64,000 bases of DNA from Fennellomyces sp. T-0311 (taxonomy: Eukaryota; Mucoromycota; Mucoromycetes; Mucorales; Lichtheimiaceae): the NCBI GenBank assembly GCA_025266875.1, contig JALLLT010000016.1, forward strand, positions 310,001-374,000, read 5' to 3'. The notes under the pieces are model-generated. The model saw only the letters and a list, made by a program, of their open reading frames with translations. It was not told the origin of the DNA and ran no database searches. Below are positions 1 through 64,000 of the stretch, piece by piece. Positions within the stretch are counted from its first letter, which is position 1. Every line of letters starts with the position of its first letter. Both the position numbers and the translations under genes were made by a program.

Positions 1-1326
1 AAGGCATAAAATGGTCGTGGCGCAGGCTACCAACACATACCATTTCTAGTTGAGTGTCCCGGCATCATATCATTTTATGCTCCTCTATTTATGCTTGGCG
101 CGCTTAAGCCGAGGATTTGAAACTAATATAATAAAGTTATTACTTTAAAGGATATTATCGAGCAAGAAAGGCGAGATTCTTTCTCCACTACGAATGTAAT
201 ATCATGAACAGCCCTCACACCTGCACACTCGCTAACATGTAATATATGTAAATAAAAACTACCGAGCATGAATACATGTAGTAAAACAAAGCAATTGAAA
301 CGTGTCACTACGAAAGAGGTTGTCTACGGTTGTATAATGCTGCCACAGTGGCTTGTGCATTTTGTAAGTACGTATTAGCATGATACGGAACTTTCCATTG
401 ATTACCATAAACGTATATAGAGTACTTTCCTAAAACAAAACAAATAAGTGTTAGTTCAGGGAAAAAAACCCGATAGACACGCATTTAACTGTGGATAACT
501 GGAAATGTGTTGAATAACTACTGCGTACGTCTATGAATTCTTTAACAAGATATCGATATCCAGAAAAGCACATACGTACTTAGCAGATAGAAAAGAGCAC
601 AAGTACTTAATGGATATTAATAATTGTTCTGTTTACTTTGCATATCTCTAACCATATAGCAGCGGTATTTTCAAACGATCCATACGTAGTTAGTGTGCTG
701 AGCATGGCTTATTGGAAGTGCACGGATGATTTAAGCATGTGACCTAAATGCCTAAATCGCGTTCTTTTTTTTCTATGTTGTCAGTTTTCATCAACTGAAG
801 TGGGATGATCTTTTTTTCAGAAAAGTTTCACATATCATGCCTACGTTGCGTACTAATCGGGATAAACAGTAATGCTCTATACAAAGTATATGCTTAGGAC
901 GTATCCAGTATCATGCCTCATGGCAGCCAAGCGATAATTTTGTAATAGAAGATAGTGATTATGCACATATCATCTCGAAGTTTCACTTTTCGTTTACTTA
1001 TGTTACGTATCCCTACCACAGGACTTTGTTCAGAGAAAAGAATGATGGAGTTCGAGATTGAGACCTCCAGCCATGTACTCTAATCGCTTATATGACAGCC
1101 ACGAAGTAGCCAGTGTCTTTTTGTGATGGCTGTTAACTTGTATGAATTTTTATAACTGCCTGCTACAATTACGCTACATCCGTTTTGCGTGGGAAGATAG
1201 CTTGTAAGATGCAATTGCAATTTAAGGTTTGAAGGAACACTGCTAGGGATTCAGAGTGTGTGACACATTCATTGGATTGAATTTCATCCAAGCAAACCTT
1301 CACACGGCGACGCGAAACTTTTGGTA
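1..1326. other. Upstream region of SEC12, no gene seen
   Basis: AT-rich sequence with no convincing coding region. The first ~120 bases can be read on the + strand as a short peptide containing FLVECP and ending at a TGA near 118. That resembles the C-terminal zinc-finger tail of non-LTR retrotransposon reverse transcriptases, but it is too short to be sure. The last ~300 bases should hold the SEC12 promoter. No clear TATA element was picked out. Confidence 0.4.
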
Positions 1327-3153
1327 ATGGCCGAACCTAGAAGCTGCTCTACATTTGCTGTGCCCGTAGGCATCCCTGTCTTTGGGCTCACATTCACGTC
1401 ATCCAATCAGCTTATAATTGGTGGTGGTGGTGGACCCGGTCGTTCAGGCGTACAAAACAAGCTTGTAAGGAAGCAAAAGTCGAGCTGTAGTCCAATGTAG
1501 ATCTTCTTTATTTTTAACCGTAGCCTACGATTAGGTGTCTTACAAGGTCGAGCCGCGCAGAAAAGATCTCGAAGAAGAAGCTGTTTATGAACTGTCCAGC
1601 GATGAAGATGCGCCCATGTGCATTGATGCTCATCCAAAGGTAAGCCAGTACAATTCCCGAATGTGTACAGTAATGTTGACAACCTTGCAGGACGATGTGG
1701 TAATAGCTGGTATCAATAGCTCAGAAGCCAAGATAAAGAAAGGCGAAAATGGAAACTGTCGAGCATTCAAAGTTCTCGAAGACAAGTAAGGAACTATTAC
1801 ACATGGTGTTATGCGAGAGATTAATGGATTGGCTGCAAGATTCGAGCTGACCAAGACATTGAACACAATCAAGAGCAGGAGTGCAGAAGAATATCAGGTA
1901 TTTTCGATAAACGCGTGCGATTCCGGCAATTGGTCGCTCACGGCAATTGCTAGAAAGTAATTCGGTTCAGCACTGACGGCACTTTGTTCGCAACTGGATC
2001 ATCGAATGGACAAGTGCGCGTTTTCAACTATCCTGTTTTGGATGCAGCATGCAAGTCCATTGAAACTTCCGTAACGGATGAGGTTATGGATGTTGATATT
2101 TCTCAAGAGAAGGACAAGCTGACGTTTATCCTGCGAGATGCAATTAAGCTTGTCAATCTGCGTGGCCGTCACGCTGGCAAGGTCATGCAAACTATCTCTC
2201 CAGAAGCAATTGACAAGAAGCAAAAACTGCAGTTCCGATCGTTCAGGTAATTGTGCAAGGATTGGAAATGAGGTATCATCGATTGACACTGGGCTGCTTT
2301 CTTTTTTTTTTCTGATGGACAGATATGGTCGTCACTTCTCCAAAGACTTTGCTTACCTAGTGGGCAATTCACCGAACGGTGGCTATATTGTTAAGCTTAA
2401 TGCTTATACTTTAGAGAATGTTCAATTATTCAAAGCAAGCAAAAAGGCTATCACTGCGTTCTGCCTCAGGTAAACATATAAGCCATGTGCATTGCTTTGT
2501 TGCTAATACGCTGGATAGCTGTGATGGTGGTATCCTTGCCATTGCATCAGCAGATTATACCATCTCCTTGTACGAAGCAGCGTCACTACGTGTAAGGGGG
2601 AAAGACTGGACTATGTATCGGGTGGATGTACTTATTTTCGCGCTTTCATAGCTTCTGCATCAAGTCAAGGAAGCCCATGGATTTTCCATCACAAGCCTTG
2701 CAATTAGCCCTGATCGTCGATTGTTGGCCAGTGGTTCAGCTGATAACAATTGCCGTATCATTACTTTGCCACCACAGTTCTCGAACGGTAAAATATCGCA
2801 TACACTGTGCAAAGACTCATTACTAACCCCACCTGTGGTTTTTAGCTACTATCAGATTGAATCCCCTCACAACTGTATCCGCTGCCATCATTATTGCCTT
2901 TTTTATAGTTTTCCTCACGCAGGTCTTCAGCAAGGGCCAGGTAGAGCGAACCTTTATGGGTAACGTTGTAAACAGACCAACGCCTGCCAAGGCAACGCAG
3001 GCCGTCACTGGCGATTTCGGCACAACGGCTTCCTTTAGTATCCAATCGGCAACCATCACTGCTGGAGCAACGGATCTAAGCGACGCGGACGACCAGGTGA
3101 ACTTGGGCACCACCGATGTCCCTGTTGCTACATTCACAAGAGACGAGCTTTGA
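1327..3153 (+). CDS. SEC12: SEC12-like Sar1 guanine nucleotide exchange factor
   Basis: Probable ER membrane GEF that loads Sar1 with GTP and starts COPII coat assembly. The conceptual protein (about 420 residues over roughly nine exons) opens MAEPRSCSTFAVPVG and soon shows a glycine loop (IIGGGGGPGRSGVQNKL). This matches the Sec12/PREB signature in the first blade that contacts Sar1. WD40-type repeats follow (FATGSSNGQVRVF, LASGSADNNCRI). Near the C-terminus one hydrophobic stretch (VSAAIIIAFFIVFLTQVF) fits the single membrane anchor, followed by a ~75-residue lumenal tail. Introns begin near 1465, 1640, 1786 and further on. The frame stays open when they are removed, and the ATG at 1327 gives the expected N-terminus. 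SPC25 starts 97 bases downstream on the same strand. Confidence 0.88.
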
Positions 3154-3250
3154 AACGCACCATAGAATCAAGTAGTAATCTATCTAACTTTTTAAATTAA
3201 TCTTCGAAAAATACAAAATCAATCGCTCTTATTTAGCGACCGTTGCAACT

Positions 3251-4253
3251 ATGAATAGTGAATGGGAAGAACCACGATTTAACCCCAAACAGCTTGAAGA
3301 ATGCCAAGCTAAAGTCGCAAAATATGAAGCATTGATTCAGAACCATGAAGCTTCATTCAATGCTCGAAAAGAAGCAGTACAGCGCGATGCAGAAACTAGT
3401 AAACGGAAACGCGCAGGTACATTGGGTGATTCATCCCAGTTTCCTGGCCATTAACAACAGCCATTAAAAACAGATGCCCAACGAGTCTTGAGAGAAGAAA
3501 TCGCAAAGCTTGAGCAATGTATAAGAGAACACCAAGAAAGTAAGCGCGATCTATTCGGAATGAAAGCAAATCGACCAACGTTTTTCTTGATAGAATTACC
3601 TGAAACTCAGGAACGAACACGACAGCTGGCGGAACAAGTGGATGCGTCACGTACGCAGTATCATGAAGCACTGGCGCAGAAGAAAAGCATACAGAAAACG
3701 CGCGATCATTTGGCCGCATCCATTGAGCGAAAGAAAGCCGGTAAGCCCGTTGACTGTCTGTTGATCGCGCCAGTCTTATACCCTGTGCAGAAAAGCAATC
3801 GCGGACGGCAGAGGCTGGAAGACATCTCGATCGTAGTCAACTGGATGCAACCCGCAACGCCGCGAAGCTAACAATTAGTGGACAAGGCGGTATGGCTGCC
3901 CATTCGACCTCGTCTTGGCATATACTCATGTAGCAACCTCTTACAGATTTCAAGAATAAGTTCACGTTTACCTGCATCAATGAAAGCAACCCAGACCAAA
4001 AGTATTACTTTGTTCTCAGATACGGCAGCGATAGGGTGTATTCAGGTAAGAAACAACAAACGATAGCTGCACTTGATGCGGGATGACTCATGAGTGAATC
4101 TTAGTAACTAACTGCAAACCACCGGTCGAGAATCTGGACGAATTACTAGCACAGTTGCAACAAGACAACGACCCACTTTCATTTATTAAAAGCATGCGAA
4201 GTGCATTTTGTAAACACGCAGCAACACATGGTTCTGCGCCAATAAATCGATAA
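3251..4253 (+). CDS. SPC25: Kinetochore protein Spc25
   Basis: Subunit of the Ndc80 complex, which joins kinetochores to microtubules. Removing introns (about 3416-3473, 3541-3592, 3740-3790 and others) gives a ~230-residue protein. The first ~150 residues are highly charged and read as coiled coil (EEIAKLEQCIREHQ, TQERTRQLAEQVD, RDHLAASIERKKA). The C-terminal ~80 residues have the Spc25 globular pattern: FTFTCINESNPDQKYYFVLR, then YSVTNCKPPVENLDELLAQL and FIKSMRSAFCKH. In the family this domain pairs with Spc24 and docks to Mis12 or CENP-T. The TAA stop at 4251-4253 directly abuts the stop of MOB4 on the other strand, so the 3' ends of the two mRNAs must overlap. Size and domain order fit the family; splice sites were set by frame. 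Confidence 0.82.
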
Positions 4254-5263
4254 TTAATCTTCATTTGCAGAGACAACGGTATCGTTATCGTCGTTCTGCA
4301 CCGAGTGTTCTCCTCGGCTGTAATCGTCCTTGTCGTCGCCGTTCCCATCGTCATCTGGTATGGTTTCAAGATTTTTGGATATCAACTTGTATGTCCGTGA
4401 CAGCAACAGGAATCGAGCGTATAAGTGCGTCTCGTTCTATGATTGGCGTGAGTCTCCTTGCTGGTTTGTGGCCGTTTTCCTCCATCGTACCTCGAACGAT
4501 TCGTATATTTCTCTATGATGAAAGTAGGCGTGGGCAAATATCCGATAGAGTCGTCGGGCGATGGATTGGAAATGCTTCAGTGATGGTTCGGGGATGGATA
4601 TTCTAGTCGTTCGTCAGTGAAATGATCAAGGCTTCCTGCTCATTAACCCGACCTGCTAGGAAAGTACTTTGAGTTATTTAACAACATGGCGGCACCATCC
4701 AACGTGTGTATAATGTAATCGATTGCGGAGCACTGAAGCGTGCGGTCAGTTCCTGGTTGCTTCTCTACAGTTCCGAATTTACCGATTGTGTTGACGGGTG
4801 AGCGGCGCACAGATAGAGCCAGCCCATTGCCTTCATTTCCGGACAATTTTCTGTGGTGCACTCGGCCTCCAGAGCAACCACCAAAAGTGACAGCTCTAAA
4901 CAAACTTGTCTGCCCCATATAACATGCAATCAGCTCCATTCCTTTTACTATACCTATGATGAATCCTCCCACGTTTACCTCAATTGTTCAAACTGCCACA
5001 CCTGCTGATCCACATTTTCAGGAAGCTCGACAATCTTTTGGACATTACTTCGATCCTGTCGTATAGTCTGTTGAAGGTACTCATGCACACCAAAAGATGA
5101 ATCGAGTCCATCGAGTGTCTCGATTGGCCATGCAAATGTAGACTACAATGATCCAATGGGTAAGATTCGATGGCGAGGTATAGATGCCATGAATATTTAC
5201 TTCGAGACGCGTGCCTGGATACAGTCGTCGCAGGCTGTTGCTGGTTTGGATTGTGTCACTCAT
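4254..5263 (-). CDS. MOB4: MOB family protein, MOB4/phocein type
   Basis: Likely the MOB subunit of a STRIPAK-type complex (striatin, PP2A, GCK kinases). Reading the minus strand and removing short introns gives about 230 residues. They start [20 protein letters not shown], then [20 protein letters not shown], a Zn-site Cys region ([19 protein letters not shown]), [47 protein letters not shown] and [21 protein letters not shown]. The LCAAH, HTLDGA, KYFPSR and HAYFHH blocks are diagnostic of phocein rather than Mob1/Mob2. The two Cys of the first block and the two His of HAYFHH are the expected zinc ligands. The tail is unusually acidic ([12 protein letters not shown] onward). The stop (4254-4256 on the + strand) touches the SPC25 stop. 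An extra upstream exon cannot be excluded. Confidence 0.85.
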
Positions 5264-6235
5264 GAGAAAAGTAGTACAAAAGCGCTGCCTCCTTTCATGC
5301 AGTCCGCCCGTCTTTTGGTGTTCCTTGTCGTGACCGTCGTGTTATCCCTAATCAAGGATCATGCTTGCACACAAAAGTTGTTCCTGTTCAACCGTACAAA
5401 GCCTTCCAGTGCGTCTGTGATTTTCACGAGTAACTCTAGTAACCATGGTTTCTTATCTTTCTACTTTACCTCTCACTCTCACTCCGCAGGTTAGCATTGT
5501 GATCATCCCAAGTTTATATTCTTTTACACGGAGTCGCTGTGTGATCAGGAGAGAAAAAAAAAGTGCACTCACTTGGTCGTGCTGAATTTCTTTTATACGA
5601 GGAACTTGTGTTGCTTCCATGATTACTGAATAGCGCTGATGGTTCCATGACAACTTATCAAGTGCTGGCAATGAATGGATCTCTCAGCGAGCTTATTGTT
5701 GTAACTGGTATAAACTATGCCACAGGAGGTAATATGTATCGTTGATCACTCTGCAGTTATGCGTAAATTGATTCGTGCATGTGTGCCAAAGATAACCATA
5801 CTTTGACGTCTGACAATGCGCCACCGGCTATGGCAAATGAGGGGTTACTGGTTACCACGTTATAACTGATCAGACTTTACCTTTGCCAGATGCTCTACAT
5901 TATCATCTAATTAAACCCGTTTCCCTTCTTTCGGATTATGGTTACCAATGAGGAAAGTTGTACTTTCAAGCTCATACTTTATCAGTTCTGTTCCTGGTTA
6001 ACATCAATGGATACGGATTTATTTACGCAGCAAAACAGACAAGATAACACGTCCTTTATATCCGTAGCTTCCAATGGTACGCAGGATGGAAAACAGTCTT
6101 TGGCGACGTGCTTAGCATGCGAACGCTCAGACTGGCGTGTTTCCGTTATGGGACATGAAGGCGAAACTCCGAGCACACCGCTAAGAATCAATCTGGTCCC
6201 TGCCGCCTTGAGACCTTCCTTTCTGCCTCCAAAAA
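5264..6235. other. Region between MOB4 and RPL18, no gene confirmed
   Basis: This stretch holds the shared upstream region of MOB4 (minus) and RPL18 (plus). On the minus strand, 5620-5453 can be read as two short exon-like pieces starting MEATQVPRIKEIQHDQ with a GTGAGT donor, possibly a small gene or MOB4 5' UTR. On the plus strand, 5640-5730 can be read as a peptide with SELIVVTGINYATGG. Neither extends into a recognisable protein. An open frame from 5938 to 6354 overlaps the RPL18 start codon and first intron, and is probably chance. Confidence 0.35.
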
Positions 6236-7147
6236 ATGGTATGTGTATTAAATATAGTAGTTGGGCATTACGGTATCCACGACGACAGATGAAAACGATC
6301 GATTACACCGGTGGACAGATGGATGGACAGATGGATGGACAGATGGATGGATGATATCGACCTGAGATTCACAACCTGCTAATGACCTTCAACAAAAAAA
6401 AAATGTTCAACATTCGGTCATTCCCAGCAACAAGCAGAAATGCTCCAGCACTCGTCGCTCATTACCGTGATTGCCCAATGAAAAAAAAAATCAGCTGTTC
6501 AGAAATGAGTTTTTGCTAACTTCAACTTATTTGTGTGAATGTGTAGGGTATTGATCTTAAGCATCATCACGTCAAGAACACCAACCGGACGGCACCCAAG
6601 TCGGAAAACGTTTACCAACTCTTGTTGGTGAAGGTACAGAAGAAGCAACGAATGAAGAAAAAAAAGGGAAAATACTGACGTTTCAATGTAGTTGTACCGC
6701 TTCCTTGCTCGCCGTACCGATGCCAACTTCAACAAGGTTGTGTTGAAGCGTTTGTTTATGTCGCGCATCAACCGCCCTGCCGTCACCATCTCCCGTGTCG
6801 TTAAGAACGCTCAGGAGGGCAAGACCTCGGTTGTTGTCGGCACTGTCACCGATGACTCGCGTTTGCTCGAGGTTCCCAAGCTTTCGATTGCTGCTTTGCG
6901 TGTCACCAAGACCGCCAAGGCCCGCATCTTGAAGGCTGGTGGTGAAGTCTTGACTTTGGATCAATTGGCTCTCCGTGCCCCTACCGGCTCCAACACCGTC
7001 TTGATCCGTGGTGCCAAGAACAGCCGTGAGTCTGTCAAGCACTTTGGCATGGGTCCCCACAAGAACAAGAAGCCCTTCGTCCGCAGCAAGGGTCGCAAGT
7101 TCGAGCGTGCTCGTGGCAAGCGTCAGTCCCGCGGTTTCAAGGTCTAA
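6236..7147 (+). CDS. RPL18: 60S ribosomal protein L18 (eL18)
   Basis: Structural protein of the large cytosolic ribosomal subunit. Exon 1 is just the ATG (6236-6238), followed at once by a GTATGT donor. Intron 1 runs 6239-6546. Exon 2 (6547-6633) encodes [20 protein letters not shown], and after intron 2 (6634-6691) exon 3 (6692-7147) supplies the rest. Diagnostic blocks are [43 protein letters not shown] and the C-terminal [20 protein letters not shown]. The ~180-residue length fits eL18. Codons in exon 3 are strongly C-ending, as expected for a highly expressed gene and unlike the flanking genes. The leader before the ATG is pyrimidine-rich (CCTTCCTTTCTGCCTCC). Intron 1 contains a 12-base tandem repeat listed separately. 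It converges on the SET-like gene. Confidence 0.95.
6315..6350. repeat. Tandem 12-base repeat in RPL18 intron 1
   Basis: Three perfect copies of ACAGATGGATGG lie inside the first intron of RPL18. A similar ATGGAT-rich tract sits in the first intron of RPL4 near 62661-62705. Confidence 0.9.
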
Positions 7148-7243
7148 ACGATGGAAACTTATTTTCAATAAAAACTGGCTTGCATCTGTTGGATTCCATA
7201 TGTGTTTTCTGTTCGTTTATTTTACAATAACTAGTTAAGTATT

Positions 7244-8268
7244 CTATTTCTTAGACTTCTTGGGTGCGGGCTTCTCGTCTATATGACCGTTAGCACTTTG
7301 ATACCCTTGCCATTACTTTGGCTCACCTTCATCGTCCTCGTCTTCGGAGCCCAGATCAATCTCGTCAGCATCTTCATCGTCATCCTCCTCACCATGGAAG
7401 TACCTATAGTAATCACGTTAGCGACCCACTCCTGCTTTCAGTTGCATGACAACATACTCAAGAGCACCAGGGAAAATGTCGTCGCTATTGGTTACAAGTT
7501 AACACATCATCTACTGCCTAAAGGGTAAGCACAAAACTTACCTCAGCAAGTTGCCAACAGCAGTGTCGTCGTTGCCAAAAAATTCGACAAAGGAAAAGAC
7601 AGGACCATCGTCATCGTCAGCCTTTCGCTTGTTATTTGGTGCCTATTAAACACATTCAGCGTTTGCACGAGCTGTCGATTCTATAGTTTTACCTTTCCAG
7701 GATGGTAATCGATCGTGGATTTGCTAAGGATCTCATCCTCACCATCATCGTTGATAATGAATTCCTAACGCAGTATCTTTTAATATCCAGCATCATCAAC
7801 CCCCCTGTTAAATTTGTTACCTTGGTGAGCGTCTCGTTCTTGAAAACGTCATTCTTGGAGAATGTCTAAAGATATTTTTTGGTGAGAAACCCAGAAACAG
7901 ACATCGTCTTCACAACTTACAGCAGTGATCTTGCGGTAGTCGGGACGCGATTCGTCGTATTCGACGTGGAAATCAGTCAAGTTTTCCAAAGCCTCAACAT
8001 CACTGTCAGAGGCGTCCATGCTGAATATAGGACTATTGCCAATCTAATCATGGCGCGCAGGTTTTAGTAAACGGTCTGATCTGTCCAGGATCACGCTTAA
8101 TAAACTTACAGCTTGAGCCCAGAAGTTGGGGATTTTCTTGATGACACCGCGACGCTTTTCCCAGATGGGCACCATGAGTTTGCGAGTGTAGTTCTCTACT
8201 TCTCTAGCAACCTTGAGAGCATCGTCTTGAATAGCAGTAAGCTCTTTGTTGATGGCTTCTTCAGACAT
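7244..8268 (-). CDS. SET/NAP-family histone chaperone
   Basis: Probable nuclear histone chaperone of the NAP1 superfamily, SET/TAF-I/Vps75 branch. The N-terminal exon (8268 down to about 8114) encodes MSEEAINKELTAIQDDALKV...VPIWEKRRGVIKKIPNFWAQA, matching the dimerising helix and the KIPxFW element of SET. The next exons give IGNSPIFSMDASDSDVEALE, then LTDFHVEYDESRPDYRKIT, EFIINDDGEDEILSKSTIDY and FSFVEFFGNDD, which fit the earmuff core. The end is acidic (HGEEDDDEDADEIDLGSEDE) and closes with a lysine-rich PAPKKSKK that may act as a nuclear signal. About 240 residues over at least six exons. The acceptor before IGNSPIF restores frame; others are approximate. It converges with RPL18 (96 bases between stops). 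Confidence 0.82.
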
Positions 8269-8414
8269 GTTATATAACGGTGATAAAGAGGGGAAAGTAA
8301 GTGTTTAATTAGCGCGTCTTTTTAGAGTGCTTTTTTTTCCCTCAAAGCCTTCGTGACGGCGCGAATGTGCATAATGTAAACTAGCTTTTCGTGTAACCCA
8401 ATTTGATCTGCATC

Positions 8415-10579
8415 TCACAGCCCCCGCAGTTTGTTCAGACTCTGCGCCGCCTGTGGATACTCCTTGGCAAATCTATGATGCTCCTGGTCAGCCCTGCGTC
8501 CAGCTCTGTCCTACCATGAAAAACTTGCCTAATCTGCGCCTTTGTTGCTTCGACGTACGAGATTGCTTGCTCAATCTCAGCCGCTGTTCGTGCCAGTTGG
8601 ATTGCCATTTCGTAGTAGTGCAAAGCTTCTGTCGGTCTTCCTTGTTCTAGCAGAATCTGTGCTAACGAAGCGACGGCGGCGTCGCAAGCAGGATCCACTG
8701 ATCATTGTTTGTATATTAACATATCACAGTCGTAGTGCGTAATAGATCATCATGAGCTTCTTTTAGTACCTTCCAAGGCTCTCTTGCATAACCGGATCGC
8801 TTCGTCGGCATCTCCTATCCCCTGGTACGTCAGCATCGCTTTGTTGATATATGGCATCGGGCCATTTGGATCCAGCACCGTTGCCTTGGTGAACATTTCG
8901 AGTGCCTCTGGAAGCTTTTGCTGATCCGCCAAAAGCTCACCAAAGTAGTTGTGTATTTCGGCGGACTTCTCGAATTTTGCGAGCGCATTCTCAAAGGTCG
9001 ACATGGAGAGATCATTAGAACCGAGCTTGTATTGGACGACTCCAAGCTGTATATGTGCATACACCAAGGAGTCATCAAGTCTGATACTCTCGGTGTAATC
9101 GTTGGCAGCTCCTTCGTAGTCCCCATTTATATATTTGACTGACAGGAACCATCAGCTTGAGAAACTCTATACGTTTGTTACCATACCTTGACCGCTATTA
9201 CATAGTCAGCACGTAGAAATGATTTTTACAATGCTTCTATACTTACCGATGATAGTATATGTCAGCGTCGCTTGGATTGATTGCAATCGCTTGCTCAAAC
9301 TGATTCAAAGTAGCAGCCAACTCGCCTAATTCCATATATATACTTGACCGCTTGATATAGCTTTGAACATACTTGGGATCCAACTCGATAGATTTATCGA
9401 AGCATTCAAGCGCCTCTTTGGCGTTGCCTTTCAAGAATGAGAATGTACCTTTAATGTTGAGAGCGTGCGCTTGATATGGCGAAGAGCAACCAAGCTCAAC
9501 GGCTTTATCACAAGCCTTGGATGCCTCATCGTAGTTTTTGGACTTCATTGCATCGCATGCTTTGACGAAATACTCATCGCCTGAGCCACCATTCGCTATT
9601 GGCTCTGGTCGTGAGCGGTCTACAACAAATGCATGAGTTACGAAACAACAAGTGTGCATATACAACAGACCGGGACGATATGAGTCAAAGTAAGCGCTGA
9701 CAAAGGTGGACGACGGTAACCGTGGCGCTTTAGTCTGTTGCCATGGACACCAGTTTGCTTGTTAAAAAAAAGTGCTGACACTTGATGCAATATTACCTTC
9801 ATTAGATCCAAAGCCTTCTGCTCTGAAACCTTCTTCATGAGACGCTCCATCGACTTTGCAGCTACTTCGTTTTTAAACCCTTCGAGTATACAGACAGATG
9901 TATAGTCTAATACTCCCGAGTCAGTGTCATTGTCGTTGAAGGAGCCGAGGGAACCTCACCATAAAGAGACTCCTCCAGTTCGCCGCGCAACTCCAAGGCA
10001 TGAGCACGTCGGTTAAGTGCCTTAATGTAGACCGGATTCAAACGTAGCGCCTGGTTGCAGTCGTCAAACACCTGATCGTTGTCGCCAAGATTTGCATAAC
10101 AAGCTGCCCGGTTCGAATAGTAGACAGGATCTGCTTTGTACTCCAAAGCCTTTGTATAGAAACGCGCAGCCTCCTTCCAATTCTTTTTGCCAAAGAGGCT
10201 GTTTCCTTTTGTTTTCAGTGTTTGCGCAGCAGCTGCCCTTTGCTAAACCACACTTTTAGAGCTATGCGGAATATTTTTACTGCGTTTAATATATTACTTT
10301 GGTCGTGAGCTTTGCAATAGCTTCCGGCGACAATGTCTCGTAGTCGATCGTTGCAGCATTACCTAGAGGGTTGTTGTCAAGTTGCATTCACGCGCGATTC
10401 CTGAAGGCTTTACCAGACTGTTGAGTTGTATCACCAGGCTTCTCAGAAGTTTCGGGTGGTGCTGAAGGCGACGAAAGGTAGTAAACGCCTATTCCTGCAA
10501 AGACTACACTAGCTGCTATAGCACTATAAAGCCTCCAGTCATTGGTTTCAATGAACCGCTTTAGACGATCGTTCGCCAT
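8415..10579 (-). CDS. TOM70: Mitochondrial import receptor TOM70
   Basis: Outer-membrane receptor for chaperone-bound carrier preproteins. The N-terminus (MANDRLKRFIETNDWRLYSA) leads into one membrane helix (AIAASVVFAGIGVYYL), then a Pro/Ser/Thr linker and many TPR repeats. Visible TPRs include VYYSNRAACYANLGDNDQVF, ALRLNPVYIKALNRRAHALE, ALNIKGTFSFLKGNAKEALE, SYIKRSSIYMELGELAATLN and SLAQILLEQGRPTEALHYYE. About 590 residues, normal for Tom70. The final exon is uncertain. After EATKAQIR the sequence AG|GCAAGT suggests a GC-AG intron, but its acceptor gives a frame that ends at 8435. The other frame (FAKEYPQAAQSLNKLRGL, stop at 8415) looks more like a Tom70 tail. The gene is divergent from VPS55 with a 145-base shared promoter. 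Confidence 0.9.
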
Positions 10580-10724
10580 AGAGTCTGTTCAAGCAGGACA
10601 AAGAACGAAGGGCTGAGTTTTTTTGTTCTAGTGTCGCGTAGAAGTGACTTGAAGAAATGCCGCTGCCAAGTCCTCTTAGTAGCTTCCTTCCGCCAAAGTA
10701 GTTTAGAAAGGAAAAGAAATAGCA

Positions 10725-11595
10725 ATGGCCGGTTTACGAAGTAGGTTACTCAACGCATAAATTCTACTTTCTTGACACTCTTTCAAAGAGATGTTTCTTG
10801 CAAGAAGAGATGAACTGATTTGATAATGTGCTGTTTGTAGCGTAGGTGTCATTTAATTGTCGTTCTCCCGTGATTTGGAAACTTCGGAAGTAAAAAAAAA
10901 AGAAGAGGAACTCACTTTCATTTCGAAAAAGGATCATTGCATTGGCTTTTGTTTTGGCCATCGGCTTTCTGCTTGTCATATTATCGTGTGCGTTATATTA
11001 GTAAGTTCGGCTTTGCTGTTGATAACGGGAATCGCTGGTCACTAACCTGTTTTGGGGTGTCTGCCAGCAATTGGTGGCCACTGTTAGTAGGTATGTGTTG
11101 TCATTAGCTGGATCTGTAAGTGGGAATATCTGACTTGCCCTTGGAATAGTGGCAACGTATGTGCTCGCACCATTACCAAACGCACTGTGTAGTCGGTGCG
11201 CGGGTCAAGATGATATCATGTCCGAATATAACAGTGGTGTAGTCGATGCAGGGCATTTTGTTACGGGAATGTTCATCGTTACTGGATTCTGTAAGTTTTG
11301 ATACAAAAGGACTCGGAAGGCAGTGGCTAATGCGGGGATGAACAGGTCTTCCATTTGTGCTTGCACATGCTGGAGTGGTACGTCAAAGAGCCAATAATCT
11401 GATAGGAAAAGCAACCTTATCATATCCGTAATTAGATCACGATTCCCGCTATGGTCATGAGTATTTGTGGAGGCATTCTGGTGTATGGCACAAGTAAGTT
11501 GGATCATTGATGTTTGTTTGTTTTTAACTAAAGGTTGGTTGCTCCCAGTTATCGCATACACCCATTTCTTCGCCGATCAAGGCGATGATTACTGA
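10725..11595 (+). CDS. VPS55: Vps55/LEPROT-family endosomal membrane protein
   Basis: Small tetraspan protein acting with Vps68 in late endosome to vacuole traffic. Exon 1 (10725-10744) is MAGLRS plus two bases, then a GTTACT donor. After splicing to 10933 the protein reads RIIALAFVLAIGFLLVILSC (helix 1). Further exons add NWWPLL, YVLAPLPNALCSRCAGQDD, SGVVDAGHFVTGMFIVTGF, GLPFVLAHAGVI and a last helix near MVMSICGGILVYGT, ending FFADQGDDY. The LAPLPN and FxTG blocks and the four hydrophobic segments are the Vps55 signature, and the ~130-residue length fits. Introns are short, and the first is the longest (~188 bases). It shares its promoter with TOM70 and converges on the bZIP gene. Confidence 0.88.
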
Positions 11596-11885
11596 TATCC
11601 CTGTATATTCTGTATGTATGTTACTCTTCCTACGCTGTACCCTTCACTACCACCTATGAGATATGTACACAATACAACACGTAACCCTCAGATAAAGGGT
11701 GATATCAGCATGACATGGATCGAGATATTTTAACGTGAGAGCCACATTAGGAAGTTTTATTTGCGTCTATATACAGAATACAAGAGAAAAGAGAGAGAGA
11801 ACAGATGATATTATATAAGAGTAAAAAAAAAAAGAGAGAGAGAGAAAGGAACAGAGGGAGAAACATGTCAATAGCATGATTTCAG

Positions 11886-12638
11886 CTACTGCCGGGGACC
11901 AATTCCAGCCAAAGACTGGTGAGCCTGGGCCAATTGGGCTTCTAAGCTCTTGATGCGTTGCTCGTAAGACGCTTCTTTAGCGAGCAAAGACGTTTTTTCC
12001 GATTCCAGTACAGCAGCGCGCAAGAGCAAGGTCGTATTTGTCTTCTCCAATTCAGCCACACGTTTCTCGAGACCCTCCATCTTCATAACCTTTCGTAACC
12101 GAGAACGACGAGCAGCATCAGTGTTCTTTTGGCGCTTGATGGCGGCTTCATCCGTAGGAGAAACTTCACTTTCGGACTTGCGTTTCCGAGTAGAGAAGGC
12201 CGGGGTAACATCGATGACGGGACTTTGCTGCGGCGATGGCTGTGCGACAGGAGGCGGAGACTGGACAGGTGACTGCGTCACGGTTGCCAAGGCGGCCAAA
12301 GCAGCATGCAAGTCAGCCGATGCAGGCGCAGCAGGAGGAGGGATGGGCACATCAACCAATGGGGTGTTCAAAATCGCCGATACATCCAAGTCGGCGAAGC
12401 CAGCTTGCTTTTCAAAGCCACAGTGCTCGGTTGTAGGTGAAGTCAAGAACATATCTTGAGGAGTGGCGATTTCGGGAGTCGAGTGGACACTTTGTTGTCC
12501 GGAGAACCATTCAGGAGCGAGCCACGGTTGCTCAGAGCTGGCGCTGCCTTCCGAGGCGAGCGACTGGAAAAATTGCTGGAAAAATTCGTCGTCCATTTTT
12601 TGGGATACTGGCTTGGTTTGGGGAATAACGGTAGTCAT
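11886..12638 (-). CDS. GCN4/CPC1-type bZIP transcription factor
   Basis: Predicted activator of amino-acid biosynthesis genes under starvation (general amino acid control). A single exon encodes 250 residues from the ATG at 12638. The open frame extends ten codons further upstream but has no ATG there. The N-terminal ~150 residues are rich in acidic, Pro, Ser and Gln residues, including an aromatic-acidic patch (MDDEFFQQFFQSLA, PWLAPEWFSG) that suits an activation domain. Near residue 175 the basic region RQKNTDAARRSRLRK closely matches the Gcn4 NTEAARRSRARK signature, followed by a leucine zipper (GLEKRVAELEKTNTTLLLRA...). The leader carries three upstream ORFs and the promoter a TGAGTCA element, both hallmarks of GCN4-like control. 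CPC1 or GCN4 would be suitable names once orthology is tested. Confidence 0.88.
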   Translation of the reverse strand: MTTVIPQTKPVSQKMDDEFFQQFFQSLASEGSASSEQPWLAPEWFSGQQSVHSTPEIATPQDMFLTSPTTEHCGFEKQAGFADLDVSAILNTPLVDVPIPPPAAPASADLHAALAALATVTQSPVQSPPPVAQPSPQQSPVIDVTPAFSTRKRKSESEVSPTDEAAIKRQKNTDAARRSRLRKVMKMEGLEKRVAELEKTNTTLLLRAAVLESEKTSLLAKEASYEQRIKSLEAQLAQAHQSLAGIGPRQ

Positions 12639-12661
12639 GCTAATACTCTTCAAATGCTTTT

Positions 12662-12754
12662 TCAACAAGGTTGTGGTGTTGGTTTTCGAGACTTAGAAGT
12701 CTTTTTGGTGAGTCGTTTGGATTGACATAATGGTAAACTGTAAAAGTAGGCCAT
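12662..12754 (-). promoter_or_regulatory. uORF2 in the bZIP leader (30 codons)
   Basis: ATG at 12754 in the context CCCATCATGG opens a 30-codon frame (starts MAYFYSLPLCQSKRL) that ends with TGA at 12664-12662, only 23 bases before the main bZIP ATG. It could block scanning to the main start, as inhibitory uORFs do in GCN4 and CPC1 mRNAs. The function is inferred. Confidence 0.6.
12693..12728 (-). promoter_or_regulatory. uORF3 in the bZIP leader (11 codons)
   Basis: A second out-of-frame ATG at 12728 lies inside uORF2 and encodes MSIQTTHQKDF before TAA at 12695-12693. Whether it is used is unknown. Confidence 0.4.
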
Positions 12755-12843
12755 GATGGGCAACTACGGATGTTGTTGGATTGGGGAAAAAATGCTGGAT
12801 AACTGGTTGACACTGAAAAAATCGTACAATTGTACGGAGGCGC

Positions 12844-12864
12844 TTAAGCGGTGAACGAAGCCAT
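12844..12864 (-). promoter_or_regulatory. uORF1 in the bZIP leader (6 codons)
   Basis: ATG at 12864 sits in a near-ideal context (CCCACCATGG) and encodes MASFTA before TAA. It is the first ATG downstream of the TATA-like element. A short, well-placed first uORF followed by further uORFs is the arrangement used for reinitiation control in GCN4 and CPC1. Confidence 0.6.
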
Positions 12865-12929
12865 GGTGGGATAACTGGGAATATCACAACAAGGGGTGGT
12901 TACAGGCAAGAAAAATAAAGGTAAAGAAG

Positions 12930-12940
12930 TATATATAATT
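12930..12940 (-). promoter_or_regulatory. TATA-like element of the bZIP gene
   Basis: The minus strand reads AATTATATATA, about 70 bases upstream of uORF1. If it works as a TATA box, transcription would start near 12900 and the leader would be about 260 bases with all three uORFs inside. Confidence 0.45.
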
Positions 12941-13033
12941 AAAAGTGTTTTCCAACCAGGAGGAAGTTAAAGAGCGAAGAACCAAAAAATTTTCGAGCGA
13001 GGGGTGAAAATAAAAGCGACGGAGACACAAATG

Positions 13034-13040
13034 TGAGTCA
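13034..13040. promoter_or_regulatory. TGAGTCA site, Gcn4-type binding element
   Basis: An exact match to the TGA(C/G)TCA palindrome bound by Gcn4-type bZIP dimers lies ~100 bases upstream of the TATA-like element of the bZIP gene. This suggests autoregulation. The match is certain; binding is inferred. Confidence 0.5.
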
Positions 13041-16000
13041 TCCAACGGGGTAAGTGACCAATCCAGTGCAAGAACGTCTATCTTCACGACTCAGGGGGTC
13101 GTACAAAAAAAAGCCATGTCTCGACCGCTTTCCTAAACGATCGCCCATCGCCTTGGTTCTTACTATAAAAAGTGAGAATATTACATCTTCAAGCGCTATC
13201 GATATACTGGATACATATTTATTTTGACTATTAGTAGTTTGATGAAGTGGAGAAAATGATAACCTACCAGCGAAAAACCCAGCAACGGCCGATCGCCGCG
13301 TTTCGGCGTAACGTTTTTTGGAAACCAAACCTTACCCAGGAACACCGATCAGATTTTCACATCTCTCAACTGTTCCCGTCACTTCACCGGGAAAACCTGT
13401 TGCATACTACTACTATTTCTTTCTTTACTGATCTATTGTCAGCCTGAGAAATTTTAAAAAGTAGTCAAATTGTATCTGCTGTCCGGTTAATAGTATACGA
13501 GATTCATATATAATATGAAACATGTTAGATGGTCTGTGCCCAGCAAAAAGCCTGTAGGCAATGTTTCGCATGCTCAGAGACAATGTTATCCCCAACATGG
13601 TCTTATGATGTAGGAACCGAAAATAACTCCATGTTGCTGGCTCGACCACCAATGGTAATTGGTTACGGGGCTCGGCATGCAACTTATCTTGGATTCTTCC
13701 AAAATATCGATATCCCGCGTGGATTACATTAAAGTGGCGATTGGAGACCATTACTGAACATTCCATCAGTCACCGTACGGTAGTATATAAGTACATGAAT
13801 GATGGTAGTTAATAGTACCTGCATTAGTTGAAGAAAAAGCTTCCTGTTTCGGGGCGTACGAACTGACTCCATTGTTTTGATCCAGTGCCATTGTTTCACC
13901 AGCTTAGTAATCAGAGCTTTGTTGCTACACGAAGTACTGCTGATTTGAGTTGCTATATGTGTCACGTGTATATATCCTGATACAGTTATTTACATCCCTA
14001 TCAAAACCAATTCAACCAAACAAACTAAAATCTGAAAGTCTTTGGATATAAGTACATGAAACAGGAAGGTTGCATACATAATGTTCTACCATCCAGATTA
14101 GAATATTAAAAATGGTCAGAGCATCACTTCACCGATCCACGATTGAAGGTTGGCCTCGGAGTTCGGCGCATATACCGAGACCGACCATTTGGGACCGGCT
14201 TTTACGGACATTGATCAGATGTAGTGGTCCCAAATAGAGGTGACCGAACGGGCACGTTCCTAGATAAGCGAGCGACAGTTAGCTCTGTCGAGACCAATGT
14301 TCGCCGATAATGTTATGTGGATCGATATTGTCAGCTAGAAACTCATTCAATGAAATCGTACTTGATTTGATGAAACTGAATACAGAAATATAATAGCAAG
14401 CTATCAACATAAAGTGATTTGCTGTTGAATAACACGCTAGTTGCGTCGAAACTACATGTCCTTTTAATGACAGCGACCGCTTGTGTATGTTGTACAATAT
14501 CGAAAATATGTACTTCCCTCGCTGCAACAACAACTGCTACTTCTTCGCACGTATTTACTTCATTACTCAGACATTCATGTTGTATGTAAGTTTTACTGTA
14601 AAAAAATGGAACTTTATACTTTGCATTTACACTTCATTACAATACACGATCGTTCCAATCGGTCCATGTTTTTTCGGCCACTCCAATTTCCGGACACGAT
14701 TCAACAGTCTTGCTTATTTGAGGATGACCGGTGGACGCTGGTCCACACTCGCTTCGAGCCTTAGTTGAAGGGTAATGACGTTCATTAGCTTTTCAGCGGT
14801 TCACCATTTAATTCAACTCTGAAGGGTGCTCCAGATGGGGTGATCATACTGACGAAGATTTGAAATAGATGATGGTATTACTAGCAGAAATTCACAGTTA
14901 TAAATATATGAAAAATGATACACTCCAAATGTTGATATTGTTATCATAAATTCACCTTATCGGGGATGAACTAAACAGACATACACACTGTAGATATCTG
15001 TTTACTTGTTGGAAGATGATATTTGATGTTCTTCTAAAGATATCAAGCCGCTTCCTTGAAGTTTGAAGTGGTTGTGTATATTGTTATGTCTGAAGGTGTT
15101 CCATTACGGAGAACAAGAGCAACCCCGGTTTAGGAATAGAAAAAGATTGAGTGTATGCTTAGGTATAGTTTTAGAGAAAAACAGTACTTTATTAATTCCC
15201 AGCGCACATATATCATGTGTGTTGAGCTATAGTATGGTGTGCAAAAATTTGTAAAGTTTACTGGGGAACTCGTTTTTCTTCGTCATTATCAGTTGGGTTG
15301 GCTCATCCGATCGATCTTGCGTAGAATACGAATCAACGCGAGCCATACAGCCTTGTATTTGCCCCGAATCAAACCAGTACGGTTTCAAATGCGGTAAGCA
15401 GTTCGTAATGTGATCAGAAGACTGCATCTCATGGTATCTCAGGAATAGTTCAGAAGTTCCATGTACAACCCATAATAACAGGCATTTTCCTAAATGTATA
15501 GTTTGCAAGCTTTAATTGTGCTGATCAATCATAAAATATTTGCGCCCCCATTAACTCTATACGCTGGATCCATCTCCGTATGAGTTATATAGCCAATCTT
15601 TATATGAACAATGAAAACGAAATGCTGCGACACTTATGACGACGTAGACGTAAACCATTAGGCATAATACTGTCAGTGATAGTAACTATGAAATCAATGC
15701 GAGTATAACGATGATGGCGTATGATTAATAATAAATAAAATAGAGCTTAAATACGTTCTATCTTATAGTGTGTACTGGGAGCTGTCAGGTGAGGCTGAAC
15801 TTACTGACCGATAGAATCAAGTTTATAAAATCTTGCGATCACCTACTCACTGAATCGGGGATTCTGGATATATATTCCAATTAGCCACTAACATACTACG
15901 TATTGCGCATAAGCTTGGCATTTATAGTCATTGTATATAGCGTTTATTCTATATTATTCAGTACACACAGGCTTGTTCTTAAGCTCTCATAGCGCGATCA

Positions 16001-16582
16001 TTGACTTCTACAGTAAAGACTAAAAACGACCTTTATATGCGTATGCACTTGCATAAACCGTAATTGGAAGATGTTGTCAAGCTTCACAATACTTGGCACA
16101 AAGAAAATCAGATGGTACTATAGGACTGAATGACCATGGATATTTATTTGCTTACTAAGGATCATATCCAGAGTATGTCTTTAATGCTTTACAAGCATCG
16201 CGTGCTATTACCTTCGTAGTGAAAGATTAAAATGATCTACGGTTTAAAGCATGCTAGACTATCAAGTATTCGGCATCCTGTATTCTATGCAATTGATAAG
16301 GCTGATTTTGATAAGCGACATGCGTAGTCATATCTGTTTTAGGAAAGGTGAAATGACGAATGCCAAAGGTTTCTATTATGACCATTTCAAGCTAATTCGT
16401 CTCTGTCCCATCAGCGCCTTTTTGGAATTTACTGCAATAAAGCCACGGATAATTTTTGTCGAGATGGATGGATGAGCATACAGAAAGTATTTATCATGAA
16501 AGTATATATAAAGAAGACAGGGTGTCTAAGACATGTCAGATCATCTTCAAAAATCCCAAAGCGATAAGGCTTTAAAATCATT
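13041..16582. other. Gene-poor region with inverted repeats
   Basis: About 3.5 kb of AT-rich sequence without a convincing gene. Short open frames exist on both strands, e.g. minus 15227-15508 (YHEMQSSDHITNCLPHLKPY) and minus 13425-13766, but none shows a known motif. A GC-richer patch with inverted repeats at 14148-14249 is listed separately. A short GATGGATGGATG tract lies at 16462-16474. Confidence 0.4.
14148..14249. repeat. Cluster of inverted repeats
   Basis: Three inverted pairs fall within 102 bases: 14148-14159 with 14175-14186 (10 of 12 positions match), TTTGGGACC at 14188-14196 with GGTCCCAAA at 14226-14234 (perfect, 29-base loop), and GTTCGG at 14161-14166 with CCGAAC at 14244-14249. 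The patch is clearly GC-richer than its surroundings. It may be an RNA hairpin or the remnant of a foldback element. Confidence 0.55.
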
Positions 16583-17748
16583 ATGGTTTCTTCCTCTGCA
16601 CTCTTCCAGCCAATCTTGGTTCCGTCCAGCTCAAGCATCACGTTGTCATGGCACGCATGGCACGTCTCCGCAACGATCAGAGCCATGTTCTCACCGAGCT
16701 GACCCTGGAACACTATAATCAACGCGCAACTGATGGTGGTCTGCTCATTGCCGAAGGAGCACTGGTTTCTCCCAATGGAGGCCCACCCATGTGCCTTGGT
16801 ATGTATTCCACTGAGCAAATTCGTGGATGGAAGAGAGTTACGGGTGCTGTTCGCGCCAAGGGTGGTGTAATTTACAATCAGCTCTGGCATGTTGGTCGCG
16901 CAACTACTTCGTTCTTGTTGCCTGATAACAATTGCCATTTGCGCCACCTGCTGTTGCGATCAAGGGTAACTATCCAATAGGAGATGATTGGCTAGTCCCT
17001 CATGCTATGACCGTTGACGAGATCACCGAGACAGTGAACGATTTTGTGATTGCTGCCAAGAACGCTATCGCAGCTGGATTCGACGGTGTTGAAATCCATG
17101 ACGCCAATAGCTATCTCGTTGATGAATTCATAAACAAGTCCAATAACATGCGCACGGATCAGTATAACGGATCCATTTAAAACCAAGCTCGTTTTCCATT
17201 CGAGGTAGTTTCTGCAGTAGTCGAAGCCGTGGGTGATGAAAAGATACCTATCCGATTCTCGCCTTGGTCGAACTTTCGGGTACAGAGTTTGGTACATAGA
17301 TATCTTTGACGGTGCTGTTGCTAACATTTATCTCTACATATATGAAAAGGATATGAAGGATGACACGCCGTATGAGACATGGGGTTATATAATCGATCAG
17401 GTCCGAGAACAGCATCCAAAGCTAGGATATCTCCATATGGTTGAGCCACGCATGAATTTGGCAGGCGATAACGGAAATTTGACTACTCAAGACACGCTTG
17501 ATCCATTCCGTGCAAAGTGGCCCGGTGCTTTTATTTCGGCTGGTGGTTGCACTGCCCCTGTCAAGGCTGCTCATGACTTTGCAAATTTAACGGGTAACTT
17601 GGTCGCTTTCGGTCGTATCTTTACATCCAATCCTGATCTCGTGGAACGTTTGAGGAATGATTGGTCGCTGACCAAATACAACCGAGCCACTTTCTATGGT
17701 GGAGGCGCCAAAGGATACCTGGACTTCGCAAACTATACCCACGCTTAA
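16583..17748 (+). pseudogene. Broken Old Yellow Enzyme (NADPH dehydrogenase) copy
   Basis: A decayed relative of the intact OYE gene at 46159-47329. An ATG at 16583 starts MVSSSALFQPI, then the frame shifts by one base to GSVQLKHHVVMARMARLR. The open part runs HYNQRATDGGLLIAEGALVS...KGGVIYNQLWHVGRATT, shifts again near 16930 (PFAPPAVAIKGNYPIGDDW), and meets an in-frame TAA after RTDQYNGSI at about 17177, where the intact gene has GSIENRTRF. The intron lies at the same place as in the intact copy (from about 17279 to the exon at about 17354), followed by a clean second exon (DTPYETWGYIIDQVREQHPK...LDFANYTHA). The active-site His and Asn of VEIHDANSYL are still present. At least two frameshifts and one stop make a working enzyme unlikely. 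Confidence 0.85.
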
Positions 17749-18438
17749 GCGACGTTCCACTTGTTCTGACTGTCGTACAAAAGGAGCACACATACCCCAA
17801 CGAATTCATAGGACATATCCTCAATAAATGCCATTCTGCTATTGATAAACTAAATACAGTAGTGAAGGTGTACCATTTTTATCGATATAACCTGTATGGC
17901 GTGCGACAGGGGTACGTATTGCATAGGTCACATGAATCGGGTCAACCGATAGTTTGGTAGAGCTTACATAATATGCAGGCAATAACGCAGTGTTACAATG
18001 CTTGCAAGTCTCCCAAAGCGTTGCAATGCTTAATAATGGACAGGTGGAAAACGTCATTTGGAGCTAATTGCAGGCGTGTGTCAAAATTGACTGTTTTTAT
18101 ACATATATACTGCTTTTAGTCATCGGCCGGATGACATGCTGGCGGCTCGGCCTCGCACGGATCAGGCAATTATAATCACTACTGCCACAGCAGACGTAAG
18201 AACATACAGCAGCTATCAGACAGCAGTGTGGGGTTACAGATTCTTTACTGGCGCTATGGTTTGCATGATGGAAGTGCGCGGCAATCTGCCTAGTAAGTTG
18301 GCTGCTTCATCCTAATAACCGTTGGATAGAGAAGAACTAGGTATTATTCGGAATGATTTTAAGGAGTGAATCACAATAGGTAGTAAGTTTTAAATTCTAT
18401 CTACAAAGTTAAAGAAGAGATGAAGTGGCATATCGAAA
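17749..18438. other. Spacer between OYE pseudogene and glycosyltransferase
   Basis: Nothing recognisable apart from a short GC-rich patch at 18121-18170 (CGGCCGG, GGCGGCTCGGCC). It holds the 3' flanks of the two converging loci. Confidence 0.4.
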
Positions 18439-19626
18439 TCACCATCCAGTCACATCTCTGTGGCGATCTTCTAAAAACTTGAACAGCGAGCCGGGTGTCT
18501 TCTTCCACTGGTTGTGCCAGTGGTAAGCAAACACTTGGAGCAGCCGGTTCTTTGGAAAGTCAACTTCCTCGAACGCGCCGGGCATTGAATTACTCGGCTT
18601 GCATTCCATGGAATCCGTGAAGCACCAGGGGATGATGGACCACGGCTTGACTCCGTAATACAAGAGTCTTCGGTAGACGCGGTAATACATGTAGCCTCCC
18701 CAGTCGATCGTGCCCGGGCGCGGCAAGGGGCCGTTTGCCATCTCGGACAGCATTTCGCAGAGGTACGGCGACTTCTTTTTGAAATGCATGAATGCACCGT
18801 TGAAGGGGAACAAATTGGGCTGAAAGCAGTCCCAGTGCGACAGCCATTCATGCTCGAACAGCGGCGACATGTCCCTGATAAGCAGCGCATCCATATCAAA
18901 CCACATCCCTCCGTAGCGATAAATCACCAGCAGCCGGATCAGATCACCGTCCAGGTATCCCTGACTGTCGTTGTATTCGAGATGCGGTGATCCTTCCATG
19001 GGCGTGCCTTTGGACAGCTCTTTTGGTTCGTAGAGACGGGTCTGCAGTCGGTCGCCCACTTGGGCCTTGATGTCCTGGATGATGGGGGAGGTCGACAGGT
19101 CGCCGTTGGACCAGAGGTACAGCACGGACGCATTGACGTTTTGTGTGGCGAAAAAAGAGCGGATGACGGCGAGCTGCTTTGGGCCCACGGGTGCCAGATC
19201 CGCTCGCCAGTAGGCATGGTAGACTGTCTCTTCTCTGGGACCGGGAATCGGTTGGATGGTCGCAGCATAGTCGTAACAATCGTATCCGTCGAGCAAAGCG
19301 ACGCCAGGCGATATGTCGTACACGTACTCCGATATGCCGCCCTTGTACGGGCTGTCTTCCGGAACAGCGTCAAAGCAGCCGGCCAGGGGTTTTGTGTAAG
19401 CCTCATCCGCATGCGAAATCCAGTTACGTAGGTACACTCGGATGTTGAGTTGGAGATTGAAGAGCGCGAAAAAGGAAATGACGCAGACGGCTGTCAGTAT
19501 GATTGTCCATTTGATAATTGCCGACGGTCGCCAGAACTTGTGGCGCACAAACGTGGGAGTGGTGCCGTGAAGTCGAGTGTACTGCTGTGAATTGGGAGTT
19601 CGTAGGAGATCTCGTAATCTCTGCAT
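18439..19626 (-). CDS. Type II membrane glycosyltransferase with DXD motif (GT32-like)
   Basis: Probable Golgi glycosyltransferase. An intronless frame gives 395 residues from the ATG at 19626 (MQRLRDLLRTPNSQQYTRL). The open frame continues further upstream, but that part has a poor start and is Phe/Ser-rich. A short cytosolic tail precedes one membrane anchor (IIKWTIILTAVCVISFFALF), then the lumenal catalytic part. The core motif GGMWFDMDALLIRDM carries the DXD metal and nucleotide-sugar site, with DLIRLLVIYRYGG just before it. This is the Gly_transf_sug/Och1 and alpha-1,4-galactosyltransferase pattern. Conserved-looking Trp and Asp (DWGGYMYYRVYRR) and HWHNQWKK follow. Donor and acceptor cannot be read from sequence. 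The coding region is GC-richer than its neighbours and has no intron. Confidence 0.75.
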   Translation of the reverse strand: MQRLRDLLRTPNSQQYTRLHGTTPTFVRHKFWRPSAIIKWTIILTAVCVISFFALFNLQLNIRVYLRNWISHADEAYTKPLAGCFDAVPEDSPYKGGISEYVYDISPGVALLDGYDCYDYAATIQPIPGPREETVYHAYWRADLAPVGPKQLAVIRSFFATQNVNASVLYLWSNGDLSTSPIIQDIKAQVGDRLQTRLYEPKELSKGTPMEGSPHLEYNDSQGYLDGDLIRLLVIYRYGGMWFDMDALLIRDMSPLFEHEWLSHWDCFQPNLFPFNGAFMHFKKKSPYLCEMLSEMANGPLPRPGTIDWGGYMYYRVYRRLLYYGVKPWSIIPWCFTDSMECKPSNSMPGAFEEVDFPKNRLLQVFAYHWHNQWKKTPGSLFKFLEDRHRDVTGW

Positions 19627-20084
19627 GGAAGAAGACAAGAAAAAAAGAAAGAATGGAGAGAATGCGGGTCGGACAAAGGCTGCCGTCTCAAGGGAAGAAA
19701 AAAGAGTCTCTCCTAAAATGCTCAACTTTTCGTCGATCCCGAAAGAAAGAAAGAGCGGACATTGGTCTGTCCCACGCAAAGGGAAAGCCACGTTTCACGT
19801 TCTGCATATGGCATGTTCCATTACTGTGCAGATGTGTCTGCCTACACGATGTCCATGGGCACGCCAATGCATATGTACACCGGCTCCCTCAAAACGCTTG
19901 GCATCATCAGCAATAGCCACCCCGCGGCGATCTGCTTCTAATTATACCACGCTTCGTGTTACGGTGTCACATGAAAACGGGAACGTTACAGAGGTTCATG
20001 ACGTCTTGCAAGTCTTTAGAAGGAATGGAAGAAAAAATCAAAAGCAGAAAAATATGTACAGGGAGCGTGACTGGCCGGATCCAC
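19627..20084. other. Promoter region of the glycosyltransferase gene
   Basis: 458 bases between the start of the minus-strand glycosyltransferase and the end of CDK8, also on the minus strand. It contains purine-rich runs (AAGAAAAAAAGAAAG near 19636) but no clear core element and no gene. Confidence 0.4.
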
Positions 20085-21665
20085 CTATGCATGCCGCGCT
20101 TTCTTGGCCATTCGCGAGCTATGATCATCTCGCCCCATCGCCGGCGGGTGCGCTGCCTTGTTGGTCTTGATGTCGTTGTCGTCTTGCGTGATTCGACGAA
20201 GAGGATACTCCGTTCCCTGCTGCGATAACACACTTGTAGAACAGCGTTTCAGTCTGTGCATCCTATTTGCAGCACTAAATTGCTGCTGACTTACTTCATC
20301 ACTGGTCTAGGCTCTTCTTGGAAGTACGGGTGAACCAGCGCTTTCTCAGCTGTGATACGTTTAGCTGGATCGTACTCTAGCAGCGACGCGAGCAGGTTAT
20401 ACGCTGCTTCGCTCTTTGGCAACCAGTTGAAATGGCGCAGGTTGTTGGGACACCTACAGACAGGTTGGGTTTAGCAACCAGAATGACACGATCGCAACGG
20501 CGCTTACATCGGAAACGAGCTGAGGTATGAATAGTCCGGCAACTGGTCTATGGTTGGCCACCGTTCCTCTAACAAACCTAATATGAGCCACATGTTTTCC
20601 TATTTGCAAACAACCTACTTGTCGGTGTCCCGAGCACTTCAAATATTTTGGTTAGCTGGCTTCGCTGGAAGGGAACGTTCTTTTTGCTGTCCATCTTGGC
20701 CTCCTCGCCCTTAAATATTGGCTTGAGCGCAAGCAACTCGCCAAATATGCACCCGACCGCCCACATATCTACTGCCTTTGTGTAGTGCCGTGATCCAAAC
20801 AGGAGTTCGGGTGCTCGATACCAGATAGTCACCACCACCTTATCGCCGTTGAAAAGGGGTTGGAGCGGCCGATTGAAAAGACGTGCCAAACCAAGATCGC
20901 CCGTCTTGACAACGCCCTCGCTCGTTAAGAGCACTACAAACCAGGTTAATATCATTTCCCTGGATGTCCCGAAAGAGAAAACCTTTACCATTGGCAGGTT
21001 TCAGATCACGGTGCAAAACCCAGTTAGCATGCAAATACGCAACGCTGTTAATAAGCTGCCATAGCAGTGATTTGACAATCACTTCGGGTATCTGTTTTCT
21101 CTCTGTATGGAGATGATGATGGATGATTTGCTGCAGATGAAAGCGTGTGAGACAACCAGATCATCAGACAATGGAGAACGGTTACCAGAAAGTCGTGTTC
21201 CGTGTACTCAAACACCATGTATATTGCCTTATCCTCAAGCAACACCTCTTCGAGGTTGATAATGTTTTCGTGCTTGAGTTCTCTGCATAGCTAATACACT
21301 TATTAATGCATAGGCTCCAGTTGGATACAACGACTTACCGCTATCTCTCTGCACGCCGATTGTGAAATGCCCACATAGTGATGGTTGTCACCTTCACGAT
21401 CAGGCTTGAATTTCTTTATAGCAAATTCGTGCGGATCATCTCTAATTGTCATTTCAACAAGGAATGGACGCTACGATCAGTCTTTTGCTTGCTGCACCTT
21501 CGTGATTGAGGCAATAGCTTACTTATTTCGAGATCTAGCCTTGTAAACTCTGCCATATGTTCCAGAACTGATGAAACCGATGATTTCATACTTGTCTAAT
21601 ACTCTTGGGCGACAAGCATCTCGATGGAGCTTGTATTCGGACATCATGTTGGCGTTGAGTTGCAT
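20085..21665 (-). CDS. SSN3: Cyclin-dependent kinase 8 (Mediator kinase, Srb10/Ssn3)
   Basis: Catalytic subunit of the Mediator CDK8 module, which phosphorylates transcription factors and the Pol II tail. From [20 protein letters not shown] the protein shows the glycine loop ([16 protein letters not shown]), the catalytic-lysine region ([15 protein letters not shown]) and the CDK8-type SQSACREI helix in place of PSTAIRE. Then come [10 protein letters not shown], a DLG motif ([17 protein letters not shown]), [17 protein letters not shown] and [13 protein letters not shown]. The kinase fold ends at [21 protein letters not shown] short intron (about 20254-20294, some 41 bases) then joins a basic tail with [13 protein letters not shown], as in fungal CDK8. 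Without that splice the frame stops at once (MKSTOP) at 20293. About 425 residues over eight or nine exons. It is divergent from the HAD gene. Confidence 0.9.
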
Positions 21666-22195
21666 TGGAAACCTGTAAACTGAGAGGTGCAGTGACGCTA
21701 TTGCCTTTTACAGAAGTAACCAATGCGCTGCTTTAATTTTATTTACGTTTGAATCAGGAACCAAGCTGTTTGATACGCAAGGACTATTTCAAAGTGGACC
21801 ACTTGATCGCGCATTGCAACCATGGTTCCCAGTGATAGAATGACCGGATAATCAACAGAAAATTGTACTACTTTTTTTCTTCGTCCTCAACAAGAGCGAG
21901 GATGTGATGACCAGCGATCGGGTTGGGTGTAAGGGCACAAAAACGATTTACACGTTTGTCATTTTAATTTCCAAAGTATTGGAGCGTGGTAAAAACAAAG
22001 TTATACTCGAGCATGCAAACGCAATGGACAAGCACAACTTGTAATGAATAAAAAAAATAGTGGCTTTCAACGGCCGCACCAATGGCCGAGTTTGCTTTGT
22101 CAGGGCATTTTGGGTTTGTCACTGCAAAATGCACTGTGGGACCGGCGGGGTGGGTGCCACTTTCTCTCTTTTTTTCCTCTACTCTCTCCTGAATT
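21666..22195. other. Shared promoter region, CDK8 and HAD genes
   Basis: 530 bases between two divergent start codons. It holds a CCAAT-type sequence (GCACCAATGGCC near 22077) and pyrimidine-rich stretches just before the HAD start. No coding signal was seen. Confidence 0.4.
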
Positions 22196-23292
22196 ATGAC
22201 TTTCAAGGCCGTGATCTTTGATATTGGTATTAGCACATCCTCCATCATGCATGCAAGTTTGCTGAATGTTGCATACAGGTGGTGTTTGTGTGGGCTCGCC
22301 CATGGCGGGTATCCATCGATACGAAAAGGAACACGGGCTGCCTAGAAACTACATTAATGTTGCCATGTAACGGGATCCAATTCTTTTCCGCGCTACATGC
22401 CGTTAACCCTCCTATTCAATAGTGTTAAACAGGGCGAAAGTGGTGCCTTCCAGGTAAACCGGGCAGCTGAAATTGACACATGATATTCGTATATCCTAAC
22501 ATCAAAAAGAAACTGGAACGTGGAGAGATCCGCCTTTTGGATTTCTATAAGCAGTTTGGCGAGCAGCTTTCCGATCCCAAGCATAAACAAAGCTACAAAG
22601 AATACTTGCAAAAGTCGGGCAAACGTAACGTATCCGTCATGATGCACGCTTAACAAGCAATGCTGAACTGTGAAATAGCTGTGCCTGATGTTATACCCGA
22701 TGTCAAGGTGGACGGAAAGGCCCTGTGGACCAAAATGATGGATGAGACCGACAATGTAGACCAAAAAGTGTTTCATGCAATTCAAAAATTGAAGGGTAAC
22801 GTTGCCGTCACCGCACAGGGGTCGTGTCTTACTTATATTCTTGCAGAGAGCGGACGCTTCAAGGTTGCTGCGTTGACCAACAACAGCGAGACCGCCCAAG
22901 ACCAGCACAAGACTTCGGATACTTTGCGCGAAACCTTTGACTTTTTCGTCGAGTCCAAGGTCGTTGGCCTCCGGTAAATGATTATTTATTTATTTTTTGT
23001 GGAATGATCGAGCCACTGACCTTTTTCACAGTAAACCTGATCCCAACTTTTTCTTGCATGCTTGCAAGGTCATTGGGGTCGAACCTCACGAAGCCATCTT
23101 TCTCGATGACATTGGCATGAACCTTCGTGCTGCCAAGAAGCTCGGCATGACCACGATTCGTAAGCTGAGCTGCACGGTGGTTGATGGTGGTGTACTAAAT
23201 CTAGTTTATTAGAGGTACAAATGGGACGCTCGGAAGAAGCTATCAAGCAGCTGGAGTCGTACGTCAATTTGGATTTGCACAGCAAGCTGTAA
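22196..23292 (+). CDS. HAD-superfamily hydrolase, epoxide-hydrolase N-terminal/ACAD10-like
   Basis: Predicted phosphatase-like HAD protein of about 240 residues; substrate unknown. Exon 1 gives MTFKAVIFDI and, after splicing, GGVCVGSPMAGIHRYEKEHG, which is motif I. The second Asp of the usual DxD is Gly here, as in the soluble epoxide hydrolase-like/ACAD10 branch. Later parts are a helical cap (RLLDFYKQFGEQLSDPKHKQ, ALWTKMMDETDNVDQ), motif II (VAALTNNSET), motif III Lys (RKPDPNFFLHACKV) and motif IV (AIFLDDIGMNLRAAKKLGM). The protein ends EEAIKQLESYVNLDLHSKL. All four HAD motifs are present, so the fold is secure, but a missing acid-base Asp may mean weak or altered phosphatase activity. It converges with the LOG gene, 13 bases between stops. 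Middle splice sites are approximate. Confidence 0.8.
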
Positions 23293-23305
23293 AAAAAAAT
23301 AAAGT

Positions 23306-24243
23306 CTAAGTCATGTCGCGTCCGCTCTTTCCATCCTCTGTCTTGACCCAGTCGAGCCCGTAGCGGCCGCTGGGAGCCTCGTACTTCTTGAGCGCATCCA
23401 ACAGCTCTTCTATTGTGTTGCACAGGACAAAAATACGGGAAGTGTCCTGGCGAATGAATTTTTCTGCAGAAAATGTGAGCCATGGCGCCATCGTTCCACG
23501 TGGTAGCAGTACCTTCAACGCAAGAGTCGATCCACTTTACGAGAAGGTCATAGTATCCGTTGATGTTCAGCAGCAGAATGGGCTTGGAGTGGATGTTGAG
23601 TTGCGACCAGGTGATCATTTCCAGCATCTCCTCTACGAATTGCGTGACGACGGATGAGTCATTTGCTGCTGCGGTAACGATAAGACTTACCCGCCGTGCC
23701 GAAACCGCCAGGAAGTACCACAAACGCATCGGACTGAAATATCCCTTATTAGATCGGGCAACAAAGATAGCATGTACATTGGAGATATGTGTTACCAGAT
23801 CACCCATGGTCTTCTTGCGCGTGTGCATGTCCGGGACAACAATGGTTTCGCTGGCAATCTGCTTGCTGCCATGGCGAAAGAGTGGTTCAGGCACGATGCC
23901 CTTAACGTGACCTCCATGATCGATCACGCCGCGAGCAACAGCACCCATCACACCCACCGAGCCGCCACCTAATTGAGTCAATTAGATAACCGAGCCATAA
24001 GTCGACAAGTGCGTCTGAATACCATAGACGAGAGTGTACTTGTTTTCGGCAAATGCCTTGCCGAGTGCTATCAACAGAGGGCTGTTAGCAGCTTGAAAGT
24101 TGACAAGACAGGTGTCGGTTACCAGACGCTTGCTGCACATAAGCTGGATCGCCACCTGAACTTGATCCACAAAACACGCAAATGCTCTCGACTTCTTTTG
24201 ATCGAGCGACGGGTTGGGTCAATGAGGGCAATGAGGTGTTCAT
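23306..24243 (-). CDS. LOG family protein (lysine decarboxylase-like fold)
   Basis: Relative of the plant and bacterial LONELY GUY phosphoribohydrolases, which release free cytokinin bases from riboside monophosphates. From the ATG at 24243 (MNTSLPSLTQPVARSKEVES) the protein shows ICVFCGSSSGGDPAYVQQAS, ALGKAFAENKYTLVYG, GGGSVGVMGAVARGVIDHGG and the signature DAFVVLPGGFGTAEEMLEMI (PGGxGTxxE). The end is IRQDTSRIFVLCNTIEELLD plus a charged tail. Four or five exons, about 250 residues. The open frame running upstream to 24378 lacks the family start and overlaps the PIG-S promoter. The fold assignment is firm; true activity may be AMP or CMP phosphoribohydrolysis rather than cytokinin release. 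Divergent from PIG-S by 138 bases. Confidence 0.85.
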
Positions 24244-24381
24244 TGTTCGAAGAAGAAAAAAGAGAGGGCCGTTAGGTCTCTGTGTCACTTTTTTAAATGC
24301 TCGGTCGAACGTTGGTCCGTTTTTCTTTTTGTGAAAGGCGCTGCATTTTTTTTTGAACGGCGTTCCACTTTCTGCCATTAC

Positions 24382-26403
24382 ATGAGTACGCGTTTGGTAT
24401 TGGCTTCATTCTGGGCCTTCTTTCTAATTGGCCTTCCATTCTGGTGGAAGACAACCGAGGTTTACAGGGCCAATCTCCCATTCGCTGAAATAGAAGCCTG
24501 GCACACGGGCCAAGTACGTTTGGTTACTGTAGATGACAACCACTGGTTACTAATAACAATAAGAACAGAGCTGCAACTTTGTGTTCCCCACCACATTCGT
24601 TATCCATATACCCCAATCAGTACCCATCGGCCACGATCGAGCCGAAACTTTGCAGCAGCGTCTGTCGACCCAGTTCAACCAACGATCATCGTGTGCAGCA
24701 TTCCCGATTCACGTAAAGTATCAAACCTGGGACCAAGGTTAGCACCCCCTCGCTTTCTGCCACGCCCCAATTAAACCGTAGAAAAAAGATGTAGATAAAC
24801 TGGCAAGCCAGCACCGCAATGCACCCATTGGCCACTACCATATCATTATTGACACAGCTGCATCATCATCCATCGCGTACAATGTAACCGTCGGAAATGC
24901 TCGCACCAGCGTCGTACAAATGGATGACATATCCAACGGTAACTTGGCGCCCCACATTTACATTGACGTACTGATCCCCGTACTACAGATAAAGTGGAAA
25001 CGGCTGTGTTTACGTTGGCACAGATGATCTTTGGCGATGAGTACGAGACTCTGGGCCGAACTGCCTGTCAATCAGACCAAATCCGCGATCGGGTAAGTGG
25101 GCTGCTCGTATCTTGCTTTGGAGCAAGAAATAACGAGCATTGTCTATAGAACGATATGAGCAGCATGCGCGCATTGAAGTATTCCCCGCGATACCAAGTG
25201 ACGTTCAGTCTGATGAACAAGGACCCTTCACGCTTACTCGTGGACTGGGATATTCAAGATGCGGTGAAGAGTAGGTGAACCATAGCGTTGTGTGATGCGT
25301 AGACACTTATGCAAAGCCATTAGGTTACATCTATCCACTCCTCCGAGAGTTATCCATGTTCTCCAATTTCACCGTTGACTCTCAAATCCAGCATTACGCA
25401 TCCTTGTCTACAAAGCCCCATTACCGGGAGCGCGAAGGCAAAGCCGGCTATTACTACTTGAATCCGGAGAATCTCCCGCATTTTATCAACTCGGCCGATT
25501 GGAACTTGGGTAAAATTGCATCAAAGCTAGAATGTTGCGCATGAGAAGCTTACCTGGATAACTAGCTTCCACTATATCATCACATGCTACCATCAACTTT
25601 CTTTTGTACGTACCTTCTCCAGATGAACGACTGTGGATCCATGACAAACAAGGTATGAGCCTACCATGGTACTTTTGTTGCTACCATAATAACATATGCG
25701 TATCCAGGACGACCGGTACCAGGCAACGCATTTTCAATCCCTGGTTGGGGTGGCGTTGTCATCAAGAATCCACCGGCGCCACATACGCTTGGTAATGACC
25801 ATAATTTCATGATGGACAAGAAACGACTACAGCCTGTGATGCGCATCTTTGTATCACAACTTCGAAGCTTGCTGGGAATCCAAGACTTTTCATCAGTAAA
25901 AGTAAGGTAGTCTCATCTCGATTCTGACGTAGATGGGCTAATGCTCTTTATAGACGCACGAATTTGATGTGACGTTCATGACGGCACCACAAACGGGCAT
26001 CACTTCGCTAGAAAAAGATGCACTGATCCGAAGACGCACAGTCGAAAATATCGTGAATGCCGCATCAACGCTCAAATCGCTGGCACAGCTTGTGACAGAA
26101 ATTCCCAATATGGTGGTGCTCGATCACATTGCGCTGCAGGTACAGGAATCACTGCATGCACTTGAACTCGGGTGCCATGCATTGCAAGCAGCAGAGTATG
26201 ACACTGCCCTGCGTCACTCCATCCACGCCATTGAGCTGGCCGAGGAAGCCTTCTTCAACCCAACCATGGTGTCCATGCTCTACTTTCCCGACGAGCACAA
26301 GTACGCCATTTACATGCCACTCTTTGTGCCCATCTCAGTCCCGCTGATCATGACGGTAATCAAGAACATCAAGACATCCAGAGCAAAGAGCAAAACAGAA
26401 TAA
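24382..26403 (+). CDS. GPI17: GPI transamidase subunit PIG-S/Gpi17
   Basis: Part of the ER complex that attaches GPI anchors to proteins. The N-terminus (MSTRLVLASFWAFFLIGLPF) is a membrane helix followed by the PIG-S hallmark WWKTTEVYRANLPFAEIEAW. Later exons give SCNFVFPTTFVIHIPQSV, YQVTFSLMNKDPSRLLVDWD, FSNFTVDSQIQHYASLS, the conserved IPGWGGVVIKNPP, LRSLLGIQDF and helical segments (HALQAAEYDTALRHSIHAIE), ending in a second membrane helix (YMPLFVPISVPLIMTVI) and a lysine-rich cytosolic tail. About 560 residues, with at least seven short introns. Both membrane helices are in the expected places. It converges on AGC1 (177 bases). Confidence 0.9.
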
Positions 26404-26580
26404 ATAATAAAGTAGCGATCTGTAAAACGTTTTATATCTATCAGAGAAGGACAATGGAGGGGGGGATGAACATACACGCATAACGTACACACACACACAC
26501 ACGAGTGAGTAAAATAGAACAAAAACATCAAGAGGGAAAGAGAGAGAGAGGATGAATGAAGTGGAGGTATATATATAAAT

Positions 26581-28715
26581 CTACGCCTTGGGTGGAGGAG
26601 CCTTGTACACTCCAAATCTATAATCGAGGTCTAGGAGCATCTTGAGAGCGTTTCTTGATCGAAGAGGACCAAAGCCCTTCTCCTGGTCAGGCACAGGGTT
26701 GCTTGTGGTACCCGTGGTGGCAGCATGGCTACCGGGCAGAGGGAATGATTGATGCAGGATTTCATACACGGTCAATGTAACACCAAATTGAGGCGATGAT
26801 CGGAAGATTCTTGCTGGACCACCCTTGAAGAATGCCTTGAAGCCTTCCTCCTTCATGATTTTGCGGGCAGCATCGGCAATGCCATTGTATGAAGTCTGGC
26901 CAGAGCGGGCTTCGACCTGAAGACGCGTCTTGATGACATCGGCGGGCGTGGTAAAGTAGGCAGCAGGCATACCAGCGATAGCACCGGCCATCAGCAGTTC
27001 GGTGATGGTCAATTTGTGGTTGGGACCTTCGTGGAACAGATCGCGCTTCAAATGGGCGTACGCAGGGAAATAGATGGCAGAGAAAGGAACATCACGCAAG
27101 AGACATGCGCTGGCTCCCTTGTACAAACCGACAATACCCAAATGCTTCACAATCCAAATGGCTGAACGACGTGGTACACCGCTGTTCTTGGCCTGTTCAC
27201 CTTGCACCTGCAGTCGAATTTTGACGATCTCCAATGGATTGGTGAAAACCTAATAAAACCTTAAATTAGGATTTTTCCCCACACAATATATGGCACTTGC
27301 TACTTACGACTTGAGAACCACCAGCAGCACCACCAGCTATCATCTCTTGCCAGAACTTGATTTCGCCAGTGTCCTTGTTGATGAATTTGCTACGGACAAA
27401 GTCGTTCACTGTCAATTTGATCGCCTTTTCTGGAGCGACACCCTAACACACACACACATGATCACTTAGCAACCCGAAGCATGACCAATTTGTCACCATG
27501 ACAAAAAAAACTTACGACAAGCTGAGGACCCAGACCACGGTACAAACCAGCGAAACCTTCGTTCTTGATGACCTTTTTGAAGCAGTCCAAGCTGTTCTTG
27601 TAGAGCAATTCACCAACGACCTTGGAACGCTGGTTCTGCATGCGGGTCTTGACCAAATCAATGGGATAGACGGCCGTAGCACCCACGGCACCGGCAATGG
27701 AGCCGAGAAGGAACGAATAGGCGTTTTCGAGGACTTCGAAAAGGAAGCTGGACTTTTTGCTGGCCTGTGCATCAATCGGAACAGCAGGCTCTGGTTCCGG
27801 GTGCGTCCAGCGGGGATCCAAGATTTTCCCGAAATCTTCAAGGCTGAGTGTACCTGACTTGCCGTCGACGCCAGCAAAATGGAAGATAACATCGGCCTCC
27901 ATGGGTGTGAAGACCGAGTAGCGGCTCAACTGAGCAGCCTGGTTCAGAAAGTCGGCCTTGGTGATCTTTTTGGTCGGGCTTTCATCGATGGCCTTGCGAA
28001 TAACGGCCTCGACCATATCGATATTGCGAATCACGTTGTGGAACGCCACGACATTGGAGAACGTGATTTTGTTACCGCTGCCGGCATACAGATTGCAGAG
28101 GGTGGGCAGGTGGTCGATAACATGGTCAGATAGTTTGTGCTGGGCAGTATCGAGGATGATGCGCTTAAAGTTCTCGGGCTCAATGAAACCCGACTGCTCC
28201 TTGTCGTAATGCTTGAACTCTTGACGGAGCCGTTCGCCCTGCAATCCCTTGAGCAGTTGCGAGAACTCCTCATAGCTCAGTTCGTGATGCCCCTCTTTTG
28301 TTCCAATGTACAGCTTCAGCCAGTCGCAGTCAAAATCGAATGGAACCACATCCTTGGGCATGTTGCTCGACAGAACGTTCTTGAACTGATCGAACGTAAT
28401 CTTGCCGCTGCCATTGACGTCAAACAGTCGAAACGCAATCTCGTATTCCGCATCAGGCTTCGACAGTAGATTCTGAAAGATGACAAAATCTTCAAACGAA
28501 ACCAAACCCTTCTTGGACTTGTCGGCTACCTTGAACAGCAGCCCAAACTGCTCTCGCTGGATCTTTTTAAAGTCTTCGCCAGGTGCGGTGGCGGCCAGAA
28601 AGTCGTCCTCGGTCATGTAGCGCTCGTTCTCCTTCTCGACCGAGGCATGTTTGTAGAAGAGTCGACGGTACTGCTCCGATCGGCCCACGTTGGATGGGAT
28701 GTCTTTGGTGGCCAT
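26581..28715 (-). CDS. AGC1: Mitochondrial aspartate/glutamate carrier with EF-hand domain
   Basis: Inner-membrane carrier exchanging aspartate and glutamate, part of the malate-aspartate shuttle. The ~665-residue protein has two halves. The N-terminal ~320 residues hold EF-hand-like repeats facing the intermembrane space ([53 protein letters not shown]), as in aralar/citrin. The C-terminal half has three carrier repeats with PX[DE]XX[KR] motifs: [29 protein letters not shown] and [17 protein letters not shown]. Introns lie near 27240-27310 and 27445-27515. The tail is [20 protein letters not shown]. Yeast Agc1 lacks functional EF-hands, so this longer version resembles the filamentous-fungal and animal type. 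The ATG at 28715 follows an A-rich leader. Confidence 0.93.
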
Positions 28716-31700
28716 GACGCGCTATTAGAGAAAAAAAGAGAGTGGAGCAGGTTCAAAAAGAAGGTAAAAGGGGAAAAAAAAAAGATGGGACGCGTTGACT
28801 GGCGCTGCTGTCGGAGGGAATTACAAACGCAAGGCCGGCGGTCCCACAAAAAAAAAAAGCTATCCAATCGTGGGGTTCCGCACCCTCGGGTGTTCATCAA
28901 CTTTATCGCGTCTGCCACCCCCAAAAGGCAACAGCAATCGCCATGGGGACCAACTGGTTGCTGTGGTTGCAAATAGGTCTTACTCAAAGGATCCCGGTGC
29001 TGGTGAATTTGTTAAAATTTATCAGCCCCTAATTCTGATAATCTCCCGTTCCATGTGCAGCCTTGCAAATCCTGAAACTGCCAAATACGGTAAATATCCG
29101 GAATCCCATTCACATGAAACACGTGAATTAATACCACGCCCAATCACGCACTGCCTTTGCAACTGTGAGTCGCGCCGCCATTCGTGCCCTGAATGGATGC
29201 GGGGTTTAGCAATGGGCACCACCCTATATATAATCAGCCGACGTGCAGCCATGTGGATTCATGGCATGCAAAAGAGAAAACAAGCTTTCTGCATAGCTAG
29301 AACATCCCTTCGGCGGGTGAATGTTTTAGTCGATGATTCATTCAGCGGCCGTGACAACAATAGAACTCAAGACAGCTCGCCATGTGCAACCTTTCACCGT
29401 GAGAGTTTTTAGTCAGCGCACCTTAACGCGTCAGACTCAAGTTGACACGGATGATTGGCGGATAAATATTTTCTCCTCCTGGCTCGCCATTTGCTTTTTG
29501 TCATCCTGCTATTGTTTTTCAGGGATCCTGGCTTATCTCTCCACAGCAAGCCATGGCTACTCTCAAAGACAATCATGTGATTGTACCCTACCTTTCCTGT
29601 TTTACTGATCCGCAATCCCTCAACGAAGTACTCAAGCGGAGCAAAAGCCATCATGTTTCAGATCTCAGGGTGCATATTTCGACGAAGAGCCAGCCAATGA
29701 TATTCACATCGCGTCGAGTAAACATCATCGACAGATCATGGATATCCATCAAGAAGTCAAACCGTCTTTTCGGAAAGCCTGAATTTAAGTCATGTCTGGG
29801 ACTATTCACGTAGAGCTTACAGCAATTGCAGTACGCAACCCTTAAATATCACCGTGCGCTGGAATGGGCCTTTTCGACCGGTGGCTTGGAAACTGGGTGG
29901 TTGACCAATTTTTCGTTTCGTGCGGGCAAAAAAAATTACACGCGCTCTGGACATCGTCGGAAGAACATTTCCCGCTCTCTAACTTATTGCAGGAAGCCAT
30001 AAGTCGTAGCTATGGTCCAGAAATTGAAAACACGTTAGTGGATCGACGTTATTCAACATATACAGTCCCGCAAAATCACATTCGCTACAACGTAATATAT
30101 ATCTGATTGAAAAACAAATGTTCGTTTTGAAACGTCACTTCCAAATTCCATTTTCGCCTCGTGTTGATCAAAACTTTTCTGGTGTTGTCAACTCAATTAC
30201 GTTCTCTTCTCTCCTTCACCTTTCACCAAATCATTTCGTCTTCCCACCGTCTCTTTCATCGAGCGTACTCAAAAGGTCTGAAGAAAGAAAAACCTCACTT
30301 GTCAACATATTCCTTTGATTTGCTTTCCCAAGGCATGATTCATATAGCTCTTAAGCTTACAACGAAGTCTAATTATACTGCATCATGGGCATGTACAGGA
30401 AATCAAAATAACTCTGTATAATACATATTTATTACTGCGTCATTTAGTCTTGTCAAGCTCCTACGTACTTTAAGATGCAGCCGCGAAGAAGGACATTCCC
30501 TTTGAATGAACCTGCTGTACTGCGATTGTCCGCAACTTTTATAAGACCGGATCTTATATGATACTGCTCAAGTCTCTGTGAAGGGAAAATACAATCTACT
30601 CACAAAACTGGATGACTTCTATACTAAGCTTACACTAGCGAGGTTACTTGCAATCTTTATATATTGCTTCCAGATATTGGTAAAAGTAACTACTTTCTGA
30701 ATGAGGAGATCATAAGACGCTACTTTCCCAATGGATCTCTTTAAGCGGTCATCACCAGAGAGGATACGTATAACTCACCCCAGCCTGATAATTTTTTTCC
30801 GAGTCGTCAGTGCTTTCAAATGTGTGCGGGTCAGTTTTACTCGTATACATACGCTGATGCCAACTCCCTTTAATATATCAAGTGATCATGAAGTGTAAGA
30901 AGAGAGGAAAGACTGATGTATAACCGGAGTCACAGATGACATAGAACGTAATCATGACGGACTGTTGTAAGTGTAATGGCTCGACTGACCCATTGGTGAC
31001 ATTTAACAAGCTTTCCATTGTAAAAAAGTTACTGATTCGAACACAGTTCAAGCTAGAGCTAGAATAATATGGTTACAACCACTGCCCAGTCATCTTCCTC
31101 CAATGCGAACAACACCCAGCTCTGTTTTCTCAGTGGCAAAGCCATGTTAATGAAAGCATGTTAAGAGTGCGATCGATAACAGCGAAACTTCCCCTCCCAG
31201 TTTTCACCAATTGTTAAATGCAGGTCAAACAAAGGTAGAATAATCTATGCAGGTAAGCATGGCCTTTATATATTACCACTTATCGACACATACATACAGA
31301 GTAGGAAGCTCCGAGCGAAACTACGCATACAGCGAGTCAACAGATTATCCACTGCTCCTTGCGGGTTCATGTAATATTCGGATAAATCGATATACATTAC
31401 TTCCGTTGCCCATGGGCTACTTTATAACATCTCGAGATGATCGCACCGATGTATTGACGATGGTGAAAATGGTGAAAATGAATTGATATTTCCGACATAC
31501 CAGTTACAATATGCCATGCAACGCCGACTTATTAACCTGTAACAGAGCTAGCGAATTATTTACGAGTTAACGAATTCATGTTGCTAATGTCATTTCATTT
31601 GCAAATACGCACTATTTACACTTTCTGGTGTGTGTCGTGTCGGTTGGCTCATAAGCGAAAATAACATTATTAGTTTTACTCATTGCAGGCGACGCATTTG

Positions 31701-34600
31701 GACACTCCGGATTGTTTCGACAACAGCTCGCTTATGCAGTTGTGAAAAATATAACATCATCCTCATTTTCCACATGCGTATGTTGAAAAAGCTGCCACCG
31801 TGTTCGTAACGACTTATGGAATAGAACTCAAAAATTATAAAACACATATCAACTGGATGAGTCCTATAAAATAGCAGCAACGCGACACGATCAAGGTGGG
31901 AATAGTATGCTCTTACTAAAACACGATGACAGAGCAAAGCAAAGCGGAATAGTTTAGCACCGTTTGATGATAAAAGTGAGGGTGGAGATACTTGTTATAT
32001 GCTGGCCGATATCGCCTATATTACCGCCACAAGTTTTCGTACTATGCCAGTAGTCGTTACCTTCATTTAATGTATCGGATCTACAGCAACAGAGGGACAG
32101 GTCTCTGGAGAAAGTACAGACTGGTACGAAAATTGTCATACGTATATGCAAGTGACCCAGAAAGTCGAACTCAGGTCGTACCAAGTATCGTAATGCTGCA
32201 TTACATCCAAAAATTGATGCTATTCGGCTGAAAGATTGACATATGTACATAAGAAAAACAAGGAAATGGCCCAGCCAATGAAAAAGAATCCATTTATACA
32301 TTTCCACTACATAGGTAGCTTGAATGCTATACTTTTCTGTGGCGCCATGAATCTAGCAAAGAGGAGAAACGGAAAAAATGCCATAATCGCAAGAGCATTC
32401 CCTTTGCCACCTCTTTAGTTTGCGATAAGCCTGGAACAGAGGTGCATCGCCAGATAAGAACGGCAAAACAGTTGGGGTGCAACGGAAGAATTATCTACTG
32501 CATCGCGAGTTCCTGTGCTTCACCATAATATCTTTTCTAACGTACTATGTCTGTCTATCTGTAAACCTTTTAGTGCTCTAGGTGAATGCTCTTCCGACAT
32601 TCTGCACGCAGTATCCGGCTGTCAAAGTTACGAAGCGTATTATTCAAATTACAATACATATCATATCGAATATATGTCATTGGGAAACACAATCAGCCGG
32701 AGGAGGATTCCCAACTAACGAAGATTGCTCAAACAATAGCAGAGTATATATCAAAGTACTACCGGATGTTAAAGAGAAATATCAATGGATTGGATGTGCA
32801 GGATCAGGCACACAAAAAGACAAATCATTAAGTTGAATCACTCCTTGTAAAAGCAGCAGCCGCTTCACTGAAGTACACCGCTTTAAGAGGCAAATATCCC
32901 ACATAGAAATCGAAATCACTATATAGTATGTTGTACCATAGGGTCTATGGCCACTGGTAAGATTCTAATGTGATGCCGACAATGAATCTCTCATAACATA
33001 CTCAGTGTCCTGCGACCCAAAACACCGAAAGGGAGAAGAGTGAATGATCTGAAAAACCAATCTTGTTAACCACAATGTCACTGTATTCTAATATTGCCCA
33101 AACACTGACGACGGGCCAATAGTATGAATCCAGCGAGAGCTATTTCAAGCAAACAGAGAAAGGTACCGTCGCCCTCTCATCTAAAGTTATCGATCCTCAA
33201 CTTGGACGGTTCCCGAACATATATGATTTCCTAAAGGATCTATTGGACAAAACTAGAAGCGTTGGATGATAATCCAATCATATCCTTTTTTCTTTTCCTT
33301 TACAATTTATCATGTTATCTCGCTCGCACTAGCGTTCACTATAGAGACAAACTCCTGCTTTATTAAATACAAAAAAAACCATTTTATTAGCTCTACGCCT
33401 ATAATTGATATGAATTCCCTACTGGCTCTTACGGTCTTACACACGTATAACGCGCATCACATATTGAGTATTGAAGGGTACAATAGGCATTCCAGTAAAT
33501 GGTAAGCAATCCGGAAAAGTATATCAGCAGTAGAGTGATCCTAGCAGAGATAATATGAACCTTGTGCTCTTTATAGACGAATTGCTATTCTCCATGACAT
33601 ATGGTGTAAGATGCTCCTTAAAGCAATACAGAACGATTCCAGATAGGAATATACGGCAAACATAAACTACGTACTACGTATGTTTAAGCTGGAATAGATT
33701 AACATTTACTAACGTGGTCTATTTCTACCTCTATAGGATTAATTATTTATCCCTATCATTTTGGAGGTTCAAGAGACTTCGCAATACACTCGAGAAAAAG
33801 CATAATCGGTTGAAGAAAGACTACAAGTGATCACAACTCCTTACGACTACCGATCTTTTACTTTGAACATAACTCAACCTGCATCGGCGAACAGCAACGC
33901 ACACAGAAACGTATTGATGCTCATCGGCGGGAGAAAAAATGTGTAGGTAATCCTTGAAAGACTATTAAAGCTGCAGAAAAAACAATTACAAGAGAAGTGT
34001 ACCAAACGATTCAAGCTGGAAGCGAACAAATTTAGGGCACTGAAGCGGTGCATCAACGTGGATGCGCATATATACCCAGTGATAAATGAAAAGCCCAATG
34101 ATGGTTTGAGCTTATGTTCTAATGAGCATTTGCTATCTAGATTGTCGACCGAGACACGAACGCGGCCAAAAAACATGCGGCGCACTGGGATCGCGTATAT
34201 GGAATTGGATGGCCATCCTCCGCCACCTCTCCATCTTCCGCCACCAAATGTAAATGAAATGATAGGCTCCGATTAAAATAGCCACAGCGTTTGTTTTTGG
34301 GTTTGACGGAAGTGTCTGGGCTTGGCCACCCCAGGCATGGAAATCGAGCCCAAATTTAACAGTAGCTTAATACACGCCTATGCTTCCATAAGTTAGCCAG
34401 TTTTAGATCGTATACAGGGCATGCGTTCTTGGATATTAAAAGCTGAAATTTCAATTGTCGAAGCACAATAAGGAATAACTTTTAAAGCAGGTGATCATTT
34501 CGCTAACTGGAACGCTAGATAGAAATTGGCTGTGTCGGCGGAATAAATATTTACCGTACAGTAGGCGATGACAAAGGTGTATTAATCGGAGGTAACGAGT
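28716..34600. other. Long gene-poor region
   Basis: Nearly 5.9 kb of AT-rich sequence with no recognisable protein. The first ~300 bases hold the AGC1 promoter. A TATA-type sequence (TATATATAA) occurs at 29225-29233, some 320 bases before a small open frame at 29553. Open frames of 60-117 codons further on (e.g. 31954-32307 minus, 32582-32836 plus, 33874-34185 minus) have no motif, differ in composition from the real genes, and look like chance. Confidence 0.4.
29553..29813 (+). CDS. Possible small hypothetical gene
   Basis: An 86-codon frame starting MATLKDNHVIVPYLSCFTDP in a good start context (GCCATGG) downstream of a TATA-like element. I do not recognise it. A second frame in the same stretch (about 29672-29770, EEPANDIHIASSKHHRQIMD) also reads like protein, so the true structure may involve an intron or the locus may be a relic. 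Weakly supported. Confidence 0.18.
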   Translation: MATLKDNHVIVPYLSCFTDPQSLNEVLKRSKSHHVSDLRVHISTKSQPMIFTSRRVNIIDRSWISIKKSNRLFGKPEFKSCLGLFT

Positions 34601-36607
34601 TTATTGGAGGAGGAAGGCACCTGTCAAAGCAGCCACCGGCGATCCAGTAACACGTGGTATACTCCAATTTACAGAAGACATTTCCTCGGCCGATCCAGCC
34701 ACATCAAGATGAGTGAATCCAATGGGCTTCTGATCCTTTAGTCCGTGCTTATCCAGACCAGAGGCAATAAGCATAAATCCAGCTGGATACTGATGGCCAC
34801 GGTTGGTCATGGTGCTGGGTTGATCGTTTGCTTGTACGACATCTTCACTCGAGCGTCCTGGTTGGACTACAGCGACATCTTCGCGGCGGAATGTTGAAAT
34901 TTCAAAGGGATCTGCCAGGACATGTCCGGCATCATAGATACGCTTACTTATCTGGTTACGACGAGCGAATCCGTTATCCAGTGCGATAGCGTAGCCATTG
35001 TATGCACGCAGAGCATGACCAGTGAGGGTAGCAACTGTGAACAAGAAGCTGGGGACCTTGGATTCTGATGCAAGCGCCTCCTCCTTGAATTGACACAGCA
35101 GATCGGTCATGACCATGCGACCCTCAGCATCGGTATTGCCCACCAAAACTAATACAAAACTAGCGTTAATACCTCGACATGTGCGTCTAAATGGCGTACC
35201 AATTACCTCGTGTGCCATTGCGCGAGTAGATGACTTCGTCGCTGACATAGGAGTCGGCGCCGACCGAGTTACGCACAAGCGCCAGGCCTGCGCGGACGTT
35301 GACCCGATCGGGCTGCAACATGCTGATGGTTTTGAAAAAGCCAGCGACAGCAGCGGCACCGCACTTATCACGCGACATGCCTGTTCCAGAAAAGTCAATT
35401 TCGGCCTATTTCTCTACCCAGCTATTAAACTTTGTACCTCGCATGTGGCCGCTGCACTTGATGTCTGCACCGCCAGTATCGTACGTTACACCTTTTCCGA
35501 CAAAGAAGAGGCTAGGACAGGGGATGAGCGACCAGTCCAGAAGTACAACAGACGTATCTTACTTTTCCTTGACCTTGTCCTGGTCGGGCGACTTGTATTC
35601 AAAGAGCACGAATCGCGGATGGTGTCGCGGCACTTTTCCGAAAAAATTCTACAAAGTCAGCCTTCGCGGGAAATATATAACGTACTTGCCCTATATTTTC
35701 CCACGCACCTGCCAAACTGGCTCGAGTGACTGCATGTGCCAGAGGGTACTCCTTCTTAATCGTGTCGATGTCGTCAACCACCGTCATGTGGACATGTGGA
35801 TCGTTGCCGAACGTGTCCTGGAGGTACTTGACCACCTGGATGGGCGACATGCGTTCGGGATCGGGAGATCCTACATCTATTATCCGTCCATCAGATTGTT
35901 AATCTTTTTTCCCACCCCTTATTGTTTGTTATTGTGCCTGCCTTTAGCCACGCGTCGTCCCGTCTCGATCGCAGACACATTGCGGATCAAGCTCTCCGTC
36001 TGTGCCTCGTCGAATCCGCCAATGCCAAATCCGATCTGCTTGAACGCTTGCACCGGCTTGTTGCTGCGTTCCGCGTGTTCCCGCACATCAATCGGCTCGT
36101 ACGTGCTCTCGAGCAATCCCAGCACAGTCACCTCCACGTAGTGCTTAAAGTCGTCATCGCCTCCGAAAGTCCATCCCAGGTTGCTCTGCGCAGGTGTGTC
36201 TGCAAACACAACCACAGGCGCCGTGAAGCCTGCCTTCAATGCTCGCTTACCAGCAGCAAAAGCGGCGTCTACACCCAAACTTATAAACATCTTTTGTATG
36301 CTCCAAACCACCACCGTATACCTTTGAATCGACGGACATCGTCAAAGTCATTGTTGATAGATCCGACAGGTGCAATCACAATGCGCTTGCCAGGCCCTTG
36401 GTTTTCAGGCACAACAATCACTTGAATGGATTCACCAAAAGTTTGGTCCATGTCGGCGTAGATCTGGGCAGCAGGAACAAGTGTTGTCAGGGCCTTCTTG
36501 TCCGAGAAGAAGACGATCGTGCCGTCATATTGACCGTTGAGGTCCTGCGAAGCCAAGAGCTGGCTGGGATCGCTAGTTGGGAATACTTTGAGCTGTGGCA
36601 ATTCCAT
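34601..36607 (-). CDS. Leucine aminopeptidase, M17 family
   Basis: Cytosolic di-metal aminopeptidase that removes N-terminal residues from peptides. From the ATG at 36607 (MELPQLKVFPTSDPSQLLAS) an N-terminal macro-like domain of ~180 residues precedes the catalytic half. Metal and active-site blocks are all visible: LFFVGKGVTYDTGGADIK (Lys and Asp ligands), GMSRDKCGAAAVAG (Asp) and VLVGNTDAEGRMVMTDLL, the M17 signature with Asp, Glu and Arg. The end is FTHLDVAGSAEEMSSVNW then RVTGSPVAALTGAFLLQ. About 530 residues over six or seven exons. The frame is open upstream to 36649, but that part contains a possible splice acceptor, so an extra 5' exon is conceivable. Full conservation of ligands suggests an active enzyme. 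Confidence 0.9.
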
Positions 36608-38942
36608 ATCAATAGTTGAATATGCTGGAAAGCGGGAAGAGAGATACACGCACGGGAAACTGAATCTTTTCCCAGCTTACTTTAGGCGCGGTCCTAATCA
36701 GCATCGCCCGATTTGGTAAGACTATGCTGTCCCAGACTTGTAGGCGCTTCACGTTGCTTGCATATACTTACCATCGATCTTGTTTTCTTGCACAGTCCTT
36801 TCCAAATCCAACCATCCTTCCACTTGCAAAACCTCGGCTATCGCACAGCTGACCGATCAGCCGACCGTTTTTGGGTTACATACTCTTTCCGTAGTTACGC
36901 AGATAAACTTCCGGATTTCCGTGCCTTCCATATGCTTTCCAACGCATTGACGGGGCCTGAACTTGGCGATCATTGCTTGAATATAGAGCAACTTGTAAAA
37001 GGTTACCGGAATCGGATTATACCGTGCCTTGTTTGTGCAACACGCAGATTTAGACATACCTATAATCGAACGATCTAATTCCATGACTTGCTAACACACG
37101 GCGTATGATTAAAGCGCCACAGTAACTACCTATACGAAGGATTAGCATACATTTACGAGATGTAGCACGCTAATAATTTACGTTTCGCCAAAAAAAAAAG
37201 TTGTCCAATGCTTCCACGTAATTGGTTCAACTGAAAACTGCTTATGTGGCCTACATGACTGACGATAGTAAACCCCTTGAAGTTATGGACCGGATCTGCT
37301 ACTCGCAGAAGAAACACCAGCATATGTGCATGATTGTATATCCGTCTTGTTTCTGGTAATTACACATTCTACAAGCATTACTTAAGGCGGAGTGATGTAT
37401 CGTACTTGTGTTACGCAAGGCCTTGCAGAGTGCGTAACATTCTTAACGATGGATTAGCTATATTAAATAAATGCATTTAACCATTGATTCCTTGGCCATG
37501 TGCTGAAAAAGTATTTTTGGGAAACTCATCACTGCGACACGTGAAATAACGTGGCAAATCAATCTTGGTTATGCAATACCTTTTGAGAAAAGGACAATAC
37601 TTTCTCATCAACAACCAAGTTACGATTCTGTCCGTATCAGAAAATACTAAGTTACATAAAATACAATGGATATCTGAACTAGCAAATGTAACCAAATTAG
37701 CGGGATATGTTCAATGAGACATACGGAAATAGCGATTGCTGATACGAGTTCGTATCTCCGTAACAAACGCATATTTTCACTGCATTCGTTCGTTTAACTC
37801 TTACAGCAACCGTACGTATCGCTTACTTACGGGTATCATCGTAGTAGATCTATCGCCAAAAAACATGCGATATAATACTTGCCAGAAATGGCATTGGTCT
37901 GTGATGGCGGCTCATGCAAAGTGAGGACAGCAGCTTCAAAGAATTCGAAGCGAGTACTGCTACTCCAAGAAATGGGTTAGGTAAAGCGCCATAGTAGCAG
38001 TTACTTATCGTCTGTGCCAGAGATCTATTTTCCAACACTGAAAGGATTAAAAAGGAATAAAAGTCAGCTATAGCTATCGCTAGTTATTGATATGCAGCCT
38101 GTGCTTCTTAATTAGTGTAGCACTAAATTTTGCTTCAAATCGTGGCGCCTGTCACTACTCGATTTCTATCAGCATTATTAAAATACTTTACGCCCAGCGT
38201 GACGCATGCGGTAATATCGAATAATGTGCATTACGAGTGTGAGTAATGTGAAGAAATTGTTATTCGGTAATCAATATCGCAATAAAAGTCTTGTAATAAG
38301 GATTTGGAAAGCCATCAGTTTATTATTATCAAAATATGCAATGAGTATTCGCGCACGAAAGATTCTGGCAATCCAAATACAGCATCAAATCTCTTAATAT
38401 GTGCATTGAATACCTGTGATCCTTGTTTCAAAGGTAGCATGCATTTTTAGCCAGAATATGGAAAAATTTCGTTAGCTGATCTATTTGCGACCAATTGGAG
38501 AGGCAATGTTCCGTACGTTGACTCATTTCACGGTAACTGAATATGAATGAGAAATTTTTGCTTTCCAATGGTAACGACTGTGGATGGAACTCCGCAAGTT
38601 CTTTACCGTTGATTTTACCGTTGGACCCATTATGCAACTATCCGCAAACAAGAAATGCTTTATACATTGTGAATGTAAATATGTTCATGTTGTTTGGATT
38701 GATGTAACACATCTCGAAAAGGCTTTTTTTAGGCAAGAAAGTAAATTTCTACCTTTTGGTATCCCGGGATCTGTCATTACAATCATCATTGTTGCTACCC
38801 AATAGGATGCACTGTTGGTTGATTATGCATGCTTACGCCAGCGTTTTAAAGTTTCATTTTACGGCGAAATGTTTACGAGCGATTGGCATATATATACTGT
38901 TCTTCGGAGAAGACAGGCATATCATTATCGACTCTACATATC
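36608..38942. other. Gene-poor spacer between M17 peptidase and SQR
   Basis: 2.3 kb of AT-rich sequence. The short open frames (e.g. 36713-37078 plus, 38428-38637 minus, 38584-38805 plus) show no motif. The promoter of the SQR gene should lie in the last few hundred bases; none of its elements is distinctive. Confidence 0.4.
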
Positions 38943-40425
38943 ATGCTTGCTGCGCGTACACAGTTCTCAACATTAGCTAAACGGGCTTTCGCCACGCAGG
39001 CTGCACCCGACAAGAAATACAAAGTGGTTGTAGTCGGTGCTGGACCAGGTGGTCTCTCAGGTATGTGCTTACTTGAAGGAGAAAAGGCGAAAGTCTATCA
39101 GTTACTGATTATGCAATAATAGTAACTTCGACGATCTCAAAGTTGCTCGGTAAAGATCAAGTTGCGATCATCGATCCAGCAGATTATCACTACGTACGTA
39201 TTGATTCATGCGAAATAAGAAAAATTTAATTAACTGGTCAGCAGTATCAACCTTTGTGGACGTATGTCGGGGGTGGTTTGAAAGATTTCAACGATAGCCG
39301 ACGACCGATGGCTTCACTTATTCCCGAAAAAGCGGATTGGATCAAGGACAGTGTCACGCAGCTCGAGCCTGATACCAACAGTGTTGTTTTGAGCAATGGA
39401 CAAACGGTCGGCTATGACTACTTGGTTGTTGCTGCTGGTATTCAAATCAACTGGGACCAAGTCAAGGGCTTGCAAGAAGCTTTGGGTAAAGATGGTGTGA
39501 CGTCCAACTACTGTCCCGAAAGCGTCCAAAAAACATATCAGTTTATCCAAGAATTCAAGGGTGGCAATGCACTCTTTAGTTACCCAAATACCCCCATCAA
39601 GGTAAAAAAAAAAGTCAAAAGTGGAGTGGATCATAGGATTTTTCAGTAACACGTGTTGTTTAGTGTCCAGGTGCCCCTACCAAGATTGCTTTTCTGGCCG
39701 AAGAGGCCTTCCGTATCAATGGTGTTAGAGATAAGGCGAATGTCATCTACAACAGCAGCATGGAAAAAATTTATGGTGTGGATCGCTACGCCCAAATCAT
39801 TGGTCCCTTAGCCAAGAAGCGCAACATCGTTTTCAATCCCAAGCACAACCTAGTAGAAATCAAGCCAGAAGACCGCAAAGCCATTTTCCGCGATCTTAAT
39901 ACCCAAGAACTCAAAACATACGACTACGACTTCCTCCATGTTGCTCCACCTCAGGGAGCTCCCACATTCATCAAAGAAAGCAAGTTGGCTGATGCTGCCG
40001 GATTTGTTGACGTCGATAAGTATACGCTTCGTCATAACAAGTACAGGAACGTGTTTTCCTTGGGCGACTGCTCGAATTTACCAACTGGCAAGACCGCAGC
40101 AGCAATTACTGTCGAATCCGGTGTACTCAAGACGAATTTGATTGCTGACTTGCAAGGGAAGAAGATAAAGGAGGCTGAGTACGATGGTTACGCCAGTTGC
40201 CCCCTTGTTGTTGGCCGCAAAGAATTGGTGTTGGCAGAATTTAGCGCATACACAGGCGAGCATTTGGAGACATTCCCCATGGATCAGCGCAAGATTAGTA
40301 GTCTGAACCAGTTCGTCAACAAGGAGATTATCCCTACCATCTACTGGAACGGTTTATTGTCTGGTCGATGGACAGGTCCCACGGCCTTCCGGAAAGCTTT
40401 CAAACCTTTCCGTCTTGCTCAATAA
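38943..40425 (+). CDS. SQOR: Sulfide:quinone oxidoreductase, mitochondrial
   Basis: FAD enzyme that oxidises sulfide at the inner mitochondrial membrane and passes electrons to ubiquinone. The start MLAARTQFSTLAKRAFATQA is a typical mitochondrial presequence. It leads into the Rossmann FAD motif YKVVVVGAGPGGLSV, then DQVAIIDPADYHYYQPLWTY, the second FAD element (YDYLVVAAGIQINWD), SNYCPESVQKTYQF and PIKCPGAPTKIAFLAEE (conserved Cys), and the FAD-binding Asp block NVFSLGDCSNLPTGKTAAA. The C-terminal amphipathic region includes IIPTIYWNGLLSGRWTGP. Four exons, about 437 residues, with introns near 39059, 39195 and 39602. This type-II SQR form matches fungal Hmt2 in overall plan. Confidence 0.92.
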
Positions 40426-40855
40426 ACTATATACATGCATTTTTTTGTACTACAGTCTTATTTATGCACGATCCTACCAAACAAATAACAGTTACTCGAA
40501 CAAAAAGGACATCGGCTTTTTTTCTTCCTGCTGTTTGCTTACTGCAAGCTGGCATAAATTTGAAGCAGTTCAGCATTCTGCCATTGCGCCACACAGGCGG
40601 CTGGTAGTTCGAACTGTATATGGAGAAACTGCGCCTTTTCAGAGTCACCAGCCCGAAGATCATCCCCATGTCTTTGCGCTCGATGCTGCGGTAGGATCTC
40701 TAATAATGAGTCATAGACTCACTTTTTCGGGGTAGGGAATATTAGCACGCTGTTGCGCTGGATCACGGAAGATACACTCTTTGCTGCGGTGAGCGCTTTT
40801 TGAAATAAATAGAGCTAACGAGAGTGGCATAATAGGACTTTTTCTTTGCCACACC
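40426..40855. other. Promoter region of the GTPBP1-like gene
   Basis: 430 bases with no gene. The palindrome TGAGTC-ATA-GACTCA at 40707-40721 is listed separately. T-rich sequence (ACTTTTTCTTTGCC) lies just before the start codon. Confidence 0.4.
40707..40721. promoter_or_regulatory. TGAGTCA-containing palindrome
   Basis: Perfect 6-base arms (TGAGTC and GACTCA) separated by ATA, including a Gcn4/AP-1-type TGAGTCA half at 40707-40713, 135 bases upstream of the GTPBP1-like start. It may be a bZIP site; function is unproven. Confidence 0.35.
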
Positions 40856-43174
40856 ATGACTTTGAAGGAATCCACCAGCCAGCATGGCTCAGCTAACAAA
40901 GACGAAGCTGCACGACTAGCATCAGCGCTAATGGACGTCAACCTCTCGGCGCCCGACATGAAGCAACAGCAGCATAATGCCTTGTTCGATCCTTCGAATC
41001 GGATAGACGACGATGAGTTTCCAGCAACGCGGACACTTAAGGTAGAGTTCCTGTGTTAAATATAAGCGAAAAGAGACAAAGGGGCACTGACACGTGCTGC
41101 AGGAAATGTTAATACATGCCACACTTGACGACATACAAGCCCTCCAACAGCTTATCACCACACGCCTCGACGAGGGTCGCGGTGAAACCTTGTTTGAAAT
41201 AGGTGTCGAAGGTACCAAGTCAGCGACGGCAACACGAATATGTAACTTAAGTGAATGGATAGACGATGGTGAGAAGATGATGCTGACCGAGGACGAATAT
41301 AAGAAGTCTTTGGCAACCATTGAGCAAATCGTCTCCGCCCTTGATGCCGATTATGCTATCGTTGAAGAGCGTGGAAAAGATAGCGCAACACGACAGCAAG
41401 GGGTACTTGCCAACTTGATGATCAGAAAGCGGTTAAAGACCGTCGAGGATCTGCTTGAAATACGAATAGCTGTCGTTGGGAATGTGGTATGTTGGCAACT
41501 GACCCGCAAGCCATCTTTCATTTTCTCACAGTGATGCTTTTTAGGATGCAGGAAAGGTTGGCATTCGAAACGTGCTTACCAAAAGCAGTGATTAACGAAG
41601 TCTTTTTAAAGTCAACATTGCTAGGTGTACTGACAAAGGGCATTCTTGATGATGGCCGAGGAAAGGCTCGTGTCAATTTGTTCAGGTGGGTTGTTTTTTT
41701 CGCTTCCAAAGCTGGATCTCAGCACTTGTCTAAGCAATAAATGACAGGCACAAGCATGAGATCGAGTCGGGACGAACCTCCAGTGTAGGTGGTGAGATAT
41801 TGGGCTTCGATTCCAAGTCGCAGCCCGTGGTACATCCGGGTGGTTCGGGGCGCAAGCTGACATGGGAAGAGATCTGCACCAGGGCCACCAAAGTGCTGAG
41901 CTTTGTGGATTTGGCAGGTCATGAGAAGTACCTCAAAGTAGAGTTGTAAAAAAAATCTGGTTCTCTTTGTGTTACTGATGCCATTTATGTAGACAACCGT
42001 GTTTGGCATGACAGGAAGTGCGCCCGAGTTTGTGATGTTAATGGTAAGCAAAACAGGTCTAAGAACCGTAGAACATGTTGTTCACGAGACATGCAAATTA
42101 AGGTTGGAGCCAATGCTGGCATGATCGGCATGACAAAGGAGCACTTGGGTATTGCATTGTCACTTGGTATCCCGGTGCTTGTTGTCGTAACGAAGATTGA
42201 TCGCTGTCCGCCCAACATCCTGCAAAACACGATCAAGGAGCTGAGCACGATCTTGAAGTCCAAGTCGTGTCGTAAGATCCCACTGTTTGTTGAGACCGAC
42301 ACGGACGTCGTCATGACAGCAGTAAGTCATTCCCCACACTCTGGCTGCAGTGCATGAAGCCAACTAAATACCGATTATAGCAAAATTTTGTAAGCGAGCG
42401 TCTTTGTCCCATCTTTCAGATCAGTAATGTCACTGGCGAGGGTCTGGATTTGCTGCGAAACTTTTTGAATATCTTGCCGGCTCAGACAAAGTATGATATG
42501 GAACAGCCATTCCATTATGAGATCAATGAGACGTATTCAGTCCCTTTCGTCGGTACCGTCGTCAGCGGTATCATGATGAGTGGCGTTATCCACGTGGGCG
42601 ACCGTGTCTTAATAGGCCCAGACCATTCTGGAAACTTCAATTTAACGACAATTAAGGGGATACATCGCAAGCGGGTAACGGTGCCGGCCGCACGTGCAGG
42701 TCAAAGCGTTACATTTGCGCTCAAGAATGTTCGGCGCAATACAATACGCAAGGGGATGGTTTTGCTGCGCTATGACAAAGATCAACCGCCGCCCAAATGT
42801 TCCAGACGCTTTGAGGCTGAGGTCTTGGTTTTGTATCACTCGACAACGATCAAGCAAAAGTATCAAGCCATGGTTCATTGTGGTGCCGTCCGTCAGACCG
42901 CAAGCATCATTAGCATGGAGAAACAGCTGCTGCGTACGGGAGATCGGGCGAAAGTGGTAAAATATCTCTTTTTTTGTAATGTGAATCCAAAAACTGACAT
43001 GCCCCCAATTAGCAATTTGAGTTTGTTAAGAATCCAGAGTATCTCAATATTGGTAGCCGCATGGTAAGACATACAATCACAATATGGACTGGATTTATGC
43101 TAATTTTATTTATTTAGATTTTCCGTGAGGGTCGAACAAAGGGAATTGGCAAGGTTACACGGATATTGGAGTGA
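40856..43174 (+). CDS. GTPBP1/GTPBP2-like translational GTPase
   Basis: EF1A-related GTPase of the GTPBP1/2 family, linked in animals to ribosome rescue and mRNA surveillance. The ~600-residue protein starts [20 protein letters not shown] with a variable N-terminus, then [20 protein letters not shown] and [14 protein letters not shown]. The G domain shows [20 protein letters not shown] (G1), the long GTPBP-type insert [18 protein letters not shown] (G2 region), [20 protein letters not shown] (G3), [10 protein letters not shown] (G4) and [18 protein letters not shown] (G5). Domain 2 and 3 follow ([32 protein letters not shown]), ending [20 protein letters not shown]. About ten exons; the intron inside GNV|DAGKS interrupts the P-loop. 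The G motifs are complete, so GTPase function is likely. Confidence 0.9.
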
Positions 43175-43314
43175 AAACTGTGTACATATACTTGGCTTCA
43201 TTGCGACGAACATAAAAAAAAAGCAGATTTACATACTAGTAGCAGCAAAGTATTTTACAAATACGTGAAAGAGAGAGTGTGTGTGCATGCATAGATCCTC
43301 TACAGCGCGATTAC

Positions 43315-44307
43315 TTAGGAAGGCATACAAAATCCATGACCGACCGTGAAAGCCGGTACCGAAGCAGGAGGTCGAGTGACCCGGTGAATACGGAGATGAC
43401 GACGCAAGTTACTGTGGACGCTGAAGCGACGATGGCATCCATCGAATGTGCAAATAAATGGCTTCTCGCCCGTATGCGAATATGTGTGGGTTCTTAATGA
43501 CGAGGGACGTGAGAATCCCTTGCGGCAATAAGGGCAAGAGTAGCGATTCCCTGAAGCCGCACTATTGCCAGATCGCATATCATTATCTGTGAGAAGATGA
43601 TGAATCTCGTTGCTGCTATGGTATGACTGGGTGTCACGAGTTGTTGATTGGGAAAGACCTGGAAGCGGTGGTGATAACGCTTGCCAACCAGACGTAGACG
43701 ATGACGAATGTGTGAAATCTGAAAGAGATCGTGAATGGGTCCTGCGGCGCGGTAAAGCAGAGGAAGTGACGGTGCAGGAAGATATGCTGAGCGACTGCAT
43801 GTCCAAGGGAAGCGATGCAGTGCTGGGTGCGGCAGATGATCTAAATTTGGGCTGCATGAGCTGCGGTGGTGGAGGTAGCGATATGGATGGCATATGTGGG
43901 CGTATTGAGTTTTTTTCTGCTTGTCCTCTGTCGACATAAATGGTAGGTGGTGAGCTACTCTCGTTGCCACTAGGTGTTTGCGGCGACGTTGCTGGTTGAA
44001 TGCCAAGACTGCGTGTCGCCATCAGCGGAGGTGGTAGCGATGTTTCCAGACTACGCAGTGACAGAGATCTATTTCTCGATGAACTGGACAAAATATGCTC
44101 AGATGCATGGCGTCGGTGACCAACGGGTACTCGAGGTCGAGTTGTTATGTTGTCAGGAGCAGATGTTCCAGTAACATACCCTACTCAAAAAATAGAGACG
44201 TATGAGCATATCACTGTTATCAAATGGCAAAGCGGCTCACCAGATGCTCTTGGAACACCTTGTAACATCGTGTTGATAGACGGAAGGCACGGTGGTCGTT
44301 GGTCCAT
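43315..44307 (-). CDS. C2H2 zinc-finger transcription factor
   Basis: Predicted DNA-binding regulator of about 310 residues. The ATG at 44307 gives MDQRPPCLPSINTMLQGVP. An intron (about 44177-44235, GTGAGC...TAG) joins YVTGTSAPDNITTRPRVPVG and a long Ser/Pro-rich disordered part (LPPPPQLMQPKFRSSAAPST). Near the C-terminus are two classical fingers: YSCPYCRKGFSRPSSLRTHT..H and FICTFDGCHRRFSVHSNLRRH..H, joined by the standard HTGEKP linker. The protein ends ASVPAFTVGHGFCMPS. The start with PSIN and the tandem C-terminal pair resemble small fungal fingers near the Azf1/Msn2 style, but the target is unknown. It converges with the GTPBP1-like gene (140 bases). Further upstream a minus-strand stretch to 44487 (MEFYSAIEALHLPKEMIGKK) ending at a GTAAGT donor may be a 5' exon. 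Confidence 0.8.
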
Positions 44308-46158
44308 ATTGTTGAGTGAAAAAAAATTGAAAGATGAAGAAGAGAGAGAAAGGAGGTCAATAAGAAGAAGAAAGGGAGAAGACGAAAAAAAAAAAGATCT
44401 CAACAGGCATGGCTCGCCTTGACTTACTTTTTTGCCGATCATTTCTTTAGGCAAATGCAGGGCCTCTATGGCACTATAAAACTCCACGTGGAATGGGCTG
44501 TATGCATGGTAAGTAGGTTCTCGATTCAGCGGATGTTGCCCTTTTTAGAGTCATTAAAGGGTGCGCCCTCCTTTTAATAATCGGCCCCTGACACGATTCA
44601 TGTTTGGCAAAGTTTAATCATGGTAAACGAACGACTACTAAATCTGGACAGTCATTTTGACAAAAAGATCGTGTTGGCTGACAAAGTACAACTTATTCCT
44701 GGTACTCGGAAACTCGTGTCGCACGCTATTTTTTTTTTGGTGTCATCTCCTTCCCGAGTCATATAGATAGCATTCGAATTCTCGTTACAATTCTCCAACT
44801 TTATTGTTGTTTGAATACTTTAAACGAGCTGCAGATGCAGATCTCCGTCGCCGTGGCCAAGAGTTACACTGGAAAGTCATCATCCTTTTAACCGGAAGAT
44901 ATTCAGAATGAAGTAATTTTCTCCCCGATGTCCACAGCTATCTTTTGCGTTACAGCCAAGACTTTTTTTTCTGAGCCAAACAATCGGTATTTTTCACATT
45001 TTGGACCTGGCACGTTTACGGAGAAAAAGAATCCCTTAGAAATTGGCATAATGATGCAGGTGGCGAAGGGAAAATCATAAGTGGGTTGCGTGTAATGATA
45101 CAGAACGCACAGTAACGCTTCAATGACTAAATAAACGAAATAAAATTGGAGGCTAATTTTTCCCGATGTAAGGGCACATGCAACAATGACACAATAGTAA
45201 ACTAGGCCCCACATATAAACGAAATCAAGGAAAATCTACTACATGATTTGTTGACTTGTTCGATCAATATTCCGTCATTCGATGCAGCACCCTTTTTTTC
45301 CGTGTCACTAGAGCAAAGCCATTCGAGCTAAAGTAGGTGCATAATGTAAAACATGTTTTCCATCAGACTGCGAACCTTAATATTTTTAACAATTTAAAAA
45401 TATCTATTATTTGCTCTGCTACGGGGGATCTCAGTGACGAGTTTGCTTACATTGTTAATATTGAACGAAGTCCATTACTTAATAAAAGTATCAAATGATT
45501 TCATGAAGTAATTTCATCGTCAAGTCAGAATGATGTTCTTCGTATCACGAGAGTCGAGATGATACTGTCTGCTCATCGTCTTTAAGCGATTGACTGCGTG
45601 GCTCATCATGTGCCATGGTCGTATGCTTCTCCTTAAAAAACCGATCAATGATATACTACACCCGGGATCTATTAAGGAGTATTATCCTTCATAGTTGATA
45701 AGCCTTACAAGCCATGGGGTTACTTTGAGTAGGGTTATTTACACATGTACGTACTTCATTGCGCGAGGAATTTGTTTGTATTAATAGTATGCAATGGAGT
45801 CATATGACCCCAGGGTCAATTCATACGTACTGATCAGCCCTCTACGTTATGTTTTTTAGAAATTCTATTGGACTTTCTGTAATGCATGTGGCAAACCCTA
45901 CAGAAAACATAATTGCCGCTTAACTGATGACCATATGTTGTATCTTCTTAGTAGCTGGTAACTGTTCCTATTTTACAATCCTGTCGGGTATCAGTTGAAA
46001 TTATACTTAACTTTTGTGTTGGAGATGCATCATTATTACAAGGGTATAATAAATAAATCACAATGGTTACACCCATGTTTGAGTTTGAGCTGAAATATTG
46101 AGTATCTTTTCATGGATCAAAATCAAAAATTTTCAGAAAAGCCTTTCACTACTTTATC
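44308..46158. other. Gene-poor region with coding-like fragments
   Basis: 1.85 kb. It includes the C2H2 upstream region and two coding-like stretches on the plus strand: 44620-44766 (MVNERLLNLDSHFDKKIVLA) and 44771-44911 (LLLFEYFKRAADADLRRRG). They could be exons of a small unrecognised gene or a relic. The minus-strand frame 44903-45214 is hydrophobic but has no family match I know. The OYE promoter occupies the last part. Confidence 0.35.
44620..44911 (+). other. Possible two-exon small gene or gene fragment
   Basis: The first piece opens MVNERLLNLDSHFDKKIVLA and runs 48 codons to TAG at 44764. The second piece (from about 44771) reads LLLFEYFKRAADADLRRRG and QELHWKVIILLTGRYSE before TGA at 44909-44911. 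Both have a protein-like composition. A GTACAA donor after LADK keeps the frames in register, but that donor is weak. I do not recognise the product. Confidence 0.2.
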
Positions 46159-47329
46159 ATGCCGGCTGCCAATTCATATCTGTTTCGTCCAATCAAGATT
46201 GGTGCGCACGAGCTAAAGCATCGAATTGTGATGTGTCCTCTGACTCGTCTGCGAAGTGACGAGGATCGGGTACCAACTCCACTTGTTGGTGAATATTATG
46301 AACAACGTGCAACGGAAGGAGGGCTGCTGATCACTGAAGCAACTCTTATCTCCCCTATGGCTGGAGGTTATACTGGTGCCCCCGCGATATATTCAGATAA
46401 ACAAATCAAAGGCTGGAAACATGTAACGGATCGTGTTCATGCGAAAGGTGGCGTTATATTTTTGCAATTATGGCATTTGGGTCGAACAACCGCAGTCGAT
46501 CAGCTTCCTCAAGGTCAACGCCCCGTCGCTCCTTCCGCAATTGCCGTCAAAGGTGATAACCTTTTGGCTGGGGCGGAATACCCCATGCCCAGAGCCTTGG
46601 AGACGCATGAAATCAAAGATGTGGTCAATGAGTATGCGCAAGCGGCAAAAAATGCTATAAAGGCCGGGTTCGATGGTGTCGAGATTCATGCTGCCAACGG
46701 ATATTTGATCGATCAATTCATCAACACATCAAGCAACAAGCGAACGGATCAGTATGGTGGATCGATTGAGAATCGTACTCGATTCTGTCTTGAAGTTGTC
46801 CAGGAAGTTACCAAGGCTGTGGGAGAGGAACGAACATCAATCCGATTGTCACCTTGGTCAGGATTCCAGGTGAAAAAAAGCAGGCTTAAATGGTTAATTT
46901 TTTTTTACTGATTTGACGGTAATTCAGGATATGTGTGATGATACTCCATATGATACATGGGGATACATTATTGACCAGTTACGACAAAAACATCCGAATA
47001 TGGCGTATGTTCACTTTATTGAACCACGCGAAGACTACATACATTCGACGGAGACCGAAGTATGCAATAACACACTGGATCCATTCCGTCAGAAGTGGGA
47101 TGGTCCATTCTGTTCAGCTGGTGGATATACTTCGCACCCTGACCTCGCTGCAAAAGTAGCGGATGGAACAGGCAATTTGATTGCCTTTGGTAGATTGTTC
47201 ATTGCTAATCCTGATTTGGTGGCTCGGATCAAGAATGGATGGCCATTGAATAAGTACCACCGTGAAACATTTTATACGCATGATGCAGTTGGATACACAG
47301 ATTACCCATTCTATAATGTTGCTAAATAA
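46159..47329 (+). CDS. Old Yellow Enzyme family NADPH dehydrogenase
   Basis: FMN-dependent ene-reductase of the OYE family, acting on alpha,beta-unsaturated carbonyls. Two exons (46159-46869, 46928-47329) encode 370 residues, a normal length. Landmarks are SYLFRPIKIGAHELKHRIVM, MCPLTRLRSDED, YYEQRATEGGLLITEATLIS, FLQLWHLGRTT and the active-site pair VEIHAANGYLIDQFI (His and Asn that hold the substrate carbonyl). Then come TDQYGGSIENRTRF and the FMN phosphate segment NLIAFGRLFIANPDLV. No targeting signal is visible. The physiological substrate is unknown; in fungi such enzymes serve stress responses or secondary metabolism. A broken paralogue with the same intron position lies at 16583-17748. 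The gene stands alone in an AT-rich region. Confidence 0.93.
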
Positions 47330-50300
47330 GTTGTAATTGTACTGTAAAGTCATAAAAACTATTGTATGCCCAATTTCTATATCACGGACTGCGTGCATGA
47401 GCGTATAATCTGTTATGTCAAGATCAGGTTACTGTACTTTTCACTTGAGCAAAGTATTAATAGTACCGTGCAATATGCATTTCTAAAACGTGCATTTCTC
47501 CTTGGAAAGACATAATAAGGGTTATCCGTGCCGATGTATATTCCAAGAAATACCGCCTGCTCAAAAATGGATCGTTTAAGCTTGGGTAATACATTGTTGG
47601 TTCAAATTGAAATATGCAAGAGCAGCACCGACTGCTGTAGTGTTAAATGTGGGTACTAACAGTATGTTCCTTGCATGCAGAGATTCAGCTGCAACAAAAT
47701 AGTTCGCCGAATTCCTCCACGTCGCACTTTTCCGATTAAGCACGGTAAGTCGGCCCCTGCTTTATTTGTTGCATATAAGGAGTGCTTGACCGCAATTTGT
47801 GTATTGACTAAAAACAGTGTCCTAGCTTTTGGGATCGATCGTCTCTGTGCATATGAAGCATTTGCCGATAAAATGTAAAACGTTGTAGTAGAGCTAGTAC
47901 GCACGCAGCGCATACATAAGAGAGATATGTTGAAACGAAGTATGCTGAATAGAGATGTACCTAGCATCGCTTAATACCAAAGATGACATTCAGCAAAAGT
48001 CCAATTTCAGCGGAAACTCATCCTTTCTAGACTTCTTTCTTTAATAAGGCAGAGTATTATGATATATAGCAAGGATTCCTTTCCTATGACTCAACACATG
48101 CTGTAAACATTTTTTCTCCAAAATCAAGGTTGTCAAAGAAGAGAAATGGGATGGCTTGATTTTTTTTGCGGCGGTGGAGGCGCCCTTTCTTCTTTCGCTT
48201 TCTTACGTATCCAGTCCGTCTTGCCTGTCTACCACGGTCAAACAAAGAGCACAAGAGGAAGCAACAAAAAAAAGCGTAATGTATGTTTTTCGAATATTTG
48301 GCTTTAACCCATATGAATAAATGGACTATCTAAGTTCTTCAGCTATACGGTAGATCACGACAAATATCTGATGGTGGCAAGTCTCGTCAAGGATCCCCCT
48401 TCCTGTCCAGCCCCATACGGCAGACCGTCTGAAGCATATCCAGGACCGACCGCAATTATGATCCTATCCGCACAAGATATCACAGGCATATGCAGAACAA
48501 TGGCTTTTTCTAACAACGAGTACAAGAGGCCTTTAAAAATAATGTAAGATATTATTCCATAAAGCAAACGAATGGATGATTACCCACGTACTGTACATAA
48601 TTTAATAGCTGTCACATGTTCCCACGAAAGCCGCGCGCCAATGCATTATATGTAGTTGGTCAAATGAAGAAATCAATGCGAGACATCCATGATGGGCACT
48701 GATTTCATCTCTTCATAAATAAAACAACGGCAATTAAAATCACACATCAGTTACGATCAATACGTATAATTCAAAACCTATAAAATTTATTTTGAAGTTA
48801 TGATATCTACTCCTATTGCTATATGATCTCTTCCTCGCAGTACAAAAGCTTAGGATGATGCAAATGCTGTATATGTACCACGCCTGAAAAAACTCGATGG
48901 AAGTGAAAAAAGGCCGGATGGTGTTGTATAGAAAGTTAGTGAGTACTTCATAGTTCTTCTTGAGTACCTTCTCTCTGTATAAAAAGGAATCTCCTGGGTT
49001 TGGTAATTGTCACTGTGGATCGATTAGCCGGTCGATATTACGGAGTCAATGTGCACTATACCGAAGTAATCAATTCCAAGGCTTGCACTGAAGGAAAAAA
49101 AAGTGTGTACGTCTCTGCTACGAGATGCAGGAGCAAGTAAGCAACGAGAATAAAGTATAAATGTAATTTTGAAATCTGATATTTATCACAACATATGAAA
49201 GTCAGCTTGTCCATGGTCAAGGCGCGCGCGTCGGCAAGTATGAAGCTGAATCGAAAGAGCGAATATGAATACTCGTAGACGATGCGTGCACCAGGTCTGA
49301 TAGCCAATGCCATTACTGAAAGCGGCCGATTGTAATCCAGATCAATACGTACAGTCTTACTCAGGCATCTCTTGAACACACATACGCCGATCTACCAAAC
49401 GGTCATCCCAGATCAGTTGCTTGTCTTTGCTTGTCTTTGCTTGTCTTGCATCCAATTTGTAATTTAAATTTGTTAGTCCAGTATGTATCTTATACATGTT
49501 TTAGCGATATTTCTCAGCCATTCACATAGCATCAAAGGCGAATTCCTGGACGATGAGCTAGGCTTTTATGCGAAAATCATGAACACCTGGATAGGATACG
49601 CTTTCCTTAGAGTACAAACTTGCAGCACGTCAGAGCTACAATACGATGACCCTTCAGGGTTGCTTGCTCGGCTATAGGGCCAAGAAGTAGAGTCGCCGGA
49701 TAGTGTATAAGAAATCACAGGTAATGTTAATCACTAATTATTCTGCATAAAGATGATCGCAAAGATAATAACTGCCAATGGACTTTAGGGTCTCATAACT
49801 GAAAGCAGATACATGTGTCCGATTACTCACGTGGTGGTGATCAATAACAAGAGACCTTGTGAAAATAAACTAGGCAATTACCTTTTGACCGCAAGATGTA
49901 CTTTGGGACTGCCTGAGATTCAAAGGGCTCATTCGAGACATTTACATTACATCGAGAGCTTTCAAGTTCTGCTAATATCCACAAAACCAAATGAGCAATT
50001 GAATGAATTAGGGAAGATAAATTATCTAGTTTAATTACATAGCTACGATCACGTCATGATAATTAGGGAGTGCTGATATCACTAGACTGTTCGTATCCTC
50101 ATACATTACATACTCATTGTTGATAAACAAATGCATCAAGGCATAAGAAAAAGAATTATAAGTGTTCACTGTAGCCAATACATACGTAGGTACTCATTAG
50201 CTAACTATACTCTCTTATTGACAACACAATCAGTCCAGTAAAACGCTTAACATTTTGCAATGCTGCATCAGTATAACATGCGGAAACGAGTAATTTCGAA

Positions 50301-51116
50301 TGTTTGAACAACTATATAGTGAAGCGATCAATCTATGGATAGTAAGCTTTTTTTGGCTGAGTGCTGAAGCCTTTTTATGAAAAGGAAACTGTCGTAATCG
50401 TATTCACATCATACCCACGGCAAATGGGAGGAAGTTTGGTCAGCGCTGCTACGAGTTCTTCACGGTATCGACGACCTGACCCACCCGAACGACGAAGGCA
50501 ATCGAGACCTATTCAATTCCCCAGGAGGGATTCACACATGATACATGTGGCCATGCAGATTTCCTAGTTTGTATGACAGGTTCATTCCAGGTATCTACTA
50601 TTCCTTACCACACAGATCTGCTTTTTTCCGCCATTATGGTTTTTTTTTCAAGTGTTAACCCTCCAATCTTTTATAATATTTAAACAGCACGTACGTACCG
50701 CAAGAGAGAGACCTTTTACCTATAGGAGCATGGCTAGTAACTCTCAGAAATAAATAATAACTTTTGAATTGTTCACATAATCGCACAAAAATGGGACCGA
50801 CAGAAAAAGCAAAAAGAGGAAACAGCTGCGTAAGGATCAAAGAATGAATGGCAAACAGAAAGAACATTTGCAAGCGTCGGAGAGCGTGGTCAAAGGAAGT
50901 TAAACCAACATGAGCTACGTCCACTTTTCAATGGAGGTGTGTCTGCTGAGACTAACCAAAAACAATCACCAGAAACGAGAAAGCAATATGAATCATCGAG
51001 ATGAAAATAAAAATAACATTAGAGAGAAGAAAGAGCATCGTACTACATAATGATTGAAACAAAAGTATATAAATATATAATATAAATAACTAAGAAAGTG
51101 ATAAGCAAAAGGAAAG
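47330..51116. other. Long gene-poor region
   Basis: About 3.8 kb without a firm gene. Fragments that read like protein are 47675-47878 plus (RRIPPRRTFPIKHG), 48371-48547 plus (59 codons, MVASLVKDPPSCPAPYGRPS) and about 50400-50535 plus (GKWEEVWSALLRVLHGIDD, opposed by an alternative frame). None has a known domain and they may be relics. A 10-base tandem repeat lies at 49419-49448. Confidence 0.4.
49419..49448. repeat. Short tandem repeat (GCTTGTCTTT)n
   Basis: Three adjacent copies of GCTTGTCTTT, the last with one base changed, in non-coding sequence. Confidence 0.8.
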
Positions 51117-53159
51117 CTATTCGTTCACCCAAGACCCGCCTCGTTTCAACCATTTGCCGAGCAGAACCGCCATGTCTCGCACGACGAACCCGCCCACGAC
51201 GACATCAACGACGTCGCATATCCTTGTGAGGCGCTGTAGCACCACATCGCACACCGGACTCATGCGCCCCGTATCTTTTTTCATTGCCACATAGTGGTCC
51301 CACCAGTCGGCTATCAACAGTGCCAATTAATATCCAATTTCATGCAGAGATAAGCAATAACGTACTAAGTATGTGGATCTTGACAAGCATCCTTTGTAAT
51401 ACTTCGACATAGTTACGGTACTGGTCCTCGCTGCGACAGCATCTGTGAGTAAATGGTCCACAGGAAGAAACAAAGCAGCGACTTACGTTTTGGTTAGACT
51501 AAAAGCATTCATCCGCTCGACGGATTTGCTCAGCTTGGTGCCCCACGACATGAACGCCTGGCTCTTTTTCATGGAAGATGAATCGTATTGCTGGGACATT
51601 GTATTTGGACTAGAGGCAGCGGTCGAGTCTGCGCTCATGCTGTCCCGCTTTAACTTTTTTGCCAAATTGGCCTGCAAACTTTCGACGGCGTCCTCCAAAA
51701 TTTCCAGCACTTTGAGGCTGCCTGTCAGATCATCGAGCTTTTTCCATTTTTCTAGCTTGGCGAGGTCGGCCATCAGACTCTCGCAGGCCGCAACCTTGAC
51801 TTCGACATGCGGAAGACGGATGTTGGGCTGGCTCCACATGTTCTTGGGTATATACAAGCGCGGTGTGATGTATGCGCCCTGATCCATCGACTTTTCAATC
51901 GACAATACCAGACGCAGCGGTGGCTGTTGGCTGTTTTCCATGGGCATCACCGAGTCGGTGCTGTACGCCATCCCGATCTTGCCATGGCCAAAGTAATCCA
52001 TCGACGACTCGTGGTCGTCCGTGTTTTGTGATCGCATAAAGAGCCCCAGCAAGGGCGTGGCCGTGCTGCTGTGGCCGCGACGCATAGTCGCTGCCGATCC
52101 ATCCATGCTGACACGTGACAGACGATTCGATGACTTCTTTCGGACAGAGGCAAAGGTAGAGTTGGTGATGCTGCTCTGGCGGACAGTGACAGTAGCGGAT
52201 CGCATGGAGTTGTTGGATGGTTGGTGACGCAGACTGCTTGTGCGTTCGGATGCGGCTTCGATCTTTGTGGGCTTAAGTGGAGGCAAGGTCATGGCGGGCT
52301 CTGGTTGTCGTTGTTGTTGTTGCTGCTGCTGCTGCTGCTGCTGTTGTTGTTGTTGTTGTTGTTGGGGAGGCGCTGGTGGTGGTGGCGGCGTGATGACTGT
52401 GGCTTGCTGTGGTTCTGCGTACGAATCGACGGACGATACACTCGAGTCTTCGGCTACGCTGCTGGTACTCCTTCGATTGGCGGAGTGCGTGGGGGTGCTT
52501 TTGGATGAGACGGGTGAGGGTGGATCTGCTTTGGCGGTTTGGGAGCTGTTCCGTTTGGCCTTTTGGCTGTTGAGTGAGGACGAGGAGGCCATGTGGCGAA
52601 TGATCGACGCATATTGTTGCGGATTGTTTTGGCGCGTCGAGAACTTTCGTTTGGCGGGTTTGGCGAGCCACGACTTTGCGTCGTCGTCGTCATCATCATC
52701 GTCGTCGTCGTCTTCCTCGTCGTATTCGTCGAGGACATCGGTGGCCTTCTCGTCGTCAAAGGTCTCGTACAGATCGTCGACGTCTGATTTGGGCGATATG
52801 GCGCTCAACAGTCGGATTCGTTCGGAATACGAGTCGTGCTAGATTATATGGAAGTACTAATTGTGTTACTTTAGGAGTATATAAAAGGGAGTTTCCAAAA
52901 AAAAACATACAATTTCTTGCAGTCGGCGCCGGTCACTGCTCTTCTCGACTGTGGTCAGTACGCGATTGAGCAGCGATATGGCCTCGGAGTAGGCATCGAT
53001 GGCACCGACCACGTCGTTCGAGGAATCGCACATTACGGCGGAATTGGCCTTTTGGAGAGCGGTGCGTAAAATGACTTTGGACATTTGCTTCGATGGATGC
53101 TGCTGTGGGGTCGGTGTGGGTGGAGATGGAGGTTGCAGCGTGGACATGCCCTGGGTCAT
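51117..53159 (-). CDS. MIT-domain protein with long disordered middle
   Basis: Likely endosomal or ESCRT-linked adaptor; no enzyme domain is visible. From the ATG at 53159 (MTQGMSTLQPPSPPTPTPQQ) the first exon encodes an MIT domain: ILRTALQKANSAVMC, VVGAIDAYSEAISLLNRVL and RRLQEI, continued by HDSYSERIRLL after an intron. Then follow an acidic run (EEDDDDDDDDDDDAK), Ser/Thr-rich sequence, a proline then glutamine run (18 Q near residue 250) and a C-terminal ~200-residue region (LEKWKKLDDLTGSLKVLEIL, QYRNYVEVLQRMLVKIHIL, DWWDHYVAMKKDTG) that looks folded and is known to me only from fungal MIT proteins of unassigned role. About 620 residues, four exons. It is divergent from PCK1 (523 bases). 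Confidence 0.78.
52306..52362. repeat. Polyglutamine-coding triplet repeat
   Basis: Mixed TTG/CTG triplets on the + strand (CAA/CAG on the coding strand) encode an 18-residue Gln run in the MIT-domain protein, directly after a proline-rich stretch. Confidence 0.9.
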
Positions 53160-53682
53160 CAATGGGTTGTTGGGTGGAAGATGGGGAGCAAGACCCTCTT
53201 ATTGTTGTAGCAAGAGAAACCGCCCTGAATATAAAAAATCAAATGGTAGCACTTTTTGGCGACTTTCAAATTCTTGTCATACAAAAGATATATGCGGTAT
53301 GGCACGAGGAGAAAGAGACAGAGAGAGAGAGAGAGAGAGAAAGTCCACACAAAAGGAGAACCTGTTTCTGCTGGCTCGTCATCCAGATTTCTCCCTCTTT
53401 TTTTTTTCTTGGAGAGTATTGTTATATCGTGACAAGCTGTCATTCTCACTCCTTTTCCTCAGACACCGCCCGGCCCTCGCTCACAGCTTGCCTAGCTGCT
53501 GCCTGCCTCCAACCCCCTGCATGGCTGTCCGGAGGTGGCCATGTAAACACACCCAACGAACAAGGTTACGTATATACAATCATGCACCGAGGCGCCTGGG
53601 AAACCATATAAAGCCCTCCGACCGTCGTTTCTCTTTTGTCTTTTTCTTTCTTTCTCACATTCATAAACCACCACTCAGCAAC
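53160..53682. other. Bidirectional promoter region, MIT gene and PCK1
   Basis: 523 bases between divergent start codons. It contains a GA microsatellite (about 53317-53341) and a long pyrimidine-rich run before PCK1 (TCTTTTTCTTTCTTTCTCAC). A sequence ACCATATAAAG at 53603-53613 could be the PCK1 TATA box, ~75 bases before the ATG. Confidence 0.45.
53317..53341. repeat. GA microsatellite
   Basis: About twelve GA dinucleotides in the promoter region between the MIT-domain gene and PCK1. Confidence 0.85.
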
Positions 53683-55613
53683 ATGGCAGCCTACCGTCCT
53701 GGATCTCCGTACCGTCCTGGCTCACCCGGCGGTCGTCGCCCGCAGTCCTCATCCTCCACCCACACCCGCGTCGAGGAGGAGCTGCACGAGATGGCCGGCA
53801 TCGACTACGACAAGGTACTTTAGTGTTGTCTATATATATATATCGAGTTTAGTTGCATGGAACCTCATCATGTGCGATCATAAGGTGACGATCAAGCACA
53901 ACCCGTCCGTCCCCATTTTGTACGAAGAAGCGCTGACGCACGAGGTGGGGACCGTAATCTCGTCTGCTGGCGCCATGTGCAGCTACAGCGGGGCCAAGCG
54001 TGGACGGTCGCCCAAGGACAAGCGTATTGTGGAAGAATCGGGGACAGCCAACGATATCTGGGTAAACAACAGCAATATAAACAGTATAAACAGTCCAAAG
54101 CGTTAATTAATGCATAATAGTGGGGTCCCGTGAACACCAAAATGAGCGAGCGAGTCTTTCTGATCAACCGCGAGCGCGCCATCGACTACCTCAACACACA
54201 CCCGCGTCTCTACGTCTTTGATGGCTTTGCGGGCTGGGATCCCAAGTACCGCAAGAAGATCCGGGTGATTGCGTCCAGAGCATACCATATCCTGTTCATG
54301 CATAACATGCTGATCCGCCCGACGGAGGAGGAATTGGAGAACTTTGGCACTCCTGACTTTACCATTTTCAACGCCGGTGAATTCCCAGGTAAGTCGGTGC
54401 AAAAGCCACGCGCTTGCGACTCGCTGACGGTGTGATACTGCATAGCCAATCGATACACCACCGGCATGACCTCCACCACCTCCGTCTCTGTCAACTTCAA
54501 GCGGCACGAGATGGTCATCCTCGGTACCGAGTACGCGGGTGAAATGAAGAAGGGCGTGAGTATGAGCAAGGGGGGTTTGGCTGGTCCGTTTGCTGATAAC
54601 AGTAATCCTTTTTCGCACAGATCTTTTCTGTGATGCACTATCTCATGCCCAAGGCGGGTGTCCTTTCGCTTCACTCCTCTTGCAACGAGGGCAAGGACGG
54701 TGATGTATCGCTCTTTTTTGGTCTGTCCGGCACCGGCAAGACCACGCTCTCTGCCGATCCCAACCGCCTGCTCATTGGCGACGACGAGCACTGCTGGAGT
54801 GACACCGGCGTCTTCAACATTGAGGGCGGGTGCTACGCCAAGTGCATCGACTTGTCTGCCGAGAAGGAGCCGGAGATTTACAATGCTATCCGCTTTGGAT
54901 CTGTGCTGGAGAACGTTGTGCTCAACGAGGACACGCGTGTGGTTGACTACTCGGACGACTTTTTGACTGAAAACACGCGCTGTGCGTACCCGATCAACTT
55001 TATTCCCAATGCGAAAATCCCCTGCATCGGCGGCCATCCAAAGAACTTGATTCTGTTGACTTGCGACGCCTTTGGCGTTGTGCCACCCGTTGCCAAGCTC
55101 ACCGCCGATCAGGTCATGTACCACTTTATTTCCGGCTACACCACCAAGGTCGCTGGTACCGAAGACGGCATCGTGGAGCCTACGCCCACCTTTTCCGCCT
55201 GCTTTGGTGCGCCCTTCCTCATCCTGCATCCGCAAAAGTATGCCTCCATGCTGGCCGAGAAGATCAAGCACCACAAGACCGATGCCTGGCTGATCAACAC
55301 CGGATGGATTGGTGGCAAGGCTGGTGATGTCAAGCGCTGCCCGCTCAAGTACACCCGCACCATCCTCGATGCCATCCACAGCGGCGACCTGGCCAAGGCC
55401 GAGTACGAGAACTTTGAGGTGTTCAACATTGCCATTCCAAAGAACATCGAGGGTGTTCCGTCAGAACTGCTGCATCCTCGCAAGGCTTGGCAGGGCGACG
55501 CCGCCGACTTTGACAAGTCGTTGAAGAAGGTCGCATCCATGTTCGCTGAGAACTTTGAGATTTACAAGGACCAGGCCACGCCTGAGACATGCCAGGCTGG
55601 CCCGCAAGTGTAA
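53683..55613 (+). CDS. PCK1: Phosphoenolpyruvate carboxykinase (ATP)
   Basis: First committed enzyme of gluconeogenesis: oxaloacetate + ATP to PEP + CO2 + ADP, in the cytosol. The N-terminus is unusual ([20 protein letters not shown], a repeated YRPGSP). Exon 2 begins [17 protein letters not shown] and contains [14 protein letters not shown]. Then [36 protein letters not shown] and, in the large last exon, the kinase-1a P-loop [17 protein letters not shown], the metal-binding [21 protein letters not shown] and [13 protein letters not shown]. These mark the ATP-dependent class. The end is [20 protein letters not shown]. About 555 residues; introns near 53816, 54062, 54390 and 54556. Codons are strongly C-ending, indicating high expression. 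It converges with FPGS, 30 bases between stops. Confidence 0.96.
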
Positions 55614-55643
55614 ATGTAGTCTTTTCTTTTTCCCCCTCTTCGT

Positions 55644-57383
55644 TTATTGTGGGGGCACTCCCAGCGCAGTCAATGTATTGCCAACCATGATTAAACTACC
55701 CGTAGTCAAAACCTGTACTTTTTTCGCGTGTTGTGCGTAATCAGCCACCCAGTCCACCGCGTCCTCGATGGTGGGGACGACGTGCACGTTGTCGGTTTTG
55801 AATGAGGGTATCCGCTCCTTCCATGCCTCGGCCAATGTGGTTTGCATGGCAACAGCATCCGTTGCAGACACCGTTAGATTCTTACTATCTATAGGAAAGC
55901 AAACATGGAGTGTGAGCCTCTAAACCTTAACCCCTTCATCTTCGCTCTGTTTACCTGCGGTGTAGCCTTTGCGGAACGTAATGTTCGTAGTGAAGATCAC
56001 ATGCTCAAACTTGACTTCCGGCTGTATGCTGGCAATCACATCCAATAACCGCGGCCCATCGCGTCCATTCGTGCAGTTGAACATCAATATCCGCGACGCC
56101 TCCTCCTGTTTGACCGTCTCCTCGAACCAATCTGCACATACGCGCAGACTTTCCGCCGTGTGGGCGCCGTCCAAAAACCACGCCACATTGTTGATCTTGT
56201 CGCCTAGACGCGTGTCACCCATGTCCAATTGCTGGCCTCGGCCTGGCCACACAACCTTTGCCAAACCATCCTTAAACTCCTCGGGAACAGCCTCCGTCAA
56301 TGTAACGCCACGACACCGTTCCAACCACGTCCGACACAGTTCAATGGCTGTCAGGGCGTTGTACAGCTGATGAACACCCGCCAATCCAACCTTGACACCC
56401 TTGAGTCGCTCAACGTCCTTGGCATGCAGAATCGTAAGCGGCGCATCCTTTTCTTTCGCCCGCTCCTCAATGACTGCCATAGCTTCGGGGACTTGCTCAA
56501 ACGCGACAGCCGGAACGTGTGGCTTGATGATGCCCGCCTTGTGCCACGCGATCTTGTCGATCGTATCGCCCAACACAGTGACATGATCCAATCCCAACGC
56601 GGTAATGCCACAGACGATGGGTTTCTCAATGATGTTGGTGGAATCGTATTCGCCGCCAACCCCCACTTCGAGAATGGCTACGTCGACATTCTCTTGCATA
56701 AACGCATGCATGGCAACCAAGTTCAAATACCGGAAGTAGGCAGGCTTATCGGGATGCTCGCGCGTCATCCGGAGCAGCTCGCGTGCATCTTCCGTCGTCT
56801 GCTGTGCCAGTGTTTCGGCCTTGGTAGCTTCCAATCGCTCCCACACATCCTGCGTATACTTGGCAAAGAGCTCTTCGCTAATCGGCTCTCCGTTGATTCG
56901 GATACGCTCGCGCATAGCAATCAAGTGGGGCGAAGTGAACAATCCGGTGCGAATGTTGGCGGGGTATTGTTTCAAGATGGACTGCGTCAGTGCTGAAGTG
57001 GATCCTTTGCCTTTGGTGCCGGTAACGTGGATGATATTCAACTTGTCAAAGTCCTGTGGCTTTCTCACACTCCCAGTTCAGTTTTGGCTGTTGTTCCTTC
57101 CCTCACTGACGAAATCTACCTCGTAGCCAATACGTTTGAAATACGCCCGCATTTCGGGTAAACTGCGATCATTCATACGTGGGCCCATCTTGCGCAGCTG
57201 TTCAAGTGTAGCAGCATTCGTTTGTAACGAAATGATCTTGCTCACTGCTTCCTGCCATTTTCTGTATTCTCAGAACGAAGAAGAAAGTGGTCGCTGAAAA
57301 TAAAAACGAACCTCATAAGTGAATGTCATTGTGGTATAAGATCGCGAAAAGCGTCGTGTAGCAACAAGCCGCAGTGCAAGCAT
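55644..57383 (-). CDS. MET7: Folylpolyglutamate synthase
   Basis: Adds glutamates to folates, keeping them in the cell and supporting methionine and purine synthesis. Blocks: VSKIISLQTNAATLEQLRKM, FKRIGYE, DKLNIIHVTGTKGKGSTSAL (P-loop), RTGLFTSPHLIAMRERIRIN, FRYLNLVAMHAF, VAILEVGVGGEYDSTNII, GLDHVTVLGDTIDKIAWHKA, WPGRGQQLDM and NVAWFLDGAHTAESL. All are diagnostic of FPGS. The last exon gives VQVLTTGSLIMVGNTLTALG. About 490 residues in four or five exons. Two in-frame starts exist: ATG at 57383 gives a basic leader (MLALRLVATRRFSRSYTT) like a mitochondrial presequence, and ATG at 57329 gives MTFTYE. The exon 1-2 junction is unsure; the donor that keeps frame is weak. It converges with PCK1. 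Confidence 0.9.
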
Positions 57384-59939
57384 GATACAAAATTTACCCA
57401 GATCATCTCCTTTTGCTAGTTCATGTCAGGTTAATTATTTAACCCTATTCGCACAGAGTCCTGAGTGAGTGCAGCTTTAATTAACCGCAGCGGATCAAGC
57501 ATCCTGCCTCGCCATTCCATACAACGCGAGCCATTGGGAATGCTATACTTACTAATGTATTACTCAACCGAATCTCGACCGTTTTGCTTATTCATGCTTC
57601 AACGCTTGAAGGCGTGCTTGCTCATCGATCGCCAAGTCCGTAACTCGATCGAGCAGCTATATCAGGTGACGGGCATCAGGTTCCTGCCCAAGTAATCTCG
57701 ATACGCATTTGCTTCTATTTAGGGATGCAGCAATACCATACGCAGTATCAATGATATCACTGCTCTAAGTATTTCTTATACGTCAGTTCGCTTATGGCCG
57801 CGATTGACAGTAAAAGTATTTCATTATCACGCTTAAGCTGTTTAATAGTACGTACTACTTTGACTTTGTATGTGGAACATCAAATAAAGAGTACGATTTC
57901 TTATGGAATCTCTTTTGGAAAACTTGCAAAATGAGTAACATTTTTTTTTACTTTGCGCAGGCGATGCTGTATGGCTCGGAACGTAATACGGATATTCTTA
58001 CAAGAAACGAAGCTGTTATGTACATTATGTACGGGCGTAGTACAGTGTGAATTCGCTAAATAATCGGATGTGTACGTATCGTATTTGCGATACATCTTTA
58101 TTGGCTAAGATGCTCGTAAAAAGCAATAGTGAGCGTAATATGTACCGAAAATATAATCGCTTTCGTGAGAGGAATACGATATTGTTTGTGTATGTTCAAT
58201 TATACGTCGTTACGATTGAAACAGCTAATCTCGAATCAACGTACATAAATGTAAGTGTGTATTCAACGATTTAATTATTGACTTAACAAAAATCGGTTAG
58301 CGAGTGAGTGATCCGCTGCTTGTACACGTAAACTGAGGCATTAAGGTTGGTAAAGTCACATTCTTACGTTTTGATTCAAAGCTAATCATGCTACGGGACA
58401 ACTGACTCATCTCACGACGGACATGCCAGAGATACCTAGCCAATGCTTCCATATTTCTCGATGACCGTATACAAGCCGTATATGCAGTATGCGCAATAAC
58501 TGATTTCCTTTGCAGATGCATGTAAGTAATCAGAATTGCATGAAAATTTAGATAATGGCATAACGTTATATTAGCTCAGACGAACGCTTACTGCGGACAT
58601 CCCAATAGAAATCTGCAGATACTTGAACACTGATGAACAATTATGATTATTGATAAACCTCAAAAAACGATATCGCGTACACAGATAACACTGCTTCATT
58701 TATTAACAGTTACCTTGCTATGTTGTAACTATAATTGATTTCTCAACAGTAAGACTACATTCGAGAGCTCACGGTAATTGATATATATCCTCTGATAGCA
58801 CTAGTTGTTGAGGGAGGACGTTCGGCGTTTCGGATGCACATTGTTAAAATGTTAAAATGACGATATGTATCGACACTTGCTAAAACTTGACATCATCTTA
58901 CATTTATAGAAGCAGCAGGTATCTGACCCAGCTATCCTTCTGTTTTGTAACTGCATGGAGAGCTTCAATAAAGATATATTTACTTTTCATAAACGCCAAT
59001 TATATTACTGTTACTTTAAAGATGAAAGCGGAGCACTTTAGAAATATTTAATATTTTCTTATGATAACGAAAGTATCTGATGTACCTCCTGAAATAAAGT
59101 TCACCCAAGAGATCTACTCTTGCATAACATATATCTAGTATACGCAGAAATGGTAACTGCACCCGACTCCTCAATAATGTATGCACAGTTAGTCTCCACT
59201 CTTTGCAATGACTTCTGGGGACACCAGTAAACCCATGAATAACCTTCATAGCTTGACATCTACAACACTTTTTTCACAGCGTTTGCATCTTATACAGTGC
59301 ATAAAATGCTTACAATTTGCAACATGACATCAATCTGTATATACGTACTGCATGTAATCGGGGGGACATCTGGGTATGTAAGACAGTATTCTAAGGATGC
59401 GTAGGTGAAATGACATCGGAATATTTACATTAATATCCTCGTCGTTGAGACGAGCTCATCAGGAAACACAGTTAATAAGCAGGAAACAATAAAATAAAAC
59501 GGCTATCCTCCAAACTGCGAGAAGCGCGGGCGACCCAGATCTTCGATAGAACCTTCTTGTACAGAATTCTGCAATGTGGAACTTTGCAAAAAGCCGGGAC
59601 TGACTGTATCCTACCAATGCATATAACGATTGATTCGAGCATATTACGCTATATGAACTGTTGCTGTTAGATCACATTACAAAGTGGATATGCGACCTAA
59701 TACTGTCATAAGGTGAATGACGATTTAACTTGATGGTTTATAATGAAACGCTAGTGATACGAGCATCTTATCCAAATTATATAAAAGCCGAGCTCAGATT
59801 ACTGAATGAAAATAATTTCGTATAACAAGCTCTCTTCACTACGTTCGACAGATGTAATACAATTATACAAGTATCATTCGTTATAAGTATACTTACCGTC
59901 AAATTATACATGTATGATTTTAGATCTTGCTAGCGGATA
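57384..59939. other. Gene-poor region between FPGS and P450
   Basis: 2.55 kb of AT-rich sequence. One stretch near 57590-57695 on the plus strand (LKACLLIDRQVRNSIEQLYQ) reads like protein and sits at the end of a 76-codon frame from 57465, but I do not recognise it. Nothing else stands out. Confidence 0.4.
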
Positions 59940-61816
59940 ATGAACGTGATTGACAAATTGACGCCGTATCAACTAACATCAGTTGCGACTGTGGCAACTA
60001 GTACCGCAGCAGCTCTCTATTATTTGTCGCGATCATCTCACTCTAATAAGAGCGCGCTCGATCTTCTTCCAACCCCCAAGGGATCTTATCCTTATATCGG
60101 TAACAGTTTTTAAAGCTATCTGATCTGTGCGTAATAGGAGATTAACAAAAGTATGAACTCCAGGCCATCTTTTGTCCATTGACAAACTGTTAGGGTTCAA
60201 GATTAAAGAGTGGCATGACGAGCTTGGTCCTGTGATCCGGGTTCAAATGGGTGTTCAGCCATGGATATGCATTAGTGATCCCGATATTGTGCATCATCTT
60301 TTGGTAACTAGAGGTGCAATTGCTTCGAATAGACCACATCAGAAATTCATTGCGGAGAAGTATTCCAAAGGCGAACGGTAAGAAACAACAGTTTCTACAA
60401 AGAAATATCAAGTCATAACGACATGAGATGTGAATGAATGTGCTTATTATATTTAGAGGTGTTATATTTGCGAGAGCTGACGCCAAATGGAAGAGCTTTC
60501 GCGCAGTAGCAATGTCTACAACCTTTTCGCCCAAGGCAGTCAATGGATCTATTGGTGCGATTCAGAATGACGCCATGAAGCTTGTGTCAAAACTTATTGA
60601 TATCAGCGAAACCCACGGTGCTTTTAACCCTATGCAAACAATCCGTTACGGGTCACTTAATCATGTGCTCCAGACATGCTATGGTATTCAAACTGATGGC
60701 ATGGACACTTCCGTTGTCAAGGAAATTCTCGATTTTACGGAAGAAATGTTGATTTTGACGGCGACCCACAATGATTTCGATGGCTTCCTGCCAGCCTTAC
60801 CGTACCTTAATAAGCTGCGAGGAAAAAATAGAGGCGAAGAACTCCTTCAGAGAATGGAGCCTTTTCTTCACGAGTTACTCCGAATCGCAATCAACTCGGA
60901 GCAAAATTGCATGTTCAAGACACTCTATGAACAGAGACATTCACTTGGCCTCGAAGAAATGGATTTGCTGATCGGTGCAGGTTAGTAGCATTGATTTATA
61001 CATATCAGGAATTTCTAAAATAATGAACCACCTTGTAATAGGTGATATGGTTGCCGGAGCTACAGATAATGTAGCCATTACGCTGGTATCAGCTTTTGGT
61101 GTCTTTTTACATCATCCTGATGTATATAAAAGACTTTCTGACGATTTAGACACGTTCATTCGTGAACACAATCGTCTGCCAGTGTTTACTGAGCGCGATC
61201 AATTTCCCTTCTTGAACTCTGTCATAAAAGAAGTAATCCGTTACCGTGGTACCAATTACGTTACTTTACCTCATGTCCTCGAGAAAGATGGTAGGTGATT
61301 TCGTTTTTATTAATAAAAAAGATACTGTGTTTCAAGTACTAATGTTATATCATCAAGTATCTTACAAAGGGTATGTATTTCCCAAGGATGTTCTTATCCT
61401 TCCATCGGCCTATGCAATGCACCGAGATCCCTCCCGGTACCCTGATCCCGACAAATTTATGCCCGAACGCTTTATGCACGAAACAAAGCCTATGGCTGCC
61501 ACTGCTGCCGGAAACTACGAAAAACGTGACCAGTTCACTTTTGGCTGGGGACGCCGACAATGTCCCGGAATCTATCTTGTACGTAGTCGATGTACTCCTA
61601 CCATGGCTCGGCTTTTCTAACACATCGCTTCCATAGGCTGAAACCCAATTGTTTGTTACTCTCACGGCTGTTCTCGCCCGATGCACTTTGGAAATAGCAG
61701 AGAATGAAGCCTTACCAGATCTTGATGATGTCCGTGATAATGGCATCCTTGTGACACCACCACCGTTTAACATGCGTTTTGTGCGAAGACAAGATTGTCT
61801 ACTCCCAACGGAGTGA
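59940..61816 (+). CDS. Cytochrome P450 monooxygenase
   Basis: Membrane-bound heme monooxygenase of the eukaryotic microsomal type. From the ATG at 59940 (MNVIDKLTPYQLTSVATVAT) a hydrophobic anchor is followed by a Pro-rich hinge (LLPTPKGSYPYIG). Later exons give HDELGPVIRVQMGVQPWICI, the I-helix (DMVAGATDNVAITL, an AGxTDN variant of AGxDTT), the K-helix ExxR (SVIKEVIRYRG), YVFPKDVLILPSAYAMHRDP, PERF (DPDKFMPERFMHET) and the heme loop FTFGWGRRQCPGIYLAE with the Cys ligand. About 500 residues, six or so exons. In the I-helix the usual acidic-Thr pair is TD rather than DT/ET, which may affect proton delivery. Mucorales have lineage-specific P450 families of this look; the substrate cannot be predicted. 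It is the only clear gene in its AT-rich stretch. Confidence 0.9.
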
Positions 61817-62583
61817 ATCATAAATGAACTTGGTTATATTTAAATAGTCAAATGATACTGGAATTATCGTATTATCGAATAAAAAAGATAGTATATATAG
61901 TCGTATGGAATTCAGCACAATATTTTAGTCTCATTTTGAAGCTTATATATCGTTCGAACGTATGCACCATAGTGGTCATAAAGAAAGTTTGCACAGCCTA
62001 TGTATTTATGATTGTACATCATCGACGTAACGCAAGGTAGATGCTTCCTAAACTAGTAGCTGATATCCAGCAATTGTACAAGGTGGCATACATAAGTTTA
62101 GGTCTGAATTATGAAGGATACTATTTTTCAACTTTGCTCTATCATTTTGGTCAAAGAATAAAACATTTTCTGACGCTGAAAATCCTCGTAACAACCGCAT
62201 CTCGATGACACCACAGTCTTACTAATCGACCTTCATTCGCAGGCAAGATTGTGGGCCGCAGCAGATCTAATAAACTAACGAGTGTTTCACCTCAATAGTA
62301 AGCAATCAGCATGAGTGAAAGGAGTTGGATTATGCGAATTTGCCTCTAGAATAAACATAGCCTTAGCAAAAATCATATTTAAACCGGCTTTATAGGCTCT
62401 ATCTGATGGTGTCCTTGAGCCTATGATAATTTAACTGCCGTTGAGTAAGTGTATGAGACATTGATAGATGAACGACGGTTGAGTCGCCGCGTCGCCGTGT
62501 CGGGCGGAGTTTCTATCTTTTCCTCACAAAACTCGCGGCAGCCACCTACTTCTTTACCTCCTCTTTACTTTAGTCTTTCAAAG
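61817..62583. other. Spacer and RPL4 promoter
   Basis: 767 bases with the P450 3' flank and the RPL4 promoter. A short GC-rich run of CGCCG repeats (GTCGCCGCGTCGCCGTGTCG) at about 62482-62501 lies ~80 bases before the RPL4 ATG, then a pyrimidine-rich leader (ACCTCCTCTTTACTTTAG). No coding signal. Confidence 0.45.
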
Positions 62584-63942
62584 ATGGTAAGTTGCGCGTC
62601 GCAATTATTCGATATCGAAGGACGAGAGAGATTCATCGATTCCGATGTACCCATTCGAACGTGATGGATGGGTACAGAAAACGGATGGATGAATGGATGG
62701 ATACACGAATAATTTTTGGATAATGATCGAGATCAGCATGAACTAATTTTTAATGCCATCTGTAGTCTGCTGCCAGACCCGTTATCAACGTTTACTCCGA
62801 GAGTGGCAAGGGTGCCGCCGGCACTGTCCCTTTGCCTGCCGTCTTCAAGGCTCCCATCCGCCCTGACATTGTTAACTTTGTCCACACCAACATGGCCAAG
62901 AACAAGCGTCAGGCCTACGCTGTCTCCGAGAAGGCTGGTCATCAGACCTCGGCTGAGTCGTGGGGTACCGGTCGTGCCGTTGCTCGTATTCCCCGTGTTA
63001 ACGGTTCTGGCACTCACCGTGCTGGTCAGGTAAATGAGAAGCGAGCGAAATATGGAGCGAGCGGATCACTAACAGAGCCAATGTCAATAATAGGCTGCTT
63101 TCGGTAACATGTGCCGTAGCGGTCGTATGTTCGCCCCCACCAAGACCTGGCGCAAGTGGCACATCAAGACCAACTTGAACCAGAAGCGTTTCGCCACTGC
63201 CTCCGCTTTGGCTGCTTCTGCTTTGCCTTCGTTGGTCATGGCCCGTGGTCACCGTGTTGAACAGATCAACGAGGTCCCTCTTGTCATCAACGATGCTGCC
63301 CAGACTCTTACCAAGACCAAGGACGCCGTTGCCTTGTTGAAGGCCCTCAACGCCTACGACGATGTTGTCAAGGTCTCCAACTCCCGCAAGCTCCGTGCTG
63401 GTGTTGGTAAGATCCGTAACCGCCGTCACCGCCAGCGCCGTGGTCCTCTTGTCATCTTCAACGAGGACAACGGTATCGTCAAGGCTTTCCGCAACTTGCC
63501 CGGTGTTGAGCTTTGCAACGTTCGCCGCTTGAACTTGCTCCAGCTCGCTCCTGGTGGTCACGTCGGCCGTTTCGTCATCTGGACCCAGAGCGCTTTCTCC
63601 TTGTTGGATGAGCTCTACGGCACCTACGAGTCCCCTGCTACCTTGAAGAAGGACTACGTCTTGCCCGCTCACATCATGACCAACCCCGATGTGACCCGTC
63701 TCATCAACTCGGACGAAGTCCAGTCGGTTGTCCGCCCCGCCGGTTCCAAGACCACCAAGCGTCCCTTCACCCAGAAGAAGAACCCTCTCCGCAACCACGC
63801 CGTCTTGGGTCGTCTCAACCCCTATGCTGTTGTCCTCCGCAAGGCCGAGAAGAACGCCAAGGTCACCAAGGCTGCTCCCAAGAAGAAGGGTCCCAACACC
63901 GCTGCTTCCAAGGAGTTCTTGGAGACTTTGCACTCTGCTTAA
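62584..63942 (+). CDS. RPL4: 60S ribosomal protein L4 (uL4)
   Basis: Large-subunit protein lining the peptide exit tunnel. As in RPL18, exon 1 is only the ATG (62584-62586) followed directly by GTAAGT. Intron 1 ends at 62765. Exon 2 (62766-63029) reads [60 protein letters not shown] and GTHRAGQ, and exon 3 (63094-63942) [57 protein letters not shown] and a lysine-rich C-terminus. About 370 residues, the normal fungal length. Codon use is extremely C-biased. The 3' flank contains AATAAA near 63966-63971, a likely polyadenylation signal. Confidence 0.97.
62661..62705. repeat. ATGGAT-rich tract in RPL4 intron 1
   Basis: GATGGATGGG, then CGGATGGATGAATGGATGGA, an irregular repeat of GATG/GGAT units inside the first intron of RPL4, similar in motif to the 12-base repeat in RPL18 intron 1. 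Confidence 0.75.
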
Positions 63943-64000
63943 GTTTTTCGTCTTTTTGCAAGCGAAATAAAATGCTCGTGCCAAGCATTGTCTTAATTTT

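Follow-up and report, generated by a model that had tools for sequence, protein, structure and literature searches.

A candidate two-uORF starvation switch in the leader of a GCN4-type bZIP gene from a Mucorales fungus

The leader of a GCN4-type bZIP gene from a fungus of the order Mucorales, family Lichtheimiaceae, contains a short 5′ upstream open reading frame (uORF) that is followed, ahead of the predicted main ORF, by a further uORF in good start context. We consider it reasonably probable that this leader works as a two-uORF starvation switch of the reinitiation type known from GCN4 and cpc-1. Judged from sequence, a leader of the GCN4/cpc-1 type is probably real and functional here, and the best support for reading it as translational control is the leader of a sister gene, located on contig C117 of the same genome. 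This kind of control is already known; the points of interest are its phylogenetic reach and a stretch of uORF2 peptide that the two leaders have in common. The window, the whole 64,000-nt stretch of DNA that was analysed, is part of contig C68 (880,874 bp) of a 45.6-Mb genome.

The bZIP gene and the anatomy of its leader

The main ORF encodes a predicted 250-residue protein that matches Pfam family PF07716 (2.9e-11). Four PDB sequences were matched at E ≤0.001, all of them GCN4 (E 1e-6 to 3.8e-6), and the GCN4 chains align to residues 162/163-205 of the bZIP protein (best 1e-6). By its Gcn4-type basic region the predicted protein is a member of the GCN4/CPC1 bZIP family, in agreement with the preliminary description of this DNA, which had placed a bZIP gene with such a basic region at 11886-12638. 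Its nearest named homologs come from Phascolomyces, Circinella and Zychaea. In an alignment of 20 sequences, two rows of which lack the N-terminus, M1 is nearly invariant and an MTTV or MSTV start recurs in six homologs. The near-invariance of M1 argues for the ATG at 12638 as the main start and for the DNA upstream of it as leader or promoter. The features of this region are as follows, with window positions first and negative numbers counted from the main ATG.

11886..12638, minus strand: main ORF, Gcn4-type bZIP protein of 250 aa, basic region and zipper at residues ~163-221
12864-12844 (-226 to -206), minus strand: uORF1, MASFTA then stop, ATGGCTTCGTTCACCGCTTAA, context CCCACC/ATGG, presumed reinitiation-permissive
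12754-12662 (-116 to -24), minus strand: uORF2, 30 codons, MAYFYSLPLCQSKRLTKKTSKSRKPTPQPC then stop, strong context CCCATC/ATGG, presumed inhibitory
12728-12693 (-90 to -55), minus strand: nested uORF, MSIQTTHQKDF then stop, 11 codons, in the main frame and within uORF2
12823..12836, minus strand: 14-nt palindrome CGTACAATTGTACG directly after uORF1, a possible 5-bp RNA stem with a 4-nt loop
12929..12937, minus strand: TATA-like stretch TATATATAC, by motif only; TATATATA runs from about 12937 (about -299)
13040-13034 (-402), minus strand: TGACTCA of GCRE/AP-1 type, candidate self-binding site, by motif only

All three uORFs are present with the lengths that had been described for them, as are the near-ideal start context of uORF1, the 23-base gap between uORF2 and the main ATG, the TATA-like element and the exact TGAGTCA reported upstream (the minus strand reads TGACTCA). 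Besides the three upstream ATGs (uATGs) no ATG lies within 330 nt of the main ATG, and the next one upstream, at -403, overlaps the TGACTCA. On sequence, the region thus has a short 5′ uORF and then a further good-context uORF ahead of the predicted main ORF.

The number of uATGs in the 298-nt leader (3) is the dinucleotide-shuffle mean (3.1) and therefore carries no meaning. Their contexts are less easily obtained: the shuffle mean for strong-context uATGs ([AG]NNATGG) is 0.07, and two were reached in 2 of 2000 shuffles. The C117 leader likewise has two, a number reached in 5 of 2000 shuffles. The short-then-long uORF layout arose in 3.8% of shuffles, under a rule that was set after the data had been inspected. 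Among the 12 window ORFs of at least 250 codons, bZIP included, only the bZIP gene has this layout and the mean is 4.8 uATGs per 298 nt; we place no weight on this background, because many of the ORF starts in it may be exon starts.

Removal of the uORFs by splicing, named beforehand as an outcome that would speak against uORF control, was not borne out under the rule used to call introns: no candidate with both a fitting donor and a branch site takes out either uORF. The donor survey drew on 28 intron-like stretches that were themselves chosen by a pattern. Branch sites accompany just one candidate intron, whose donor is non-strict and whose acceptor, at -236, precedes uORF1. A weak donor, GTACGA at -189, can be paired with acceptors at -125, -99 and -1, all of them without branch sites; with the acceptors at -99 and -1 it would delete the uORF2 start. 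Another candidate, GTAACC...TTTTTTCAG, was spotted by eye and rejected for want of a branch site and of a G at its fifth base; visual inspection of the alignment shows neither of its splice sites kept in C117.

The 10 nt that follow uORF1, GCGCCTCCGT, are GC-rich, and the 10 nt after uORF2 are AAAAGCATTT. Permissive uORFs of yeast have AU-rich sequence behind them, and the GC-rich stretch behind uORF1 therefore counts against the yeast analogy.

The leaders of the paralogs

Conservation of the uORFs was judged on paralogs of one genome. There are five paralogous matches in the genome, and the leaders compared were those of C117, C1, C139 and C100, with C130 and the remaining bZIP loci left out. 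The bZIP alignment, used to scan viral_contigs and genome_contigs, turned up no relative.

The C117 protein matches a database protein of Fennellomyces sp. T-0311 residue for residue and is 63% identical to the bZIP protein over query residues 109-245. Phylogenetic analysis of 47 bZIP regions over 92 columns, for which the program issued a long-branch warning, placed C117 beside one Circinella minor protein (support 95/94). A second Circinella minor protein falls with the bZIP gene, together with C. umbellata, Phascolomyces and Zychaea (86/86, not starred). Since each duplicate has a Circinella minor protein in a group of its own, the duplication is most likely older than the Fennellomyces-Circinella split.

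Aligned over their last 300 nt, the two leaders score 144, compared with a shuffled mean of 69 (sd 8, maximum 97; 0 of 500 shuffles). The C117 uORF1, MAAAHFFSA then stop, begins at -255 from its main ATG in the context TCCACC/ATGG, and its start and stop align with those of the bZIP uORF1 in 14 of 15 pairwise settings and in all three MAFFT runs. The two uORF1 lengths differ by 9 nt, which preserves the frame. A uORF1 module, CCACCATGGCT-N-CCGCTTAARCGCYTC, occurs at exactly two sites in the 45.6-Mb genome, these being the two leaders from which the pattern was itself derived; the reversed control gave 0. Relative to the main ATG, the uORF1 frame of the bZIP leader differs from those of C117 and C1.

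The C117 uORF2 starts at -122/-119, ends 17 nt before its main ATG and lies in the same frame relative to that ATG as the uORF2 of the bZIP leader, an agreement expected by chance in one case out of three. Both uORF2 peptides contain QxxxLxKKTxKxR. Their alignment scores 31 against a shuffled mean of 16.9, a score reached by 21 of 5000 shuffles, and the true frame pairing exceeds the 8 other pairings, which score at most 21; the alignment spans only 13 residues, and the C-terminal ends are unlike. The uORF2 start codons are aligned in no pairwise setting and in no MAFFT run. That of the bZIP leader maps to -132 to -146 in C117, a stretch without an ATG. The C117 AUG at -119 instead faces the nested AUG of the bZIP leader, which is in another frame, in 14 of 15 pairwise settings; the remaining one left the nested AUG and the uORF start points unaligned. 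In the three MAFFT runs the nested AUG maps to -106 of C117, where there is no ATG, and the nested uORF has no counterpart reading frame in the C117 leader. The unaligned starts imply that the uORF2 start has shifted, or has arisen anew in one of the duplicates. Taken at the sequence level, uORF1 is conserved from start to stop and uORF2 as a frame and a peptide stretch, without its start codon. No uORF2-like motif was found in the first 120 residues of the proteins among the 120 matches listed of 345 (the query's own included), so that uORF2 is not fused into those gene models.

The lack of alignment between the uORF2 starts lowers our confidence in the switch and raises it in an alternative that we hold to be unlikely, namely that the conserved blocks are promoter DNA elements and that the frames are incidental, or lie outside an mRNA whose transcription starts downstream. 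The palindrome after uORF1 and its flanking blocks could be protein-binding sites, and the chance-level count of uATGs also fits this alternative. However, DNA elements do not readily account for a uORF1 whose start and stop are both kept across a length difference that stays in frame, for a uORF2 similarity that is highest in the true frame pairing, or for the pair of strong-context uATGs that recurs in both leaders and was so rarely reached by shuffling.

Arms of the form CGTAC...GTACG are found behind uORF1 in both duplicates (the C117 gene is locus L010), with loops of 4 and 12 nt. The C117 stretch carries CGTAC-N12-GTACG, and CGTACAATTGTACG is its bZIP counterpart; the stems fold at -6.0 and -5.7 kcal/mol. 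The arms may be a small RNA stem or a DNA site. The matching position in C117 shows no TATA-like stretch.

The C1 paralog (L011) belongs to a deep separate Mucorales clade (100/98). Its leader has a short-then-long pair of its own, a 6-codon uORF1 (MVAVIF) and then a 45-codon uORF2, the latter with a start in poor context and with a frame, counted from the main ATG, that matches that of the bZIP uORF2. Similarity of the C1 leader is insignificant (27 of 500 shuffles for the bZIP leader, 280 of 500 for C117). Its uORF2 peptide is unlike the others, the score being matched by 950 of 2000 shuffles against the bZIP uORF2 and by 438 of 2000 against that of C117, and a database search with the 45-aa peptide found no homolog. 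There is no TGASTCA within 800 bp upstream of C1. The short-then-long layout is absent from the C139 and C100 leaders.

The spacer between uORF1 and uORF2 measures 89 nt in the bZIP leader, 103 in C117 and 106 in C1, and the distance from the end of uORF2 to the main ATG is 23, 17 and 80 nt, respectively. Such spacing would suit delayed reinitiation, and in the bZIP and C117 leaders uORF2 probably ends too close to the main ATG for a ribosome that has translated it to initiate a second time. Stops in the main frame occur at -57, -30 and -141, in each case downstream of the uORF2 start. With these stops inside the uORF2 span, non-AUG extended isoforms cannot start upstream of uORF2, and the main frame is not open upstream of the inhibitory uORF as it is in the CPC1 subtype of Pezizomycotina and Basidiomycota.

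A proposed switch, its alternatives and its possible targets

Under the reading that we favor, scanning ribosomes would start at uORF1, with its 6 codons and near-ideal context, and terminate there, after which part of the 40S subunits may remain on the mRNA and resume scanning. In fed cells the 89-nt spacer would give these subunits room to reacquire initiator tRNA, and they would initiate at uORF2. The end of uORF2 would be too near the main ATG for further reinitiation, as the 23-nt spacing and the portions cited here of work on GCN4, cpc-1 and ATF4 suggest (PMC5972666, PMC5487733), so that little bZIP protein would be made. During starvation, GCN2 would phosphorylate eIF2alpha and some subunits would pass the uORF2 AUG without initiator tRNA; these could regain it before they reach the main ATG, 116 nt further on. 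The bZIP protein produced in this way may act on the TGASTCA sites that precede amino-acid genes, and perhaps on the promoter of its own gene, as the occurrence of the motif suggests. The reinitiation control proposed in the preliminary description is favored by the two-uORF leader of C117, by the GCN2 locus described below and by the Gcn4-type DNA-binding region; two of the three uORFs have counterpart frames in C117, and the nested uORF has none.

The alternative that ranks next, likewise improbable in our view, is that uORF2 alone exerts control by leaky scanning or bypass and that uORF1 is a modest constitutive damper. The strong context of uORF2 and its partly common peptide are compatible with this, and a single-uORF mode is reported for uORF3 of Candida albicans in the portion cited of PMC5972666. 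However, conservation in the leader is clearest for uORF1 and weaker for the uORF2 start, and from a start as near to ideal as that of uORF1 most ribosomes should translate uORF1 first. Least likely of all is a peptide-dependent brake, in which the basic KKTxKxR stretch of uORF2 would slow or stall ribosomes in place of simple spacing: the old duplicates are alike at the peptide level despite their different uORF2 starts, but the likeness covers just 13 residues, does not extend to the C-terminal end and is not shared by the C1 uORF2.

We also entertain, as a long shot, a broader idea in which the duplicated Mucorales GCN4 genes keep an old leader, with the uORF2 peptide QxxxLxKKTxKxR as a brake, a stem behind uORF1 that tunes reinitiation, and two-uORF control that predates the Mucoromycota-Dikarya split. 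If true, this would be peptide-dependent GCN4 control, a form that the portions cited of PMC5487733 and PMC5972666 describe neither for yeast GCN4 nor for cpc-1.

The genome encodes a predicted eIF2alpha kinase GCN2. At a GCN2-type locus on contig C146, Pkinase is matched in two neighbouring ORFs and HGTP_anticodon2 is matched downstream; the ORF between them gave no Pfam match and reads HisRS-like. The other two PF12745 matches look like histidyl-tRNA synthetases.

Seven amino-acid enzyme loci were picked by Pfam family, and site distances were counted by hand. TGASTCA occurs upstream of three of the seven; it lies at -100 in a HIS3-type locus and at -102 in a chorismate synthase locus. No exact TGASTCA was found upstream of argininosuccinate synthase, HisG, tryptophan synthase alpha or a second ketol-acid reductoisomerase (L025), and the one site of HisG is inside the gene. 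Within 500 bp, the amino-acid loci have 4 TGASTCA sites vs. 0.49 expected (p 0.0017), and the number of genes with a site is 3 vs. 0.48 expected (p 0.009), with p between 0.0007 and 0.02 across four ways of counting. Genome-wide, the extended form RRTGASTCAYY occurs 335 times, compared with 187 for a reversed control. The third of the amino-acid loci with upstream sites, the ketol-acid reductoisomerase L026 on C68 near 591900, has three exact TGASTCA at about -660, -450 and -240.

The window contains nine TGASTCA sites, that upstream of the bZIP gene included. The C117 TGACTCA lies in TGGAATGACTCAC at -479 and resembles, by eye, TGGATGACTCAC at -402 in the bZIP leader; 1 of 5 pairwise settings brings the two into register. 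The bZIP site at 13034 is not of the extended RRTGASTCAYY form, and the C117 site is. Autoregulation as an established fact was rejected, as one exact TGASTCA within 500 bp upstream has a p of about 0.07 and is not significant alone; for both duplicates to carry one, p is 0.005. What stands of the earlier suggestion of autoregulation is that the motif, which constitutes the evidence, is present, and that autoregulation through TGACTCA is plausible because the motif recurs upstream of C117.

Known systems and neighbouring genes

The leader of Saccharomyces cerevisiae GCN4 is longer than the bZIP leader. The two genes are alike in the type of basic region, in uORF control (proposed for the bZIP gene) and in having no N-terminal extension (PMC5487733, in part), and differ in that GCN4 has four short uORFs (PMC5972666, in part) and the bZIP leader has uORFs of 6 and 30 codons plus a nested one of 11. 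The preliminary description had spoken of a different uORF layout, which overstates the case: a short uORF1 and then a longer uORF2 are also found in Neurospora cpc-1, Basidiomycota cpc-1 and ATF4, according to the portions cited of PMC5487733 and PMC5972666.

Neurospora crassa cpc-1 has a very short permissive uORF1 and a longer inhibitory uORF2, both in strong contexts, ahead of a Gcn4-type bZIP (PMC5487733, PMC5972666, both in part); the bZIP leader has the same arrangement, with these roles presumed for its two uORFs. The cpc-1 leader exceeds 700 nt, and its main frame is open past uORF2 and allows non-AUG extended isoforms (PMC5487733, in part). In the bZIP leader, by contrast, the main-frame stop at -57 lies inside uORF2. 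Basidiomycota cpc-1 leaders also have a uORF1, of 4-7 codons, and then a much longer good-context uORF; in some cases the long uORF runs into the main ORF, whereas the bZIP uORF2 ends before it, and in 32 mRNAs the main frame continues without a stop from uORF1 to the main AUG, whereas the bZIP leader has one (PMC5487733, as far as the cited portion goes). Mammalian ATF4 has a short uORF1 and a longer inhibitory uORF2 (PMC5972666, in part), and resembles the bZIP leader, whose uORF2 is presumed to be inhibitory. The ATF4 uORF2 overlaps the main ORF, whereas the bZIP uORF2 stops ahead of it.

Within Mucorales, the gcn4 gene of Mucor circinelloides (JGI ID 85517), a putative GCN4 homolog, is induced by phagocytosis and needed for normal germination afterwards, and its deletion mutant is attenuated in mice (PMC6428757, in part). 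The term "uORF" is absent from the main text of that paper (PMC6428757). Ivanov et al. (2017) report that cpc-1 leader sequence was scant for other fungal phyla, Basidiomycota excepted (PMC5487733, in part), and among the matches listed from the open-licence PMC literature none dealt with uORFs in a Mucorales GCN4. If a two-uORF leader is conserved in Mucorales, this control would extend beyond Dikarya, its age would become testable, and it would be seen that both copies can retain it after gene duplication; a uORF-based amino-acid-starvation switch may have an earlier origin and a broader distribution than demonstrated so far. Moulds related to the source fungus cause mucormycosis.

Downstream of the bZIP gene, on the same (minus) strand, an ORF has a TPR match at 9907-10146. 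The minus-strand ORF at 10388-10579 has no Pfam match and reads like a membrane anchor; the ORFs at 9907-10579 may together encode a Tom70-type receptor. On the plus strand, at about 10880-11600, an apparently multi-exon gene for a small membrane protein converges on the bZIP gene, and its exons may encode a protein of VPS55 type.
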